Shown here: positions 1 to 64,000 of the stretch, one piece after another | Layout: each line of letters begins with the position of its first letter | Position numbering within the stretch: position 1 is the first letter of the stretch | Assembly: GCA_025358575.1 (NCBI GenBank) | Contig: JANYJA010000134.1 | Coordinates: 1-64,000, forward strand | Source: Terriglobia bacterium | Lineage (GTDB): Bacteria > Acidobacteriota > Terriglobia > Bryobacterales > Bryobacteraceae | DNA: 64,000 bases | Direction of reading: 5' to 3' | Made by a program: the position numbers and the translations under genes | The notes under the pieces: model-generated | The model's input: only the letters and a program-made list of their open reading frames with translations | What the model was told of the DNA's origin: nothing | Databases searched by the model: none

Positions 1-1
1 T

Positions 2-661
2 GAGAGCGTGCATGGCGCCGAACTCGAAGTGCCGATGTTTACAACCGCTCTCACCACGCCGTTCGACCCAACGGCGCTCCCCATTATCTATATAGCGGGC
101 AAGTCCGGTGTGCGCTTGTTCAAGCCTGGCTACTGGCATTACGGCTCATCCGACATTTTCACCCGCGTTGCCCTAGTGAAGCAGGATGTCGCGGGTCTGG
201 CGACGATGGGTCGCCAGTGCGGGATGGCGCTCGGGCTGCATAACCACTCTGGAGACAATGTTGGCGAGGCGGTTTGGGACAGTCAGTCGATCCTCTCCGA
301 TATCGATCCGCGCTGGGCCGGTTTCTATTTTGACCCGTGTCACGCAACCGCGGAGGGCGGCCTGTCGGGATGGGAGATCTCACTTCGACTCGCGCTTCCG
401 CGAATCAAGATGGTGGCAATAAAGGATTTCTACTGGGCTAAAAAAGGCGCCGCTTGGGAAATGCAGATGTGCCCTCTCGGCGAGGGAATGGTCAACTGGC
501 CCAAATTTTTTTCGATGCTGGCGCGCGGCGGATTCGATGGGCCCATTTCGCTGCATGTCGAATACGAACCAAAGGACGAGCTCGCCGCCATGGCGCGCGA
601 CGTGGAATTTGCGAGAAAGCAGCTCCGCGCGGCCTACGGCAGCATGATCTCGGGATCGTAA
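2..661 (+). CDS. sugar phosphate isomerase/epimerase family protein (5'-partial)
   Basis: The frame is open to the left window edge, so the amino terminus is missing; about 220 residues remain of a family usually near 280-300. The sequence fits the xylose-isomerase-like TIM barrel: GLHNHSGD, then FDPCHA and KDFYW, which in this family carry His, Asp and Glu/Lys metal or substrate ligands on successive strands. The carboxy-terminal HVEY segment is the usual last metal-binding Glu region. Such enzymes interconvert sugars or inositol derivatives in the cytoplasm; the substrate cannot be read from the sequence. A GTG at 8 is in frame but is unlikely to be the true start. Its 3' end overlaps the convergent Cys-rich gene by 28 bases. 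Confidence 0.8.
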   Translation, partial: ESVHGAELEVPMFTTALTTPFDPTALPIIYIAGKSGVRLFKPGYWHYGSSDIFTRVALVKQDVAGLATMGRQCGMALGLHNHSGDNVGEAVWDSQSILSDIDPRWAGFYFDPCHATAEGGLSGWEISLRLALPRIKMVAIKDFYWAKKGAAWEMQMCPLGEGMVNWPKFFSMLARGGFDGPISLHVEYEPKDELAAMARDVEFARKQLRAAYGSMISGS

Positions 662-930
662 CCGGCAAAAGGATCCGGTGCGGGCTCGGGATCCGGATCG
701 GGTCCTGGATGCGGATGGGGCTCCGGATCGGGCGGCGCAAACTGGTTTCCGTGCATCTGCTGGCGCTGGGTCAACACTGAATTGTCCTCCAATCGCACTT
801 CGCAATCGCAGCAATCGCTGCAGCGGAAGCAGCGCTCGCACAAGTGATTGCCGCATGTATCCTTGGTGCAGTAATCGCAAATGCCGGTGGATCCCTCTTC
901 GCAGATTGCGCAGCTAAACGTCATGTTCAT
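634..930 (-). CDS. small cysteine-rich, probably zinc-binding protein with Pro/Asp tail
   Basis: A 98-residue protein that I cannot assign to a named family. The first 43 residues hold eleven cysteines (7, 10, 18, 21, 26, 31, 34, 37, 40, 41, 43) and His29, mostly as CxxC pairs, which suggests one or two structural zinc sites of the treble-clef or B-box kind. The tail from about residue 64 is a Pro-x repeat rich in Asp, Glu and His (PDPEPHPHPGPDPDPEP) that should be disordered and acidic. It is the last gene of a minus-strand operon after DegT and an exported protein, with only 2 bases between genes. There is no signal peptide, so a cytoplasmic protein-protein role is the simplest inference. 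Confidence 0.7.
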   Translation of the reverse strand: MNMTFSCAICEEGSTGICDYCTKDTCGNHLCERCFRCSDCCDCEVRLEDNSVLTQRQQMHGNQFAPPDPEPHPHPGPDPDPEPAPDPFAGYDPEIMLP

Positions 931-932
931 TT

Positions 933-1502
933 CTATTTCCTCGCAGGCGCGTGGCGCGCCGAAGGCGTCTCACGGGAAAGCGTTCCGCGGCAGCGTTGCG
1001 CTTCCCGATCCGCTATTTGAAACTGTTGGTCTTTTTCGGTGGCCATGTCGAGCACGTATTGCTGCAGTTGCTCGCGAACCGGGCCGTCTTCAGCCGCGAC
1101 GCTCAACATCAGATCGGCCAGCGCTGGATTTTGATATTTCCTCAGGCCCTCGCCAACCGACGCCAATTCAGCATGAAATGCTTGGATGCGGAAAAGAAGC
1201 TGCAACGCGTCTGGAAGCTTTTCGGGATGCCCGAGCAGCGCCTGGGCGGACGTTGAAATTGCGTTCGCCTGAGCGATGCTGGCCTTCCACTGAATTGCGT
1301 ACGTGTCAGGCGCGCCCTGCGCCACCCATTCCCGCGGACGGATCTGTTCAAGTATCGGCATGATCCGCGAGACGCCGTCAGAAACGCCGCGCAGTGTCTT
1401 GCCAATGTCCCACGCTTGCGGAACGCTCGCCGATTGCGAACCCAACGGGCACATCGACACGACAAGCAGTAGTGAAAGCCGAAACACTCCCCACTGTATC
1501 AT
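933..1502 (-). CDS. exported hypothetical protein
   Basis: The chosen ATG at 1502 overlaps the stop of the upstream DegT gene in an ATGA arrangement, which argues for translational coupling. The frame stays open further upstream, but that extension lies inside the DegT gene. The 189-residue product begins with a classic signal peptide (Lys/Arg-poor start, LSLLLVV core, probable cleavage after SQSAS). The mature part is helical with no recognisable domain: it contains Gln/Ala-rich amphipathic stretches and a basic tail. Location in the periplasm or attached to the envelope is inferred. Function unknown. Confidence 0.7.
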   Translation of the reverse strand: MIQWGVFRLSLLLVVSMCPLGSQSASVPQAWDIGKTLRGVSDGVSRIMPILEQIRPREWVAQGAPDTYAIQWKASIAQANAISTSAQALLGHPEKLPDALQLLFRIQAFHAELASVGEGLRKYQNPALADLMLSVAAEDGPVREQLQQYVLDMATEKDQQFQIADREAQRCRGTLSRETPSARHAPARK

Positions 1503-2617
1503 TCGGTCGCGCGCAAGATGGCGTCGGAAATTTTGCGGGTCACTGCGTCGTCGCCTAACAACACGCGATGCGGAAACCAGAAGGCGTCTTGGATGCAAGC
1601 CTCCGCGATAGGGCAGGGCTCAACGCGGCAACCACCTGCCCGATAGAGCGGATTACGATAGAGCGTGTGCGGATAGAACGGCGTGCACGGCACGCCAGCG
1701 GCGACCACGGCCTTATGGAACTCGTCTCGCGTTTTGCCGAGAGATTTCGCATCGACGCGCCCCAGCAGCAAGTAGTTTGCGTGGACGCCGGATTTGGGCG
1801 GCACGTGCTGGAATGTGAGCCCAGGGACGTCCGCGAGTGCGTTGCGCACCGCCGCCGCATTGCGCATCCGGCGGCAATTTTGTTCAGGCAGCCGCTCCAG
1901 TTGCGCGAGCAGCACGGCCGCTTGCCACGCCGTGATTCGGTAATTGGTGCCAAGCGAGTAATGATGGAACCATCCGCCATCGGGTCGCCGCCCTTGGTCC
2001 GCAATGGCTCGCACACGTTCCGCAAACGCGGCATCGTTCGACGTCAACATGCCGCCTTCGCCGGCCGTCATCACCTTGGAATTCTGGAAGCTGAACGATC
2101 CCGCGGTGCCGATGCTCCCCGCGCGGCGCCCTTTCCACTCCGACCCATGCGCGTGAGCGGCATCCTCCATCAGAGTGAGCTTGCGTTCTTCCGCGAGCGC
2201 GCCAAGCCGGTCCATATCCGCCATGGGTCCGCCGAAGTGAACCGCGATAATCGCGCGTGTGCGCGGGCCAATTGCGGCTTTCACGCGCTCGGGGTCGATG
2301 TTGAAGCTGTACGGCTCGATGTCCACGAACACGGGGGTGGCCCCGACGCGAGAGACCGCGGTCGCTGTGGAGATGAACGAAATCGCGGGCACGATCACTT
2401 CGTCGCCTGCGCCGATGCCGCATGCCTCCAGCGCCATTTCGATAGTGACCGTTCCATTGAACGCGCTCACGCCGTAAGCGCATTGTTGAAATGCCGCGAA
2501 CTCGCGCTCGAGCCGCCCTACGAATTCGTGATACCCGCCCCAGCGTTCGCTTGCGAGCACGGCGCGCAGCAACTCCAGCTCGCGCTCGCCCGATATGGGC
2601 CATTGGGGAATGGTCAT
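1499..2617 (-). CDS. DegT/DnrJ/EryC1/StrS family PLP-dependent aminotransferase
   Basis: A 372-residue fold-type I aminotransferase of the family that aminates keto-sugars for surface polysaccharides or antibiotics. Visible hallmarks are the GDEVIVPAISFISTA segment, MEDAAHAHGS (the Asp that holds the PLP pyridine nitrogen), and SFQNSKVMTAGEGG, where Lys181 is the expected Schiff-base lysine. Length is normal for the family. It heads an operon with an exported protein and a Cys-rich protein and reads away from the small gene at 2631, sharing a 13-base intergenic gap. The partners are unusual because no sugar nucleotide genes are adjacent, so the substrate is unclear. Confidence 0.92.
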   Translation of the reverse strand: MTIPQWPISGERELELLRAVLASERWGGYHEFVGRLEREFAAFQQCAYGVSAFNGTVTIEMALEACGIGAGDEVIVPAISFISTATAVSRVGATPVFVDIEPYSFNIDPERVKAAIGPRTRAIIAVHFGGPMADMDRLGALAEERKLTLMEDAAHAHGSEWKGRRAGSIGTAGSFSFQNSKVMTAGEGGMLTSNDAAFAERVRAIADQGRRPDGGWFHHYSLGTNYRITAWQAAVLLAQLERLPEQNCRRMRNAAAVRNALADVPGLTFQHVPPKSGVHANYLLLGRVDAKSLGKTRDEFHKAVVAAGVPCTPFYPHTLYRNPLYRAGGCRVEPCPIAEACIQDAFWFPHRVLLGDDAVTRKISDAILRATE

Positions 2618-2630
2618 ACTTGTTAGATTA

Positions 2631-2891
2631 ATGGATGTGAGCGTCTACGAAGATCGGCGGAAGGAACTGGAGAAGCACGAGTTCATGATGGGCCTTCCGC
2701 GCGGCCGTTTGGCGGTAACGCTCGACGTGCTCACGGACGCGCTGGTGCTGGTTGGGCAGCACGGCGTTTACTGCCAGAGCCTGCGCCAGCCCGGCAAGCC
2801 CGCGATGGACATTCAGATGATTACGAAGTCGATTTCGGATGCGAAAGAATTGATTGCGGGTGTGATGGGGGAACTGAAGCGGGTTTCCTAA
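2631..2891 (+). CDS. small hypothetical protein
   Basis: An 86-residue protein starting at the ATG at 2631; an in-frame GTG further upstream (2595) would run into the DegT gene on the other strand. It is mostly alpha-helical with mixed charge, and I see no signal peptide, transmembrane segment or known motif. The central part (TLDVLTDALVLVGQHG) is hydrophobic enough to form a helical core. It is followed after 6 bases by the vsr remnant. Function unknown. Confidence 0.6.
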   Translation: MDVSVYEDRRKELEKHEFMMGLPRGRLAVTLDVLTDALVLVGQHGVYCQSLRQPGKPAMDIQMITKSISDAKELIAGVMGELKRVS

Positions 2892-2897
2892 AAGCCT

Positions 2898-3361
2898 ATG
2901 GACACAATCTGTCCCGAAGCGCGGTCAAGAAACATGGCCGCGATCCGTTCGCGCGGAAACCGCTCCACGGAGAAAGCGCTTCGAGCGCGATTGGTGCAAG
3001 CTGGAATCAAAGGCTGGAGGGTCTGTGTTCAAGACATTGAAGGCTGTCCCGATTTTGCTTTCAACTCTTGCCAAATCGCAATTTTCGTGGATGGTTCTTT
3101 TGGCATGGCTGTCCAAAATGTCACCGGCCGCCAACATCGAACACCGACTATTGGACAGCGAAACTAGCCCGCAATCGGAAACGAGATCGCCGTGTGACCC
3201 GCAATTTACGGGCACGCGGATGGCGCGTGTTGCGTATTTGGGAGCACGAACTTGCGTTGGCGCCCCTAACCGTCTTACACAGTATCAAGAAAGAATTATG
3301 TCCGTCTTCTCGGATCAAGAAGCCTGCGGAAAGTTTCGCAAGAGCCCGTGCAGCACCTTGA
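2898..3361 (+). pseudogene. vsr: vsr, very short patch repair endonuclease, frameshifted
   Basis: The first 66 codons read MDTICPEARSRNMAAIRSRG...FVDG, the amino-terminal half of a Vsr mismatch endonuclease, including the PDF Asp that binds the catalytic Mg. At 3096/3097 the frame breaks. The next frame continues exactly where Vsr should (FWHGCPKCHRP, then WRVLRIWEHEL) and ends at 3361. Restoring one G gives the canonical TGC codon of the VDGCFWHG motif, so the lesion is a single-base deletion. Vsr normally nicks next to T:G mismatches caused by deamination of 5-methylcytosine made by a Dcm-type methylase. No such methylase is seen here. A sequencing error is the alternative to true loss. Confidence 0.85.
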
Positions 3362-3473
3362 GCTGATCTTCGGGCGTTTCATGGCACGGCCCCAGGCCCC
3401 CCTACTGAGGGTTTCATATCTGTCGTTTACGCTCTTGCTGAACGAGCAATCATAAATTACCGAACTGTTGAGA

Positions 3474-4238
3474 TCACGCAAAGGTAAGCCACGAAACATG
3501 AACAGTCACTCTCTCGGTTTTCCTGAACAGGAGCGGCCCAGAAAGAGGGTTTGGGAAAATCTCATGGAATGGTAACTCCTGGAAATTCCTCACGACGAAC
3601 AGGAAGAAGCGGTCTCTCAATACCGCAGCCACGTTGTATTCCTTGGGAGTCAGCGACAAACTTCCGGTTTTCTCCTTCAGACCTTTGACCTCTACAGCCA
3701 AGAAATTTTCCTCGGCCTCGGTCCGCAACCGGAAATCATACCCACAGCCAAAGCGCGTTGTATTCTCCAGAATGTAACCTTTGAATTCAGGGAGAGTAGG
3801 CTGAATTGACTCAAAATAATGTTCCGCTGCGAGACCAGTGATCAGCCTCTTCGCGAAGCTGGACTCCGTTTCATCCGGTTCGTCGTTCGCTGGAATCTCG
3901 CGCCAGGTGTCGTCGTCGGAGCCCGCGAACGATTTGACTAAACCGGTGAAGGATTCGATATCGAGACCTTTGTATTCCTCATACAGCTTCAGGCAATAGG
4001 CGCGGATAGGCCGCTTATGCCAGCCCTTTCTTCGGTTCGGAAACAACGGGTCGAACTCATCGCGATAGTTTTTGATGGATGCAGGTCTTGACCCCATGGC
4101 GTACCCCATGACGTTAAAGGCCTCCAGGAAGCTTTCAAAGCCAAGTTTCTTCACGCCGAGAGAATCGTATTTCGAAAGATACAGCCCAATCAAGATAAGT
4201 TTTTCTCTAGTCGCGAATCGTTGTGGATTCAACGCCAT
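3474..4238 (-). CDS. DUF3883-type restriction-endonuclease-like protein
   Basis: A protein of about 254 residues. The carboxy-terminal half matches the DUF3883 / NO VEIN type of PD-(D/E)XK nuclease fold: GCGYDFRL, then FLAVEVKG (likely catalytic E-x-K), then SLTPKEYNVAA and FFLFVVRNF. The amino-terminal half is helical and contains SIKNYRDEFDP, as seen in some solitary restriction proteins. I chose the ATG at 4238; a GTG at 4262 would add eight residues. It converges on the broken vsr gene. Vsr and DUF3883 proteins often lie with C5-cytosine methylases, which suggests a restriction-modification or repair locus that has lost its methylase. The enzymatic role is inferred. Confidence 0.75.
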   Translation of the reverse strand: MALNPQRFATREKLILIGLYLSKYDSLGVKKLGFESFLEAFNVMGYAMGSRPASIKNYRDEFDPLFPNRRKGWHKRPIRAYCLKLYEEYKGLDIESFTGLVKSFAGSDDDTWREIPANDEPDETESSFAKRLITGLAAEHYFESIQPTLPEFKGYILENTTRFGCGYDFRLRTEAEENFLAVEVKGLKEKTGSLSLTPKEYNVAAVLRDRFFLFVVRNFQELPFHEIFPNPLSGPLLFRKTERVTVHVSWLTFA

Positions 4239-4271
4239 AGTCTTACGCGCCAAGCTACCCACAGCCCCGTA

Positions 4272-4916
4272 TCACCCCCGCCCCACCACCGGATTCATCC
4301 GCTTCTCACGCCCGATCGTCGTCGATTCTCCATGCCCCGCTATCACCACCACCTCATCCGGCAGCGCGAACAGCTTCCCCTGAATCGATTTCACAATCTG
4401 CTCGCTATCCCCGCCCGGCAGATCCGTTCGTCCGATATTCCCGCGGAAGAGCGTGTCCCCAGCCACCAGTTTCTGCTCGGCCGGAATCCACAAGCTGATG
4501 CTTCCCTGCGTGTGCCCTGGCGTCTCGATCACATGAAATTCAGTCGCGCCCGCCAGCACCACATCGCCTTCCCGCGCCTCCGTGTCGATGCCCGGATTCT
4601 CCGGCGTCTCCACTCCCAACCATGCCGCCTGCCAGTCCAAGCGATCGCTCAGCATGGTGTCGCGTGCGTTCATGTGCACCGGCGCGCCGGTCGCCGCTTT
4701 CAGCTTCGCCGCGCCGCCGATGTGGTCAATATGCGCGTGCGTGATCACGATCGACTTCACGGTTAGCCCGTGCTTGTTCACCATCGCCAGGATCTCCGGG
4801 ATATTGTCGCCCGGGTCCACCACAATCGCCTCGCGGCTTCCCTCGTCACCGAAAATCGAACAGTTGCACTGCAGCATGCCCACCGGCAGGATCTCGTGAA
4901 TCATCTGGTTTCCCAT
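4272..4916 (-). CDS. MBL-fold metallo-hydrolase (YcbL/glyoxalase II-like)
   Basis: 214 residues with the complete metallo-beta-lactamase signature: THAHIDHIGG (two metals bound by HxHxDH), GHTQGS, the bridging Asp in AGDTLF, and a final His in IAGHG. The compact length and ETPGHTQGSISLW region fit the YcbL-like thiolesterase subgroup rather than full glyoxalase II, which has an extra helical domain. It probably hydrolyses thioesters in the cytoplasm. It starts 37 bases from the divergent membrane-protein gene and sits 33 bases upstream of the DUF3883 gene on the same strand. Confidence 0.9.
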   Translation of the reverse strand: MGNQMIHEILPVGMLQCNCSIFGDEGSREAIVVDPGDNIPEILAMVNKHGLTVKSIVITHAHIDHIGGAAKLKAATGAPVHMNARDTMLSDRLDWQAAWLGVETPENPGIDTEAREGDVVLAGATEFHVIETPGHTQGSISLWIPAEQKLVAGDTLFRGNIGRTDLPGGDSEQIVKSIQGKLFALPDEVVVIAGHGESTTIGREKRMNPVVGRG

Positions 4917-4953
4917 TGCATCCTAGCGCAGCAACCCCTCATCATGAAGAGGA

Positions 4954-5370
4954 ATGCTTGATGTTCTTGGTGTAATCCTGCGCTGGCTGCACATTATTTC
5001 GGCGGTCGCGCTGCTCGGCGGGATGATCTACTCCCGTTTTGTCGTGACGCCCGCGCTTTCAACTCTCGTTCCCGAACTTCAACAAAAACTCTCCGACTCC
5101 ATGGCGCGGCGTTATCAGGGCTTGCTCTATACCGCCATCGCCGCGCTGTTGGTCTCCGGAACCTACAATCTGCTGCGCAAGACCGGCCTCACGCCGCTCT
5201 ACCATGCGCTGTTCGGGATCAAAATTCTGCTCGCGCTGCATGTGTTTATAGTTGGGTTTCTCGCGATGCAACCGGGCAATCAGAGGCGCGGCCGCCAAAT
5301 CACCGGCATCGTGATTTCAGGAACTCTAATTGTCGCGATCTCTGCCGTGCTGCGGAAACTTTCGTCATGA
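4954..5370 (+). CDS. small integral membrane protein (CopD/DUF2269-like)
   Basis: 138 residues with four predicted membrane helices: about 5-25, 56-75, 85-105 and 115-135. The amino terminus LRWLHIISAVALLGGMIYSRF resembles the CopD and related families, where the first-helix His may bind copper or haem. A strong ribosome-binding site (AAGAGGA) lies directly before the ATG. The stop overlaps the next start (ATGA at 5367), so it is translationally coupled to ygfZ. Its substrate is unknown. Confidence 0.75.
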   Translation: MLDVLGVILRWLHIISAVALLGGMIYSRFVVTPALSTLVPELQQKLSDSMARRYQGLLYTAIAALLVSGTYNLLRKTGLTPLYHALFGIKILLALHVFIVGFLAMQPGNQRRGRQITGIVISGTLIVAISAVLRKLSS

Positions 5371-6299
5371 CTCCCGGCTACCGGGCTCTGCGCGAATCCG
5401 CCGCGGTGCTCGATCTCTCTCCGCGCGGCCGCATCTATGTCTCCGGCGACGACCGCGCCCGCATCATCCACGCCCTGACCACCAACCATATTCAGCAACT
5501 GCAAACTGGCCAGGGATGCTATGCGTTTTTCCTGAACGCCCAGGGCCGCATCCTCGCCGATGTCAACGTCCTCTGCCTGGAAGATCGCCTGCTGCTCGAT
5601 CTTGAGCCAGAAACGCGCGCGCCGATCCTGGCGCATCTCGATCATTACATTATTGCCGATGATGCGACACCCGACGACGCTACCGATCGCACCTTCTGCT
5701 TAGCCGTCGAAGGCCCCAACGCCGCCGCGCTGCTCGCCCGCGTTGGCGCGCCATTTCCCGAGACACCGCAATCCTTCGTCAAATGGAACGAGGCTCTAGT
5801 CGCAATGCTGACATCCACTGGTGAGCGGGGATTTCGAATCTTCGCCAGCCAGCCACAACGCGCCGAAATTGAATCGCAGCTTTACGCGGCGGGCGCGGTG
5901 GACGCGAGCGCGGTGGACGCTCGAACCGTCCGCATAGAGCATTTTCTGCCGCGCTATGGGGACGATATCGGCCCATCCACTCTCCCGCAGGAAACGCAAC
6001 TTTCGCGCGCGCTGCACTTTGCCAAGGGTTGTTATCTCGGTCAGGAGATTGTTGAGCGCATTCACTCCCGCGCCCACATCAATCGCGTGCTAGTCGGATT
6101 CGAAAGTGACATGCCAGCTATCCCCGCCTCGATCAAGATCTCGTTTGATGGTCAGGATGTAGGAAAAGTAACGAGCACCGCCTTTTCCCCTGCCCTTAAC
6201 AAATTCGTCGGGATCGCGCTGATTCGCGTGTCCGCCTCTAAGCCTGGGACCCTCGTGAATATCGACGGCCCCGCAACCATTCGCGCGCTGGCGACCTGA
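5367..6299 (+). CDS. ygfZ: folate-binding protein YgfZ, Fe-S cluster maintenance
   Basis: 310 residues of the GcvT-like fold. The family fingerprint KGCYLGQE is present near residue 220, with the essential Cys. YgfZ proteins bind tetrahydrofolate and help assemble or repair iron-sulfur enzymes; they lack aminomethyltransferase activity. The amino-terminal LDLSPRGRIYVSGDDRARIIHAL segment and carboxy-terminal beta-barrel are normal. The gene overlaps the upstream membrane protein by 4 bases and ends 1 base before the convergent cysH, whose product is itself an Fe-S enzyme. Confidence 0.93.
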   Translation: MTPGYRALRESAAVLDLSPRGRIYVSGDDRARIIHALTTNHIQQLQTGQGCYAFFLNAQGRILADVNVLCLEDRLLLDLEPETRAPILAHLDHYIIADDATPDDATDRTFCLAVEGPNAAALLARVGAPFPETPQSFVKWNEALVAMLTSTGERGFRIFASQPQRAEIESQLYAAGAVDASAVDARTVRIEHFLPRYGDDIGPSTLPQETQLSRALHFAKGCYLGQEIVERIHSRAHINRVLVGFESDMPAIPASIKISFDGQDVGKVTSTAFSPALNKFVGIALIRVSASKPGTLVNIDGPATIRALAT

Positions 6300-7064
6300 C
6301 TATAGACCCGGATCGAATCCGAGATCGAAGTCTTCTTCCACGTCCTTATTCAAAAGATCCCGCAGCAGAACATCGACCGTGCGCTCCACCTTGCCGTTAG
6401 CACTGAAGTGGATGCCGCACTCCTTCTCGGCGTCCTCTTCCCACCACCACCGGCCAGCGCGCTCGGATTCGCCCGCCACCGTTGCGCGCGTGCAAGGCCC
6501 GCAGCCGATGCTCGTGTAGCCCTTGGCATACAACGGATGAACGGGGACATTGTGCTCGGCCACGTAATCGTCAATCTGGCGGTTGGTCCACTCGATCAGC
6601 GGACTCACCTTCACCAGCGAACCCGCTTCCACTTGCGGCACATTAGCCCTCGTCGGATTATTACCACGGCGCAGTCCGGTCATGTAAGCCCGGAATCCCC
6701 GCAGTTTGCGCCCCAGCGGCCGCACTTTACGAATTTTGCAGCAGAGCATGCGCGAAGCGATGTCTTTGTAAAAAAGATTCGGCCCGTGCCGCAGCAGCAT
6801 GGATTCCACTTCGCTGGTTTCCGGCGAAACGGTCTCGACCTCCACGCCATAGCGCTCGCGCACCTTCTCGATCATGCTGTAGGTCTCTTCCGGCAGCCGG
6901 CCCGTGTCCAGCGTAAACACGCGGAGTTGCGCATTGTGGCGCACGGCCAAGTCGAGAATCACCATACCGCCCTTCTGGAAGCTGGTGCACAATGCGAGGT
7001 CTTTGCCGTAGTGGGCGACGGCCCAGGTGATGATCTCTTCAGCGGGGCGCGATGGGTCCGGCAA
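6300..7064 (-). CDS. cysH: phosphoadenylyl/adenylyl-sulfate reductase, 4Fe-4S type
   Basis: Reduces activated sulfate (APS or PAPS) to sulfite in the assimilatory pathway. The motifs TSFQKGG, TLDTGRLPEET, MTGLRRGNN and the two cysteine pairs (MLCCKIRK and GCGPCTR) are those of the 4Fe-4S cluster-bearing, APS-preferring bacterial class (EC 1.8.4.10). The redox Cys near the carboxy terminus is in ECGIHF. I prefer the TTG start at 7064, 2 bases after the stop of the upstream gene and preceded by GAGG. The ATG at 7136 would overlap that gene by 70 bases and add residues unlike the family. Confidence 0.92.
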   Translation of the reverse strand: MPDPSRPAEEIITWAVAHYGKDLALCTSFQKGGMVILDLAVRHNAQLRVFTLDTGRLPEETYSMIEKVRERYGVEVETVSPETSEVESMLLRHGPNLFYKDIASRMLCCKIRKVRPLGRKLRGFRAYMTGLRRGNNPTRANVPQVEAGSLVKVSPLIEWTNRQIDDYVAEHNVPVHPLYAKGYTSIGCGPCTRATVAGESERAGRWWWEEDAEKECGIHFSANGKVERTVDVLLRDLLNKDVEEDFDLGFDPGL

Positions 7065-7066
7065 TC

Positions 7067-7687
7067 CTACGCCTCGGCTTTGCCGATGAGGATGATCGCT
7101 ATCGGCAGGCTGCCTAAGTTCGTGTTGAGTGTCCAATCGTGCTCTGCTTCCTTGGTGAAAGAGATGCTCCCCGACCCCGGCGCGATGCTAAGTACACCCG
7201 GATGCGGGGTTCCCGTCGCTTTCACGCTCATGGCGATCACTGCCTCTTGGGTGGGCGTCGAAGCCGGATCTTTGTCCAGAGCCGCCGGGATCATGGCCAC
7301 AAAATCGCGTTGCGGTGCCGCGCCCAGGTGATCGCCGGAGACCGGCATCAGCACGTAGCGCAGCGTGTAGATTCCCGGTTTGATGGTTTGCCCGCGGCGG
7401 TCCGCGCCCTGAACCGGAAAGCGAATCACCCCGACCAGACTGCCTACCGGGATAGTTCCCATCGTGACGGCGTCCTCGGTCACCTTCGGACCGCTGGCGA
7501 CAGCCGTTCGGAACCAGACCTCACACACCGAAGACCCGCCGGCATTAACCACCCGGCTTCCGTCTTTTTGAAGCAACGAGCTTACCGCCGGTGCAAGCTC
7601 GGAAGGCGGGGAACCCGCAGGGGCAATTTTATACTGGCCGGAGGCCGCAACTGCCATTGCGGCAAAACTGAGGATTAGATTTTTCAT
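7067..7687 (-). CDS. exported hypothetical protein (DUF2911-like)
   Basis: 206 residues starting at the ATG at 7687 with signal peptide MKNLILSFAAMAVAASGQ. Upstream in-frame codons fall inside the tRNA-Gly gene and are not coding. The middle part (GVIRFPVQGADRRGQTIKPGIYTLRYVLMP, split here only for description) is a beta-rich segment like the DUF2911-type exported proteins that are abundant in Acidobacteriota. It lies 24 bases downstream of tRNA-Gly and is followed almost directly by cysH, so the three could share a transcript. Function unknown. Confidence 0.75.
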   Translation of the reverse strand: MKNLILSFAAMAVAASGQYKIAPAGSPPSELAPAVSSLLQKDGSRVVNAGGSSVCEVWFRTAVASGPKVTEDAVTMGTIPVGSLVGVIRFPVQGADRRGQTIKPGIYTLRYVLMPVSGDHLGAAPQRDFVAMIPAALDKDPASTPTQEAVIAMSVKATGTPHPGVLSIAPGSGSISFTKEAEHDWTLNTNLGSLPIAIILIGKAEA

Positions 7688-7711
7688 GGGGCCATCCTGG
7701 GGTGAAGAAAT

Positions 7712-7787
7712 TGGAGCGGGAGACGGGATTCGAACCCGCGACATCGACCTTGGCAAGGTCGCACTCTACCAACTGAGCTACTCCCGC
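7712..7787 (-). tRNA. tRNA-Gly (GCC)
   Basis: Reverse strand folds as a full cloverleaf: acceptor GCGGGAG paired with CTCCCGC, D arm GCTC..GAGT, anticodon loop TTGCCAA giving anticodon GCC (glycine), and T loop TTCGAAT between CGGG-type stem strands. The 3' CCA is encoded (7712-7714). It is the last gene before the origin region on the left side. Confidence 0.97.
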
Positions 7788-8057
7788 AACGAAAATCTTA
7801 TTTTCTACTGCCGCAAGGCATCGTGTCAAACTATGTGACTGGGTCATTACGCTATCGCTGTAGGTTTATGATTCTAATAGTATTTAAAAATTGCTACCAT
7901 TTCACATATCTGTGCTAGACTACCTTTGCTGATCGATATTAACTCGGGATCGGCATACAGATCGACCGCCGTTTCGCCCCCCTGCTCGACAGAGTTTGAG
8001 CCCCGGTAACGTGTGAATTTGTTGGTTTTTTTCCCGAGGGAAAAGTGTGTATTTGTT
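7788..8057. other. candidate chromosomal origin region (oriC)
   Basis: The 270-base region between tRNA-Gly and dnaA is the only long gap beside dnaA. It contains an AT-rich stretch at about 7867-7895 (TTTATGATTCTAATAGTATT and following) that could unwind, three GATC sites between 7931 and 7971, and a possible extended -10 (TGCTAGACT, 7913-7921). Gene direction switches here: genes to the left read leftward and dnaA, dnaN and gyrB read rightward. However, I find no cluster of DnaA boxes; the single good box lies at its right end. Origin function is therefore inferred mainly from position. Confidence 0.4.
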
Positions 8058-8065
8058 GTGAATAA
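8057..8065 (-). promoter_or_regulatory. DnaA box
   Basis: TGTGAATAA on the plus strand is TTATTCACA on the minus strand, matching the DnaA-box consensus TTATNCACA. It overlaps the proposed GTG start of dnaA (8058), which would suit autoregulation by DnaA or origin function. A lone 9-mer can occur by chance. Confidence 0.45.
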
Positions 8066-9398
8066 TCTAGGTGCCGCAGGGAATCCCTGGTCCCAAGTTA
8101 AAGTAAGGCTGGAAACGCTGCTCAGCGCGGAAAGTTATGAGAACTGGATAAGTCGTACGGAGTTCTCGCAAATTGATGGCGACCTGCTTCGCGTCACCGT
8201 TCCCGATGATCAAACCCGCGTCTGGATGGAAACCGAATATGGCGAAATTGTGCAGGAGCTTGTTCGCGGCCTCGGCCTTTCATTGCGGCGCGTCGCCTTT
8301 GAAACCGCTCTGCAAACCGGACGTGCCGGCACCCTCAATGCCCTAGTAAACGACTCCTCCCGAACCGACGAGTTTGAATCGGCTCTTACCAATCTCAATC
8401 CTAAATTTACGTTTGACACATTCGTCGTGGGGGCCTGCAACCAATTCGCGCATGCCGCTGCTCGGTCGGTGGCCACCAACCCCTCGCGCAGCTACAACCC
8501 GCTCTTCATTTATGGGGGCGTAGGAATGGGTAAAACCCACCTTATGCACGCTATAGGCCGGTCGCTTTCCAGCCAGGGCCGCATGCGTGTGGTTTACACT
8601 TCGAGCGAGCGTTTTACCAACGAGGTGGTCACCGGTATTCGCCTGGAGCGCATGGCCCAACTACGGCAACGTTACCGCTCCGCCGATGTTCTGTTGATTG
8701 ATGATATTCAACTCCTTGGTAATAAAGACCGCACGCAGGAAGAATTCTTTCATACTTTCAATGAGTTACACGAGCACCAGAAACAAATTGTGATTTCCAG
8801 CGATTCCCCGCCGAAGGAAATTCCCGGTTTGGTCGAGCGTCTACGGTCCAGGTTTGAATGGGGTTTGATGGCCGACATCCAAGCACCTGACCTGGAGACT
8901 AAAATGGCTATCCTCGACAAAAAAGCCGAGGTTGAAGGTATCCGCCTTCCAGAAGACGTCCGAATCTTCATGGCCACCAGAACGAAAACAAATGTGCGTG
9001 AGCTTGAAGGGGCATTGGTCAAATTACTTGCATATTCATCGCTCACCGGTGCCGCGATCAACCTGCCCATGGCCCAGCAGGTTTTAAAGCATCTGCTCCA
9101 CGCTCAGGACCGCCGTGTCACTATCGACACCATCCAGAAAGCGGTCGCCGACAAATTCGGTATTAAACAATCCCAGCTTAAAGAAAAGAGCAACACGAAG
9201 GCGGTGGTGCATCCCAGGCAGGTGGCTATGTATATCGTGAAGCAACTGACGGTTGCCTCGCTGCCGGAGATCGGCCGGGCATTCGGCGGCAAGCATCACA
9301 CCACGGTGATCCACTCGATCAATAAAATTGCCGAAAGGCGCCACGATGATTCAGAATTAAACAGGCTGCTCCACAGCCTAATTGACTCACTTCAATGA
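8058..9398 (+). CDS. dnaA: chromosomal replication initiator protein DnaA
   Basis: Binds oriC and opens the duplex to start replication. Domain I begins at WSQVKVRLETLLSAESYENWI. The AAA+ domain shows Walker A GGVGMGKTHL (residues about 153-162), Walker B VLLIDDIQLL and the sensor segment ELEGALVKL. Domain IV carries the DNA-binding signature FGGKHHTTVIHSI. The product is 446 residues from the GTG at 8058. Another in-frame GTG at 8013 would add 15 residues with no family resemblance and no ribosome-binding site. The linker (domain II) is short. dnaN follows after 240 bases. Confidence 0.97.
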   Translation: MNNLGAAGNPWSQVKVRLETLLSAESYENWISRTEFSQIDGDLLRVTVPDDQTRVWMETEYGEIVQELVRGLGLSLRRVAFETALQTGRAGTLNALVNDSSRTDEFESALTNLNPKFTFDTFVVGACNQFAHAAARSVATNPSRSYNPLFIYGGVGMGKTHLMHAIGRSLSSQGRMRVVYTSSERFTNEVVTGIRLERMAQLRQRYRSADVLLIDDIQLLGNKDRTQEEFFHTFNELHEHQKQIVISSDSPPKEIPGLVERLRSRFEWGLMADIQAPDLETKMAILDKKAEVEGIRLPEDVRIFMATRTKTNVRELEGALVKLLAYSSLTGAAINLPMAQQVLKHLLHAQDRRVTIDTIQKAVADKFGIKQSQLKEKSNTKAVVHPRQVAMYIVKQLTVASLPEIGRAFGGKHHTTVIHSINKIAERRHDDSELNRLLHSLIDSLQ

Positions 9399-9428
9399 GT
9401 TTTTGGTTTTTCTTCCACAGGGTATCGG

Positions 9429-9443
9429 GCTCGGGTCCCGAGC
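9429..9443. repeat. hairpin-forming inverted repeat after dnaA
   Basis: GCTCGG-GTC-CCGAGC forms a perfect 6-bp stem with a 3-base loop, 30 bases after the dnaA stop. There is no T-run after it, so it is at best a weak or Rho-assisted terminator, or an RNA processing site between dnaA and dnaN. Confidence 0.35.
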
Positions 9444-9558
9444 TTCTGTGTAAATTGGGTGTCGGTCGGTCTTTTCGCTCTTTGATTGCGCCACTTTTGC
9501 ACACTCAAGCAGTGCGGAAAGCGGTAGGATTTTGTATAATTTAGAGAGACTTCAACAT

Positions 9559-9588
9559 TTCGACAGGCCCCACGAATACGGTTATATT
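9559..9588 (+). promoter_or_regulatory. candidate promoter of dnaN
   Basis: TTCGAC at 9559 and TATATT at 9583, 18 bases apart, resemble a sigma-70 promoter about 50 bases before the dnaN ATG. A perfect TATAAT also occurs at 9535-9540 but has no good -35 at the right distance. Either could drive dnaN-gyrB separately from dnaA. Confidence 0.3.
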
Positions 9589-9638
9589 TTGTATTCATTT
9601 TTTAGTTAAGAACAGTAGTATAGGGGACGTTCACTTCT

Positions 9639-10754
9639 ATGGAATTCACGGTCGGTAAATTGGATCTAGTTCGGGAGTTAAGTCTCACGCAGGGCGTCGT
9701 CGAGAAGAAGTCAACCATCCCCATTCTCGCTAATATTCTGCTGGAGGCTCACGGGGACCGTCTGACCCTGACCGCCACGGATCTGGAACTTGGAATCCGC
9801 TGCTCCTGCCCCGCTCGAGTGAAGAAAGAGGGGGCAGGCACGGTTCCGGCCCGGCGTCTGCTGGATTACGTTAGATTGCTTCCGGAAGCGGACATCACCA
9901 TCAAGTTTCTGGAAAACCACTGGGCGAACCTTACCTGTGGTCGCTCGCGCACTAAAATGGCCGGAATGTCTCGCGAGAGCTTTCCTGAGCTTCCAGTTAT
10001 GCCGGAAGCCGTTGCGCAGATCCCGTACAAACAGCTTTCGTCGATGATCTCGCGAACGGTCTTCGCAATTTCGATGGAAGAATCCAGATTTACGCTGAAT
10101 GGGGCGCTGCTGGTCCTCCAGGACGGCGCGATCACAATGGTTTCTACCGACGGACACCGGCTCGCTTACATCCAGAACGTACTGGCGGATGGGGACGCGC
10201 ATAGTTTTCGCGCGCTGGTTCCCCGCAAGGCCATGGGTGAGATCGTCAAGTTGGCTGACGAAGGCACCGCGGACGACAAAGTATCGTTGGCGGGCGACGA
10301 CAATCACCTATTTTTTAAGTTTGGCGAGCGCCTCCTGATCACCCGTAAATTGACGGGTAACTTTCCAGATTACGAACGTGTCCTCCCGAAGGAAAATACC
10401 CATATCGCGACGCTGGCTAAGCTAGAAATACGCTCGGCCATCGAGCGTGTGGCCCAGTTTGCCGATGAGCGTTCCAAAGCCATTCGCGTCCAATTCTCTC
10501 CGGGTGAAGTGCGGGTGTTTTCATCTTCGGTCGAAACCGGCGAGAGTGAAGAGAACGTCCCCTCTGAATACAAGGGGCCAGAACTTGAAATTGGATTCAA
10601 CGCGCAGTATCTGCTGGATTTTTTGCGCGCCATATCTCAGGACCAGGTAGCCTTCGCCCTGAAAGATGAAAAGAGTGCCGGAGAGTTGCAGCCCGCCTCC
10701 ACGGAAAGCATCAACGGACATTACCGCTACGTGGTAATGCCCATGCGAATTTGA
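9639..10754 (+). CDS. dnaN: DNA polymerase III beta subunit (sliding clamp)
   Basis: 371 residues, normal length for the ring-shaped clamp that holds replicative polymerase on DNA. It shows the three-domain pattern: amino-terminal KKSTIPILANILLEA with TATDLELGI, the middle FTLNGALL / STDGHRLAY segment, and the terminal YVVMPMRI, where the last residues line the partner-binding pocket. It lies between dnaA and gyrB as in many bacteria, but the usual recF gene is not between dnaN and gyrB. Confidence 0.97.
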   Translation: MEFTVGKLDLVRELSLTQGVVEKKSTIPILANILLEAHGDRLTLTATDLELGIRCSCPARVKKEGAGTVPARRLLDYVRLLPEADITIKFLENHWANLTCGRSRTKMAGMSRESFPELPVMPEAVAQIPYKQLSSMISRTVFAISMEESRFTLNGALLVLQDGAITMVSTDGHRLAYIQNVLADGDAHSFRALVPRKAMGEIVKLADEGTADDKVSLAGDDNHLFFKFGERLLITRKLTGNFPDYERVLPKENTHIATLAKLEIRSAIERVAQFADERSKAIRVQFSPGEVRVFSSSVETGESEENVPSEYKGPELEIGFNAQYLLDFLRAISQDQVAFALKDEKSAGELQPASTESINGHYRYVVMPMRI

Positions 10755-10777
10755 GCGGTTCCCCAAGGAAGTAGTGA

Positions 10778-13213
<2,436 letters not shown>

Positions 13214-13221
13214 CGCTATAT

Positions 13222-13237
13222 CGCGTGTTGCCACGCG
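13222..13237. terminator. hairpin downstream of gyrB
   Basis: CGCGTG-TTGC-CACGCG is a perfect 6-bp stem with a 4-base loop, 8 bases after the gyrB stop. No run of T follows, so intrinsic termination is uncertain. Confidence 0.35.
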
Positions 13238-13268
13238 CAGTTGCGGGGGCATCTGGTAGACTTCCTCA

Positions 13269-15968
13269 GTGAAACGTTCCCTGCTGCCTTTGATGCTCCT
13301 GTGTGGGACAGAGGTTCTAGCCCAGGTGCCGACGGAAACAGCGCCGGATCAGGTGCAAGGAACTCTCACCGTTGTCATTGAGGATTACTTCGCTCAGCAC
13401 CGAGCTGTAACCAGATACTTTGTCCGGGATCAGGCTGGCCGGGATATCGAGCTTTCATTCCGACACGAGCCGGTAGAGGCTTTGACACCTGGCGCGCTGG
13501 TGAGAAGCCGGGGAAAGATGAAAGGAGAATCCTTCGAAGTTTCCGAGTTTCACTTGGTTGAGTCTACTCAGTTAGCGGAGAAAGCCGCAAGGATTTCGCC
13601 GTCAGTCACTGGAATCCCTGGCCTTCCGGCAATCACACCTTCCAGCGGCGTTCAAAAAACGCTGGTATTCAATCTGGTTTCCGCAGTAGCCGGATCGGAA
13701 ACCCCCAGGTTTTCCAATGGGCAGCTTCGGCAAATCATGTTCGCTGCGACCGGCTTGAGCGTAAACACTCTCTATTTAGAGAGCTCCTTCAATACGGTTA
13801 GTTTTTCCGGCGATATCATCGGACCTTATAAGGTGACTGACCCGACGACCTGCGACGTACCAAGCATCACGTCCCAGGCAGTTCAAGCAGCGAAAACAGC
13901 TGGAATTGATAGCTCATCATATTCCCACTTGATCTACATGCTGCCAAGCGACATGATTAAGTACTGCACGTTTGGCGGCACATCTACGCTGGGGGGTACA
14001 CCATCCGTCGAATGGATCAATACCGGGGCCTTTGGTCCTGCGGACACCAATGTGTTTCCAGCCCTAACACACGAGCTTGGGCACGGATTGAAGATGGCGC
14101 ACGCCCAAGCGATTGCTGCCGATGGGAGCTTTTCGGAATACGGAGACGATTCTTGCCTTATGGGCAACGGAGGTTACCGCATTATCGAATACAACGTCGT
14201 TCACCGGATTCAAGAAGGCTGGATTCCGCTTAGCAATGTTTTGCAGGTGAGTGCACCCGGTACCTACACTGTGAATTTCGCGGAGACCCAATCGAACCAG
14301 GTGCTGGCGCTACAGATAACCACCCCGGGTTCCACAGGCAACATGTTCATTTCGTACCGCCAGCCTATAGGGCAAGACGCGAACCTTCCGTCCGCATTTT
14401 TAGGCGCTGCATCCATCACGTATTGGAAGGGGGGCAGCAACAAGAGCCAACTTGCGACCAATTACCCCTGGGGCGGCGCGCTCTCCGATAACCAGAAATT
14501 TAACTCGCCCGACGGAACCGTTGCCATTCGCCAGATCTCTCACACTGATACCAGCGTGATGGTTGAGGTCTCAACATACACCAACGCGAGCGTGTCCGCT
14601 GCAAGCAACCTAGGGGGCTTTCTGACGCCCGAAATTATTTCAACTGTTTACGGCACAGGGCTCGCAACAGGAACGGCCTCAGCTCAGGAACTTCCGTTGC
14701 CGACCAATCTCCTTGGGACAAGTGTTCAGGTCATCGACATTCTTGGCACTGCCCGACTCGCGCCCCTCTACTTCGTTTCTCCCACCCAGGTCAATTATGA
14801 AATGCCAGCCGGAACTGCCGTGGGCGTCTCCGAAGTAGATGTTACGTCCGGAACAGGAGCGGTCAGCACTGGAGCGATTCAAATCGCGCCCGTTAGCCCC
14901 GGCCTGTTCCTGCTGAATGACGCTGAACTGGCAGCCGGCGCGATTTTGCGAGTGAAAGCCAACGGCGCTCAAACCACGGAAGCGATCTTTAAGCAAGATG
15001 CGTCCGGAGTTTTGGTGCCTCTTCCGGTTGACATGAGCGATCCGTCCGATCAGTTATATTTGACTCTCTACGGTACCGGTCTCCGAGCAGCGGGAACCAG
15101 TGGCATAAAGGTAAATATCGCCGGGTTCGCTGCGCCGGTAACCTACGCCGGACCGCAGGGATCCCTGGTGGGGCTGGACCAAGTGAACGTGCGCCTTCCA
15201 CAATCGCTGGCGGGAGCAGGCATCGCCCCAATCTTCCTGTCCGCCAATGGCCTCAGCGCCAACCCAGCGGCCATTTCTATCGCGGGGAAGCCCAGCCCAC
15301 CTACCGTTGCGACAAATCCGATCATTCTGGCGCAAGACAACTTTAACGTTCCGCCCTATATTCTGGGCGACCTTAGCGGGCAGCCGGTTGGCGGGACTGG
15401 ATTCACGGGTACTTGGCTTGGAATTCTAGGGCAGGGGTTGACTGTCACCGGACCCGGCCTTGTGGGCAGACCCGCGGTTACGGCACAAAATTCAGGTGAG
15501 TGCGCGACTTTTGCACCCGCTCTAAATTTTGGAGGTCAGCTCTTCATCAGCATGAATGTCGCGAATCAACTTAGTGCGAATTTGAGTTCGTCCAGGTTGC
15601 AGTTGAATTTCAACACTACTCCAGCCGGTGTTGTTTATTTGGGCGGGCTCGGATTACATTCCAACTTCAATCTGACCGTAGACAACGGGGCGGGATCTTC
15701 GGTGACCGCTCAGACTGCGCTCGCGTCGACGGGCTCGCACAGAATAGTTGGTGTACTCGATCCAATTGGTGACCAGATTGCAATTTTTGTGGATCCGACC
15801 GAGAAGAGCTTCTATACCTCCGCAAACGCCAACAACGCCGATGCCGTCGCCCACTGGGTTCCACCACCGACGCTTTCATTCAACAGCTACTGTTTAATTG
15901 AGAATCTATCCGACCAAGTAACTTTTAGTCATATCGCCTTCTCAACAAATTCCAAGCGGATCCATTGA
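13269..15968 (+). CDS. secreted M11-like zinc metalloprotease with TIGR03437 module
   Basis: 899 residues from a GTG start with signal peptide LLPLMLLCGTEVLAQ. The protease domain (about 125-430) contains HELGHGLKMAH: His268, Glu269, His272 and His278 form the metzincin HExxHxxxxxH zinc site, followed by a Met-turn-like CLMGN. This resembles gametolysin/M11 peptidases. Residues about 450-680 are the TIGR03437 carboxy-terminal domain (PEIISTVYGTGLATG, PLYFVSPTQVNYEMP, DQLYLTLYGTGLR) found almost only in Solibacter relatives. The last 200 residues form a further lectin-like beta region. It should act outside the cell on proteins. It converges with the ABC ATPase gene. Confidence 0.85.
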   Translation: MKRSLLPLMLLCGTEVLAQVPTETAPDQVQGTLTVVIEDYFAQHRAVTRYFVRDQAGRDIELSFRHEPVEALTPGALVRSRGKMKGESFEVSEFHLVESTQLAEKAARISPSVTGIPGLPAITPSSGVQKTLVFNLVSAVAGSETPRFSNGQLRQIMFAATGLSVNTLYLESSFNTVSFSGDIIGPYKVTDPTTCDVPSITSQAVQAAKTAGIDSSSYSHLIYMLPSDMIKYCTFGGTSTLGGTPSVEWINTGAFGPADTNVFPALTHELGHGLKMAHAQAIAADGSFSEYGDDSCLMGNGGYRIIEYNVVHRIQEGWIPLSNVLQVSAPGTYTVNFAETQSNQVLALQITTPGSTGNMFISYRQPIGQDANLPSAFLGAASITYWKGGSNKSQLATNYPWGGALSDNQKFNSPDGTVAIRQISHTDTSVMVEVSTYTNASVSAASNLGGFLTPEIISTVYGTGLATGTASAQELPLPTNLLGTSVQVIDILGTARLAPLYFVSPTQVNYEMPAGTAVGVSEVDVTSGTGAVSTGAIQIAPVSPGLFLLNDAELAAGAILRVKANGAQTTEAIFKQDASGVLVPLPVDMSDPSDQLYLTLYGTGLRAAGTSGIKVNIAGFAAPVTYAGPQGSLVGLDQVNVRLPQSLAGAGIAPIFLSANGLSANPAAISIAGKPSPPTVATNPIILAQDNFNVPPYILGDLSGQPVGGTGFTGTWLGILGQGLTVTGPGLVGRPAVTAQNSGECATFAPALNFGGQLFISMNVANQLSANLSSSRLQLNFNTTPAGVVYLGGLGLHSNFNLTVDNGAGSSVTAQTALASTGSHRIVGVLDPIGDQIAIFVDPTEKSFYTSANANNADAVAHWVPPPTLSFNSYCLIENLSDQVTFSHIAFSTNSKRIH

Positions 15969-15983
15969 GGAGACGTCTGCCTT

Positions 15984-16733
15984 CTACTTCGCGTGCGGCG
16001 TCAGCTCGTCTTTTTCCACTTTGCCGTCGCGCACATGAATAATCCGGTGCGCATGCATCGCAATCTCCAGCTCGTGCGTCACCAGAATAATCGTATTGCC
16101 TTGCGAATATAGCCGCTCGAAGAGCGTCATGATTTCATTGCCCGTCGCCGAATCCAGATTTCCCGTCGGCTCGTCAGCCAACAGGATCGACGGGTTATTC
16201 ACTAGCGCCCGCGCGATCGCCACACGCTGTCTCTGACCGCCCGATAGTTCATTGGGCTTGTGATACATGCGCTCTTCCAGATCCACTTGCCGGAGCGCCG
16301 TCTTGGCGCGTTCGATCCGCACATCTGTCGGAGTGCCGCTATAAATCAGAGGCAGTTCCACATTGTGCAGCGCACTTGCCCGAGGCAGCAAATTGAAGGT
16401 TTGAAAAACGAATCCAATCTCTTTGTTGCGGATGCGCGCCAACTGGTCATCGGTCATCTCGCTAACCAGCGAGCCGTTGATATAATACTGCCCGCGAGTC
16501 GGGGAATCGAGGCACCCGATGAGATTCATCAAGGTCGATTTCCCCGACCCCGACGGCCCCATAATCGCCACATACTCACCCCGCTTGATCTCGATATCCA
16601 CGCCCGAGACCGCGTTGATCTCCTGGTCGCCCATGATGTAGGTCTTCCAGAGATCGTAGGTGCGGATTACGATGTTATCGCGCTTGAGCTGCTCGCCGCG
16701 CTGTTCGGCCAATTCGGTGACTGCTGTTGCCAT
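15984..16733 (-). CDS. ABC transporter ATP-binding protein (MacB/LolD type)
   Basis: 249 residues with Walker [11 protein letters not shown]-loop [20 protein letters not shown], signature [15 protein letters not shown] and Walker [14 protein letters not shown]. The TFNLLPR...VELPL pattern is that of the LolD/MacB/FtsE group, which pairs with FtsX-type permeases in export or lipoprotein release. It follows the MacA-like adaptor gene by 25 bases in the same operon. No permease is fused to it or adjacent in this window, so the membrane partner must be encoded elsewhere. The first about 25 residues precede the ATPase core and are variable. Confidence 0.93.
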
Positions 16734-16758
16734 GACGATAGACTCCTGTGCCTGCCCG

Positions 16759-18171
16759 CTACGAAGTCTTCGTCGCCGGCTTATTATCCACCTTTACCTG
16801 CGCCGCATTGCGAAGGGTGCGAATAACCTGATACGTACCGGTAACGATTTCGTCGCCATCTTTTAAGCCGCCAGTAACTTCAATATCGGTTGCGCCAGTG
16901 ATGCCCGTCTCCACTTTGCGGAATTCCGCCTTACTGTTGGCGATCACGAACACTCCCTGAATTTCCTCTTTGCGCGCCTTCTCGGCAGCCGGATCGAGCT
17001 TAACATCCCCAGCCCCATTCGAAGACTTCGCATCCAGATCGCCCTTTTGGCGAATCGTCAGTGCCTGAATCGGCACCGTCAGGATGTGAGCGCGGGTGGC
17101 CGTCGTGATCTTCGCGGTACACGAAAGACCGGGCCGCAGCTCATCAGGAGGATTATCAAGCGCCACCACCACCTTAAAATCCTTCGCTTCCTGGCTGGAG
17201 CTGGTGCTTTGCGAAGCGGCCACGCCGGTGGATCGCAATATTGCAGTGTTCCCGATTTCGATTACATGACCCTTGAAAGTCTTGTTTGGAATGGCGTCAA
17301 CCGTTACGTCGGCGTTCTGACCCATCTGGACGTTGACGATATCCGTCTCGTCAACCTTCACTTCAGCCGTGATGAGCGACATATCGGCAATCGTCATGAT
17401 CGTGCTCGAAGCCGAATTTTGAATTCCCTGCACCACCGTCTCGCCGACGCGCACCGGTAGATTAGTCACAACGCCGTCGAGCGGGGCGTAAGCATTATGC
17501 TTCCGCAGGATGTCGGAGAAGCGCGTAAGAGTAGCTTTACTCTGGGCGATCTTGCGCTGCGCGGCGGAGGACTGTGCGGTCATCTGCATCACCTGCGCCT
17601 TCGCCTGGGTTAGCCGGGCTTCCGCTTCTTTCAGCGCATAACGCTGCCCGTCGAAAGCCGCTTGGCGCACATCGAAGTCCTGTTTCGCGATCAGCTTGTC
17701 GTTGAACAGTTGCTTGCCGCGGTCAAAATCAAGCTTGGCCTTTTCCAGATCGGCGCGCGTACGCTCGATGGTAGCCTCCAGGGTGATGAGGTTGTCCTGC
17801 GCCGCGTTCACCCCAGCTTCCGTCGCCGCCGAGTCCGCCTCAGCCGAACTCAACCCTGCCCGCTGTGCGCTTACATCGGCTTCCGGCTGGATGGATTCTA
17901 TGCGAGCCAGGAGCTGACCCTTCTTCACGTGATCGCCTTCTTTTACCAGAATGGCCGTCAGTTCACCCATCGCGTTTGCGCCGATGTTGATGTAATTGCG
18001 AGGCTTAACTTCCCCGGAAGCCGTGACCACGCTGGCCAGATCCTGCTTCACCACGCGACCGGTTTGCACCGTCACAATGCCCCGCTGACTGTATTTAACG
18101 CTGGCTAGAACGCCTCCAGCCACGAGTAACACCACCACTACGGCGATGATAATTTTCCACTTGCTTTTCAC
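16759..18171 (-). CDS. MacA/HlyD-family efflux periplasmic adaptor
   Basis: 470 residues from a GTG start at 18171 with AGGAG upstream. One amino-terminal membrane anchor ([17 protein letters not shown]). The lipoyl half-motifs ([30 protein letters not shown] and [25 protein letters not shown], each quoted in part) flank a long coiled-coil hairpin at about 95-215, followed by beta-barrel and membrane-proximal domains. It is typical of adaptors linking an inner-membrane ABC exporter to an outer-membrane channel, here probably with the ATPase downstream. An insert of about 30 residues near 385-420 ([20 protein letters not shown]) is uncommon. A palindrome sits over its promoter. Confidence 0.9.
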
Positions 18172-18204
18172 GATGGGGAACTCCTAAGGAAGCTAAAACG
18201 TTCA

Positions 18205-18224
18205 ACTGATTGAATTGGTTCAGT
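18205..18224. promoter_or_regulatory. candidate repressor operator of the MacA/ABC operon
   Basis: An imperfect 20-bp palindrome with perfect outer arms ACTGA-N10-TCAGT and a central AATT. It lies just downstream of a TATACT -10-like hexamer on the minus strand (18234-18229), where a repressor would block transcription start of the adaptor gene at 18171. The form resembles TetR-family operators for efflux genes. The regulator gene is not adjacent. Confidence 0.35.
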
Positions 18225-18283
18225 AAATAGTATAAACGGAGACGGATTCTCTCCAGTTCGCCCTTTACAAGTCTTTACCGAGA

Positions 18284-18556
18284 CTATTGTCCCGATTTCC
18301 AGCTCACCCGATCGGGGGTGGTGTTCGTGCAGCGGTTCGTCGCATCCATTCCGGATGCCAATTGCGCGCAGGTATTTTCGGTCGCGGCCCGCAGCGCCAA
18401 GTCATGAGAATCGGCTTTCGCCGTCCGGCAAGCGGTTCGGCCGTCAAAAGTAATACAGACTTCGCAGCGGTATGCCGTGTTCCCGAAAGTGGCGAAAATA
18501 ATGGCCGCTAACACCACCAGGCCAAATAGAATGCCCAGCAGGACCGGTTTTTTCAC
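18284..18556 (-). CDS. small membrane-anchored protein
   Basis: 90 residues from a GTG start that overlaps the accA stop (GTGA, 18553-18556), so it is probably translated by coupling to accA. One amino-terminal helix ([20 protein letters not shown]) should anchor it with the rest outside. The outer part has Cys residues in [21 protein letters not shown] and NRCTN: an even spread compatible with disulfides in the periplasm. The family is unknown to me. Confidence 0.65.
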
Positions 18557-19386
18557 GCGAAGAAGTTTCCCATTTTGCGAAACTTGCTATAGCGCTGCTG
18601 CACCAGTTCGTCCGCCGACATCTTAGTCAACTCATCCAGAGCCCCGGACAAGGTGGATCGCAGCGTCTCCGCCGCCAGTTCCGGACTGATGTGCGCGCCG
18701 CCTTCGGGCTCAGGGATGATTCCGTCGATCAGGCCAAGCTCCAGGAGATCTTCCGCCGTCAGCTTAAGAGCCGCGGCGGCCAGTTCCGCTTTGGCCGAAT
18801 CGCGCCAGATGATGGCGGCGCAACTTTCCGGCGAAATTACGCTGTAGACGGCGTTTTCCATCATGTACACCCGGTTTCCGACGCCGAGCGCGAGTGCGCC
18901 GCCGCTGCCGCCCTCGCCAATACACACCGCAATCACCGGCACGGTCAGGCGCGCCATCTCCCGCAAGCTGCGCGCAATGGCTTCGGCCTGGCCGCGCTCT
19001 TCCGCGTCAATCCCCGGATAGGCGCCGGGCGTATCCATTAAGGTGATGATAGGTCGGCCAAACTTCGCGGCCAACTGCATGGCACGGATCGCCTTCCTAT
19101 ATCCCTCCGGTTTAGGCATGCCGAAATTGCGATGCAGCTTCTGTTTGGTGTCGCGGCCTTTTTGTTCGCCCACCAACATGACTGGCCGCCCATCGAGAAA
19201 ACCCATCCCACAGATGATGGCGGCGTCGTCACCGTATAACCGGTCGCCGTGAATCTCATCGAAATCCGTCAGCAGTCGCTGAATGTAATCCGTTGTATGC
19301 GGACGCTTGGCGTGTCGGGCACACTGTACGCGTTCCCAAGCCGGATGTTTTACAGTGGGTTCGGGTTTTTCTAATTGCGGACTCAT
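18553..19386 (-). CDS. accA: acetyl-CoA carboxylase carboxyltransferase subunit alpha
   Basis: 277 residues. It transfers CO2 from carboxybiotin to acetyl-CoA together with AccD to make malonyl-CoA, the first step of fatty acid synthesis. Visible signatures are [47 protein letters not shown] and the oxyanion segment [15 protein letters not shown]. It is about 40 residues shorter at the amino terminus than E. coli AccA, a common difference outside proteobacteria. A small membrane protein is coupled downstream; accD is not in this window. Confidence 0.96.
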
Positions 19387-19473
19387 GCGTGCGTCTCCTC
19401 GGAAACTTAATGTTTCAGGATAGCCTTTTTCGTTGAGAACTACCGAACAGATCCTTTACCATCATGAAGTCCA

Positions 19474-21078
19474 ATGCGTTCAAAATTGATATTTTCAGCG
19501 GTGATCGCCACCCTCCCCGCGCTGAGCCAGGTTGTGGTTACCACCCAGCACAATGACAACTTCCGAAGCGGCCTGAACGCTAAAGAAAAAATTCTGGCCC
19601 CTACTAACGTAAGTCCTAAGACCTTTGGAAAATTGTTCTCCTACCCGGTGGACGGTTTTGTCTATGCCCAGCCGCTCTACATCCCGGGTGTGCCGATAGG
19701 CGGTATTAATCACAACGTCATCTACATCGCGACGGAAAACGACAGCGTGTACGCGTTCGACGCCGATAGCAACGCCGGCACCAATGCGAATCCTCTGTGG
19801 CACGTAAACTTCACCAACCCCGCCGCGGGTGTGACCCCGGTCGTCTTTTGGGACGTGAATAGCTCGGATGTCATCCCGTACATTGGGATCACCAGCACCC
19901 CCGTAATCCAAGTGCTTACCAGCACGATATATGTGGTTGCCAAGACGGCGGAGGTTTCCGGCACGACGACGAGCTATGTGCAGCGCCTGCACGCGCTCGA
20001 CCTCAAGACCGGTGCCGAGAAGTTCGGTGGTCCCGTGGTGATTGCACCTACTTATCCCGGCACCGACGTGCCTAATGACGGCAACGGCAAAGTTATTTTC
20101 GATGCCCTTCATCAGCACAACCGCCCCGGACTGCTCTTGAGCGGCGGCGTGTTGTATGCCGCATGGGCTTCGCATGGGGACCAGGACCCGTATCACGGTT
20201 GGCTGGTGGGGTTTAACGCGAGCACATTGCAACAAGTTTCGGTTTACAACACCACACCCAACGCCATCCCGGGTGCTGCCCCGTCCGGGAGAGGCGGGTT
20301 TTGGCAAGGCGGCAGCGGCCTCTCCGCGGATCAGACGGGCAGCATCTATGGAGTCACCGGCAATGGCAGCTTCGATGGCATCGCGAATTTTGGCGATTCC
20401 GTGTTGAAGTTTTCTTCTACGTTGCAAGTTACCGATTCATTTACTCCTTACGACCAAGCCGCTATAAGCGCCAACGATGTGGATCTCGGGTCGAGCGGAG
20501 CGATGCTGATGCCCCCTCAGAGTGGCCCGACCCCTCATCTGCTCATCACCGCCAGCAAAAACGGCAGTATCTATGTCATTAACAGGGATGCCATGGGAGG
20601 TTACAACCCGAACGGCAACCAAATCGTCCAATATCTTCCAGGTGCCATCGGAGCGGAATTCGGAAGCCTGTCGGTCGGTCCGGGCTTTGTCTATTTCTGG
20701 GGTGCCAACGATGCGATCAGGGCCTTTCCGGTGAACGGCGGCCTCTTGGGTGCGCCGATTCTCGGTCCTGCCACCGCGGGGTACCCGGGGCCCCACACCA
20801 GCGTTTCCTCGAATGGCACCACCAATTCCATTGTTTGGGCCATTCAAACGGACCAATATGTAACCAACGGCCCAGCGGCTTTGCTGGCATTTGCTGGCGC
20901 AAATATCGCGGTGAAACTGTATGATTCAGGGATCAACCTGACGCGTGACAACCCCGGACCAGCGGTCAAATTTTCCGTCCCCACCGTGGTGAATGGGAAG
21001 GTTTACGTCGGGACGCAGAATTCCGTGTCCGTGTTCGGACTCTTGCCGCTTCTTAACGGCCCGACGATTCCGAACTAA
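19474..21078 (+). CDS. secreted PQQ-like beta-propeller protein
   Basis: 534 residues with a signal peptide (IFSAVIATLPALSQ). The sequence is a series of beta-blade repeats with the pattern V-x-IATENDSVYAFDAD, VYVVAKT..RLHALDLKTG, LLITASKNGSIYVINRD and VYVGTQNSVSVFG, characteristic of PQQ-enzyme-like or YncE-like eight-bladed propellers. The catalytic residues of quinoprotein dehydrogenases are not evident, so it is more likely a binding or scaffold protein. Acidobacteriota have many such exported proteins. Its stop overlaps the convergent dnaE stop by 4 bases. Confidence 0.8.
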   Translation: MRSKLIFSAVIATLPALSQVVVTTQHNDNFRSGLNAKEKILAPTNVSPKTFGKLFSYPVDGFVYAQPLYIPGVPIGGINHNVIYIATENDSVYAFDADSNAGTNANPLWHVNFTNPAAGVTPVVFWDVNSSDVIPYIGITSTPVIQVLTSTIYVVAKTAEVSGTTTSYVQRLHALDLKTGAEKFGGPVVIAPTYPGTDVPNDGNGKVIFDALHQHNRPGLLLSGGVLYAAWASHGDQDPYHGWLVGFNASTLQQVSVYNTTPNAIPGAAPSGRGGFWQGGSGLSADQTGSIYGVTGNGSFDGIANFGDSVLKFSSTLQVTDSFTPYDQAAISANDVDLGSSGAMLMPPQSGPTPHLLITASKNGSIYVINRDAMGGYNPNGNQIVQYLPGAIGAEFGSLSVGPGFVYFWGANDAIRAFPVNGGLLGAPILGPATAGYPGPHTSVSSNGTTNSIVWAIQTDQYVTNGPAALLAFAGANIAVKLYDSGINLTRDNPGPAVKFSVPTVVNGKVYVGTQNSVSVFGLLPLLNGPTIPN

Positions 21079-24000
21079 TTCCCCAGCACTTCAATCGCGT
21101 CCCCGCCGCAAATCCTTTCTACCGCGGCGCGGAACTCTTTGTCGGGCTTGACCTTCAGCGGAACGTCCAACACCACCGAAAAATCGCTCGATTGCTCCAG
21201 ACGGAATCGCACCTGCGTCCCGCCGGGCTTTTGACCGAATAGATCGCTCAAAGCGCTGGCCTTGTCTTTGGTCCCGTTTCGCCCCAGCCAAACCTTGATG
21301 GATATCAGCGATGGCAGCGGTACCCGCGCGACATCCAGCGGCACAATATCCTGCACGGATATTTTGGTCGCGTTGTTTTCTTCCGGCAGCGCCAGCCCGC
21401 GCACCAGAACGGCTTGATCCTCAGCCAACAAAGACGCGAGGCGTTCAAATTGCGTGTTGAAGACCAGCGCTTCAGTGCTTCCATCGCGATCTTCGAGTTG
21501 CATCACCGCCCAAGGCTTACCTTCCCGATTGCGTTTGCGAACCACCCCGGTGATCACGCCGCACATAGCCACCTCAACGCCTTTCGCGAGACCCTCGAGT
21601 GTGCCGCTGCTGTGTGTGGCTAGCTCGCAAACTTTCTCTTCGTACTGCTGCAGCGGATGCCCGGTTACATAGAAACCCAACACGTCCTTTTCGCTCTGAA
21701 GTTTGTCTTTGGGTGTCCAATCGTTGGCCTTCGGGAGCGTTTGGTGCGGGTGCGCATCGGCCCCGCCCATCAGCAACCCGAACAGGCCCTCCTGCCCGCT
21801 TTGCTTATCGCGCCAGCTTCGCTGCCCAGATTCCATGGCTCCATCAATCGCCAGCATGAGCTGCGCCCGCGTGCCTTCCATGGAATCCATCGCGCCCGCT
21901 CGGATCAAGCTCTCAATCATGCGCTTGTTGATCGACTGCAGGTCCACTTCTTCGCAGAATTGGTAGATTGTCGTAAAGCCGCCGGCTTTCGTGCGCGCCG
22001 CGGTGATCGCATCCACCGCGCCTTGGCCCAGGTTCTTAATCGCGCCCAGCCCGAAACGGATTGCGTCGCTGTCGGGTGTAAAGGTCCAGTCGCTCGCGTT
22101 CACGTCCGGCGGCAGCACCTTGATCTTCATATCGCGGCACTCGTTGATGTATTTCACAACCTTCGCCACATTGCCGGTTTCCGAGGTCAGCAATGCGGCC
22201 ATGAACTCCACCGGATAATGCGCCTTCAGGTACGCCGTGATATACGCCAAGTACGCATAGGCCGCCGAGTGCGACTTGTTGAACCCATACTCCGCGAACT
22301 GCGCCATTAAGTCGAAAAGCTTCTCGCTCTTCTTGACGTTGAAGCCTTTCTCCGCCGCCCCCTTTAGAAAACGTTCGCGCTGCGCGTCCATTTCCTCTAT
22401 CTTTTTCTTCCCCATCGCGCGGCGCAGCATGTCGGCCTCGCCCAGCGAGTACCCCGCGACAACATTCGAGATCTGCATCACTTGTTCCTGATAAAGAATC
22501 ACGCCGTAGGTTTCTTCCAGCAGCGGCTTTAATTCAGGCAGATCGAACGTGACAGCCTTGCGCCCGTGCTTGCGGTCGATGAAATCGTCCACTACGCCGC
22601 CCTTGAGCGGACCCGGGCGGTAGAGCGCGTTCAGCGCCGTCAAGTCTTCGATGCGTTCGGGCTGGTATCGCCGCAGCACATCGCGCATGCCCGGAGATTC
22701 AAACTGGAACACGCCGCTGGTGAAGCCATTCGAGAATATCTGGTAGCTCGCGGGGTCGTCCAGCGGCACTTCATCGATCACGATCTTCTGGCCGCGATGT
22801 TTCTCGATGAGCTTCTGGGCGTCTGCGATGATCGTCAGCGTCGTCAGGCCCAGAAAGTCCATCTTCAGCAACGCCAGCTTGTCGAGCCCGTTCATGTCGT
22901 ACTGGGTGACAATTTCCTCGCGATTGGTGCGGTAGAGCGGCACTAACGTGCGCAGCGGTTCGGGCGATATCACGACCCCGGCAGCGTGAACCGACGCGTT
23001 GCGCGCCAGTCCCTCCAGGCGTTCGGCCACGGTCAGAATGTCGCGAATGCGCGGATCCTTGCGAGCCGCTTCTTCAAAGCCCGGCTCCATCTTCATCGAT
23101 TCTTTTAAATCGATGTTCAACACCGCCGGAACGAGTTTAGTGACACGTTCGACATCCGCGAAAGCCACATCCAGCACGCGTCCCACGTCTTTGATGGCCG
23201 CCTTTGCGCCCAGCGTTCCGAACGTAATGATCTGGGCGACCTGCTCACGCCCGTATTTTTCGGTGACGTACTTGATCACTTCGCCCCGCCCGCGGGTGCA
23301 GAAGTCGATATCGATATCGGGCATGCTGATGCGTTCCGGATTTAGGAAGCGCTCGAAAAGCAGCCCGTACTGAAGTGGATCGATATCGGTAATCTCCATC
23401 GAATAACTCACCAGGCTGCCCGCCGCCGACCCGCGTCCCGGACCCACCGGAATCGACACGGACTTGGCGAAGCGGATGAAATCCCAGACGATCAGAAAGT
23501 AGCCCGAGAACTTCATCTGCTGTATCATTCGGATCTCGAAATCGAGCCGCTCGGTGTACTCCGCCAGATCGTGCTTCAGCATCCCCTTGGCCTGCTGCGC
23601 TTCCAGACGGCCGCGCCGCTTTTCGAATCCCTGGCGAGCAACATATTCGAAATAGGTGTCGATGCTATGATCCGCCGGCACATCGAACTTCGGGAACGGC
23701 TCTTTGACCTTTTCGAGCTTGACCTGGCAGCGCTGCGCGATCTCCCACGGGCGATTCACGGCATCTTCCAGCTCGCCGAAAACCTGCATCATTTCGGGGC
23801 GCGTTTTTAAGTAGAACTCGGGGTTGGTGAAGCGCAGCCGGTTCGGGTCGCTCATGGTCTTCCCCGTCTGGATGCACATCAGAATTTCGTGCGCTCGCGC
23901 GTCCTCTTTCTTCAGGTAGTGCGAGTCGTTCGTTGCCACCAGCGGGATGCCGGTCTCCTGCGACATGCGGTTCAACCGCGGCGTAAGCAGCTTATCTTGA

Positions 24001-24542
24001 TCGAGGCCGTGGTCTTGTATCTCGAGGAAGAAATTATCTTTCCCGAACATGTCGCGATAGGTGTGAGCCAGGCGCAAGCTGTCGGCGTAGCGGTCGGCAA
24101 GCAGTGCTTCGTTCAGATCCCCGCGCAAACACGCGGAGAGCGCAATCAGCCCTTTGGAGTGCCGCGCCAGCAGGTCTTTATCAATGCGCGGCTTGTAATA
24201 AAAGCCCTCTAAATAGGCTGTCGAGACCAGGTTGATCAGATTGCGATAGCCTTCCTGGTCCTCGCAGAGCAGCACAAGGTGGTTATAGCGGTCCGTATCG
24301 GAGCGCGTCTTGTGGCCCTTTTGTGAAACGTAAACTTCGCAACCGATGACCGGGTGGACTCCCTTAGCTTTGGCGGTGTTGTAGAACTGCACGGCTCCGA
24401 ACAGGTTGCCGTGATCGGTCATGGCGACCGAGGGCATTTTCTGTTCGACGACCAGATCCATCAGCTGCCCGATCTCGCAAGCCCCGTCCAGCAGAGAGTA
24501 ATCGGTGTGGCAATGGAGGTGAACAAACGGAGTTTCAGCCAT
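21075..24542 (-). CDS. dnaE: DNA polymerase III alpha subunit
   Basis: 1155 residues, the normal DnaE length. The amino-terminal PHP domain starts FVHLHCHTDYSLLDGA, the polymerase core has PDIDIDFCTRGR (two catalytic Asp) and GPGRGSAAGSLV, and the tail carries the HhH and OB-fold regions (VAMCGVITGVVRKRNREGKPW). I chose the ATG at 24542, since the family sequence begins at MAETPFVHLH; the frame is open further upstream into the isoamylase gene but without similarity. It is the replicative polymerase. It lies 56 bases downstream of the isoamylase gene. Confidence 0.97.
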   Translation of the reverse strand: MAETPFVHLHCHTDYSLLDGACEIGQLMDLVVEQKMPSVAMTDHGNLFGAVQFYNTAKAKGVHPVIGCEVYVSQKGHKTRSDTDRYNHLVLLCEDQEGYRNLINLVSTAYLEGFYYKPRIDKDLLARHSKGLIALSACLRGDLNEALLADRYADSLRLAHTYRDMFGKDNFFLEIQDHGLDQDKLLTPRLNRMSQETGIPLVATNDSHYLKKEDARAHEILMCIQTGKTMSDPNRLRFTNPEFYLKTRPEMMQVFGELEDAVNRPWEIAQRCQVKLEKVKEPFPKFDVPADHSIDTYFEYVARQGFEKRRGRLEAQQAKGMLKHDLAEYTERLDFEIRMIQQMKFSGYFLIVWDFIRFAKSVSIPVGPGRGSAAGSLVSYSMEITDIDPLQYGLLFERFLNPERISMPDIDIDFCTRGRGEVIKYVTEKYGREQVAQIITFGTLGAKAAIKDVGRVLDVAFADVERVTKLVPAVLNIDLKESMKMEPGFEEAARKDPRIRDILTVAERLEGLARNASVHAAGVVISPEPLRTLVPLYRTNREEIVTQYDMNGLDKLALLKMDFLGLTTLTIIADAQKLIEKHRGQKIVIDEVPLDDPASYQIFSNGFTSGVFQFESPGMRDVLRRYQPERIEDLTALNALYRPGPLKGGVVDDFIDRKHGRKAVTFDLPELKPLLEETYGVILYQEQVMQISNVVAGYSLGEADMLRRAMGKKKIEEMDAQRERFLKGAAEKGFNVKKSEKLFDLMAQFAEYGFNKSHSAAYAYLAYITAYLKAHYPVEFMAALLTSETGNVAKVVKYINECRDMKIKVLPPDVNASDWTFTPDSDAIRFGLGAIKNLGQGAVDAITAARTKAGGFTTIYQFCEEVDLQSINKRMIESLIRAGAMDSMEGTRAQLMLAIDGAMESGQRSWRDKQSGQEGLFGLLMGGADAHPHQTLPKANDWTPKDKLQSEKDVLGFYVTGHPLQQYEEKVCELATHSSGTLEGLAKGVEVAMCGVITGVVRKRNREGKPWAVMQLEDRDGSTEALVFNTQFERLASLLAEDQAVLVRGLALPEENNATKISVQDIVPLDVARVPLPSLISIKVWLGRNGTKDKASALSDLFGQKPGGTQVRFRLEQSSDFSVVLDVPLKVKPDKEFRAAVERICGGDAIEVLGN

Positions 24543-24598
24543 CGAAAAGGTGTCCTGGGGAGGCACCTCTGATTCTGCCACATCACCGTGATGCAGTT

Positions 24599-26779
24599 CT
24601 ACTTCTTCGTCAACACCAGCACCGCCCGCCCCGGAAGAGTGTACACCGCCCCCGTGATAGTCTTCGACGACATCCCGATCGAAGTATCTAGCACACGTGT
24701 CCACAACTTCCCCGCCCCGGCTGAGGGCAACGTGAAATCAACCGGTCCAGACCACGCGTTATATGCCAGATAGAGCATTCCAGCCGGATCGTGAAACGGG
24801 CCGCCGTCAATCGTCCACGCGATTGCGTGATTGTCCGCGTTGTCAAAATATGCGCCATCAGCCGCGCCGCCGTCTGGTTTGAGCCAGTGGAGCTGCTCCG
24901 CTGAATAGAAGTCGGCCGGCCACAACGCCGCGTGCGCGCGCCTAAATGCAATCAGTGCTCTCGCGTAACCCTGAAATGCGCGCTGTTCCGCGGTCAATGT
25001 GAAATTCAGCCAGTTGAACGGGGTGTCCAGGTTGTAAGAATTGTTATTCCCATTCAGCGAACGCAGAAACTCGTCGCCGCCAGTCATCATCGGCGTGCCT
25101 GCGCTCAGCATTAATAGCGCCAGCCCATTCCGCGCGGCTTTTATCTGATCGGGGTGGCTGCCGCTCTGGTCCCAACTTTCATTGTTATCATTGCCGCCGT
25201 CGGATGGGCCTTTGGGAAAGGGCTGGTTGTTATTCTTGGAGTTGAAGTGATAAAGGTCGGCTAAGGTGAAACCGTCGTGCGCCACCATGAAATTGACCGA
25301 GTGCCACGGCTTGCGCCCGTTGGCTTGAAACAGATCGGCCGATCCCGCAAACCGCGTCGCCAATTCACCAGTGGTCACTGTCTCAACGCCGAGCTTGTTC
25401 TGACTCTGCCGTACCTTGTCGCGGAAGGAGCCATTCCATTCCCACCATCCTGCCGGGAAGTTTCCCAGTTGAAAAGTGCCGTCTCCGATGGCCCAGGGCT
25501 CGGCGATCAGAGGAACTCCGGGAAACTCGCGCGCCAAGCGGTTCAGCGCGGTTGCCGGAGCCAGCTTGTCGTAGTGGAAACAGCCTTCGGTGCAGGTGTT
25601 GCCCAGAACCGGCGCGAGATCGAACCGGAACCCGTCAATTCCGAGCGTAGCGTGCCAATAATCGAGCGAATCCACAATCAAGTCCTGCGCCACCGGATTC
25701 GCCGTATTATAGTCACCACCAACGCCTGAGTTATCGAAAGAAGATTGATGGTCGGAAGTCAGCAAATAGTAAGTTGGGTTGTCCAATCCGCGGAATGAAA
25801 TCAAGTTGTAAGTGTTCTTGTCGTCTGAATGATAAGCGTAGCCTTCGCCGGTATGGTTATAAACCACATCCACAAATACCTTCAGACCCGCCGCATGGAA
25901 TGCCGCTACCATTTTCCGCAGTTCGCGCGTCGGGCCGCCGGGCGACTTGTCGGATGAGAAACGCCGGTCTGGAGCGAAGTAGTTCAGCGTCGCGTAGCCC
26001 CAGTAATTGGCGCTGCGCGGATCGGCATCGTTGGTATCGTTTTGAGTTTCTTGCAACGGAAGAAACTCAACAGCCGTTATTCCCAGTGACTTTAGGTATC
26101 CAGCTTTTAGCGCGGCCCCTCGATAGGTTCCGCGCGCCGTGGCGGGAATACTCGAATCGGAATTTGTTAGCCCGCGAAGTTGCACTTCATAGACGATCTC
26201 TTCTTGAGGCGGAGTAGTCGGACGAGCTTCAACCGGAGTAGTTGAATCCTGAAGAACGATTCCTTTCGGAGCGACGTTTCCGGTATCCAGAAGCCGGTGA
26301 TCCGGGCCGCTGGCGTATACCGATCCATCGCGATTATCTTTCGTGGCCGGATCATGACTAATTTCGCGAGCATAAGGATCGAGCAGCAGCTTGTTGGGAT
26401 TGAAGCGATTTCCGGCGCTGTCTACATCCGAAACAAAACCGCGCCCGCTCCCCTTGGTCCACGCCGGGTCAAACGTCCAATTCGGTCCCCACGCCCGGTA
26501 ACCGTAGTAAATTGTCCCCCTGATCCCAAGCTGACTTAGCGGAACGGTGGCCGACCAAACCGATGTCGCCGCGTCACGGTCTAGAGGAATGCGCGCGACC
26601 TCGTTTACCGCTGCCGCCGCTGCAAACAGATCGACTTCGACCCGAGTGGCGCCCGACGAGTACACGCGAAAGGTGACGCTGTTCGCGCCTAGATGCGCCC
26701 CGAGTTTCAAGCGATTGATTTCAGCCGATGCCGAAAACGACAGCAGCGTAGCGACCGTAACAAAAGCACGAAAAGCCAT
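24599..26779 (-). CDS. secreted isoamylase (glycogen debranching, GH13_11)
   Basis: 726 residues with signal peptide AFRAFVTVATLLSFSASA. It hydrolyses alpha-1,6 branches of starch or glycogen. An amino-terminal CBM48-like domain (NSVTFRVYSSGATRVEVDLF) precedes the GH13 barrel. The catalytic residues are readable: nucleophile Asp387 in DGFRFDLA, acid/base Glu427 in IAEPWAIGDG, and Asp502 in VAHDGFTL, plus VDVVYNHTGEG. The positions and the exported form match Pseudomonas-type isoamylase more than cytoplasmic GlgX. A carboxy-terminal beta domain is present. The likely role is to use external polysaccharide. Confidence 0.93.
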   Translation of the reverse strand: MAFRAFVTVATLLSFSASAEINRLKLGAHLGANSVTFRVYSSGATRVEVDLFAAAAAVNEVARIPLDRDAATSVWSATVPLSQLGIRGTIYYGYRAWGPNWTFDPAWTKGSGRGFVSDVDSAGNRFNPNKLLLDPYAREISHDPATKDNRDGSVYASGPDHRLLDTGNVAPKGIVLQDSTTPVEARPTTPPQEEIVYEVQLRGLTNSDSSIPATARGTYRGAALKAGYLKSLGITAVEFLPLQETQNDTNDADPRSANYWGYATLNYFAPDRRFSSDKSPGGPTRELRKMVAAFHAAGLKVFVDVVYNHTGEGYAYHSDDKNTYNLISFRGLDNPTYYLLTSDHQSSFDNSGVGGDYNTANPVAQDLIVDSLDYWHATLGIDGFRFDLAPVLGNTCTEGCFHYDKLAPATALNRLAREFPGVPLIAEPWAIGDGTFQLGNFPAGWWEWNGSFRDKVRQSQNKLGVETVTTGELATRFAGSADLFQANGRKPWHSVNFMVAHDGFTLADLYHFNSKNNNQPFPKGPSDGGNDNNESWDQSGSHPDQIKAARNGLALLMLSAGTPMMTGGDEFLRSLNGNNNSYNLDTPFNWLNFTLTAEQRAFQGYARALIAFRRAHAALWPADFYSAEQLHWLKPDGGAADGAYFDNADNHAIAWTIDGGPFHDPAGMLYLAYNAWSGPVDFTLPSAGAGKLWTRVLDTSIGMSSKTITGAVYTLPGRAVLVLTKK

Positions 26780-26848
26780 CTCTGACTCCTTCAGTGATTC
26801 TGAGTAGTATAGCGAGGAAAGTGGGAATAGTAGGCCAGCCGGAAACGG

Positions 26849-27289
26849 CTATTTGCGTCGTTCGAGCTCGGCGATGCGCTCTTCCGCGAGGGCAAGACGT
26901 TCGTCCAGGGACGAAACATTCGAACCCGTCACGCGCGTGCGGATTTCCATGCTGCGTGCCCATCCGTGAAAAGCGGTGAGCAAGCTCGTTTCAACTTTCT
27001 CATTGCGCTTGTCGACGTACGACGTTAGTCGCGTTTCCATATCGGCGCTGTGAGACACGAACCGCGTTTCCAAGTCGGCACTGTGAGACAGGAGGCGCGT
27101 TTCCATATCGGCGCTGTGAGATAGGAGGCGCGTTTCCATGTCGGCACTCTGAGATAGGAGCCGCGTTTCCATGTCGACACTCTGCGCTAAGAGCCGCGTC
27201 TCCATCTGTGCGACGTGCGACAGGAGACGGCCCTCCAAATCTATGAGATCCTGTTTGACCACTGGCGACTGGGAATTTTCTTGTGCCAT
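26849..27289 (-). CDS. coiled-coil protein with 11-residue repeats
   Basis: 146 residues. Residues about 20-85 consist of tandem copies of METRLLSHSAD (hendecads), which predict a right-handed coiled coil. The middle then has a Trp-Ala segment (LLTAFHGWARSMEIRTRV), and the end (VSSLDERLALAEERIAELERR) is another coiled-coil helix. No signal peptide or membrane segment is seen. It may oligomerise or act as a spacer. It resembles small proteins with DUF-type coiled coils found beside unrelated genes; function unknown. The underlying DNA repeat is listed separately. Confidence 0.7.
   Translation of the reverse strand: MAQENSQSPVVKQDLIDLEGRLLSHVAQMETRLLAQSVDMETRLLSQSADMETRLLSHSADMETRLLSHSADLETRFVSHSADMETRLTSYVDKRNEKVETSLLTAFHGWARSMEIRTRVTGSNVSSLDERLALAEERIAELERRK
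27030..27227 (-). repeat. six tandem 33-bp repeats inside the coiled-coil gene
   Basis: Six consecutive 33-base units, each beginning CGCGTTTCC on the plus strand (the last begins CGCGTCTCC), at 27030, 27063, 27096, 27129, 27162 and 27195. The three middle copies are nearly identical. One unit equals 11 codons, so copy-number change keeps the frame. Confidence 0.9.
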
Positions 27290-27350
27290 TGTTTCACTTC
27301 AGTTTGCCATAACTCCTTGCTCTCCGCCTCCCCTGCCCTAAACTAAAGAA

Positions 27351-29369
27351 ATGGCCGCCGATAACCCGCTCCTTCACATCGATTTCGAAATTCCGTTTGA
27401 TCGGGTGCGTGCGGAGCATGTGGAACCAGCCATCACGGAGCTGCTCCGGGACGCTGAGCGGAAACTCGAAGCGCTCGCCGCTGACACCGCGGACCGATCC
27501 TTTCAGAATACGCTAATCGCGCTCGAGAAGGTGACCGAAAGGCTGGCTTATGCAATGAGCGTTGTGACTCACATTGAAGCCGTCGCCACCAGCCCCCAGA
27601 TGCGGGCTGCTTACAACGCGGTACAAGCGCCAGTCAGCGCGTTCTATTCCGGAATTCCGCTGCACGAAGGCCTTTGGAAAGCGATGCAGGCCTACGCAGC
27701 CACGCTTGAAGCCCACGAACTGACGGGCATCCACCGCCGCTTCCTCACGAAAACCATGGATGCATTTCGCCGTCACGGCGCTGAACTCGATGCCATTGGG
27801 AAACTCCGGATGGCCGAGATCGATGTCGAACTCAGCAAGCTCACGACAAAGTTCTCGGAGAACGTTCTCGATGCCACCAACGCGTTTGAGCTCGTGATCG
27901 ACGACGAGTCGAAGCTCGCCGGCCTTCCACCTACCGCGGTCGCCGCGGCGCGACAGAGTGCCGAGGAAAAGGGAAAGATCGGCTGGCGGTTCACCCTCCA
28001 GTCGCCAAGCTATGGGCCGTTGATGACGTATCTCGACGACAGCGAAATCCGTCGGCAAGTTTATCTCGCATATGCCCGCCGCGCTTCGGCGGAGCCATTC
28101 GATAATCGCGATCGCGTAGCGGAGATCATTCGGCTGCGCGGCGAAAAGGCCCGTCTGCTGGGGTTCGAAAACTTCGCGGACCTTGTGTTGAACGACCGGA
28201 TGGCCCATCAAGGCATCCACGCCATGGCGTTTCTTCAGGACCTCAAGAAGAAGACGGAAGACGCCTTCCATCGCGAAAATCTGAGTCTTCTGCAGTTTGC
28301 GGGGCGCGACTTGAAGGCCTGGGACATCGGCTACTACGCCGAGAAGCAGCGCGAAGCCCTTTACGATTTTGATGAAGAAGAGCTGCGGCCCTACTTCTCC
28401 ACGGCGCGCGTGGTCGCCGGCATGTTCGACATCGTCAAGCGGCTCTATGGCATTTTCGTTGTCGAGCGCGCCGGTGCGCCGATATGGCACCCGGATGTCC
28501 GCTACTATTACATCCACGACGAGAATGGCGACCTTCTCGGCGCTTTCTATGCCGATTGGTACCCTCGCGAAGCCAAGCGCGGGGGCGCATGGATGGACGC
28601 GTTCATCACCGGTGTGGCGACGTCCCTGCATCCGGATCCCCATGTTGGCACCATTTGCGGGAACCTTACGCCGCCGGTGGGCGATAAGCCCGCGCTGCTC
28701 ACCCATCGCGAAGTGGAAACTATTTTCCACGAGTTTGGCCATCTGCTTCACCATTCACTGAGCCGCGTCGATATCAAGAGCCTCGCGGGAACCAACGTCG
28801 CGTGGGACTTCGTCGAACTTCCATCGCAGATCATGGAAAATTGGTGTTGGGAGCGAGAGGCGCTCGACCTTTTCGCCCTCCATTACACAACCGGCGAGCC
28901 GATCCCGGAAGAACTTTTTCAAAAACTGAAGCGTGCCAAGAACTTCCGCGGCGCCAATAACCAAATGCGCCAGCTTGGCTTTGGGATCGTCGATCTCGCG
29001 TTGCACGTGGAGTACTCGCCCGAACGCGACGGCGGCGCGATTGATTACTCGCGCAACCTTCTGCAACAGTTCTCCGCGGCCCCTCTGCCGCCGGATCACG
29101 CGCTAATCGCAAGTTTCACCCACCTGTTTGGAAGCCCCGTGGGCTACGGCGCCGGATACTATTCCTACAAGTGGGCGGAAGTTTTGGACGCTGACGCTTT
29201 CACGCGTTTCCGGGAAGAGGGAATCTTCAGCCGCCGAGTGGGAACCCAATTACGCGAGCAGATTCTTTCCAGGGGCGATAGCGAAGATCCGGCCGTGCTC
29301 TACCGCGGGTTCATGGGCCGCGACCCCGATCTCTCGGCGCTGCTGGAACGTTCGGGATTGCTATCCTAG
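27351..29369 (+). CDS. prlC: oligopeptidase A / M3 family zinc metallopeptidase
   Basis: 672 residues, the normal size for PrlC and thimet-type peptidases that degrade short peptides and signal peptides in the cytoplasm. The zinc motif HEFGHLLHH starts at His460, and the third ligand Glu lies in WDFVELPSQIMENW. The amino terminus (LLHIDFEIPFDRVRAEHVEPAI) matches oligopeptidase A. The substrate-tunnel loop GYGAGYYSYKWAEVLDAD near the end is typical. The ATPase gene follows after 6 bases and is probably cotranscribed. Confidence 0.95.
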   Translation: MAADNPLLHIDFEIPFDRVRAEHVEPAITELLRDAERKLEALAADTADRSFQNTLIALEKVTERLAYAMSVVTHIEAVATSPQMRAAYNAVQAPVSAFYSGIPLHEGLWKAMQAYAATLEAHELTGIHRRFLTKTMDAFRRHGAELDAIGKLRMAEIDVELSKLTTKFSENVLDATNAFELVIDDESKLAGLPPTAVAAARQSAEEKGKIGWRFTLQSPSYGPLMTYLDDSEIRRQVYLAYARRASAEPFDNRDRVAEIIRLRGEKARLLGFENFADLVLNDRMAHQGIHAMAFLQDLKKKTEDAFHRENLSLLQFAGRDLKAWDIGYYAEKQREALYDFDEEELRPYFSTARVVAGMFDIVKRLYGIFVVERAGAPIWHPDVRYYYIHDENGDLLGAFYADWYPREAKRGGAWMDAFITGVATSLHPDPHVGTICGNLTPPVGDKPALLTHREVETIFHEFGHLLHHSLSRVDIKSLAGTNVAWDFVELPSQIMENWCWEREALDLFALHYTTGEPIPEELFQKLKRAKNFRGANNQMRQLGFGIVDLALHVEYSPERDGGAIDYSRNLLQQFSAAPLPPDHALIASFTHLFGSPVGYGAGYYSYKWAEVLDADAFTRFREEGIFSRRVGTQLREQILSRGDSEDPAVLYRGFMGRDPDLSALLERSGLLS

Positions 29370-29375
29370 GCCAGC

Positions 29376-29975
29376 ATGTTCCTGAAAATTTTGTCGCATC
29401 CGGTGTTTAGCTCGCTCAATTTCTATATGCCGATGATTGTCGATCTTTCACATCCTCTGATCATGCTGGCGGGCGAGAACGGGTCCGGCAAATCTACGCT
29501 GCTGCACTCCATTCAGTACGCGCTCAAGGGCGAAAAAGTGGATGGTTTCGCTTACACGCTCGATCCCGGCGGAGTCCAGATTGATAAGACGTTCCTGTTT
29601 GACGCGGAACAACATAACCCGCGCACGCAGTTGGAATATTTCAAAGAGCAGCCCGAAATGCTGGAGTTTTTGCAGATGGCCAGCCACGGTCAGGTGATGC
29701 TTTCCATGTTCCGGCAAAACTTTCCCGCCCTTCCGGACGGCACCACTCTGCTGCTCGACGAACCAGAGATGGCGCTTTCCACCTCCAATCAGAGGCGTGT
29801 CCTCAAGATGATGCTGGAGTTGGTGGATCGAAAGAAATTCCGCATCGTTTGCGCGACACATTCGCCGGTTTTAGTCGACGCGCCTGAAACCTACGTGATC
29901 AATCTCGACAACCATGTGAACCGCACTATTGTGGACGAGACTCTCGGAGTGGAAGGCAGCAGCACGATCCAGTAA
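29376..29975 (+). CDS. compact P-loop ATPase (AAA/ABC-like)
   Basis: 199 residues, small for this fold. Walker A GENGSGKSTLL is at 34-44, the signature-like SHGQVMLSMFRQNF precedes Walker B GTTLLLDEPEMALS, and the switch His is in VCATHSPVLVDAP. This layout is that of the single-domain ATPases related to the OLD/RecF/SMC branch (AAA_21 type), which lack long coiled coils. No nuclease or membrane domain is attached. It ends 2 bases before the convergent MPN-TonB gene and is likely cotranscribed with prlC. A role in DNA or phosphate metabolism is possible but not shown. Confidence 0.8.
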   Translation: MFLKILSHPVFSSLNFYMPMIVDLSHPLIMLAGENGSGKSTLLHSIQYALKGEKVDGFAYTLDPGGVQIDKTFLFDAEQHNPRTQLEYFKEQPEMLEFLQMASHGQVMLSMFRQNFPALPDGTTLLLDEPEMALSTSNQRRVLKMMLELVDRKKFRIVCATHSPVLVDAPETYVINLDNHVNRTIVDETLGVEGSSTIQ

Positions 29976-29977
29976 CA

Positions 29978-31198
29978 CTATCTTGGCTCGAAGCGGAAGT
30001 GCGCGACTACCTGGCTCTCTACCGGCTTGCCTTTGATGGTGGCGGGCTCGAAGTTCCACCGAGTTGCCGTACCGAGCACGATATTGCGAAGCTGCGCGTC
30101 GCTGTGCTTCGAGAGAAGTTCGATTTCGGAGACACGACCGTTCTTGGCGACGGTTAGTTTGACGTCAACCGGCGTCGGCCCGGTTAGCTCGCGAGCGATG
30201 CTGCTCGGCAGGATTGGCTTGGGATCGTGAATAGGCTTTGCAGGAACGAAATCGCCACCGCCCTTGCGGTGACGCTGTAGTTGTGAAAGCAGCGGGACTC
30301 GGTGGAAGGTCCTGCTGACTGCGGATTCGCTAACTGGTTCGAGAGCCATTCCTGTCTTGACTGCGAGAGCCACCTCGTGTTTGGGGCGTAAGACTGGCCG
30401 AAATGGCCGTCGGACGGGGGGGCGGATGTCGGTTCGCGGCTCGGTTACAGCGAGAACTTCTTCCGGGCTTTCTCTGAAAAAAGGCACACTTTGGGCACTG
30501 GCCTTTGTTTCAGTCGCAGCACTTGTCACCTTCTCGGGCACGCGATTGTTCCACCATGGAATGACGACGGCAGCCAGCGCGCCTGCGGCAAATGGAACTA
30601 GCAGAAGTGCCGATCGGGATGACGTTTTCTTTTGGGGCAAAGGAGCCGAAACGGCGTTCGGCTGAATGCTGACCTCTTGGTCGGCGAGCAAGCTGGGCTC
30701 AAACGGGAACGGGAGATAGGTCTGCTTCCGGTTGATCTCTCCTTCTTCCCAAAAAAAGAAGCCGGCCTGGGGCGGAGTGTCAGGACGGATCAGCAGGAAA
30801 ACCTGCGACGGTTTTGCGAAATAATCACGCGCCAACATGTCGTCATGTTCGTCCAGGTATAGACCCGGCCGGGTATGCGTTCGAAAGTAACCGACTACTT
30901 GTAAAGCGTCTGGTTTGTTGATTTTAGAGATATCCCGCTGAAGTCCGACACGGTCATGGGTAGAAAGATTGAACGAAGCTCCCCGGCGATGTTCGCTTGG
31001 CACCAACTGGAAGTCGTGGATCTCCACCACATCACCGTGGGTCTTACCAAGAAGAAGTCCGCCAATCTCCATCTGCCGGCCTTCAATTATCGGTGCCTGC
31101 GAGATTTCGTTGCGCAATCGCGTGACCCAATCGAGATAAACATCCACGGGAAAGGGACTGATTCCGACGCCCCAGCGGTAGCACGATGCAGCGGGCAT
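29978..31198 (-). CDS. MPN(JAMM)-like / transmembrane / TonB-carboxyl-terminal fusion
   Basis: 406 residues in three parts. Residues about 20-170 resemble a JAB1/MPN domain: Glu44 in QMEIGGLLLG and VVGYFRTHTRPGLYLDEHDD. The canonical metal motif HxHx10D is incomplete, since the first His is Arg106; His108 and Asp119 remain. One membrane helix at about 196-216 (SALLLVPFAAGALAAVVIPWW region) follows. A Pro/Arg-rich linker leads to a TonB carboxy-terminal domain at about 340-406 (PVDVKLTVAKNGRVSEIELL..ATRWNFEPATIKGKPV). The MPN part would be cytoplasmic and the TonB part periplasmic. Function unknown; a transmembrane link is inferred. Confidence 0.75.
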   Translation of the reverse strand: MPAASCYRWGVGISPFPVDVYLDWVTRLRNEISQAPIIEGRQMEIGGLLLGKTHGDVVEIHDFQLVPSEHRRGASFNLSTHDRVGLQRDISKINKPDALQVVGYFRTHTRPGLYLDEHDDMLARDYFAKPSQVFLLIRPDTPPQAGFFFWEEGEINRKQTYLPFPFEPSLLADQEVSIQPNAVSAPLPQKKTSSRSALLLVPFAAGALAAVVIPWWNNRVPEKVTSAATETKASAQSVPFFRESPEEVLAVTEPRTDIRPPVRRPFRPVLRPKHEVALAVKTGMALEPVSESAVSRTFHRVPLLSQLQRHRKGGGDFVPAKPIHDPKPILPSSIARELTGPTPVDVKLTVAKNGRVSEIELLSKHSDAQLRNIVLGTATRWNFEPATIKGKPVESQVVAHFRFEPR

Positions 31199-31237
31199 AA
31201 TGCTCTCAAGGAAGCAATTTGCGGACCGAAGGGCAGA

Positions 31238-31314
31238 TGGTGGGCACGAGCAGATTCGAACTGCTGACCTGTCGCTTAGGAGGCGGCCGCTCTATCCATC
31301 TGAGCTACGTGCCC
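31238..31314 (-). tRNA. tRNA-Arg (CCT)
   Basis: Cloverleaf on the minus strand: acceptor GGGCACG pairs with CGTGCCC, D arm GCTC..GAGC, anticodon loop CTCCTAA with anticodon CCT (arginine), T arm AGCAG-TTCGAAT-CTGCT and encoded CCA. The anticodon stem GCCGC/GCGAC has one C-A mismatch at positions 28-42. The first ten tRNA bases overlap the end of purD. Confidence 0.95.
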
Positions 31315-32546
31315 AACTGCGCACTATTGTAGCGGGTTACGCCTCGTCGGCCAATGTCGGTCCGGAAATGCATGCCATCGAAGTGGATTGGCCGTACTCC
31401 TTGGTAGGCGGCGTCGATCGCCGCGGGAAGAGTGGAGCCGGACGCGGTGACTCCTACAACTCGCCCGCCAGCGGTTTCGATGTTGGCGCTCCCCATTCGG
31501 GTTCCCGCATGGAAGACAACACCGTCGGATTTATCGATCCCCGAGATTGCGATCCCCGTGGCGAAGGTGCCGGGATAGCCGCCCGCGGCGAGCACCACGC
31601 AGACGGATGGATCTGGCGACCAATCGAGCTTGACTTCGCGAAGGCGGCGTTGGGCTGTTGCCAGGAGAACTTCGGCAAAGTCACTGCGAAGACGATGCAT
31701 CAATGGCTGCGTTTCAGGGTCGCCCAGGCGCACGTTGAATTCGAGAACCTTGGGGCCGTCCGCGGTTAGCATCAGGCCGGCGTAGAGGAAGCCCGCGAAT
31801 CCGGTCGCGTCGACAGTGGGGCGAATTACAGTGTTGAGAACCTGCTCGGTTTGAGCTGGCGTGAGCAGCGAGGAGTCGCTATAAGCTCCCATCCCGCCGG
31901 TGTTGGGGCCTTCATCATTATCGAAAACGCGCTTATGATCCTGGGCGGGCTCGAGAGAGCAGGCGTCTCGGCCGTCGCAGATTGCGATGAAACTGACTTC
32001 TTCGCCGGTCAGAAACTCTTCTATCACGAGATTAGGACCGAGAAACGGCAGTGCGGCGAGGGCTTCTGGGCGATTCCGCGCGATCACGACGCCTTTGCCG
32101 GCGGCCAATCCGTCAGCTTTCAGAACGACCGGATAGGTAAAGTGGTCCAGCGCCGCGAGTGCCTCGGATTGAGAAACAGTGTTCAGGAACGCGGCAGTGG
32201 GGATGTGAAGCTTCTGGAAGAAGCTTTTCGCATAGATTTTGCTGCCTTCGAGGCGCGCCATCTCAGCGTTCGGGCCCACGATGAGGCGGCTTGCGGCCTG
32301 AAAAGCGTCGACCACACCGGCGACAAGCGGAACTTCCGGGCCGACCACCGTCAAATCGGGATCGATTTCGTTGGCGGCGGCTACAAGCGACGCAGGCGAG
32401 AGATCCGTGACGGGAAGGCATGTCGCGATTTGGGCGATTCCGGGGTTCCCAGGCGCTGCGTACAACTTCTTCACGGAAGGGCTTTGCGCCAAGCGCCAAG
32501 CGAGCGCATGTTCGCGGCCGCCGCCGCCGATAATCAGAATCTTCAC
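31305..32546 (-). CDS. purD: phosphoribosylamine-glycine ligase (GARS)
   Basis: 413 residues from the GTG at 32546, where the family sequence [19 protein letters not shown] begins; the frame is open further upstream but that part lies in mnmG. ATP-grasp enzyme of purine synthesis: joins glycine to phosphoribosylamine. Visible motifs are [49 protein letters not shown] and [15 protein letters not shown]. Its stop codon TAG (31305-31307) lies at bases 8-10 of the downstream tRNA-Arg. It starts 10 bases from the divergent mnmG. Confidence 0.95.
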
Positions 32547-32556
32547 AGAGAATACA

Positions 32557-34350
32557 ATGATATCAATGCAGGAAAAGCTCGATGTGATCGTGGTTGGCGC
32601 AGGCCACGCTGGGTGCGAGGCGGCGCGGGCGTGCGCGCGCATGGGCCGGCGCACGGCTATGATCACGATGAACGTCGATCTGATCGCGCAGATGTCTTGC
32701 AATCCGGCTATCGGCGGCATAGCCAAGGGTCACTTGGTTCGCGAAATTGACGCTCTCGGCGGAGTTATGGGCGAGGTTACGGACGCTGTCGGCATCCAGT
32801 TCCGGCTTCTCAATACAAGCCGCGGACCGGCGGTGTGGTCACCGCGGGCGCAATGCGACAAGAAGCAGTATCGCGTCCACATGAAAACTGTGTTGGAGCG
32901 CGAGCCGAATTTGAAGATCAAGCAGGGCGAGGTGGCGTCGCTGCTGATTGAAGGCGGTCGCGTCTTGGGCGTGTTGTTGCGCGATGGGCGGGAGCTGAGG
33001 GCGGGTGCCGTAATCATTACAACCGGCACATTTCTCAACGGGTTAGCGCACATTGGGGAGCAGACGATCACGTGCGGGCGCAACGGCGAAGCGCCGTCAC
33101 AACTGCTCGGTCATCAATTGCGGTCGATCGGACTGAATTGGACGCGCCTGAAAACCGGCACACCGCCGCGGCTCGATGGCCGAACCATTGATTGGACGCA
33201 GTTTACGCCGCAACCGGGCGATACGGAGCCCACGCCGTTCTCCTTCATGACCGAGCGCATCACGCAGACGCAGATCGAGTGCCACCTGGGGTACACCTCG
33301 GCGGAGACGCAACGCGTGATCCTCGACAGTATTGCCCGGTCTCCGCTATATAGTGGGCAGATTGAGGGGGTTGGCCCAAGATATTGCCCATCGATCGAAG
33401 ATAAGTTCGTCAAATTCCCCGATAAGACTAGGCACCAGATCTTTCTTGAACCCGAGGGCTTAGATACACACGAAATATACGTCAACGGCATGTCGACAAG
33501 CATGCCGATCGACGTGCAGGCCGCGATGGTGGCATCTATTCCGGGGCTGGAGCATGCCGAGATGATTCGGCCAGGCTATGCCATCGAGTACGATGCAATC
33601 GACCCGCGCGAACTGGATCATCGGCTGGAAGTCAAAAAGTTGCCGGGGTTATATCTAGCGGGGCAAATCAACGGGACCTCAGGTTACGAGGAGGCCGCGT
33701 GCCAGGGCCTGGTAGCGGGGATCAACGCAGCCGGGGCGCAGATGGAGATTGGGCGTTCGGAGGGGTACATCGGAATTCTGATTGACGACTTGATCACGAA
33801 GGGGGCGGACGAGCCGTATCGGATGTTTACGTCCCGGGCCGAGTTCCGGCTGCATCTGCGTATTGACAACGCCGATGAGCGCTTGACGCCGATGGGCCGG
33901 CGGGTGGGTCTGGTGTCGGATGAGCGGTGGGCTGTATTCCAGCGCAAACAAGCCCAAAAAGAGAGACTTTTCGAGGCGCTGCGCGGTCATGCCAACGGGA
34001 TTTGGTTAAAAAGGACCGAATCTCGTATTACCGATATTGCGCCGTGGGTTCGAGAGGCGTTGGGCGAAGAGTCGGAACGGGGCGTTCTGGCGACGGTGGA
34101 AACGGAGATTAAGTATGCGGGCTATTTGGACCAGCAGAAGAGGCAGATCGACCGATTGAAGGGGTCGGGCGGGCGCACAATTCCGGCCAGCTTTTCCTAC
34201 AAGGCAATCCCGGGGCTATCGCGTGAAGTTGGCGAGAAGTTAGCGCGGGTGCAGCCCGGAACCTTGGGCCAAGCGGCGAGAATTCCTGGGGTTACGCCGG
34301 CTGCGGTGGCAATTCTTGACGTTTATTTGAGTTTGGCGCATGTTTCGTGA
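32557..34350 (+). CDS. mnmG: tRNA uridine-5-carboxymethylaminomethyl modification enzyme MnmG (GidA)
   Basis: 597 residues from the ATG at 32557; a second ATG three codons on is possible. With MnmE it modifies the wobble uridine of several tRNAs. The FAD dinucleotide motif [14 protein letters not shown] is at the start, followed by [38 protein letters not shown], and near the end the active-site Cys segment [13 protein letters not shown] and helical MnmE-binding domain. It is the first gene of the classic mnmG-rsmG-parA-parB row and overlaps rsmG by 11 bases. Confidence 0.96.
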
Positions 34351-34927
34351 GCTGCTTTCGCGGCAGGCGGAGCATATTCCCGAGCTCACGCAAGGACAGC
34401 AAGGCCAACTGGAGCGGCATTTCAAACTACTGTTGAAGTGGAATTCCAAGCTGAACCTATCGGCAGTAAGGACGGAAGCTGAGATTGTGGAGCGGCATTT
34501 TGCGGAATCGCTGTTTTTAGCAGCGCGTATGCCGGAAGGGCCATATTCGGTCGCCGATTTGGGGTCAGGGGCGGGGTTTCCGGGTGTTCCGGTGGCAATT
34601 GTTCGGGCCAATTGCGCCGTGACACTAATCGAGTCTCATCAACGGAAGGCGGTATTTTTGAAGGAAGTGGCAAGGGACCTGGAGAATGTCAAGGTTGTGG
34701 CGAAGAGATCCGACGCGGTGGGTGGACGTTTCAACTGGATGGTGTCGCGGGCGGTAAGTGCCGACGATATCGGGAATTTCGCAAGTGATCGATGCGCCAT
34801 TCTAGCGGGCGAAGAGCTCGCGCTTGAGAACTACTCATTTTCGGACCCGATCAAAATGCCATGGGGCAATCAGCGATACCTTTGGTTCGGGACCAATGTT
34901 TCACGTGAAACATTCTCACCGTGTTAG
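34340..34927 (+). CDS. rsmG: 16S rRNA m7G527 methyltransferase RsmG (GidB)
   Basis: 195 residues. SAM-binding motif [17 protein letters not shown], the [17 protein letters not shown] segment before it, and [12 protein letters not shown] after it identify RsmG, which methylates G527 of 16S rRNA. The product is slightly short at the carboxy terminus compared with the usual 205-240. Its last codons (NVSRETF) contain a perfect parS site. It overlaps mnmG and is followed after 11 bases by parA. Confidence 0.94.
34897..34912. other. parS centromere site
   Basis: TGTTTCACGTGAAACA is the exact 16-bp palindromic consensus bound by chromosomal ParB. It lies inside the end of rsmG, 26 bases before the parA start, so it may serve both as a segregation centromere and as a control site for parAB. 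It is about 27 kb from dnaA. Confidence 0.95.
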
Positions 34928-34938
34928 GCTAGGACGGT

Positions 34939-35718
34939 TTGGCCAAAGTCATCGCTGTCACGAATCAAAAAGGGGGCGTAGGGAAGACCACTACGGCCAT
35001 CAATCTTGCCGCTTCACTCGCGGCGAACGACATCAAGATTCTCCTCATCGACTCCGATCCCCAGGGGAATGCGACCAGCGGACTCGGAATAGAAAAGTCT
35101 CCCGACAAAACCAGTTTGTACGATGTTCTATTGGGTGGAGCGCCAATGTCTTCGGCCATCGTCCCTACCGAGTTGGAGGGGCTTTTTCTGCTCCCTGCCG
35201 ACAAGAATCTCGTCGGAGCCAACCTGGAGATGGTGGGCGCACAAAAAAGAGAATTTTTGCTTCGGGACCGGCTTACGTCCGTTCGCAACGAGTACCGTTT
35301 CGTCATCATCGACTGCCCGCCGTCTTTGGATCTGCTCACTTTGAATGCCCTGCTCGCCTCCGATTCGGTTTTAGTTCCGATCCAGTGCGAATTCTTCGCG
35401 CTAGAAGGCGTTTCCCAGTTGATGGATACAATTGATCGAATCCGTGACTCGTTCAAGCACCCACTCGCGATGGAGGGAATTCTTCTCACGATGTACGATG
35501 AGCGGACGAACCTGACCAAACAGGTAGCAGCCGATCTGCGAGAATTCTTTGGCTCCGATGTGCTGCGAACCGTTATTCCGCGAAGTATTCGGCTGGCGGA
35601 AGCTCCCAGTTTCGGTAAACCTATTATTTTGTACGATGTAAAGTCAAAAGCGGCTGAGAGCTATATCCAGTTGGCTAAGGAAATTCTGTCCCATGACGCA
35701 AAAAAGGGCCCTCGGTAA
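34939..35718 (+). CDS. parA: chromosome partitioning ATPase ParA (Soj)
   Basis: 259 residues from the TTG at 34939, preceded by AGGACGG as ribosome-binding site. The deviant Walker A KGGVGKTTTAINLAASLA with its signature Lys is at about 11-20, Walker B-like VIIDCPPSLDLLTLNAL and DSDPQGNATSGLG follow. It binds DNA as an ATP dimer and moves ParB-parS complexes. parB overlaps it by 26 bases. TTG is required because no ATG or GTG precedes the KVIAVTNQKGG start. Confidence 0.95.
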   Translation: MAKVIAVTNQKGGVGKTTTAINLAASLAANDIKILLIDSDPQGNATSGLGIEKSPDKTSLYDVLLGGAPMSSAIVPTELEGLFLLPADKNLVGANLEMVGAQKREFLLRDRLTSVRNEYRFVIIDCPPSLDLLTLNALLASDSVLVPIQCEFFALEGVSQLMDTIDRIRDSFKHPLAMEGILLTMYDERTNLTKQVAADLREFFGSDVLRTVIPRSIRLAEAPSFGKPIILYDVKSKAAESYIQLAKEILSHDAKKGPR

Positions 35719-36568
35719 GGGTCTCCACTCGCTAATCCCGTCGAAGCCCGTTCCGCCTCCGCCTCCGCCTGCGGTTGAGGCGGGCACACAGATTACGGAA
35801 CTACCGATTGACCAGATCCACGTCAACCCGAACCAGCCGCGGAAAGAATTCGATGTTGAACCCCTTGAGGAGCTGGCTCGCTCGATCCAAGCGAACGGTG
35901 TCATTCAGCCGCTGATCGTCCGAAAGCACGGTGAGCACTACGAGCTAATCGCGGGAGAGCGCCGGCTGCGTGCGGCGGCTTTGGCCGGCTTGACCCGGGT
36001 CCCCGTGGCGTTGAAGGAAGTCGCCGATGACAAAGTGCTCGAGGTGGCGATCATTGAGAACATCCAGCGCGAGGACCTCAATCCAGTTGAGCTAGCCGTG
36101 GCCTTCGCGCGGATGAGCCAGGATCTTGGATTGAGTCACGAAGAGATTGGGGTGCGCACCGGTAAGGATCGTGCAACCATCACTAACTCTCTTAGATTGT
36201 TACAGTTACCTGCTGACCTGTTGAGCTTGTTAGCGGGACGAAAGATATCGGCTGGGCATGGTCGGGCGATTTTGAAACTGACCAGCGAGGATGACCAACG
36301 GCAACTGGCGCGGGAGGTTATTGAAAGGGGGCTCTCAGTGCGTGACACGGAGCGCATCGCGGCCGCTTTTTCCGAGCCCGAGAAGCCGAAGCCCGAGCCA
36401 GCGCCAGTCGACCCGAACGTGAGAGCCGCGATCGACGAACTTGAGCGTGCGCTTGGGACAAAGGTGCGGATCGTGGAGCGGGGCACGGGTCGAGGAAGAA
36501 TTGAAATCGAGTATTATTCCCAGGAAGAGCTTCACCGGATTTATGGGATTATTGGGGGTAATCCCTAG
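35693..36568 (+). CDS. parB: chromosome partitioning protein ParB (Spo0J)
   Basis: 291 residues. It binds parS, spreads with CTP and loads condensin. The amino-terminal box (ALGKGLHSLIP) that contacts ParA is present, then a poly-Pro linker, the NPNQPRKEFD motif, GERRLRAAALAG (CTP-binding region), IENIQREDLNPVE and the helix-turn-helix ATITNSLRLLQLP. A basic linker and dimerisation domain complete it. It overlaps the end of parA and converges with the methyltransferase, which it overlaps by 20 bases. Confidence 0.96.
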   Translation: MTQKRALGKGLHSLIPSKPVPPPPPPAVEAGTQITELPIDQIHVNPNQPRKEFDVEPLEELARSIQANGVIQPLIVRKHGEHYELIAGERRLRAAALAGLTRVPVALKEVADDKVLEVAIIENIQREDLNPVELAVAFARMSQDLGLSHEEIGVRTGKDRATITNSLRLLQLPADLLSLLAGRKISAGHGRAILKLTSEDDQRQLAREVIERGLSVRDTERIAAAFSEPEKPKPEPAPVDPNVRAAIDELERALGTKVRIVERGTGRGRIEIEYYSQEELHRIYGIIGGNP

Positions 36569-37499
36569 GTCGAGCGGGCCTGGATATGGCGCGAACTATC
36601 GTCGTCGCGAGAATTTCAGCTGGGATCATTTGAAAATGCGGGGCAAGAGGGAACGCGGCGTTCAGTGCTTGCAGGCTGCGGGAGTCGATATGGTTGTCCC
36701 AGGCTAGGATTTCCTGGTGGCATTCGCGGTACAGGGCTTCGAAATCTGTCACTCGCATGCGATTGTGATATGCGAACTGGTTGTCCGCGCGATGCGCCCA
36801 CTCTATGTCATTGAATCGCAAGAAGTTAATCGCAGAGATTGACTTATCATCGTGGGAGAAGTGGTCGGAAGGGTCAATGTGGTGACAGGCGACGCCATCG
36901 GGCGAAAGCACTCGGCTTCCCTCATTTAGAATCGCGGCTAGCACAGGGCGCGGAATGTGTTCAAACACCGTATAGGAGATCTGTAAGTCGATTGAAGCGG
37001 CGGGGAGCCCGGTTTGGGCGGCATCGGCGGGCGCCCGATAGTCGATTCGAGCTTCGCGCATGAGTTCCGCGGCGTCGCGAATCTGCGCCAGCCGGTCTAG
37101 TTTGGGATCAAGCTCGGAAGCGGGGACGGCGGGCAGAAAGATCTGGCGAATGCGGTCCCGGTCTCGGCGAAGTGCAGCGACGGACTGCATGAGAAGTTCG
37201 GCTTTTAGATAAGGATGCAGGTCGACAGTGACGATGGGTCCCGCGCCGCACAAGTAAAGTCCGAGCGGCATGTCGATGCGTCGGCCTGTGCCGACTTCGA
37301 GCACGCGTGCGCCGCGGATTTCAAATCCGATTCCGCGCAGTTCAGTGACTATTTCGACGGTTGCTTCCCACATCTGGGTGGGATCGGCGGGATGCCGCAG
37401 GGCGCCGAATTGGCGCTGCAACCAATAGTATGCGGCTTCCTGGCCAGCCGGCAATGCGGCGCAAAGGCGCTGAATTGCGGACTTCAATTGCCAGTTCAA
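36549..37499 (-). CDS. SAM-dependent methyltransferase
   Basis: Class I fold: motif I GARVLEVGTGRRIDMPLGLYL, acidic residue in VTVDLHPYL and motif IV region IDLQISYTVFEHIP. The final part (SDHFSHDDKSISAINFLRF) resembles methyltransferases linked to sugar or polyketide chemistry. I chose the TTG at 37499, because AAGGAGG stands 11 bases before it; an ATG at 37547 shares two bases with the asnB start on the other strand and has no ribosome-binding site. From TTG the product is 316 residues. Substrate unknown; its position beside asnB suggests a small-molecule or glycan role. Confidence 0.8.
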   Translation of the reverse strand: MNWQLKSAIQRLCAALPAGQEAAYYWLQRQFGALRHPADPTQMWEATVEIVTELRGIGFEIRGARVLEVGTGRRIDMPLGLYLCGAGPIVTVDLHPYLKAELLMQSVAALRRDRDRIRQIFLPAVPASELDPKLDRLAQIRDAAELMREARIDYRAPADAAQTGLPAASIDLQISYTVFEHIPRPVLAAILNEGSRVLSPDGVACHHIDPSDHFSHDDKSISAINFLRFNDIEWAHRADNQFAYHNRMRVTDFEALYRECHQEILAWDNHIDSRSLQALNAAFPLAPHFQMIPAEILATTIVRAISRPARPRDYPQ

Positions 37500-37545
37500 G
37501 CTGTCGATTTCCTCCTTGGCGGGAATTTCACAGTAGCATAGAGCC

Positions 37546-39450
37546 ATGTGCGGCATCGCGGGCCATTTTCTCAGGCAGAGACCGGCACAAATGAGCACTC
37601 TGCAGGCGATGTGCGACGTGATCCGGCATCGCGGACCCGACGATTCCGGGTATCACGTAGATCGCGGGTGCGCGATCGGAATGCGGCGGCTCAGCATCAT
37701 CGATCTGACCACCGGGCATCAGCCGATGTCGAATGAAGATGGGTCCGTCTGGGTGGTCTTCAATGGCGAGATCTACAACTATGCCGAGCTCCGCGAGCGA
37801 TTGATTCGGCAGGGACACCGCTTTACAACGCACAGCGATACCGAAACACTCGTGCATCTTTATGAAGAGGAGGGCACCGCAGGATTCGAGAAGCTGCGCG
37901 GGATGTTCGCGTTTGCGCTCTGGGACGCGCGGCGTCGGAAACTGCTGCTGGTGCGCGACCGGCTAGGCAAGAAGCCGCTTTACTACGCGGCGCTTCCGGA
38001 AGGCCTCTATTTCGGCAGCGAACTGAAGTGCTTACGCGCGGCGGGTGTGCCGCTTGAGGTGGATGCCGATGCCTTGCGGCTCTATTTTCAATTCACTTGG
38101 ATTCCGGATCCATGGACTGCATTTGCTGGGGTGCGGCGCCTGGAAGCGGGCACATGGCTGGAATACGATGCCGACGGCACGCTGGACATCAGCCGCTACT
38201 GGCGAATGCCTGCGCCCACGGCGAACACACCCGCGGATTTCTCGGAGACAGCGACGTGCACCAAACTGCGCGAGATCTTCGATGAATCGGTCAAAATGCG
38301 AATGATTGCGGACGTGCCGCTGGGCGCGTTCTTGAGCGGCGGGATCGATTCCAGCTCGGTAGTGGCGTCGATGGCGCTGCAATCCAGCGATCCGGTGAAG
38401 ACGTTTTCGATTGGATTTGAAGAGGCGGAATACAACGAACTGTCGTACGCGGCCATGGTGGCGCGGCAATACAAGACGGAGCACCACGAGATTCTGGTGC
38501 GCCCTGATTGCATCAACCTGGTGCAGAAGCTGGTGCGGCAGTTTGATGAGCCGTTCGCGGATTCATCGGCGATCCCGACTTACATCGTTTCCGAATTTGC
38601 GGCGAGGCATGTGAAGGTCGCGCTGAGCGGCGATGGCGGGGATGAGCTTTTCGGCGGTTATGAGAGCTTCCAGATCGTGCAGAAGCTGCAGCGCTACGAT
38701 GCGGTGCCGCAGATGGTGCGCGGATTTTTTTCAGCGGTGGCGGACCGGCTTCCGTACTCGGCCTACGGGAAGAATTATCTGCACATGGTGAGCCGTCCGG
38801 GGGCAATTGGGCGGTACTTCGAGAGCAATTACGCGCCGTGGCATATGCGGAAGCAACTGCTGGAGCCGGAGTGGATGCTGCCGGGCGACGAGGCATATTA
38901 TCTGCGAGCGTTTGGCGATTATCTGCTGCCGGGTGAGGCGGACCCGCTGTCGCAGGCGCTCTATTTTGAGGCCACGGCGAAACTAACGGGCGACATGCTG
39001 GTGAAGGTTGACCGCATGTCGATGGCGAACTCGCTGGAGGTGCGATCACCGCTGCTGGACCACTGCCTGGCGGAGTTCGCGGCGACGATTCCGAACGAGT
39101 GGAAGATTCGGAATGGCGTCGGCAAATACATTCTGATTCGCGCGCTGGGAGACCGGCTGCCGCCGGAACTATTGACGCGCAGCAAGATGGGGTTTGCGGT
39201 GCCGATGTCGCCGTGGCTGCGCGGGCCGCTGCGCGAAATGCTGTGGGATCACCTGACGAGCCAGAAGTTTCGCGACCGGCGCATCGCGTCGCCCGAGTTC
39301 GTGCGGGATCTATTGGAAGAGCATCAGAGTGGCAGGCGCGACAATCGCACGTGGTTGTGGGCGCTGCTCGTGCTGGAAATGTGGTTTCGCGAAATCGAAG
39401 AGGGAGGTGTGGGGCAGGAGTGCGCGGTCAAGAGTCTGGCGGGTAAATGA
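37546..39450 (+). CDS. asnB: glutamine-hydrolysing asparagine synthase
   Basis: 634 residues. The amino-terminal Cys2 (MCGIAGHF) is the glutaminase nucleophile after Met removal; RRLSIIDLTTGHQPM and GEIYNYAELR line the glutamine site. The synthase domain carries the PP-loop SGGIDSSSVVA and SGDGGDELFGGY. It converts aspartate and glutamine to asparagine and glutamate using ATP. Such long AsnB forms (over 600 residues) often serve in exopolysaccharide or amidation pathways rather than simple asparagine supply. It diverges from a methyltransferase gene. The region just downstream is a gene scar. Confidence 0.94.
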   Translation: MCGIAGHFLRQRPAQMSTLQAMCDVIRHRGPDDSGYHVDRGCAIGMRRLSIIDLTTGHQPMSNEDGSVWVVFNGEIYNYAELRERLIRQGHRFTTHSDTETLVHLYEEEGTAGFEKLRGMFAFALWDARRRKLLLVRDRLGKKPLYYAALPEGLYFGSELKCLRAAGVPLEVDADALRLYFQFTWIPDPWTAFAGVRRLEAGTWLEYDADGTLDISRYWRMPAPTANTPADFSETATCTKLREIFDESVKMRMIADVPLGAFLSGGIDSSSVVASMALQSSDPVKTFSIGFEEAEYNELSYAAMVARQYKTEHHEILVRPDCINLVQKLVRQFDEPFADSSAIPTYIVSEFAARHVKVALSGDGGDELFGGYESFQIVQKLQRYDAVPQMVRGFFSAVADRLPYSAYGKNYLHMVSRPGAIGRYFESNYAPWHMRKQLLEPEWMLPGDEAYYLRAFGDYLLPGEADPLSQALYFEATAKLTGDMLVKVDRMSMANSLEVRSPLLDHCLAEFAATIPNEWKIRNGVGKYILIRALGDRLPPELLTRSKMGFAVPMSPWLRGPLREMLWDHLTSQKFRDRRIASPEFVRDLLEEHQSGRRDNRTWLWALLVLEMWFREIEEGGVGQECAVKSLAGK

Positions 39451-39489
39451 ATAGGGAGCGCGTCAGCGAAATCTTGCGGCGATGCGGGG

Positions 39490-39724
39490 ATGAAGTGGGC
39501 GCACGGACATGAGCGTTTTCAAATTTCTAAGGTGCTGATGCGGCACACACTGATCGGGTGGTCGAAGGTGAAGAGCGATGGCAGACGGTGGGTTCGATCC
39601 GCGACACGAATGTGTGTTTGTCGCGCATAGCTTTCGCGATAGAGATGGGACGGAGGTGGTTTGCCTACTATCAGCTCGAAAAGCTCTGCCACAGGAACGG
39701 AAACTATATGAAGAAGCTTACTGA
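39490..39724 (+). pseudogene. brnT: brnT, ribonuclease toxin remnant with two frame breaks
   Basis: Fragments of a BrnT toxin lie in three frames. From the ATG at 39490, MKWAHGHERFQISKVL fits the HGxxF segment of the family. The next frame has DAAHTDRVVEGEERWQTVGS, the BrnT core. A third frame has VFVAHSFRDRDGTEVV..LSARKALPQERKLYEE and ends at 39724. Two single-base deletions (about 39536 and 39610) would explain the breaks, and the amino terminus seems short by about a dozen residues. The last part overlaps brnA by 17 bases, as in intact brnTA operons. No functional toxin can be made unless these are sequencing errors. Confidence 0.75.
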
Positions 39725-39980
39725 ATCCCAGGTTCGTGCCCTTCGCAAACTCAATAATATGAAAGATCAAGAGATTGATCTTACGGATATTCCTCCGCTT
39801 CAAAATTGGGACCAAGCGGTAATCGGTAAGTTTTACCGGCCAATCAAGAAGTCGTTAACAATTCGCGTGGACGCCGATGTGCTCGCCCATTTCCAAAGCT
39901 CAGGCAAGGGGTATCAAACGCGGATAAACAGGATTCTAAGAGAGGCTGTGCAAAACATGGGTACACAAAAACAAAGGTAA
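39708..39980 (+). CDS. brnA: BrnA-type antitoxin
   Basis: 90 residues from ATG at 39708, which overlaps the toxin remnant. The sequence KSLTIRVDADVLAHFQSSGKGYQTRINRILREAV (quoted in part) is the ribbon-helix-helix region of the BrnA_antitoxin family, and the upstream DIPPLQNWDQAVIGKFYRP is the usual pre-motif. BrnA binds BrnT and represses the operon. Here the toxin is broken, so the antitoxin is an orphan. It may still bind DNA at its own promoter or neutralise a related toxin encoded elsewhere. A candidate ribosome-binding site AGGAACGG precedes it. Confidence 0.85.
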   Translation: MKKLTESQVRALRKLNNMKDQEIDLTDIPPLQNWDQAVIGKFYRPIKKSLTIRVDADVLAHFQSSGKGYQTRINRILREAVQNMGTQKQR

Positions 39981-40001
39981 CGCGCGGTCGATGGTGAACC
40001 A

Positions 40002-40247
40002 TTGACCTTCAAAGTGTGCCACCGGGTGGAGGCCCACCGCGCAGAACTCGAGGCCGAGGGCGTTCCAGTCAAAGAGGGTTCATGGGGCTATCGACTTCTG
40101 GTGGTCGATGATCTCGACGGCAATCAGCTCCTCTTCTACTATCCGAGCGAGGTTGCATTTGCCAAGACCTATGGCTTTGCGGGTAGTAATCTACTGCCCT
40201 GGCATAGAGAGCCAGGTGAGCGGGCGCGCGCTGGCGGGAGTGGGTGA
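40002..40247 (+). pseudogene. VOC/glyoxalase-family fragment
   Basis: An open frame of 81 codons that begins only at a TTG. RVEAHRAELEAEGVPVKEG and WGYRLLVVDDLDGNQLLFYYP match the carboxy-terminal half of vicinal-oxygen-chelate proteins (glyoxalase or bleomycin-resistance type), including the Asp-Pro/Gly-Asn turn before the last metal ligand. The first half of the fold is missing, and no start with a ribosome-binding site is seen, so I call it a remnant. It lies in the scar between asnB and the ppiD-like gene. Confidence 0.6.
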
Positions 40248-40280
40248 GCGCCTAGGACGGGCCGTGCCCAGCAGCATCGG

Positions 40281-40364
40281 GCTGGCGCAACGGCAGTTCG
40301 GTTTATCGCACTTGCGGTAGCGTTCGACCAAACTTCCCGGGCGAATATCCCCCAAGGCTGCAAG
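40281..40364 (-). pseudogene. DUF6788-like fragment
   Basis: On the minus strand, LAALGDIRPGSLVERYRKC and CDKPNCRCASP match the start of DUF6788 proteins, small Cys-containing proteins often found beside transposase genes. The rest of the family sequence is absent. It sits between the VOC fragment and ppiD and supports past insertion and decay at this point. Confidence 0.5.
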
Positions 40365-40431
40365 TTGAAGGATTCCAGCAAAGTGCGGCTGATATAATAG
40401 AAGATTCGTGTCTATTAGGAGAATTGTGTAA

Positions 40432-42366
40432 ATGTTTGATTTATTTCGCAGCCGCGATAAGGCTGTGCGTATATTTCTTGGGGCGATTTTAGTCGTCGTT
40501 GCATTGTCGATGATCACGTACCTGATTCCCGGCGGCGGCTTTGGCGGGGGCGGTACCGTTTCCGAAGCGGGAACCCTGGCGGATGTCGCGGGCGACCCGA
40601 TCACTGTGCAGCAAGCGCGCACGGCCATCGCGGGAGTTACGCGCGGACGGCAGATGCCGCCCGAAATCATGTCCTTCTACGTTCCGCAGATTGTGCAGCA
40701 GATGATCACCGAGAGGGCGCTGGCTTACGAAGCCAAGCGCATCGGGCTCAAAGTTTCTGACGACGAGACGGCGACGGCGATCCGCAGCACGCTACCGCCG
40801 CAACTTTTTAAAGACGGCAAAGTGGATACGAACATGTACGCGTCGGTGCTGGCCGAGCAGAACATGACCATTTCACAGTTTGAATCGGAGATGGCGCGAT
40901 CGGTGCTAGTAGCGCGCCTGCGGCAGGTGATTGCCGAGGGCACGGTGGTGGCGCCAGGGGAAGTTGAGCAAGAGTACAAGCACCGGACCGAGAAGACCAA
41001 GATTGAATACGCGATGATCAGTCCGGCGAAGTACCAGAGCGAGGCGCAGCCGACTGAAGCGGAAATGCGCACGTACTTCGACCGAAGCCGCGCGCAGTAT
41101 CAGACACCGGAGAAGAAGAGCATTGCGGTGCTGTTGCTGGATTCGGCAAAGGTGGCGGAGGCGGTGCAGGTGAGCGACGCCGATCTGCAGAAGGCTTACG
41201 ACGCAAACAAAAACGCTTTCCGCACGCCCGAGCGGGTGAAGATTCGCCACATTTTGCTGAAGACGGATGCGGCTAAAGGCGACGATGCGAAGGTGAAGGC
41301 CAAAGCGGAAGATCTTCTGAAACAGCTCCGAGGTGGCGCGGATTTCGCAGAGATGGCGAAGAAGAATTCCGAAGACCCTGGCTCAGGTGCAAAGGGCGGC
41401 GATCTGGACTGGGTGTCGCGCGGGCAGATGGTGAAGCCGTTTGAGGATGCGGCGTTTTCGCTGCCTCCGAAACAGCTCAGCAATCTGGTGCAGACGCAAT
41501 ACGGGTATCACATTCTGGAAGTGATGGAAAAAGAGAACGCGCGGTTGAAGCCTTTCGAAGAAGTGAAGGGCGAGATCGCACTGAACGTGAAGAAGCGGCA
41601 ATCGAGCCAAGTGACGCAAAGTTTAGCGGACAAAGCATTGGCGGGGTTGAAGAAAGATCCGCTGCATCCGGAGAAGATCGCGAGCGAGTTGAATTTGCCG
41701 CTGATTCAGGTGCCGAACTACGTTCCGGGCGACCCCATACCGCAAATCGGCGTTTCGAAACCGATTGACGATAGCTTGGCCGGACTGAAGAAGGGCGATG
41801 TGACTCAACCGGTCACGCTGACTGGCGACAAACTGGCGTTCGCGTCGGTCACGGGGGTGGACGTGCCGCATCCGGCCACGTTTGAAGAAGTGAAGAGCCA
41901 GGTGCAATCGAAGTTAAGCGGCGACAAGCTGGCGCGGCTGCTGGATCAAAGAGCCAAAGAACTATTGGACAAGACGAAATCGATGGGCGGCGATCTGGAG
42001 CAGGCCGCGAAATCGATGGGCCTGGAAATGAAGACGCCCGCCGAGTTCGACCGACAGGGCGCGGTTGAGGGCATCGGCTCCGGCGGTTTGCTGGGGGAAG
42101 CTTTCGACAAGCCAGCGGGCCATGTGTTCGGGCCGATCACCGCTCAAGGGAGCCGCGTGGTTGCCAAGGTTCTGCAGCAAATTCCGCCCGACATGAACGG
42201 AATGGCTGCGCAGAGCGCTTCGATCCGCGACGAGATTAAGCAGAAGCGCGGGCGCGAGCGCACCACTTTGTTCGAAGAAGGCGTGAAAACGCGACTCGAG
42301 AAAGACGGAAAGCTGAAGGTGCACCAGGACGTGGTCAACCAACTGGTGGCGAGCTTCCGGGGTTAG
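40432..42366 (+). CDS. ppiD: PpiD/SurA-like peptidyl-prolyl isomerase (parvulin)
   Basis: 644 residues. It starts MFDLFRSRDKAVRIFLGAILVVVALSMITYLIP (quoted in part), a cytoplasmic stub and a single membrane helix as in PpiD. A SurA-N-like chaperone region follows at about 45-200, and the parvulin rotamase domain at about 265-370 shows VKIRHILLKTDAAKG, GGADFAEMAKKNSEDPGSGAKGGDL and LSNLVQTQYGYHILEV (in part). A second chaperone-like part closes the protein. It helps fold proteins leaving the Sec translocon. AGGAG stands before the ATG. It is followed after 1 base by the DedA gene. Confidence 0.9.
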   Translation: MFDLFRSRDKAVRIFLGAILVVVALSMITYLIPGGGFGGGGTVSEAGTLADVAGDPITVQQARTAIAGVTRGRQMPPEIMSFYVPQIVQQMITERALAYEAKRIGLKVSDDETATAIRSTLPPQLFKDGKVDTNMYASVLAEQNMTISQFESEMARSVLVARLRQVIAEGTVVAPGEVEQEYKHRTEKTKIEYAMISPAKYQSEAQPTEAEMRTYFDRSRAQYQTPEKKSIAVLLLDSAKVAEAVQVSDADLQKAYDANKNAFRTPERVKIRHILLKTDAAKGDDAKVKAKAEDLLKQLRGGADFAEMAKKNSEDPGSGAKGGDLDWVSRGQMVKPFEDAAFSLPPKQLSNLVQTQYGYHILEVMEKENARLKPFEEVKGEIALNVKKRQSSQVTQSLADKALAGLKKDPLHPEKIASELNLPLIQVPNYVPGDPIPQIGVSKPIDDSLAGLKKGDVTQPVTLTGDKLAFASVTGVDVPHPATFEEVKSQVQSKLSGDKLARLLDQRAKELLDKTKSMGGDLEQAAKSMGLEMKTPAEFDRQGAVEGIGSGGLLGEAFDKPAGHVFGPITAQGSRVVAKVLQQIPPDMNGMAAQSASIRDEIKQKRGRERTTLFEEGVKTRLEKDGKLKVHQDVVNQLVASFRG

Positions 42367-42367
42367 G

Positions 42368-43021
42368 GTGCTGCATTCGTTCACGGACTTCCTCCGGTCG
42401 CTGCTAAATTCCGAACAACTAATTCGAATGTTGACCTCGCTGCTTACGGGGTGGGCGGGGTATGCGGTGCTGTTCGCGATCGTGTTTGCCGAGACTGGAC
42501 TGCTAGTAGGATTTTTTCTGCCGGGTGATTCGCTGCTGTTCACGGTCGGCGTAATTTGCGGAGCGGGAAACGCGAACATCTGGCTGGTGATGGGGCTTCT
42601 GATGGTGGCCGCGATTGCGGGCGATAACGTGGGTTACTGGCTGGGGCATAGCACGGGGCCGCGCATTTTTAGCCGTCCGAAATCGCGGCTGTTCCATCCG
42701 GATCATCTGCGGCGCACCCACGCTTTTTACGAGAAGCACGGCGGCAAGACAATTATCTACGCGCGGTTCATCCCGATCGTCCGGACCTTCACGCCATTCG
42801 TTTCAGGGGTTGCGAAGATGCCATATTCGCGATTCCTCTTCTTTAGTATTTTCGGCGGGATGGGGTGGATTCTCTTCATCTCCATGCTGGGATACACTTT
42901 GGGAAGTGTTCCGCTAGTGCGTCACAACTTCGAGAAAGTGATCCTGCTCATTGTGTTCCTGTCACTGCTGCCGGTGATTCTCGAATTCGCGAAGAGCCGC
43001 CGCACGGCGCACAGTACGTAA
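42368..43021 (+). CDS. DedA family membrane protein (VTT domain)
   Basis: 217 residues from a GTG that follows the ppiD stop by 1 base. VFAETGLLVGFFLPGDSLLFT, GDNVGYWLGHSTG and ARFIPIVRTFTPFVSGVAKMP are the conserved DedA motifs; the acidic and Arg residues in them are needed in the family for lipid-carrier recycling. Recent work assigns some DedA proteins as flippases for undecaprenyl phosphate or phosphatidylethanolamine. Five or six membrane helices are expected. It is cotranscribed with ppiD and probably with yihY. Confidence 0.93.
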   Translation: MLHSFTDFLRSLLNSEQLIRMLTSLLTGWAGYAVLFAIVFAETGLLVGFFLPGDSLLFTVGVICGAGNANIWLVMGLLMVAAIAGDNVGYWLGHSTGPRIFSRPKSRLFHPDHLRRTHAFYEKHGGKTIIYARFIPIVRTFTPFVSGVAKMPYSRFLFFSIFGGMGWILFISMLGYTLGSVPLVRHNFEKVILLIVFLSLLPVILEFAKSRRTAHST

Positions 43022-43030
43022 GTCAGCGGC

Positions 43031-43897
43031 ATGCCCGGTTTGGGACTGGCGGTAATCAAAAATCTGCCGTATCTGTTGAAGCGCACCCTACTGGGCGCGT
43101 TCGATGACGGGTGTTTTACGATTGCCAAGGGCGCGGCGTACTCATCGGTGCTTTCATTCTTTCCGGTGACCGCGTCGGCGGCAGCGATATTGGTGCAGAC
43201 GCGCGCGGACTTTGTGTTGCGCACGATGTCGCAATTCTTGCAGCAGGTAGTGCCGCCGGGGACGGAACAACTAGTGCTGAATCAGTTTCGCGTGAAAGGG
43301 CAGAGACCGATACTGCTGCTATTTTTCGCTTCGCTGGTATCGTTATGGTCGGCGGCGAGCGTGATCAAGAGTTTGATGGAAGGCTTCCACGCGGCGTACC
43401 GGATTCCGCGCAGCCGATCTTTTCTGCGGGAGACGGGCGTGGCGATCTGCCTGGTGTTTCTGGCGGCGATACCGTTGATTTTGGCGTCGGCGCTGGTGCT
43501 CTTCGGATCGCAAACGGAGAGGGTGGTGCTGGCGGCGATGAAGGTGGACCCGGCGCTGAATCCGCTTTCTTCGGCGTGGGAATTTTTCAGCAAGGTGGCG
43601 CGGTATTTTGTTGCGTTTGGCGCGACGGCGAGCTTGAGCGCGACCTTATATTACTTCGGACCATATCGCAAGCAGCGCTGGGATGCGGTGTGGCCGGGCG
43701 CGATCTTCGCGACGATCTTGTGGTTAGGTGCCACGCTGGGGTTCGGATGGTATGTGCGCAACATTTCAAACTACAACGTGCTGTATGGAAGCATCGGCAC
43801 GAGCATCGCCTTGTTAGTGTGGATGTACCTGATGGCGGCTATCGCCATACTCGGGTGCGAGTTCAATGCGGAGTATGAGCGGATGTCAGCGCTGTAG
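43031..43897 (+). CDS. YihY/UPF0761 family inner membrane protein
   Basis: 288 residues with six predicted membrane helices. KGAAYSSVLSFFPVTASA near the amino terminus, and LYYFGPYRKQRWDAVWPGAIFATILW and ILGCEFNAEYER at the end, are typical of the YihY/BrkB family. Members were once called tRNase BN but are membrane proteins of unknown transport role. It follows DedA after 9 bases. It converges with the tyrosinase gene, with 4 bases between them. Confidence 0.92.
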   Translation: MPGLGLAVIKNLPYLLKRTLLGAFDDGCFTIAKGAAYSSVLSFFPVTASAAAILVQTRADFVLRTMSQFLQQVVPPGTEQLVLNQFRVKGQRPILLLFFASLVSLWSAASVIKSLMEGFHAAYRIPRSRSFLRETGVAICLVFLAAIPLILASALVLFGSQTERVVLAAMKVDPALNPLSSAWEFFSKVARYFVAFGATASLSATLYYFGPYRKQRWDAVWPGAIFATILWLGATLGFGWYVRNISNYNVLYGSIGTSIALLVWMYLMAAIAILGCEFNAEYERMSAL

Positions 43898-43901
43898 AGG
43901 T

Positions 43902-45251
43902 CTATGATTCGGGTACGTAAAACTGCAGACTGCGCACGATCGCAGGCGTGATTTTGCCTCCTAGCGACAATTCTCCAACATTAAAGAATGCCGGGATGCC
44001 GCTACGGAGGAGGCTAATTTGGCCGGATCGGATGCTTAATCGCACGGGCACGTGCGCCGGATCATGAATATGGCCGAAGCTAACCACGGAACCTACCAAT
44101 TCTTGCGACTTACCGACGCTCAAGACTATCTTGTTTAATTGGTGCAAGTTTACCCCTGAACTCAAGTCTAAAATAGCGTCGACTGGTGCAGGATCAATGT
44201 CTTCCACTTGTAGAGGGAGTTTCGAGAAGTCCGGTTGAATCCCAAGTCGAGTTACCTTCGTTGAAAGACCTAATTGGCGAGGCGGCGATAACCCCGGCTG
44301 CATACCACCAGACGGGCCGAAAGAAACAGAAGGCACAAGCACCGGAAGATCCTGGAAGGGCGGTGGCGTAGGACCATAACAATAGCCCAGGGTGTCGGTG
44401 TCGATGAACTGGTGCGCCTGCACGATCACTTCGGCGCTATTTTCGTCGTAAAACTTAAAGGGCTGCGAAAGAAAATTCTCAGGTGGAGTGAATAAGCCTC
44501 CCTTTGGAACATAGTTATCCCACCAATATTTCCAAAAGCGGTCCATGTTGACGTGGTGGAGGTAAAAGATTATTTCACCCGCGGAGCATGTTGGATCAGA
44601 CATCGCACTACTGAACGAATTGTGAACCACAGTGTGCGGACTTTGATATGCTTTCGGTTCCGCTTTAAGGTCCCCTGTAAAATCCTGAAACCTAGCGCTG
44701 CTGAGCCACGTTCTAAGCGTGCCGGATTCAACCGCCCCACTATAGATACCGTTTCCGAAATGCGTGTTGGCGCTAGTAAAAAAATTTGACGAGTTCATGA
44801 AGAGAGGTATTGCAGGATTGTTTTCCCAATCCCAGAACGGCAACCGGAAGTTTGGATCACAGATCAGTTTGCCAAGTATCCGCTCATGAAAGTACACGAA
44901 CGCCCGGTGCCAGGGCAGGAAGGCCCAATTGTCGTGGACCCCGGCGAGATCAGCGAGTGAGTGAATCTGCATGGAAACACACTGTCCACGTACATCACCT
45001 GGATCGAGTGCTCCCCACAGATCATACGCATGCTGGATCGACTTCCAACCGCCAGAGGCGTTAAGGTCGGAAAAGCTGGGGCGGCTTAGCACCGGCCCGG
45101 ACGGGACATGGTAGACGCCGCCTCCAAAGAACCCCTTCCAGGGGACACAGTTGCTTGCAATCCCACACACTCTAGGTGGAACTGGCATCGCGTTGAGCGC
45201 AAGACCGCTTCCACCGGCAACCAGGGATTTTAGGCACTGTCGTCTTGTCAT
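43902..45251 (-). CDS. tyrosinase-family type-3 copper oxidase
   Basis: 449 residues. The two copper sites are readable: CuA His97, His106 and His115 (QIHSLADLAGVHDNWAFLPWHR) and CuB His206, His210 and His233 (HTVVHN, FYLHHVNMDRF). The amino terminus has a Tat-like motif TRRQCLKSL before a hydrophobic stretch, so a folded, copper-loaded enzyme may be exported. The last 130 residues form a beta-rich carboxy-terminal part. The enzyme should oxidise phenols to quinones. It is the last gene after sigma factor, kinase and a 152-residue protein; its start overlaps the upstream stop (ATGA). Confidence 0.9.
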   Translation of the reverse strand: MTRRQCLKSLVAGGSGLALNAMPVPPRVCGIASNCVPWKGFFGGGVYHVPSGPVLSRPSFSDLNASGGWKSIQHAYDLWGALDPGDVRGQCVSMQIHSLADLAGVHDNWAFLPWHRAFVYFHERILGKLICDPNFRLPFWDWENNPAIPLFMNSSNFFTSANTHFGNGIYSGAVESGTLRTWLSSARFQDFTGDLKAEPKAYQSPHTVVHNSFSSAMSDPTCSAGEIIFYLHHVNMDRFWKYWWDNYVPKGGLFTPPENFLSQPFKFYDENSAEVIVQAHQFIDTDTLGYCYGPTPPPFQDLPVLVPSVSFGPSGGMQPGLSPPRQLGLSTKVTRLGIQPDFSKLPLQVEDIDPAPVDAILDLSSGVNLHQLNKIVLSVGKSQELVGSVVSFGHIHDPAHVPVRLSIRSGQISLLRSGIPAFFNVGELSLGGKITPAIVRSLQFYVPES

Positions 45252-45706
45252 TTCTTAGGGATGCCACCCTGAGCCAGGGCTTTCAAGATAAACGGCCACT
45301 GTGTCGTTGAAGGACAAGGCGGTCTGGTATAGCCAAAAGCGGCGGCAACGGCCATGGGATCGGATGTATCAAGCCTGCTCTGCCCTTTGTTCCAAAGGTC
45401 CGCAATGTTTGCGAGTTGCAAATCAACTTGGGGTGGTTGCGACCCGTTTCTCATAAGACTCCAAATTTCTGGGATAACCGCGTTTCTGAAAGAGGTACTG
45501 TCAAAAACTGTCCTAGCCTTGACCATCGTGTCAATTTTTGTGCGGATCTCTGATTGGAGGCAGAAGACCAATGCCAGTGCGTACAACTCTCCCGTGTTAA
45601 GCGGTGCCGGGTCTACTCGCGCGGCTTCGCTCTGTTGCAGCGCATCGTAACCTTTGTCCGTGATGTTCTCCGTAACCTTGTCGATCGTCTCATTACTCGC
45701 GTCCAT
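45248..45706 (-). CDS. hypothetical protein coupled to tyrosinase
   Basis: 152 residues, with a good ribosome-binding site (AGGAG). Its stop overlaps the tyrosinase start by 4 bases, so it is translated with it. No signal peptide or known domain is seen; the sequence is mainly alpha-helical with a conserved-looking Cys at the PPCPSTTQWPF segment near the end. It is separated from the kinase gene by 24 bases. It may act as a chaperone or copper-loading partner of tyrosinase, as MelC1 does in Streptomyces, but it does not resemble MelC1, so this is only inference. Confidence 0.65.
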   Translation of the reverse strand: MDASNETIDKVTENITDKGYDALQQSEAARVDPAPLNTGELYALALVFCLQSEIRTKIDTMVKARTVFDSTSFRNAVIPEIWSLMRNGSQPPQVDLQLANIADLWNKGQSRLDTSDPMAVAAAFGYTRPPCPSTTQWPFILKALAQGGIPKK

Positions 45707-45730
45707 GATATTCTCCTTTTGTCAATTGAA

Positions 45731-48379
45731 CTAACTGTCTGTCCGAAAATGCTCGGGCAGGTATTTCCTTACGAACTGAATTCCCGTTCGCTCGGGCTCG
45801 ATAACATAACGAGCCAAAGTCTGCTTCAGACCTTGCCGCTGCCGGTCGAATTCGGCGGGCATTCCCGCCGCCTTCGCGGCGCGGGCGAGATACTCGGGCC
45901 ATTCTCTCATTTCTCCGTTTGAGGGCAAGTCGCTGAGTAACTGAAATGCTCGCGTGGCTTCGCCCTTCGCGAGAGCGATCTCACCCTGAAGCCGCTTCGA
46001 CCAGTGCTGATATATGGGCCAGTCCTTAAGCCCTGGAACCTTACACTTTTCAGCGGCGGAAGTCTGGCCGAGTTGCGCCAGCAGACATCCAATGTGCATA
46101 CGCTCTTTGTAGCCGGACCTCGGTATCAGCGCAAGAATTTCGCGGCATTGGTCGATCGCAGTCTTATGGTCACCCTCGAGAAGAGTGAGTTGTGCAAGAA
46201 GCCTCCGCTTTACGAGACTGTTCGCCAGGAAATTTTTCTTTACGTCGAAATCCAGCCCGTCGTTCAGGCTTGCGCGAGCTTCTTTTGTAGCTCCGTGCTC
46301 GGCATTTATCCAGGCTTTGAGAGTGTAGCCGCGGCTCTTGACCTTCGGGTCCGCACTCGCAGCCACACGGTCGATAGCTCGTTCCTGGGCGGGAAACTGC
46401 CGCAGGGCGAAAAGGATCGAGGCTTGGGTTTGGTCAAGCCAGCCCTCGTCGGATTCGGCGGGCTTAGCGCCCTTTAATGTTTCAAGCGCCGCTTTTAACT
46501 GGCCCGAATCAGCCTGTAAGTTCGCTTTTTGGACAACAAACTTCCAGTTCTTAGGATCCTTGGCAAGTGCGTCTTCGATTAATCCCAGGGCTTGCTTCCC
46601 GCGTCCTAGAGCACTAGCGACAGATGCCTGATAAAAATATCCAAGGCCGTCGTCCGGGTAGGTCGCCTTGTACAAATCGTAAACCTGCTCGGACTCATCC
46701 CAATTGCCAGTATCGGACGCGAACTGGCCGCGAATTTTAAACCCTTCCTTCGCGGTCAGCGGATTTTGTTTGGCTAACTCGGCGGCCCGCGCCGAATAAC
46801 GGAGGCCTTCGTCAGAACGACCGAACGAAACTAAAATGTCGCCAAGTCTACCTTCAGCGGCCGCGAATTGCGGATCGATCTTAATGGCTTCCGTAAAGCG
46901 GGCGATGACGTCCTCGGAAGGCTTACCCGTATTGAAGGCTTCGTCGCCGGCGACATACTGCTCCAGAGCGGCCCATTTGGACGTTGTCAGTTCGGGCATT
47001 GGAGAGGAACGCGGCGTCACCCCCTGGCGGCCAAGCTCGCCACGGACCCACGAAGCGGCGCTGTCGGGGACCCCCAGAAGGTCGTCTATGTTATTCACAT
47101 CCATTTCCGTGGTGTGCAGGTGGCCGGAAATTCTAAGTCGAAGCTGAACCTGGAATTGATCGGCAATCCTGCCTAACTGCGCAAAAAGCACACCTGTGGC
47201 TCCCTCGGCGGCGGCGATGCGTTGGGCAGTCGTTTCATTGACCGGTTGATCCTCCAAGCCCAATTCCTTGCGCCTGTCCGCAATTTTCTTATCACTAACT
47301 AACTCGATTTTGTCGGAGCTGCGGATTTTGTTCGAAAGGACGCGCTCGAAGGCCTGGGCCATCGCGACGGAGTTGGGAAGGTCGGGTGTGGCTATGACTG
47401 GCAAGAGCATAATCAATGGAACCGCTGGAATGTGGCTCTGTACTATATAGCGGTATCCGTAACCGGAAAAGGCCAAAGTCGCCGCGCCGCCCGCAAGCCA
47501 CAACAATTTTCGACGACCTTGACGCCACTGAACCGAACTCTCTAGCCGCAAGACCAGTGCATTGGCTGAAGGAAAGCGCTCTTGTGGATTTATGGACCGA
47601 GCCCGATCGATTGCGTGTTTCCATCTTTCGGATGGGGGCTCTTTCACCATGACGCAAACGATTTGCCCCAGGGCATAGATATCGGTCGCGGGAGAAACGG
47701 TTCCACCGGAAAACTGTTCCGGGGCCATAAACGCGGGAGTGCCCAAGCGATCGACGGTTCGGGTGAGCGGCGTATCCATATCGAAACTTTTGGCTAAGCC
47801 AAAATCCATCAAGACGGGCCGATCCCACTGCTTGTCGACGAGCATTATGTTGCCGGGCTTCAAGTCGCGGTGCACAATGCCGCGAGCGTGAGCCGCATCG
47901 AGGCCGGCCGCGATACCGCGCAATACGATCAGAGCGCGTTCGGGGGTGACATCGGGCTCTCGCTTTAGGCGCTCGGCGAGGGTCTCCCCCGGCAAGTACT
48001 CCATGGTGTAGAAACGGAGCGCGGGTTTGCGCTGGGAGTCCACGCCGAAATCGTAAACGCGGCACACGTTGGGGTGGCTAACGTTTAGCGCGGCTCCAAT
48101 TTCAGTCAAGAAGCGGTCGGCGAAACGCGGGTCCGCGCTATAGACCGGCAAGACGGTTTTGAGCGCGCGCTCTTGTCCGGAACGCAGGATGTCTTTTACC
48201 AAATAAACTTGACCCATACCGCCGGCCCCGATTTCCGCAACGATTTCAAAGCGGTTAGACACCACATCGCCAGCCTTCAATAAGGATGGCAAAGTATAAA
48301 CGGGCTTAAAGAAATCGTCCGCGGAGCCTTCGCCGGATTTCTCGTCGCGGTCAGGTTGTGGGGGTATTGGATCCGGCAT
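45731..48379 (-). CDS. Ser/Thr protein kinase with transmembrane segment and TPR region
   Basis: 882 residues. The kinase domain at about 44-282 has the glycine loop GAGGMGQVY, ATP Lys in ERALKTV, HRDLKPGN (170-177), DFGLAKS and APEQFSGG. One membrane helix at about 291-313 follows. The outer part first has a region that reads LLPVIATPDLPNSVAMAQAF, then about ten tetratricopeptide-like helix pairs (residues 450-860, with GYFYQASVASALGRGKQALGLIEDALAKDPKNWKFV quoted in part). This is the bacterial PknB-type receptor kinase of Acidobacteriota. It overlaps the sigma gene by 29 bases and probably phosphorylates it or a partner. Confidence 0.93.
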   Translation of the reverse strand: MPDPIPPQPDRDEKSGEGSADDFFKPVYTLPSLLKAGDVVSNRFEIVAEIGAGGMGQVYLVKDILRSGQERALKTVLPVYSADPRFADRFLTEIGAALNVSHPNVCRVYDFGVDSQRKPALRFYTMEYLPGETLAERLKREPDVTPERALIVLRGIAAGLDAAHARGIVHRDLKPGNIMLVDKQWDRPVLMDFGLAKSFDMDTPLTRTVDRLGTPAFMAPEQFSGGTVSPATDIYALGQIVCVMVKEPPSERWKHAIDRARSINPQERFPSANALVLRLESSVQWRQGRRKLLWLAGGAATLAFSGYGYRYIVQSHIPAVPLIMLLPVIATPDLPNSVAMAQAFERVLSNKIRSSDKIELVSDKKIADRRKELGLEDQPVNETTAQRIAAAEGATGVLFAQLGRIADQFQVQLRLRISGHLHTTEMDVNNIDDLLGVPDSAASWVRGELGRQGVTPRSSPMPELTTSKWAALEQYVAGDEAFNTGKPSEDVIARFTEAIKIDPQFAAAEGRLGDILVSFGRSDEGLRYSARAAELAKQNPLTAKEGFKIRGQFASDTGNWDESEQVYDLYKATYPDDGLGYFYQASVASALGRGKQALGLIEDALAKDPKNWKFVVQKANLQADSGQLKAALETLKGAKPAESDEGWLDQTQASILFALRQFPAQERAIDRVAASADPKVKSRGYTLKAWINAEHGATKEARASLNDGLDFDVKKNFLANSLVKRRLLAQLTLLEGDHKTAIDQCREILALIPRSGYKERMHIGCLLAQLGQTSAAEKCKVPGLKDWPIYQHWSKRLQGEIALAKGEATRAFQLLSDLPSNGEMREWPEYLARAAKAAGMPAEFDRQRQGLKQTLARYVIEPERTGIQFVRKYLPEHFRTDS

Positions 48380-48932
48380 TGCGCATCAGGCGCCGCAGTT
48401 CCCGCGTGGCATCCCGAAGATCCCGCTTCACAGTTGTTACGGAAACATCGAGGATAGACGCAACCTCTTCATGCGTCCACTGAACGAACATGACCAGTTG
48501 TACGATCTGGGCCGCGCGGGGGTTAGTCTGGGCAAACTGATCGAGGACTTCGTGTATGGCGATGATCTCCTCCGGATCGCGCTGCAGCTTCAACATGTCG
48601 TCGCGTAACTCAACCTGTATGAGGCTGCCGCCGCGCTTTTGCGAGCGGATGGCAAGAGCGCGATCCACGATGATGTGGCGCATGGTCCGCGTGGCGATGG
48701 CGATGAAATGGTCGCGATTGGTTATATCCAAATGTTTGGACTGCTGAAGGCGAATGAAAACTTCCGCGACCAAGCCAGTGGGGCCGATGGAATCACTCTT
48801 ATGTTTAGCTCGGACCGATGCGCGGGCGATTCTGTGCAGGCTGGTGTACAGCTCGGCAAACAGATGGTCTTGCGCGGACCGGTCCCCCTCCTGCCAAGCG
48901 TGAATCAGTACCGTGATCTCGGGCGACGCCAT
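48351..48932 (-). CDS. ECF RNA polymerase sigma factor (TIGR02999-like)
   Basis: 193 residues from the ATG at 48932 (a GTG and a farther ATG are in frame). Region 2 shows LFAELYTSLHRIARASVRAKH and the -10 recognition region, with GPTGLVAEVFIRL; region 4 has WTHEEVASILDVSVTTVKRDLRDATRELRRL, a helix-turn-helix. The extended form is like the TIGR02999 ECF sigma factors of Acidobacteriota and Planctomycetes, which stand next to kinase-TPR genes. It overlaps the kinase start, so the two are coupled. It is preceded by 55 bases and the MFS-spermidine synthase gene. It probably transcribes this operon. Confidence 0.92.
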   Translation of the reverse strand: MASPEITVLIHAWQEGDRSAQDHLFAELYTSLHRIARASVRAKHKSDSIGPTGLVAEVFIRLQQSKHLDITNRDHFIAIATRTMRHIIVDRALAIRSQKRGGSLIQVELRDDMLKLQRDPEEIIAIHEVLDQFAQTNPRAAQIVQLVMFVQWTHEEVASILDVSVTTVKRDLRDATRELRRLMRNAGSNTPTT

Positions 48933-48987
48933 CACTAGTGAGATAGTGTAACGAAATAACAAGCTATTCGGTTAGAAAGAACCGGGT

Positions 48988-51102
48988 CTATTTCAAACTT
49001 TGCCAGAGATTGCTGTAGTCGTCGGTCCACATGCGCATTTGAGGGCCGACGGGGATCTTTTTCGGCGGGCCGGTAGCGAAGGGCCACCGGCTCAAATCCT
49101 CGCGGTTGGTGACGAGCACCCAATCGGCTTCGAAAGTGCCGCTCTCAACGTCGATCTCGTTGGAGACAAGAACGGCATCGCGCTGGGATGCGGCGGCGGT
49201 TTGCTTGGCGACCGGGGCGAGATCGAGGAACTTGTTCGAGACGTGGAAGGCGAGCACTCCATCGGGCTTCAGGTGGCGCCAATAGACGGCACAGGCTTCG
49301 CGGGTAAGCAGATGAACCGGAACGGAGTCGCCGGAGAAGGCGTCGACGGCGAGCAGGTCGAAGTGCTGGGCGGGCTCGCGTTCCAGGGAGAGGCGAGCGT
49401 CGCCGAGGACGACCTCGGTGCGCGCCGGAGAGTCTTGAAGGAAGGTGAACTGCGTGTTCGCAATCAGGGGCACGAGCGGATTAATTTCGTAGAAGCGGAA
49501 GGTGTCGCCGGCGCGGCCGTAAGCCGCGAGAGTGCCAGTGCCAAGGCCGATGACGCCCACGCGCAGCGGGCCGCTCTCGCCCAGTTGTTTAAGCGCCAAG
49601 CCGATGCCGGTAGTGGGCCCGTAATAGGTGGTGGGCTTGCGGCGCAGGTCGGGCGAGAGGAATTGCTGGCCGTGGTTAATGGTGCCGTGCGTGAGCTGGC
49701 GAGTGGCTTCTTCGTCAGCGGTCTTTTCGTTGTCGCTTACGCGCAGGGTGCCGTAAAAATTACGGACGAGGAGCCGCGATCCGGCTACGGTGGCGCGCGT
49801 TTCATGGGCGACGTAGACGCCGATGGCGAGCGCCAGGGCGGCGCACACGAACCACACCGGAGAGCGTAAAGATCCCCGCGGATTTTGCCGATAGAAAACA
49901 TAGACGATGAGCAAACCGCATGCAGTGATTGCGATGGGGAACTCGTAGAGGGCGGGGAATACGGCGGGGGCCAGGAAAGCCACGAACAGGCCACCGAGGG
50001 CCCCGCCGGCGGCGGTCATGAGGTAGAAGGTTGTGAGGTGTTCGGCGTCGGGCTTAAGGCGAGCAAGCTCTCCGTGGCATACCATGCAGCAAATGAATAG
50101 GGAGAAAGCGAAGAGCGGAAGCGAGATGCGGAGATCCGATATCTCGATGCTGTTCGACGTGGCGTAGGCCATGGAGCCAAGGGCCACGGCGGCCAAGCGA
50201 ATGAAGAGGGCGCGGCGGTACCAGCGAGGGCTTTCAAAACAGAGGATAAAAGTCAAAAGATAGAGGCTGAGCGGAAGAACCCAGAGAAACGGGATGGCGG
50301 CGACGTTCTGGGAGAGGTGATTGGTGACGGAGAGCAGAAGGGCGGAAGCGCAGGCGGCGAGCGCAAGCCACAGAAGTTGGAGGCTCCCTTGGGGCCAGGC
50401 GCGGGCTTGGATGGCTGGGGCAGCTTTGGGGCCGGCCGCGTGCCAACTCTGCCACGCGGCAAAGGCGCAGAAAACAGTGAACGCAGCGTAAGTTATGGAC
50501 CAGGCCCAGGCTTGTGCGTGCGTCGTGAAATAAGGGTCAACGGCGACCGGGTAGCTAAGGAGTGCCAGCATGGATGCGGCGTTGGAGAGCGCGAAGAAGC
50601 GGTAAGGAAAGGCTCCGCCGCCCGAGCGTGCGTGCCAGCTTTGGAGCAGCGGGCTCGTGGCGGAGAGCAGCAGATAAGGGAGTCCGATGGTGGCGGCGAG
50701 AAGTCCGAGGATGCGGAGAAGCGGGTTGTCGGAGCCGGAGGGTTTCCACCACGCGCCAGGGAGCACGGGGAGGCTGACGAGACTGAGGGTTAAAAGCGCA
50801 ATGTGAACGATGCTTTGAGTGCGTGAGGGGAGGCGCGTGGCGATCCAGTGAGCGTAGAGATAGCCGAGGAGCAACGCGAGCTGAAAGAAGAGCATGCACG
50901 CGGTCCACACGGCCGCGGAACCGCCGAACCAGGGCAAAATGATCTTGGCGATTACGGGCTGAATCTGGAAGAGAAGGAACGCGCCAAGGAAGATAGTAAG
51001 GGCGTAAACAAGCGGCGATTGTGAGGCTGCGCTAACGGTAAGCGGGGACGCCGGTGACACGCTCTCCGATAACGAGCGCGTGAATGTGATCGGTGCCCTC
51101 AT
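48988..51102 (-). CDS. fused MFS-like membrane domain / spermidine synthase-like protein
   Basis: 704 residues. The first 430 contain about ten to twelve membrane helices, and residues about 440-680 form a spermidine synthase-like domain (VGVIGLGTGTLAAYGRAGDTFRFYEINP, DARLSLEREP, DAFSGDSVPVHLL quoted in part). This is the known fused MFS/spermidine synthase family, whose substrate is not established. The ATG at 51102 lies inside the acyl-CoA dehydrogenase gene (overlap 71 bases); a GTG at 51060 would reduce this to 29. The ligand-binding Asp of polyamine synthases is present (ALAVDAFSGDS), but polyamine activity is not shown. Confidence 0.88.
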   Translation of the reverse strand: MRAPITFTRSLSESVSPASPLTVSAASQSPLVYALTIFLGAFLLFQIQPVIAKIILPWFGGSAAVWTACMLFFQLALLLGYLYAHWIATRLPSRTQSIVHIALLTLSLVSLPVLPGAWWKPSGSDNPLLRILGLLAATIGLPYLLLSATSPLLQSWHARSGGGAFPYRFFALSNAASMLALLSYPVAVDPYFTTHAQAWAWSITYAAFTVFCAFAAWQSWHAAGPKAAPAIQARAWPQGSLQLLWLALAACASALLLSVTNHLSQNVAAIPFLWVLPLSLYLLTFILCFESPRWYRRALFIRLAAVALGSMAYATSNSIEISDLRISLPLFAFSLFICCMVCHGELARLKPDAEHLTTFYLMTAAGGALGGLFVAFLAPAVFPALYEFPIAITACGLLIVYVFYRQNPRGSLRSPVWFVCAALALAIGVYVAHETRATVAGSRLLVRNFYGTLRVSDNEKTADEEATRQLTHGTINHGQQFLSPDLRRKPTTYYGPTTGIGLALKQLGESGPLRVGVIGLGTGTLAAYGRAGDTFRFYEINPLVPLIANTQFTFLQDSPARTEVVLGDARLSLEREPAQHFDLLAVDAFSGDSVPVHLLTREACAVYWRHLKPDGVLAFHVSNKFLDLAPVAKQTAAASQRDAVLVSNEIDVESGTFEADWVLVTNREDLSRWPFATGPPKKIPVGPQMRMWTDDYSNLWQSLK

Positions 51103-52201
51103 ACGTCTTCACCGTCTCCAGATTGCATAGATGACGCATTATAGGATACTCGTCAATGATGCCGTTGGCGCCGAGCAGGTCGCGGCTGAGGCGAGCGCAT
51201 TCCAGGGCAATCGAGGTGTTATTGCGCTTGAGCATGGAGATGTGTGCGGGGTCGAGCTTCCCCTTATCTTTGAGGCGACCGCAGTGGAGCGCAAGGAGCT
51301 GGGCCTTGGTGATTTCCGTGATCATCCAGGCGAGCTTTTCCTGAACGAGTTGATGGGAAGCCAGCGGCCGGTCGTCAAACTGCTTGCGCAGGATGGTGTA
51401 CTGGCGGGCGGTTTCGTAGCAATCCATGGCGGCGCCGAGGACGCCCCACCCGATGCCGAACCGGGCTTGCGAGAGACACATCAGTGGGCCTTTGAGGCCG
51501 CGAATTTCGGGAAACATGGCGGTAGCGGGGACGCGGCAATCGTGGAAAGCGAGGCTGGAGGTGGTGGAGGCCCGCATGGAGAGCTTCCCGTGAATATCGG
51601 AGGTGGTGAAGCCAGCGGTGCCGCGCTCCACGAGGAAACCGCGAATACCGTCGTCGGTGCGGGCCCAGACGATGGCAATGTCGGCGAGGCTGCCGTTAGT
51701 AATCCAGGTCTTCTCCCCGTTAAGAACCCAGTGATCCCCATCGCGAACGGCGCGCGTGCGCATGCCGGCCGGGTTGGAGCCGAAGTCGGGTTCAGTGAGG
51801 CCGAAGCAGCCGAGGGCCTCGCCGGATTGGAGGCGAGGCAGCCAGCGGGTGCGGTGCTCATCGGAGCCAAATTTCAGAATGGGGTACATGACGAGCGCGC
51901 CTTGCACGGAGACGAAGCTGCGCAGGCCGGAATCGCCGCGCTCAATTTCCTGCATGATGAGGCCGTATTCCACGTTGCTCATGCCGGCGCAACCGTAGCC
52001 TTCGAGGTTGGCGCCGAAGAAACCGAGGCGACCCATTTCAGGCACGAGTTCGCGCGGGAAGCGGCCGTCACGAAAGCAGTCCCGGATGATGGGGATCACG
52101 CGATCATCCACGAAACCTCGCGCCGTTTGGCGTACTAGTAGTTCCTGTTCGTCTAACAGGGTATCGATCAGGAGGTAATCCACACCGCGGAAAGCACTCA
52201 T
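51032..52201 (-). CDS. gcdH: glutaryl-CoA dehydrogenase-like acyl-CoA dehydrogenase
   Basis: 389 residues, FAD enzyme. LRSFVSVQGALVMYPILKFG and GCFGLTEPDFGSNPAG are the family signatures, and Glu368 in VKTYEGTDHIHALVIGERVTG (quoted in part) is at the position of the catalytic base of glutaryl-CoA dehydrogenase. Other acyl-CoA dehydrogenases differ there, so I favour glutaryl-CoA oxidation and decarboxylation in lysine, tryptophan or aromatic breakdown. It is followed by an overlapping membrane-fusion gene. Confidence 0.9.
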   Translation of the reverse strand: MSAFRGVDYLLIDTLLDEQELLVRQTARGFVDDRVIPIIRDCFRDGRFPRELVPEMGRLGFFGANLEGYGCAGMSNVEYGLIMQEIERGDSGLRSFVSVQGALVMYPILKFGSDEHRTRWLPRLQSGEALGCFGLTEPDFGSNPAGMRTRAVRDGDHWVLNGEKTWITNGSLADIAIVWARTDDGIRGFLVERGTAGFTTSDIHGKLSMRASTTSSLAFHDCRVPATAMFPEIRGLKGPLMCLSQARFGIGWGVLGAAMDCYETARQYTILRKQFDDRPLASHQLVQEKLAWMITEITKAQLLALHCGRLKDKGKLDPAHISMLKRNNTSIALECARLSRDLLGANGIIDEYPIMRHLCNLETVKTYEGTDHIHALVIGERVTGVPAYR

Positions 52202-52409
52202 TCTTCAGCTCGCCTCCAGTTTAACAGCCGGGTTCGATCTCACTTTTACCAGCGGCTTGATGTGTACCGGATTACAGACGGGGAAATTACTAATGGATTT
52301 TCACCGGGCTGCCGATAGGCAGTGTAAGCGATTTAATTTACAATACAACTGTTGGCCCTAATTTCTCCCGCCACGGAGGAAATCCGGTTTCCGGGTGGGG
52401 GATTGACGC

Positions 52410-53867
52410 ATGGATTCACTACTCTGGCTTGGTCTCATCTCATTTGTGCTGGCGCTGGTCCTGACGCCGATCTTTCGTGACGTCTTCCGGTCCTATGGCG
52501 TGGTGGATGCGCCGGACCACTCGCGCAAGATACATAAGTACCCCATTCCCCGGGTTGGGGGAATCGCGATTGCGTGCGCGTACGCGGGTTCGTTTTTCCT
52601 TTTTCCGTCGCTGACGGGGTCCAACTTAAATCCCGAGCTTTCGCTGGTTTGGAAGATGCTGCCAGCGGCGGCGGTAATTTTCGCGGTAGGCATTATCGAT
52701 GACCTGCTGGGTTTGAAACCTTGGCAGAAGATTGTCGGGCAACTGGCAGCCGCGGGACTGGCGTACTGGTCGGGCGTTCGCATTGAGGATCTGGTCGGTT
52801 ACCACACGCTGATGTGGTGGAGTCTGCCGCTGACGCTGCTGTGGCTTTTGGCCTGCACCAATGCTTTCAATCTGGTGGACGGTATGGACGGATTGGCGGC
52901 TGGTGTGGGGCTGTTTGCGACGCTGACGATTTTTATCGCCGCGCTGCTCCATAAAAACATACCGCTGGCGCTGGCTACCTTCCCGTTAGCTGCCTGCCTG
53001 CTCGGATTTCTCTGTTATAACTTCAATCCGGCGACAATCTTTCTGGGCGATTCGGGCAGTCTGCTCATCGGATTTCTGCTGGGTTGCTATGGGATTATTT
53101 GGACGCAGAAATCGGCCACGTTGCTGGGTATGACGGCGCCTTTGATGGCGTTGTCCATTCCTTTGCTGGATGTTTGCCTCGCCGTGGTGAGGCGGCTGAT
53201 GCGGCGCCAGCCCATATTCGGGGCAGATCGCGGGCACATTCATCACCGTCTTTTAGATCGGGGCATGACGCCGCGGCGCGCCGTGCTGGTGTTGTATGCA
53301 TTGTGCAGCTTGGTGGCCGCGTTTTCGTTATTGCAGAGCGTGGTGCAGAACGACCGCGTTTCGGGGCTGATCATCGTCCTGTTTTGCGCGGTGGCGTGGG
53401 TCGGAATTCAGTATCTAGGATATGCCGAGTTTACGGTCGCGGGCCGGATGCTGTTTCGGGGGGATTTCCAGCGGACGTTGAAAGCGCAGATCGATTTGCA
53501 CAGCTTCGAACAGGCGGTAGCCGACGCCCGAGCAGTGGATGATTGCTGGGCGGCGCTAATCGCCGCTTGCGAAAAGATGGATTTTCATTGCGTGCGGATG
53601 AGTTTCGCCGGCCGGGTGTTTGACGGGGCGGATGCTCCGTGCAGCGCGCCCGACCGGTGGGAAATGCGCGTGCCGCTGCCGGGCAACGGATATTTGGAAT
53701 TTACGCGGGGTCTGCAGTCGCCGGTTCTGGCCGCGATTGTGGGTCCGTTTATCGATGCGATTCACAATCATCTGGGGCCGCGTTTGGTCGCCATCCAGAC
53801 GGGCGCCGCGAATCAGAGCGCGCACGCTCCGATGAACGCCTCGAAGCTGGTCCGCGAATCCGACTAG
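52410..53867 (+). CDS. WecA/TagO-type polyprenyl-phosphate sugar-1-phosphate transferase with extension
   Basis: 485 residues. The first 350 carry the PNPT superfamily motifs in about ten membrane helices: DDLLGLKPWQKI, NAFNLVDGMDGLAAGV, FLGDSGSLLIGF and GHIHHRLLDRG (the WecA HIHH motif). It joins a sugar-1-phosphate, usually GlcNAc-1-P, to undecaprenyl phosphate at the start of glycan assembly. About 130 additional cytoplasmic residues follow, containing FEQAVADARAVDDCWAALIAAC and IVGPFIDAIHNHLGP. This extension is absent from standard WecA. The sugar transferase gene follows after 13 bases. Confidence 0.9.
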   Translation: MDSLLWLGLISFVLALVLTPIFRDVFRSYGVVDAPDHSRKIHKYPIPRVGGIAIACAYAGSFFLFPSLTGSNLNPELSLVWKMLPAAAVIFAVGIIDDLLGLKPWQKIVGQLAAAGLAYWSGVRIEDLVGYHTLMWWSLPLTLLWLLACTNAFNLVDGMDGLAAGVGLFATLTIFIAALLHKNIPLALATFPLAACLLGFLCYNFNPATIFLGDSGSLLIGFLLGCYGIIWTQKSATLLGMTAPLMALSIPLLDVCLAVVRRLMRRQPIFGADRGHIHHRLLDRGMTPRRAVLVLYALCSLVAAFSLLQSVVQNDRVSGLIIVLFCAVAWVGIQYLGYAEFTVAGRMLFRGDFQRTLKAQIDLHSFEQAVADARAVDDCWAALIAACEKMDFHCVRMSFAGRVFDGADAPCSAPDRWEMRVPLPGNGYLEFTRGLQSPVLAAIVGPFIDAIHNHLGPRLVAIQTGAANQSAHAPMNASKLVRESD

Positions 53868-53880
53868 CCTTTCACTAGGG

Positions 53881-55242
53881 ATGCAAATATTTAGCAGCTC
53901 CATACTGCCGTCGCGCGTATCGACGCTGCTTCTTTCCGAATTTCTACTGACGAGTTTGGGATTTCTGGCCGGGTGCGCGTTGGCGCTCCAACTAGGCACC
54001 GGCGACTACCTGCTGAATCAAAACGGCATTTGGGCGGTTCTGGTTGCTGTCGGAAGCGTGCTCTTCGGGCTTTACTTCAACAGCCTGTACCGGCAAACGC
54101 GGGTGACGTCACGGGTGGGGTTGGCGCTGAAGCTGTGCAATGTCTTCGGGATTGCGCTCATTGTTCAAGGGTTCCTGGCGTACGTAGCGACAGGATTGAA
54201 TCTGCCGCGTACCGCGATGATCGAAGGGAGCGCGCTGAATTTCGCCGGGCTTCTGTTGTGGAGGGCGTTTTACAGCAGCGTATTGTGGAAGCTTTTTGGC
54301 GTTCAGCGGGTGCTGTTTCTAGGCACGGATGCGGTGGTGCGCGATGTGGCCGAACAAATTGTAGCGCGGCCGGAGCGCGGGTTCGGAGTGGCCGGGTATC
54401 TGTCGACTGGCGAGATTGCGTCCGAAGGCATGCCGGGCGGCGAAGTCCTCGGGGACATCGGGGATTTAATAGCGACGGTGGCGCGGATTCGGCCCAACCG
54501 CATCGTGGTGGGCATGCCGGACTGGCGCAACCATTTGCCGATTGCGGAGCTGCTGCGACTGAGGCGGCAAGGAATGGAAATTGAGGATGCGGCAACAGTC
54601 TACGAGCGGGTGTGCGGCCGGGTCTGCGCGCGGCAATTCCGGCCGTCGCAAGTAATTTTTAACGACGAGTTGGCGACGCGGCCGGGAAGCGTGGCGCTGC
54701 AATCGGTTTACACGAATCTGCTGGCGCTGGCAGGCATTTTGTTGACCTTCCCCCTCATGATTGTTGTGGCGCTGGCGATCAAAATGACATCGCGCGGGCC
54801 GGCGATGGACCCGGTGCTGTGCGTGGGTTTGAATGGGATTCCCTTTGTAATGAAGCGATTTCGGTGCGAGCGGGTGCGCCAGGAGGGGAACTGGGCGATG
54901 AAGGAAGTAACGCCCATAGGGCACGCGATCCGGAAGCTGCACCTGGAAAATCTGCCACGTCTCTTCAATTTGTGGCGCGGCGAGATGGCGCTGGTGGGCC
55001 CGCGTCCGGAGCGTCCGGAGTTTGTGGATGTGCTGGCGCGTCGCATTGCTTACTATCACCAGCGGCATTCAGTGAAGCCTGGGATTACCGGATGGAGCCA
55101 GATCAACGTGGATCATCGAAAAAACCCGGTGGATGCAATGGTACTTCTGGAGTACGATCTTTACTACACCAAGCACATTTCGCTGGCTCTGGACGCTTAC
55201 ATTCTCTTTCACCGCATGCGCTCTTATCTGCCTTTTTCATGA
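53881..55242 (+). CDS. exopolysaccharide polyprenyl glycosylphosphotransferase (WbaP/WcaJ-like)
   Basis: 453 residues: four amino-terminal membrane helices, a CoA-binding-like nucleotide domain at about 135-245 (VLFLGTDAVVRDVAEQI, NRIVVGMPDWRNHLP) and a bacterial sugar transferase domain from about 280 (PLMIVVALAIKMTSRGPA, GEMALVGPRPERPEF, KPGITGWSQIN). The catalytic Asp-Glu pair found in SLDELPQ of the family appears as HLENLPR, so the dyad is Glu-Asn. It may use a different mechanism, act as a partner or be inactive. It is in operon with the WecA-like gene, so two glycan-initiating enzymes lie together. Confidence 0.88.
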   Translation: MQIFSSSILPSRVSTLLLSEFLLTSLGFLAGCALALQLGTGDYLLNQNGIWAVLVAVGSVLFGLYFNSLYRQTRVTSRVGLALKLCNVFGIALIVQGFLAYVATGLNLPRTAMIEGSALNFAGLLLWRAFYSSVLWKLFGVQRVLFLGTDAVVRDVAEQIVARPERGFGVAGYLSTGEIASEGMPGGEVLGDIGDLIATVARIRPNRIVVGMPDWRNHLPIAELLRLRRQGMEIEDAATVYERVCGRVCARQFRPSQVIFNDELATRPGSVALQSVYTNLLALAGILLTFPLMIVVALAIKMTSRGPAMDPVLCVGLNGIPFVMKRFRCERVRQEGNWAMKEVTPIGHAIRKLHLENLPRLFNLWRGEMALVGPRPERPEFVDVLARRIAYYHQRHSVKPGITGWSQINVDHRKNPVDAMVLLEYDLYYTKHISLALDAYILFHRMRSYLPFS

Positions 55243-55284
55243 GGAAAGGATAAAGTTTCGGCAAGCCGCTGCCGATCAAAGTGC

Positions 55285-55614
55285 ATGACGGAGCAAATGA
55301 GCGAGCTCTTCGGAAGTGCAGCTTTCCTGATCGGCTTGCTAGTCGTAAGCGCTATCCAAAATCGCCGAAAGGGATGGAAGAAGCAGCGGCAGGTATACAC
55401 TGCCAGCGAATCGTTCTCTCCTCTTTGGGAATATTTTGAAAATTCCGCAAGTCAGCCGGTGGCACGCGTTGCGATGCCTCTGGAAACGGTCACGGATGTG
55501 GCCGGCTTTTCGCTTCAGTTGACAAAGATAGCTGCCGGACTGCGCGGCAACTCGACTCCGGTCAAGATTGAGATGGGCCAAGCGGCGGCAGTTGAAGTGC
55601 GGCGATCAAAGTAG
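55285..55614 (+). CDS. small hypothetical membrane-anchored protein
   Basis: 109 residues. The first 25 form a membrane helix (FGSAAFLIGLLVVSAIQ), followed by a basic RRKGWKKQR segment that should face the cytoplasm. The rest is short and lacks a known domain. It lies 42 bases after the sugar transferase and 3 bases before the convergent lysC end. Coding status rests on frame and codon use only. Confidence 0.5.
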   Translation: MTEQMSELFGSAAFLIGLLVVSAIQNRRKGWKKQRQVYTASESFSPLWEYFENSASQPVARVAMPLETVTDVAGFSLQLTKIAAGLRGNSTPVKIEMGQAAAVEVRRSK

Positions 55615-55617
55615 ATT

Positions 55618-57021
55618 TTACTGCGCCATATGGCATTCGGCGTGGACGGCGCGAACGGCTTTTTCGAGGCCATCGCGGCGGACGACAATAGCAATGGTTA
55701 GTTCGCTGGAGCCCTGCGCGATGGCGATGATGTTGACCCGTTCGCGCGAAATCGCCGTGAAGATGCGTCCAGCGAGGCCTTGTGTGCCGCGCATGCCCTC
55801 GCCCACGACGGCGAGAAGGCCGACCTGTTCATCGACTTCGATGGGTTTGGCGTAGCCGTGTGCCAGTTCCAGGGTGAGGCCGGCTTCGAGAGCTTCGATG
55901 GTACGCGGCAGGTCATCAGAGCGGACCAGGAAGCAAAAGCTCTGGCGATAACTGGAACCGGAGATGGCGAGGACTTCGATGTTCGTGCGCGCGAGGGCGT
56001 CCAGTGCGCGGGCCATAACGTGAGCCCCGCTGAGCGCGGCGCTGGCCGATTCAAGGGATAGTAGCGCGACGTCCCGCATGGACGTGACGGCCCGGGCACC
56101 TTTGGCTTCAGAAAGCACGCGCACAATCTGCGTGCCGGGCTTGTCGGGGGCGAAACTGTTCTTGCTCCAGACTGGAATTCCTTTTTCAACCAGCGGCGCA
56201 AGGGTTCGGGGGTGGAGCACTTTCGCGCCATTGTAGGCGAGCTCGGCGGCTTCGCCGAAGGTGACTTGGGCGAGAACTTTGGCTTCTGGGACGAGGCGCG
56301 GATCGGCGGTCATGATGCCGTCGACGTCAGTCCAGATCCAGAGTTCGGCAGCGTCGAGCGCGGCGGAGAGAATCGAAGCGGAGAAATCGGAACCGCCGCG
56401 TCCAAGGGTGGTGCAACGGCCATCGGTAGTGGCACCGTTGAAACCAGTGACAACTGGTATGCATCCGGCTTCAAGAAGCGGGGAGAGAAGCTGGCTGGCT
56501 TTGGCGGTGGTCGCCTCCATTAGCGGCGATGCATTGCCGAAGACTGCGTCGGTGACGATTACGTCGGCTCCGTTCACCGCTTGCGCGGCGATGCCTTCGG
56601 ATTGCAGGAATGCGGCAACGATGAGAGCGGAAAGGCGCTCGCCGATGGCGACGGCTTCATCCACCGAGCGTATGGGCCGGTCGCCTAGCATCCTCATTCC
56701 GTGAACAATGCGCTCGAATTCGGCGATGAGGCCCGCGACGGATTGCAGCACCGCCTCTTGTTGGGGTTCGGGGAGCAGATGGCGGCACGCGGTCTCGTGA
56801 CGCTTTTCCAGCTCGTTGATATTATGCCGAAGGCCGGCTTCGTCACCCGCTTCAGCGTGTTTCATGGTGTCGAGAAGCAGGTCGGTGACCTTCGACATAG
56901 CCGAGACCACCATCAGGACAGGACGCGTTTTCGCTTCGGCGGCTACTAGAGCGGCGGAAGCGCGCATGCGGGCGGCGGTCCCGACACTGGTGCCGCCGAA
57001 CTTCATCACTAATAAGTTCAT
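55618..57021 (-). CDS. lysC: aspartate kinase
   Basis: 467 residues. It phosphorylates aspartate for lysine, threonine and methionine synthesis. The start has MKFGGTSVGTAARM (Lys and ATP loop), then TTLGRGGSDFSASIL, TDVDGIMTADPRLVP and a tail with two ACT domains at about 315-460, which contain ALARTNIEVLAIS and SRERVNIIAIAQGSSE. These sense lysine or threonine, so feedback inhibition is expected. It starts at the base immediately after the cmk stop, so the two are a tight operon. Confidence 0.96.
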   Translation of the reverse strand: MNLLVMKFGGTSVGTAARMRASAALVAAEAKTRPVLMVVSAMSKVTDLLLDTMKHAEAGDEAGLRHNINELEKRHETACRHLLPEPQQEAVLQSVAGLIAEFERIVHGMRMLGDRPIRSVDEAVAIGERLSALIVAAFLQSEGIAAQAVNGADVIVTDAVFGNASPLMEATTAKASQLLSPLLEAGCIPVVTGFNGATTDGRCTTLGRGGSDFSASILSAALDAAELWIWTDVDGIMTADPRLVPEAKVLAQVTFGEAAELAYNGAKVLHPRTLAPLVEKGIPVWSKNSFAPDKPGTQIVRVLSEAKGARAVTSMRDVALLSLESASAALSGAHVMARALDALARTNIEVLAISGSSYRQSFCFLVRSDDLPRTIEALEAGLTLELAHGYAKPIEVDEQVGLLAVVGEGMRGTQGLAGRIFTAISRERVNIIAIAQGSSELTIAIVVRRDGLEKAVRAVHAECHMAQ

Positions 57022-57681
57022 CTAATGGAATTCCTTGCCGTTGGTCATGCGCGCCCGGACAAGCTTGAGGATTTCTTCTTCCACTTCAGCGAGCGAGAGC
57101 CGCGTTGAATCGAGATACACAGCGTCGGGCGCCTGGGTGAGCGGAGATTCGTTGCGCGAGCGATCGCGGGCATCACGATCGGCGATCTGGCCAGCCACAG
57201 TGCGTTCATGCGCACCGGGTGTCTCGGTGACCCGCCGCTTCACGCGCTCGTGGGGGGCTGCGTCGAGGAATATTTTCAACTGCGCGGCCGGAAAAACGAC
57301 AGTGCCGATATCGCGGCCTTCCATCACCACATTGCCTTCTTGGCCAAGGGCGCGCTGCTTTTCAACGAGCGCCCGGCGGACGCCAGGGATGATAGCGACG
57401 CGAGAGGCCGCGGCGGCGACGTCGGCCGCGCGAATCAACTCAGTAACATCTTCTCCGTTGAGGTGAATCTGGGCCCCAAGGGTGATCTCGGCCGCTTCAG
57501 CGAGCTGCGTAACGCGATGAACGTCGGAAGCGTCAATTTCGCGCTGCAGAGCCCATAATGCGACGGCCCGATACATGGCGCCGCTATCGATATAGGTGAA
57601 TCCAAGGCGCTCGGCAAGCCGGCGGGCGATGGTGCTCTTGCCAGCCCCCGCAGGACCGTCGATCGCGATGACTAAACCCAT
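57022..57681 (-). CDS. cmk: cytidylate kinase
   Basis: 219 residues from the ATG at 57681; the open frame extends upstream over the gnd gene region with no similarity. Walker A IDGPAGAGKST, TYIDSGAMYRA, MEGRDIGTVVFP and the tail VYLDSTRLSLAEV identify CMP/dCMP kinase. It makes CDP or dCDP for nucleotide pools. It is directly followed by lysC with no spacer, an unusual pairing. It lies 65 bases from the divergent gnd. Confidence 0.96.
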   Translation of the reverse strand: MGLVIAIDGPAGAGKSTIARRLAERLGFTYIDSGAMYRAVALWALQREIDASDVHRVTQLAEAAEITLGAQIHLNGEDVTELIRAADVAAAASRVAIIPGVRRALVEKQRALGQEGNVVMEGRDIGTVVFPAAQLKIFLDAAPHERVKRRVTETPGAHERTVAGQIADRDARDRSRNESPLTQAPDAVYLDSTRLSLAEVEEEILKLVRARMTNGKEFH

Positions 57682-57746
57682 GAAATGTAGTTCAACTCCG
57701 TAGAATAACGCATGCGCTAAACTCATTAGTTCACGGAGAGAAAACG

Positions 57747-58649
57747 ATGCGAATTGGAATGATTGGGCTGGGCCGCATGGGCGGCAATATGGTGGAGCGG
57801 TTGCTGCAACGGAAGCACGAGGTTGTGGCGTATACGCGCGACCCAGCCAAGGTGCAAAAAGCGGTGCAGAGCGGCGCGCTTGGTGCGAAGGATCTGGCGA
57901 ACCTGGTGGCGCAACTTCCCTCACCCCGCGCGATTTGGGTGATGGTTCCGGCCGGTAAAGCGACCCAGGACATGATCGACCAACTGGTGCCCATGCTGTC
58001 CGCTGGCGACATTCTGATCGACGGCGGGAATTCCAGATTCACGGATGACATTACACGCTACGAAGCGCTGAAGCCGAAGGGCATCCACTACATGGACGCC
58101 GGGACCAGCGGCGGCGTGTGGGGATTGAAGGTGGGGTACTGCCTGATGGTGGGCGGCGATGTGGCCGATTTCGAGCATCTGCGTCCGATTTACGAGGCGC
58201 TGGCGCCGCCGGATGGAGTGCTGCATTGCGGGCCGGCAGGTGCGGGACACTACGTCAAGATGGTGCACAACGGCATTGAGTATGGCTTGATGCAGGCCTA
58301 TGCCGAAGGCTTTGAGATTCTAAAGGAATCGCGATACGATTTGGACTTGGCGAAGGTAGCGGATCTATGGAATCAGGGCAGCGTGGTGCGAAGCTGGCTG
58401 CTGGAATTGACGGCGCTGGCGCTGCATGAAGACGCGAAACTAGATCAGCTGGCACCGTACGTCGAAGACAGCGGCGAAGGACGTTGGACGGTCGAAGAGA
58501 GCATTAACTTGTCAGTGCCCGCGCCGGTGATCGCACTTTCGCTGCAGATGCGATTCCGCTCGCGGCAAGACAACTCGTTTTCGAGCAAGATGCTGGCCGC
58601 GATGCGGAAACAATTCGGCGGTCACGCCGTGAAGACCGCTAAGGCTTAG
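57747..58649 (+). CDS. gnd: 6-phosphogluconate dehydrogenase (decarboxylating), short form
   Basis: 300 residues. The Rossmann motif MIGLGRMGGNMV, GNSRFTDD, the catalytic Lys-containing GAGHYVKMVHNGIEYGLMQ and the IQ-like ILKESRYDLDLAKVADLWNQGSVVRSWLLEL (in part) identify the short GndA type, often NAD-dependent and about 300 residues instead of 470. It produces ribulose 5-phosphate in the pentose phosphate pathway. It starts after a GGAGAG ribosome-binding site. Its stop overlaps the TonB-receptor remnant on the other strand. Confidence 0.95.
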   Translation: MRIGMIGLGRMGGNMVERLLQRKHEVVAYTRDPAKVQKAVQSGALGAKDLANLVAQLPSPRAIWVMVPAGKATQDMIDQLVPMLSAGDILIDGGNSRFTDDITRYEALKPKGIHYMDAGTSGGVWGLKVGYCLMVGGDVADFEHLRPIYEALAPPDGVLHCGPAGAGHYVKMVHNGIEYGLMQAYAEGFEILKESRYDLDLAKVADLWNQGSVVRSWLLELTALALHEDAKLDQLAPYVEDSGEGRWTVEESINLSVPAPVIALSLQMRFRSRQDNSFSSKMLAAMRKQFGGHAVKTAKA

Positions 58650-58744
58650 AACTCGTAGCGCACCCCGAACTGCATCACGCGCGGTTGATTCAGCAGATTG
58701 ATGTTCGGACCGCTTTTGCCGGTGATGGCGGGACGCGCAAAGGG
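58646..58744 (-). pseudogene. carboxy-terminal remnant of a TonB-dependent (Oar-like) receptor
   Basis: Minus strand between the gnd end and the pseudopilin gene. It reads ARPAITGKSGPNI, NLLNQPRVMQFGVRYEF and stop (TAA at 58648-58646). PRVMQFGxRYEF with a final Phe is the last beta strand of the large Oar-like outer membrane receptors that are numerous in Acidobacteriota. Only about 32 residues remain and there is no start, so the rest of the gene has been lost. Confidence 0.6.
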
Positions 58745-58750
58745 CGGCTA

Positions 58751-59887
58751 TTACTGGTCGTGCGAGGCCGGGACGGGCACAGTGGGAACACCGGGCTGAA
58801 AACCAACGGTGGGTTGCGTGCCGGTACCGGGTTGAGTGCCAAAGCCGTTTTGATTGCCCGTGCCGGGCGCGGCCTGACCGATGGGCTGACCGGGGCCGGC
58901 TGTCATGCCGCCGCCGTTGGCTTGATCCTTACCGTAATCGTAAATAAATTCCCATTCATTGTACTTTTTGCGGTCGCCGTAGATCTTAATTCCTTCACGT
59001 TCAACGGTGCTGGCCACGCCCGCGAGGCCGCCCCCGATTTGAAGGCCACCGGCCTGATTGCCCGCCGGTTGCGCGCCCGGAAATCCGCCTGGCCGGGGAG
59101 AAGTCAACAACCTTCCGATCACATCCGCCGCGCCATTGGCAGCACCGGGTTGGCCCGGAACGCCGGGCTGGCTTGGAAAACCGGGGTTAGGGTTAAAACC
59201 GGGGTTAGGGTTAAAACCAGGCTGGGGATTTGGATTAAACCCGGGCTGGCCCGTAACCGGTGAGCCGGGGTACGGATTTACCGCGCCGGTTTGCGGATTG
59301 ATCTGGCCGGGCACAAATTGACCGGGAAACGGCTGGCCGGGGTTCACGGGCGGGACGCCGTTGCGAACCTCGGAGGAATCGGTCGGCATATTGTCGACGG
59401 GCGCATTTGGAGGCAAACCGATATTGTCGCGACGGCGCTGGGCGATGGTGGGGGGCAGGTTCGTGTCGGGACCGCCGCCGATAGGCTGCAACTCGGTAAT
59501 GAAGTTATTGACGCTTTGCTTCTTCTTGTTCTTTTCGGCGTCCTTCTGTTTTTGGACGAGCGAATCGGTAAGCACGCCTCCGGGACCAACGTGAATCAGC
59601 CGCCATTCATCTTTGCCTGACATGGGATCGACATAGCGGTGGCGGAGGAACCGGACGCCGCTGGTGTTTTCGAGGTCTTCCAGTTTGCCAGGGTAGCGCT
59701 TGTTCTTGCGGAAGAAAACCTGGATGGCGCGCTTGTACTGTTCGCCGCGATCGATCAGCGTTTGCTCTTTGTCGCGCTGGGCTTCGAACGCGACCTGCGG
59801 CGCGGCCATATAAAGCGTGATGGCGATAATCGCCGCCATGGCGAAGACCAGGAGCATGGCGAAACCGGATTCACTGGCGCGGGGCAT
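58751..59887 (-). CDS. pseudopilin-like protein with Pro/Gly/Asn-rich region
   Basis: 378 residues. The start MPRASESGFAMLLVFAMAAIIAITLY resembles a prepilin: a short basic leader, Gly then Phe, and a hydrophobic helix; the first 110 residues look like the GspG/GspH fold (RGEQYKRAIQVFFRKNKRYPGKLEDL, in part). From about 155 on, low-complexity repeats PGFNPNPGFNPNP, GQPG and GTQPG dominate. The glutamate at position +5 of mature pilins is absent, and the leader is unusual. It closes the PilMNO-type operon. Possibly a surface spike or secreted minor pilin. Confidence 0.75.
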   Translation of the reverse strand: MPRASESGFAMLLVFAMAAIIAITLYMAAPQVAFEAQRDKEQTLIDRGEQYKRAIQVFFRKNKRYPGKLEDLENTSGVRFLRHRYVDPMSGKDEWRLIHVGPGGVLTDSLVQKQKDAEKNKKKQSVNNFITELQPIGGGPDTNLPPTIAQRRRDNIGLPPNAPVDNMPTDSSEVRNGVPPVNPGQPFPGQFVPGQINPQTGAVNPYPGSPVTGQPGFNPNPQPGFNPNPGFNPNPGFPSQPGVPGQPGAANGAADVIGRLLTSPRPGGFPGAQPAGNQAGGLQIGGGLAGVASTVEREGIKIYGDRKKYNEWEFIYDYGKDQANGGGMTAGPGQPIGQAAPGTGNQNGFGTQPGTGTQPTVGFQPGVPTVPVPASHDQ

Positions 59888-60619
59888 CTAACTAACGGCG
59901 TCCTCCTGCAGCGGGAGAGTTTGGGTGTTCTTAAATTGGGTGTCTTCCATGACCACGGAATTCACGCCGATGCGCACGACGCGGTAGCGTTTATTGATGA
60001 TTTCGCCTTCGCGCGCGACGATGATGTCTTCCCCGTCGAGGAAGAAGGCGCGCTTGCGCCCATCCGAACCCTTCTGAGTCGAATAGCCGTAGTATTTGAA
60101 AGTTATAGGCGGAACCGGCGGTGGAGGCGGGGGTCCGGGGGGAGTCACCGGTCCGTTATTCCCCGCCATCAAGGGACCCCCTTTACCGCCCACAACGATT
60201 TTTGGTTCCTTCGGCAATTTCACGGGTTCGACCGGCGCGGCGGCGAACCGGAAAAGATCGCGCACACCGCCTTCGATCCGCACACTCTGCACTTTGGCCA
60301 GAAGATCGAGACGCAGAGTGGGATCGATGGTAGATAGATTCGGGCGTTTCTCCGGGCGCGTTTCTTTAAACGCGGGGCGGAACTCCTGACCTAGATTGGC
60401 ACCACCGGAGCGTCCGTAATTGCCGCGCCGGCGGGCGGCAAGGGGCGGAGAGGCGACGTCTGGTATCCCCGGGGTGGGCTTCGTTTGAGCCTGCTGAGGT
60501 GTTGAGCCGGACGCGGGTGAGTCGGAGGAAGTGGAGTTGTAAAAATAGATGCTGATCGCGACGGCGACTAAACCTCCTAGCCAGTAAACTTTCTTCTTGT
60601 CCGAAGCCCCTAGGTTCAC
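59888..60619 (-). CDS. PilP-like / type II secretion GspC-like protein
   Basis: 243 residues with one membrane helix near the start (VYWLGGLVAVAISIYFY). A Pro-rich linker with poly-Pro (PPGPPPPPPVPP) leads to a beta domain (GYSTQKGSDGRKRAFF, EGEIINKRYRVVRIGVNSVVMED) like PilP or GspC HR domains that dock a secretin. It lies directly between the pilO-like and pseudopilin genes, with 4-base overlap to pilO. Sequence conservation is low, so the assignment rests on architecture and context. Confidence 0.7.
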   Translation of the reverse strand: MNLGASDKKKVYWLGGLVAVAISIYFYNSTSSDSPASGSTPQQAQTKPTPGIPDVASPPLAARRRGNYGRSGGANLGQEFRPAFKETRPEKRPNLSTIDPTLRLDLLAKVQSVRIEGGVRDLFRFAAAPVEPVKLPKEPKIVVGGKGGPLMAGNNGPVTPPGPPPPPPVPPITFKYYGYSTQKGSDGRKRAFFLDGEDIIVAREGEIINKRYRVVRIGVNSVVMEDTQFKNTQTLPLQEDAVS

Positions 60620-61221
60620 GAGATGCCTCCGTTATCATCCCTGATGAAGAGATTCAGTTTGATGTTGACGGAAAGAAGTCCGCTGGCCTGGGGCGACGTC
60701 GTAGTACTCTCGATGATCAGAAAGCGCGGTGACTTATCGAGGGCGTTCACGAGCCGCAAAACGTTTCCGTAGGTTCCCTCGAAATTTGCACTGATAGTCA
60801 TCTCGCTCAGGGTGTCACTGCCCTCGACGGGGTCGAGGGTGATGGACGCTTCGCGGGAGCTCATTCCGGCGGCGGCGGCGGTCTGATGCAATTCGTTGAG
60901 GATGGTGGAATAAGTGCTGCGGCGCGTGGTCATGTAGGTTGCGATGAAATTATCGCCCTCCAATCGCGCCTGAACCACTTTTGAATCCATCTTCTTGGTA
61001 TCCGCCAGCCGCGCCTGTTGCAGCAGTATTTGGTGTCGCGCATCGGTCAATTGCCGACCGACGGTTTCGGATGAATCACCGATCCAGTGGAAGGCAAAGG
61101 CGACGGCCACCAGATTGGCTAAGAGGAGAACCCCGAGCGCCAAGCGGATCAGTGTTTTGGGCTCTTTCCAGGCTGCGCGAGGCCGGACCAGGCCCCGGAC
61201 GAAACTAAAATCTCTGGGCAT
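60616..61221 (-). CDS. pilO: PilO-like assembly protein
   Basis: 201 residues: a cytoplasmic start of about 24 residues, one membrane helix (LALGVLLLANLVAVAFAF), a coiled-coil segment and a ferredoxin-like domain with NFEGTYGNVLRLVNALDKSPRF (in part), the best known PilO/GspM signature. PilO pairs with PilN in the inner membrane to link motor and secretin. It overlaps pilN by 17 bases and the PilP-like gene by 4 bases. Confidence 0.8.
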   Translation of the reverse strand: MPRDFSFVRGLVRPRAAWKEPKTLIRLALGVLLLANLVAVAFAFHWIGDSSETVGRQLTDARHQILLQQARLADTKKMDSKVVQARLEGDNFIATYMTTRRSTYSTILNELHQTAAAAGMSSREASITLDPVEGSDTLSEMTISANFEGTYGNVLRLVNALDKSPRFLIIESTTTSPQASGLLSVNIKLNLFIRDDNGGIS

Positions 61222-61771
61222 AGTTCACGCTGAGGCGATAGCGGTAGAGGGGATCGGTTTGGGAGGGTGGAATTACGGAGCTGACCGCGGTGGAACCGAA
61301 GAATTCCGAGGCCTCCAATTTGGCGAAAAAATTGATGGCATGCTCCGGCGCGTCCGCACCAACCACCATTTGCAAAAAAATCTGATCCTGCGCATTTACC
61401 TGCGGCTGTATGGAAATGATACGCACATTGTTAGGAACGGTTTTTTCGAGGTCGGCGAAAATTTTGGTCCAACTGATGCCCTTGCGATAAAGCAGCGAGT
61501 TGAGAAACACGCTCCGCTCGAGCACTTCGGCATTAGCAGGCTGGCGAAGGTCGGAATCGAGCTTGCGTTGTTCGGCCGTGAGGGCAGCTTGGCGCCGGGT
61601 GGCCTGGTCCAGAGCGGCGCGGCCCTCCTTGAGATCGCGGCGATCGGTAATGATAAGCGAAACCAGCACCCCAAGCGTGAGCAGGAGGAACACGCCTACG
61701 GCAGCCGAGGCAATGAGGATAGGACGATCGCGGCGAAACGGCTCGCTCGCGAGATTGATGGTGGCTTTCAA
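61205..61771 (-). CDS. pilN: PilN-like assembly protein
   Basis: 188 residues. It begins INLASEPFRRDRP, the cytoplasmic PilN motif (INL-type) that binds PilM, then one membrane helix (LIASAAVGVFLLLTLGVLVSLII) and a coiled coil with EQRKLDSDLRQPANAE, followed by a ferredoxin-like domain (ISWTKIFADLEKTVPNNVRI, in part). Overlaps the pilM stop by 4 bases and pilO by 17 bases. Confidence 0.82.
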   Translation of the reverse strand: MKATINLASEPFRRDRPILIASAAVGVFLLLTLGVLVSLIITDRRDLKEGRAALDQATRRQAALTAEQRKLDSDLRQPANAEVLERSVFLNSLLYRKGISWTKIFADLEKTVPNNVRIISIQPQVNAQDQIFLQMVVGADAPEHAINFFAKLEASEFFGSTAVSSVIPPSQTDPLYRYRLSVNYAQRF

Positions 61772-62619
61772 GCGGTCACCAACTGCGATTTCAGATAGCC
61801 CACTAGACCGGAGTTGCGTGACGCCAGCTGTTCCACGGGAATCCCTAACTCAGCGGAAAGATGCGCGGCGAGATTCTCCTTCATATCCTGACCGAAGGCG
61901 TCGAAATCGCAAAGAACGACCTTGTCGGCGGGCGCGCCCAAGTGGTCCTCGATATAAGCAAGGGTGGGGAACAGATCGGCGGCAATTTCGGCGGCGGTGG
62001 CTTCCAGCAATTCGAGCGAGCGGACCAATTTGACGACGCCATTCTGAGTGACGAGCACGGTCAGAACGCGCGTGCCAAGTTTCGCAAGAACCGTGGTGCC
62101 GTGCGGCTCGACCAGCTCCAGCGTAGCCAGACAGGAAATGGTGACAAGCCCAGTGTGCAAGTTCACGGCGCGAAACGGTGCTTCATAACGGGCAATAATT
62201 TCAAGCGGAGTCGCGACGACAACCACGTCCTTGGATTGAATCCAGTAACTGACGGCAGCCGCTTCGATATCGAAGGGCACGGTTTTCTTCATGCGAAATT
62301 TGACCAGCGCCAACTGCTCCTCAGGTTTCTCGGGGAATTTGTCGAAATCAAGAACGGCAAGGCGGGCGCAATAGTCGGGAAGCAGAACGGCAGCGCGGCG
62401 GCGCTTGGCCGATACGGGTGTCAATTGCCGCACGGCGGCGGCAAAGGCGTCCGGGTTCAATACGTTGTCGTGAAGCGGCGAAACGGAAAGCACGCCCAGC
62501 GCCAGCGGCTGCGTGGTGACAGCAGCGGGGTTGGAGCGATGCACCATCGAAACCGCGTCCTCGGAGATCTCGAAGATGAGGTCGGGCGGCGGATCGGCGA
62601 ACAGGTTGCTAAAGTTCAT
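61768..62619 (-). CDS. pilM: PilM-like actin-fold ATPase
   Basis: 283 residues from the ATG at 62619; a TTG at 62634 would overlap the stop of the upstream ATPase. It shows the PilM pattern (LADPPPDLIFEISEDAVSMV, RRAAVLLPDYCARLAVLDFDKFP) and KFRMKKTVPFDIEAAAVSY, and near the end a phosphate-binding-like segment. It recruits PilN at the cytoplasmic face of the secretion or pilus motor. Some nucleotide-binding residues of classic PilM are weak in sequence, so the ATPase is not certain. Confidence 0.82.
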   Translation of the reverse strand: MNFSNLFADPPPDLIFEISEDAVSMVHRSNPAAVTTQPLALGVLSVSPLHDNVLNPDAFAAAVRQLTPVSAKRRRAAVLLPDYCARLAVLDFDKFPEKPEEQLALVKFRMKKTVPFDIEAAAVSYWIQSKDVVVVATPLEIIARYEAPFRAVNLHTGLVTISCLATLELVEPHGTTVLAKLGTRVLTVLVTQNGVVKLVRSLELLEATAAEIAADLFPTLAYIEDHLGAPADKVVLCDFDAFGQDMKENLAAHLSAELGIPVEQLASRNSGLVGYLKSQLVTA

Positions 62620-62626
62620 GTGACGC

Positions 62627-64000
62627 TTATTCAATGAAAGTGACCTTGTTGATTTCTTTCAAGGTAGAGATACCGCGGCGCACCTTGTCGACGGCGGATT
62701 CGCGAAGGAACGTCATGCCCTCATCGCGCGCCACGCGCTTGATTTCGGCGGTGGAGCGCTTGTCCAGAATCATCTCGCGGATGCGGTCGCTTAGATCGAG
62801 CAGCTCGTGGATGGCGGTGCGTCCGCGAAAGCCGGTGCCGCCGCATTCGAAACAGCCGGAACCCTCAACTAGCGGAATATCGCGCCATTCCTCGGGGTTC
62901 AGACCGCTCTCGACGAACAGCGAATCGGGATGATGGACGGGCTTGCGGCAGAACTCGCAGATGATGCGGACCAGCCGTTGGGCCAAAATGCAGTTGAGCG
63001 CGGAAACGAAGTTGTAAGGTTCGACGCCCATGTTGAGAAAGCGTCCGAGCACATCGAGCACGTTATTGGCGTGCACAGTGGTGAAAACCAAATGGCCGGT
63101 TAGCGCGGAGTTGATGGCGATTTGCGCGGTTTCCTGATCGCGGATTTCGCCGACCATGATTTTGTCGGGATCGTGACGCAGAATGGAACGCAGGCCGCGA
63201 GCGAAGGTGAGGCCCTTCTTCTCGTTCACTGGAATCTGCGTGATGCCTTTGACCTGATATTCGACGGGGTCTTCAATGGTGATGATCTTGTCTTCGTCGT
63301 TCTTAATTTCGCTAAGCGCGGCGTAAAGCGTGGTGGTCTTGCCGGAGCCGGTGGGGCCGGTCACCAGCACCATGCCATAGGGTTCGCTGATGTAGCGGCG
63401 AAACTTCACCAGATCGTGTTCCGAGAAGCCGACTACATCGAGCGAGAGCTTGGCGAACTTCTCACTCATGGATTCCTTATCCAGGACGCGAAGCACGGCG
63501 TCCTCGCCGTGAATGGTCGGCATTACGGAGACGCGGAAATCGATCAGACGGTTCTTATAGCGAACGCGAAAACGGCCGTCCTGCGGGACGCGGCGCTCGG
63601 CGATGTCGAGTTCGCTCATGACCTTAATGCGAGACAGGATGGTAGACTGCCAATCCTTCGCGATGGGTGGCATGGCATAGTGCAGCACACCATCAATCCG
63701 GTACTTGATGACAACTTCCTGATCGCGCGATTCAATGTGAATATCGCTCGCCCGGCGCTCGAGCGCATTGAAGATAGTGGTATCAACCAACTTGATGACG
63801 GGCGCGATGTCGCTGTCGGATGCCGATAGCTTATCGATGGAAAGCGTTTCGTCCGAGTTTTCTTCGTCACCCACGACATCGAGCGTGAAGCCTTCGGTGA
63901 CTTCTTCGAGAACACGCTGCGATTGCTCGGTCTTCTTTAACAGGTCGGCGATTTGCGAGAGCGTCGCAACTTTGACGCGCAGCTTCTTGTTCAGGAGGAG
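62627..64000 (-). CDS. GspE/PilB-type secretion ATPase (5'-partial)
   Basis: The frame is open to the right window edge (64000), so the amino terminus, perhaps with an N1 domain, is missing. Visible: RASDIHIE and KYRIDGVLHYA, the Walker A TGPTGSGKTTTLYAAL, the Asp box ITIEDPVEYQVKGITQ, Walker B MVGEIRDQETAQIA, the His box TTVHANNVLDV and a four-Cys zinc motif (ICEFCRKP..GCFECGGTG). It is the hexameric motor that polymerises pseudopilins. It starts the PilM-N-O-P-like gene row; together these genes form an incomplete type IV pilus or type II secretion system, with no secretin inside the window. Confidence 0.93.
   Translation of the reverse strand, partial: LLLNKKLRVKVATLSQIADLLKKTEQSQRVLEEVTEGFTLDVVGDEENSDETLSIDKLSASDSDIAPVIKLVDTTIFNALERRASDIHIESRDQEVVIKYRIDGVLHYAMPPIAKDWQSTILSRIKVMSELDIAERRVPQDGRFRVRYKNRLIDFRVSVMPTIHGEDAVLRVLDKESMSEKFAKLSLDVVGFSEHDLVKFRRYISEPYGMVLVTGPTGSGKTTTLYAALSEIKNDEDKIITIEDPVEYQVKGITQIPVNEKKGLTFARGLRSILRHDPDKIMVGEIRDQETAQIAINSALTGHLVFTTVHANNVLDVLGRFLNMGVEPYNFVSALNCILAQRLVRIICEFCRKPVHHPDSLFVESGLNPEEWRDIPLVEGSGCFECGGTGFRGRTAIHELLDLSDRIREMILDKRSTAEIKRVARDEGMTFLRESAVDKVRRGISTLKEINKVTFIE

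Follow-up and report, generated by a model that had tools for sequence, protein, structure and literature searches.

The window (the whole stretch of 64,000 nucleotides that was analysed) contains a unit of four genes on the minus strand, the strand of all features located below. In reading order these encode an ECF sigma factor of the TIGR02999 / Sigma70_ECF type (48351..48932, 193 aa, ATG start; assigned by TIGR02999 and Pfam), a probable membrane Ser/Thr kinase with a C-terminal TPR region (45731..48379, 882 aa; PF00069 and TPR_19), a small protein predicted to be helical (45248..45706, 152 aa), which is family-less but has a counterpart at the same position in other units, and a tyrosinase / polyphenol-oxidase-like type-3 copper protein (43902..45251, 449 aa; PF00264 and PF12142). 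The sigma and kinase genes overlap by 29 bases, a gap of 24 bases containing the ribosome-binding site AGGAG of the small gene (45713..45717) separates the latter from the kinase gene, and the small gene overlaps the tyrosinase gene by ATGA; the four genes and junctions described in an earlier note on this DNA are all present, with the same overlaps and gap. No prominent terminators are found between the genes (9 terminator-like sites, compared with 6.2 +/- 3.0 in shuffled sequences), and the genes are probably co-transcribed. Since the flanking genes vary among the other units read, the unit apparently consists of these four genes.

The sigma factor, the kinase and the tyrosinase

The sigma factor scores 152.6 bits against the TIGR02999 model (cut-off 126.15), in agreement with the type named in the earlier note, and matches PF07638 of Pfam with E=1e-35; the search of solved structures gave no match. 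In region 2.2 the acidic DAED motif is replaced by GPTG, and Thr52 (codon 48777..48779) is a candidate phospho-acceptor. Based on the alignment, Thr52 occupies the slot of the phosphorylated Thr in the STTA motif of EcfP, and the window sigma factor carries the Thr slot expected in a kinase-activated sigma factor. The third position of region 2.2 is Thr or Ser in 53 of the 56 aligned sigma factors, so the slot is a trait of the whole sigma family and is not specific to the unit. In the sigma tree, three of five unit sigma factors group together with good support, and a group of four is moderately supported. TIGR02999 matches number 26 in genome G356 and 18 in G367; the window's own genome (G000) has few sigma factors of this type (5 matches, 2 of them over the cut-off). 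A sigma-binding motif repeated before the homologues, which the earlier note had proposed to look for, did not emerge: no promoter motif is common to the regions upstream of five units, and a match to AAC-N17-CGT at -41 occurs in the window only among the unit upstream regions compared.

The kinase matches PF00069 with E=1.5e-35 and TPR_19 with E=9e-12. Its catalytic domain (residues 45-255, 47615..48247; Pfam match) has intact catalytic motifs (GAGGMGQV, ALK, HRDLKPGN and DFG). A hydrophobic stretch at about residues 292-331 (47387..47506) is a probable membrane span, judging by hydropathy, and the C-terminal TPR region (45734..47386) is presumed to be an extracytoplasmic sensor. Similar regions are found in two families of putative peptide-modification proteins, TIGR04510 (C-terminal TPR region) and TIGR03903 (kinase domain); however, the scores are far under the curated cut-offs, the cyclase domain is absent and no known precursor family is adjacent. 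For TIGR04510 the window kinase reaches E=1e-22 and 80.5 bits, far under the curated 400, and the match covers the TPR region only.

Concerning the tyrosinase, the match to PF00264 has E=4.8e-27 and 96.2 bits (cut-off 22.6) and that to PF12142 (PPO1_DWL) has E=1.3e-6. All six copper-ligand histidines are present (H97, H106, H115, H206, H210 and H232/H233) and the N-terminus is Tat-like (TRRQCLK), which bears out the earlier description of a Tat-like exported type-3 copper oxidase. The combination of Tyrosinase and PPO1_DWL domains with six histidine ligands is that of plant-type polyphenol and catechol oxidases, which are also the nearest solved relatives (best PDB matches); the window enzyme differs from these in being bacterial. 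In many polyphenol oxidases the cysteine of an HxxxC motif forms a His-Cys thioether. Most unit and related enzymes have HxxxC, whereas residues 97-101 of the window tyrosinase are HSLAD, so that it lacks the thioether-forming cysteine which most of its close unit relatives retain.

Recurrence of the unit and exchange of its enzyme

A tyrosinase search across 399 genomes of the class gave matches in 19 genomes, and the top two matches adjoin a kinase-TPR gene; a tyrosinase pattern search in the wider genome-contig collection gave none. We also scanned 237 family genomes with PF00264, found tyrosinases in 44 and read their neighbourhoods. The complete order (sigma factor, kinase-TPR, small protein, tyrosinase) is found at L023 (G356), L024 (G371), L034 (G367), L033 (G063) and L196 (G332), that is in five genomes of the same family and of other genera. 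Two further loci are cut by contig ends: at L029 (G161) the contig end is followed by the small gene overlapping the tyrosinase gene, and at L175 (G455) the contig begins just before the kinase. Two others (L230 and L242), which were found by a family search with the C-terminal half of the kinase, have the genes of the kinase, the small protein and the tyrosinase and lack a sigma gene directly upstream. In total there are ten tyrosinase loci: six complete (including the window), two cut by contig ends and two without the upstream sigma gene. Several of the loci read lie on short contigs. The check proposed in the earlier note, that the four genes be sought together elsewhere, thus gave five complete units in other genomes and partial ones at four more loci. 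The four-gene order is beyond chance and recurs in divergent genomes.

The association is a property of the ten loci and not of tyrosinase generally, as many tyrosinases of the family lack neighbours of this kind. The earlier note had named tyrosinase and small gene occurring without the sigma-kinase pair in relatives as the case against its reading: many family tyrosinases do lack the pair, but they belong to other lineages, and in no case was the small gene found apart from the kinase. A single co-inherited lineage of unit tyrosinases was considered and rejected, as these are placed at several positions of the tree on long branches. At L179 (G213, reverse coordinates 999-5284) the order is sigma factor, tyrosinase, kinase, with no small gene between them.

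As controls we used about 50 other TIGR02999 sigma loci of five genomes, most of which are two-gene units; the majority of the control sigma-kinase pairs have unrelated genes downstream. These ordinary pairs share the sigma family and the kinase-TPR layout with the unit, but they have neither the motif-bearing small protein nor the oxidase, and the C-terminal halves of their kinases are unlike those of the unit clade. Compared with the window kinase, the unit kinases of L023, L024, L033 and L034 match over almost the entire length at 235-362 bits, whereas control kinases score at most 169 bits (<=169), with the match mostly confined to the kinase domain. The C-terminal TPR region of the window kinase is 21-29% identical to that of other units over about 570 aa. 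In a quick tree of 41 sigma-linked kinases the first five unit kinases cluster (SH-aLRT 78) within an eight-row group at 99. By these comparisons the unit kinases are a subclade set by the C-terminal half. Two details of individual loci were also observed. At L033 (about 7640-7670) the frame of the unit kinase apparently shifts near the 3' end, beyond which the gene continues in a different frame as far as the small gene; the change is either an assembly error or a broken gene. At L082 (3182-4867, G356) the opposite strand encodes a protein that by eye looks YcaO-like, and its gene overlaps the end of a sigma-linked kinase gene akin to the unit kinases.

The family search with the C-terminal half of the kinase (alignment A4) gave matches of graded strength, from which 20 further loci were read. 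A DyP-type peroxidase replaces the tyrosinase in three (L244 and L247 by profile, L243 by sequence likeness). A secreted haem protein with a single CxxCH is found in nine (L232, L233, L235, L237, L238, L240, L241, L245 and L248). Those mono-haem proteins that were tested have no match in Pfam or NCBIfam; most are similar to each other by BLAST, that of L237 only weakly. Conserved Trp-rich stretches (WxWxTxxW) are seen in this group, and its genes are mostly located downstream of the small gene. L234 encodes a 282-aa protein with histidine motifs which, by eye only, resemble those of tyrosinases. L231 and L236 contain the small gene but no enzyme gene, L237 and L239 lack the small gene, and L246 and L249 have no convincing one. 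Among the kinase-small gene loci three variants lack the upstream sigma gene, two with tyrosinase and one without an enzyme.

The type of enzyme follows the kinase phylogeny: the quick tree (no bootstrap) requires 6 changes compared with a mean of 12.1 after shuffling, and 0 of 200 shuffles gave a number as low. In the same tree, again without bootstrap, tyrosinase is found in at least two places, one of them beside the DyP group, which implies that enzymes have been exchanged. In a sample of 124 genomes of the phylum the best match to the kinase subclade outside the family was 192 bits, a generic level, so the module looks confined to the family. The earlier note had suggested that the sigma-kinase pair is dedicated to phenol oxidation or melanin-like chemistry; in that form the suggestion is not supported, as DyP-type peroxidases and mono-haem proteins, too, are preceded by a kinase of this subclade and a small protein. 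The idea behind it is partly supported, in that the conserved module is real, and broader than phenol oxidation.

The small protein

The 152-aa protein of the window has no sequence match in Pfam, NCBIfam or PDB, and no close relatives were found by pattern or sequence in 299 class genomes or the wider genome-contig collection. A small-protein profile run over 237 family and 396 phylum genomes returned the known units and otherwise marginal matches that we judged to be chance. In the first eight tyrosinase loci the small proteins have 110-156 aa and are 14-30% identical to that of L023; leave-one-out profiles recovered those of the window, L023 and L024, gave a weak match for L033 and did not recover L034. 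Fold predictions are helical with low confidence (the mean pLDDT is 50 in the window protein and 69 in L023), and the L023 model has no match among PDB folds. By eye, the N-terminus of the L023 protein resembles Nif11. We rejected a Nif11 or NHLP leader, as the leader models of Pfam and NCBIfam gave no match even at E values up to 10; among 61 relatives searched for Nif11 there was a single match, located elsewhere.

The common trait is found near the C-terminus. In the window it is Y126-TRPP-C131-P132 (45311..45331), identified by motif comparison among units. The pattern Y-x(2-5)-C, 26-36 residues from the C-terminus, is present in seven of the first eight tyrosinase-unit proteins, and the eighth has Y-x5-HP. 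His takes the place of Cys in L196 and L231, an exchange as expected for a ligand. A small ORF lies directly downstream of 25 of the 27 unit-type kinases (a mechanical count which includes the doubtful ORFs of L246 and L249), compared with 15 of 34 controls. The motif [YW]-x(1-5)-[CH]-P is found near the end of this ORF in 16/27 unit-type kinases and in 0/34 control pairs; this enrichment is descriptive, the motif having been picked after the unit sequences were viewed and four of the 16 being near relatives. In profile comparisons L231 is linked to the core tyrosinase-unit set at 72-85% and L232 weakly at 41%, and there was no link to the DyP or haem sets. The position and tail common to the sets of small proteins could be convergent.

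In most units the small gene overlaps or nearly abuts the enzyme gene. Most of the small proteins have no export signal, which is present on the enzyme instead: the window protein starts MDASNETIDKVTENI without a Tat signal, and the Tat-like start is on the tyrosinase. An exception is the small protein of L232 (4904-5482, G416), which carries a Tat-like signal of its own (TITRRELGAMAAVLMAP); the window protein and most others do not.

Proposed mechanism and comparison with known systems

Kinase-activated sigma factors of group ECF43 are known in Vibrio (EcfP/PknT) and Xanthomonas (EcfK/PknS) (PMC8999054). In EcfP, the Thr in the region 2.2 slot is phosphorylated by the adjacent kinase, which supplies the charge needed for binding RNA polymerase (PMC8999054). 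The window resembles both systems in that a Ser/Thr kinase gene lies beside the ECF sigma gene (overlapping in the window and adjacent in the other complete units), DAED is absent and a Thr occupies the slot phosphorylated in EcfP. By analogy with EcfP, the kinase likely activates the sigma factor. Unlike these ECF43 systems, the window sigma factor is typed as TIGR02999 by the subfamily model and its phosphorylation is a prediction; the window operon also includes an effector pair, the small protein and the oxidase.

We propose that the membrane kinase would use its C-terminal TPR region to sense a cue outside the cytoplasm and phosphorylate the neighbouring sigma factor on Thr52, the phosphate standing in for the acidic RNA polymerase-binding motif and switching the sigma factor on. 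The sigma factor would then raise the expression of, among others, the small helical protein and the exported redox metalloenzyme, which in the window genome is the tyrosinase and in relatives a DyP peroxidase or a mono-haem protein. The two would be co-produced by coupled translation, the small protein acting as the dedicated partner of the enzyme: most likely it would bind the enzyme before or during export and offer its Tyr/Trp and Cys/His-Pro tail to the active site. Our leading but tentative interpretation is therefore a modular, kinase-switched oxidation operon in which the small protein is a plug or maturation partner of the enzyme. We favour a partner role in view of the overlap or close abutment of the two genes. 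At L231 and L236, however, the small gene has persisted with no enzyme gene beside it, which favours a link to the kinase as well. Also, tyrosinases of similar architecture without a small protein are common, so the small protein is not generally needed, and the C-terminal region of the enzyme may already shield the active site. Further points against the model are the three variant loci with no sigma gene upstream, the failure to find a promoter motif common to the units, the weak sequence links among the small proteins and the export signal that most of these lack but the enzyme has.

It is possible, though somewhat unlikely, that the small protein is part of the signalling machinery. It would then bind the TPR region or the sigma factor and tune the switch, for instance as an adaptor that senses metals or redox state by means of Cys/His-Pro, with the enzyme as the output. 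Its gene follows the kinase even at the two enzyme-less loci and tracks the kinase subclade and not one enzyme family, and the Cys/His exchange would suit a metal or haem ligand. However, the overlapping or abutting genes of most units point to the enzyme as the partner, most copies lack an export signal while the TPR region is presumed to be outside, and L237 has the kinase and the haem protein with no detectable small gene.

Tyrosinases and DyP peroxidases are able to oxidise aromatic side chains. The small protein could also be a substrate, RiPP-like or redox-matured, with the neighbouring enzyme oxidising or crosslinking its C-terminal Tyr/Trp and Cys/His under the control of the sigma-kinase pair, which we regard as rather unlikely. 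The chemistry of the enzymes would fit, the aromatic residue is retained across enzyme types, both the small proteins and the unit tyrosinases diverge rapidly, and the likeness of the kinase C-terminal region to TIGR04510, a 'putative peptide modification system cyclase', extends from the window to L233 (E=2.5e-37). Against it, the small proteins match neither Nif11/NHLP leaders nor any precursor family, the unit has no peptidase or transporter, a mono-haem c protein would be an unusual tailoring enzyme and some members have His in place of the Cys. The broader form of this idea, a new class of kinase-switched oxidative protein modification, appears to us quite unlikely; here each cassette would make one small protein, and an exchangeable oxidoreductase (tyrosinase, DyP peroxidase or the unannotated haem protein) would have the aromatic-x-Cys/His-Pro tail of that protein as its dedicated substrate.

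The closest precedent for a small gene before a tyrosinase is melC of Streptomyces (MelC1 and MelC2), in which Tyr98 of the caddie protein enters the active site of the tyrosinase and becomes dopaquinone (PMC6312201). Common to melC and the window are the small gene directly upstream of the tyrosinase gene, Tat export and a Tyr that could potentially enter the active site (PMC6312201, PMC8375020). In the window, however, the Tat-like signal is on the enzyme and not on the small protein, which is family-less and predicted to be helical, the enzyme has its own C-terminal region, a sigma-kinase pair is attached and haem enzymes can substitute for the tyrosinase. It is very unlikely that the small protein is a tyrosinase-specific copper carrier or folding chaperone, despite the precedent of MelC1, encoded directly upstream of its tyrosinase (PMC8375020), and the conserved Cys/His: equivalent small genes precede haem enzymes, and related Tat tyrosinases have no small gene. 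The copper carrier put forward in the earlier note fits poorly for the same reason, since haem enzymes, which the small protein also accompanies, can replace the tyrosinase. A fortuitous neighbourhood has virtually no chance of being correct, for although sigma-kinase pairs are abundant and most precede unrelated genes, the recurrence of the same order in divergent genomes rules it out, and the kinase subclade and the common motif also speak against it.

No paper on the pairing of a sigma-kinase pair with a small protein and an oxidase was found in the open-access literature, most subscription journals lying outside that scope. A kinase-linked ECF sigma factor is of a known kind; the effector arm, a small protein with an exchangeable oxidase, is new. 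Extracellular phenol-oxidising enzymes of soil bacteria are relevant to carbon turnover in soil and peat (PMC8375020). In some genomes of the family sigma-kinase pairs occur by the dozen, few of them with a characterised target, and with a definable kinase subclade that has its own effector genes, what such switches control and sense becomes testable. That one switch and one kind of small protein are combined with a tyrosinase, a DyP peroxidase or a haem protein suggests that these small proteins have a common job which is so far undescribed.
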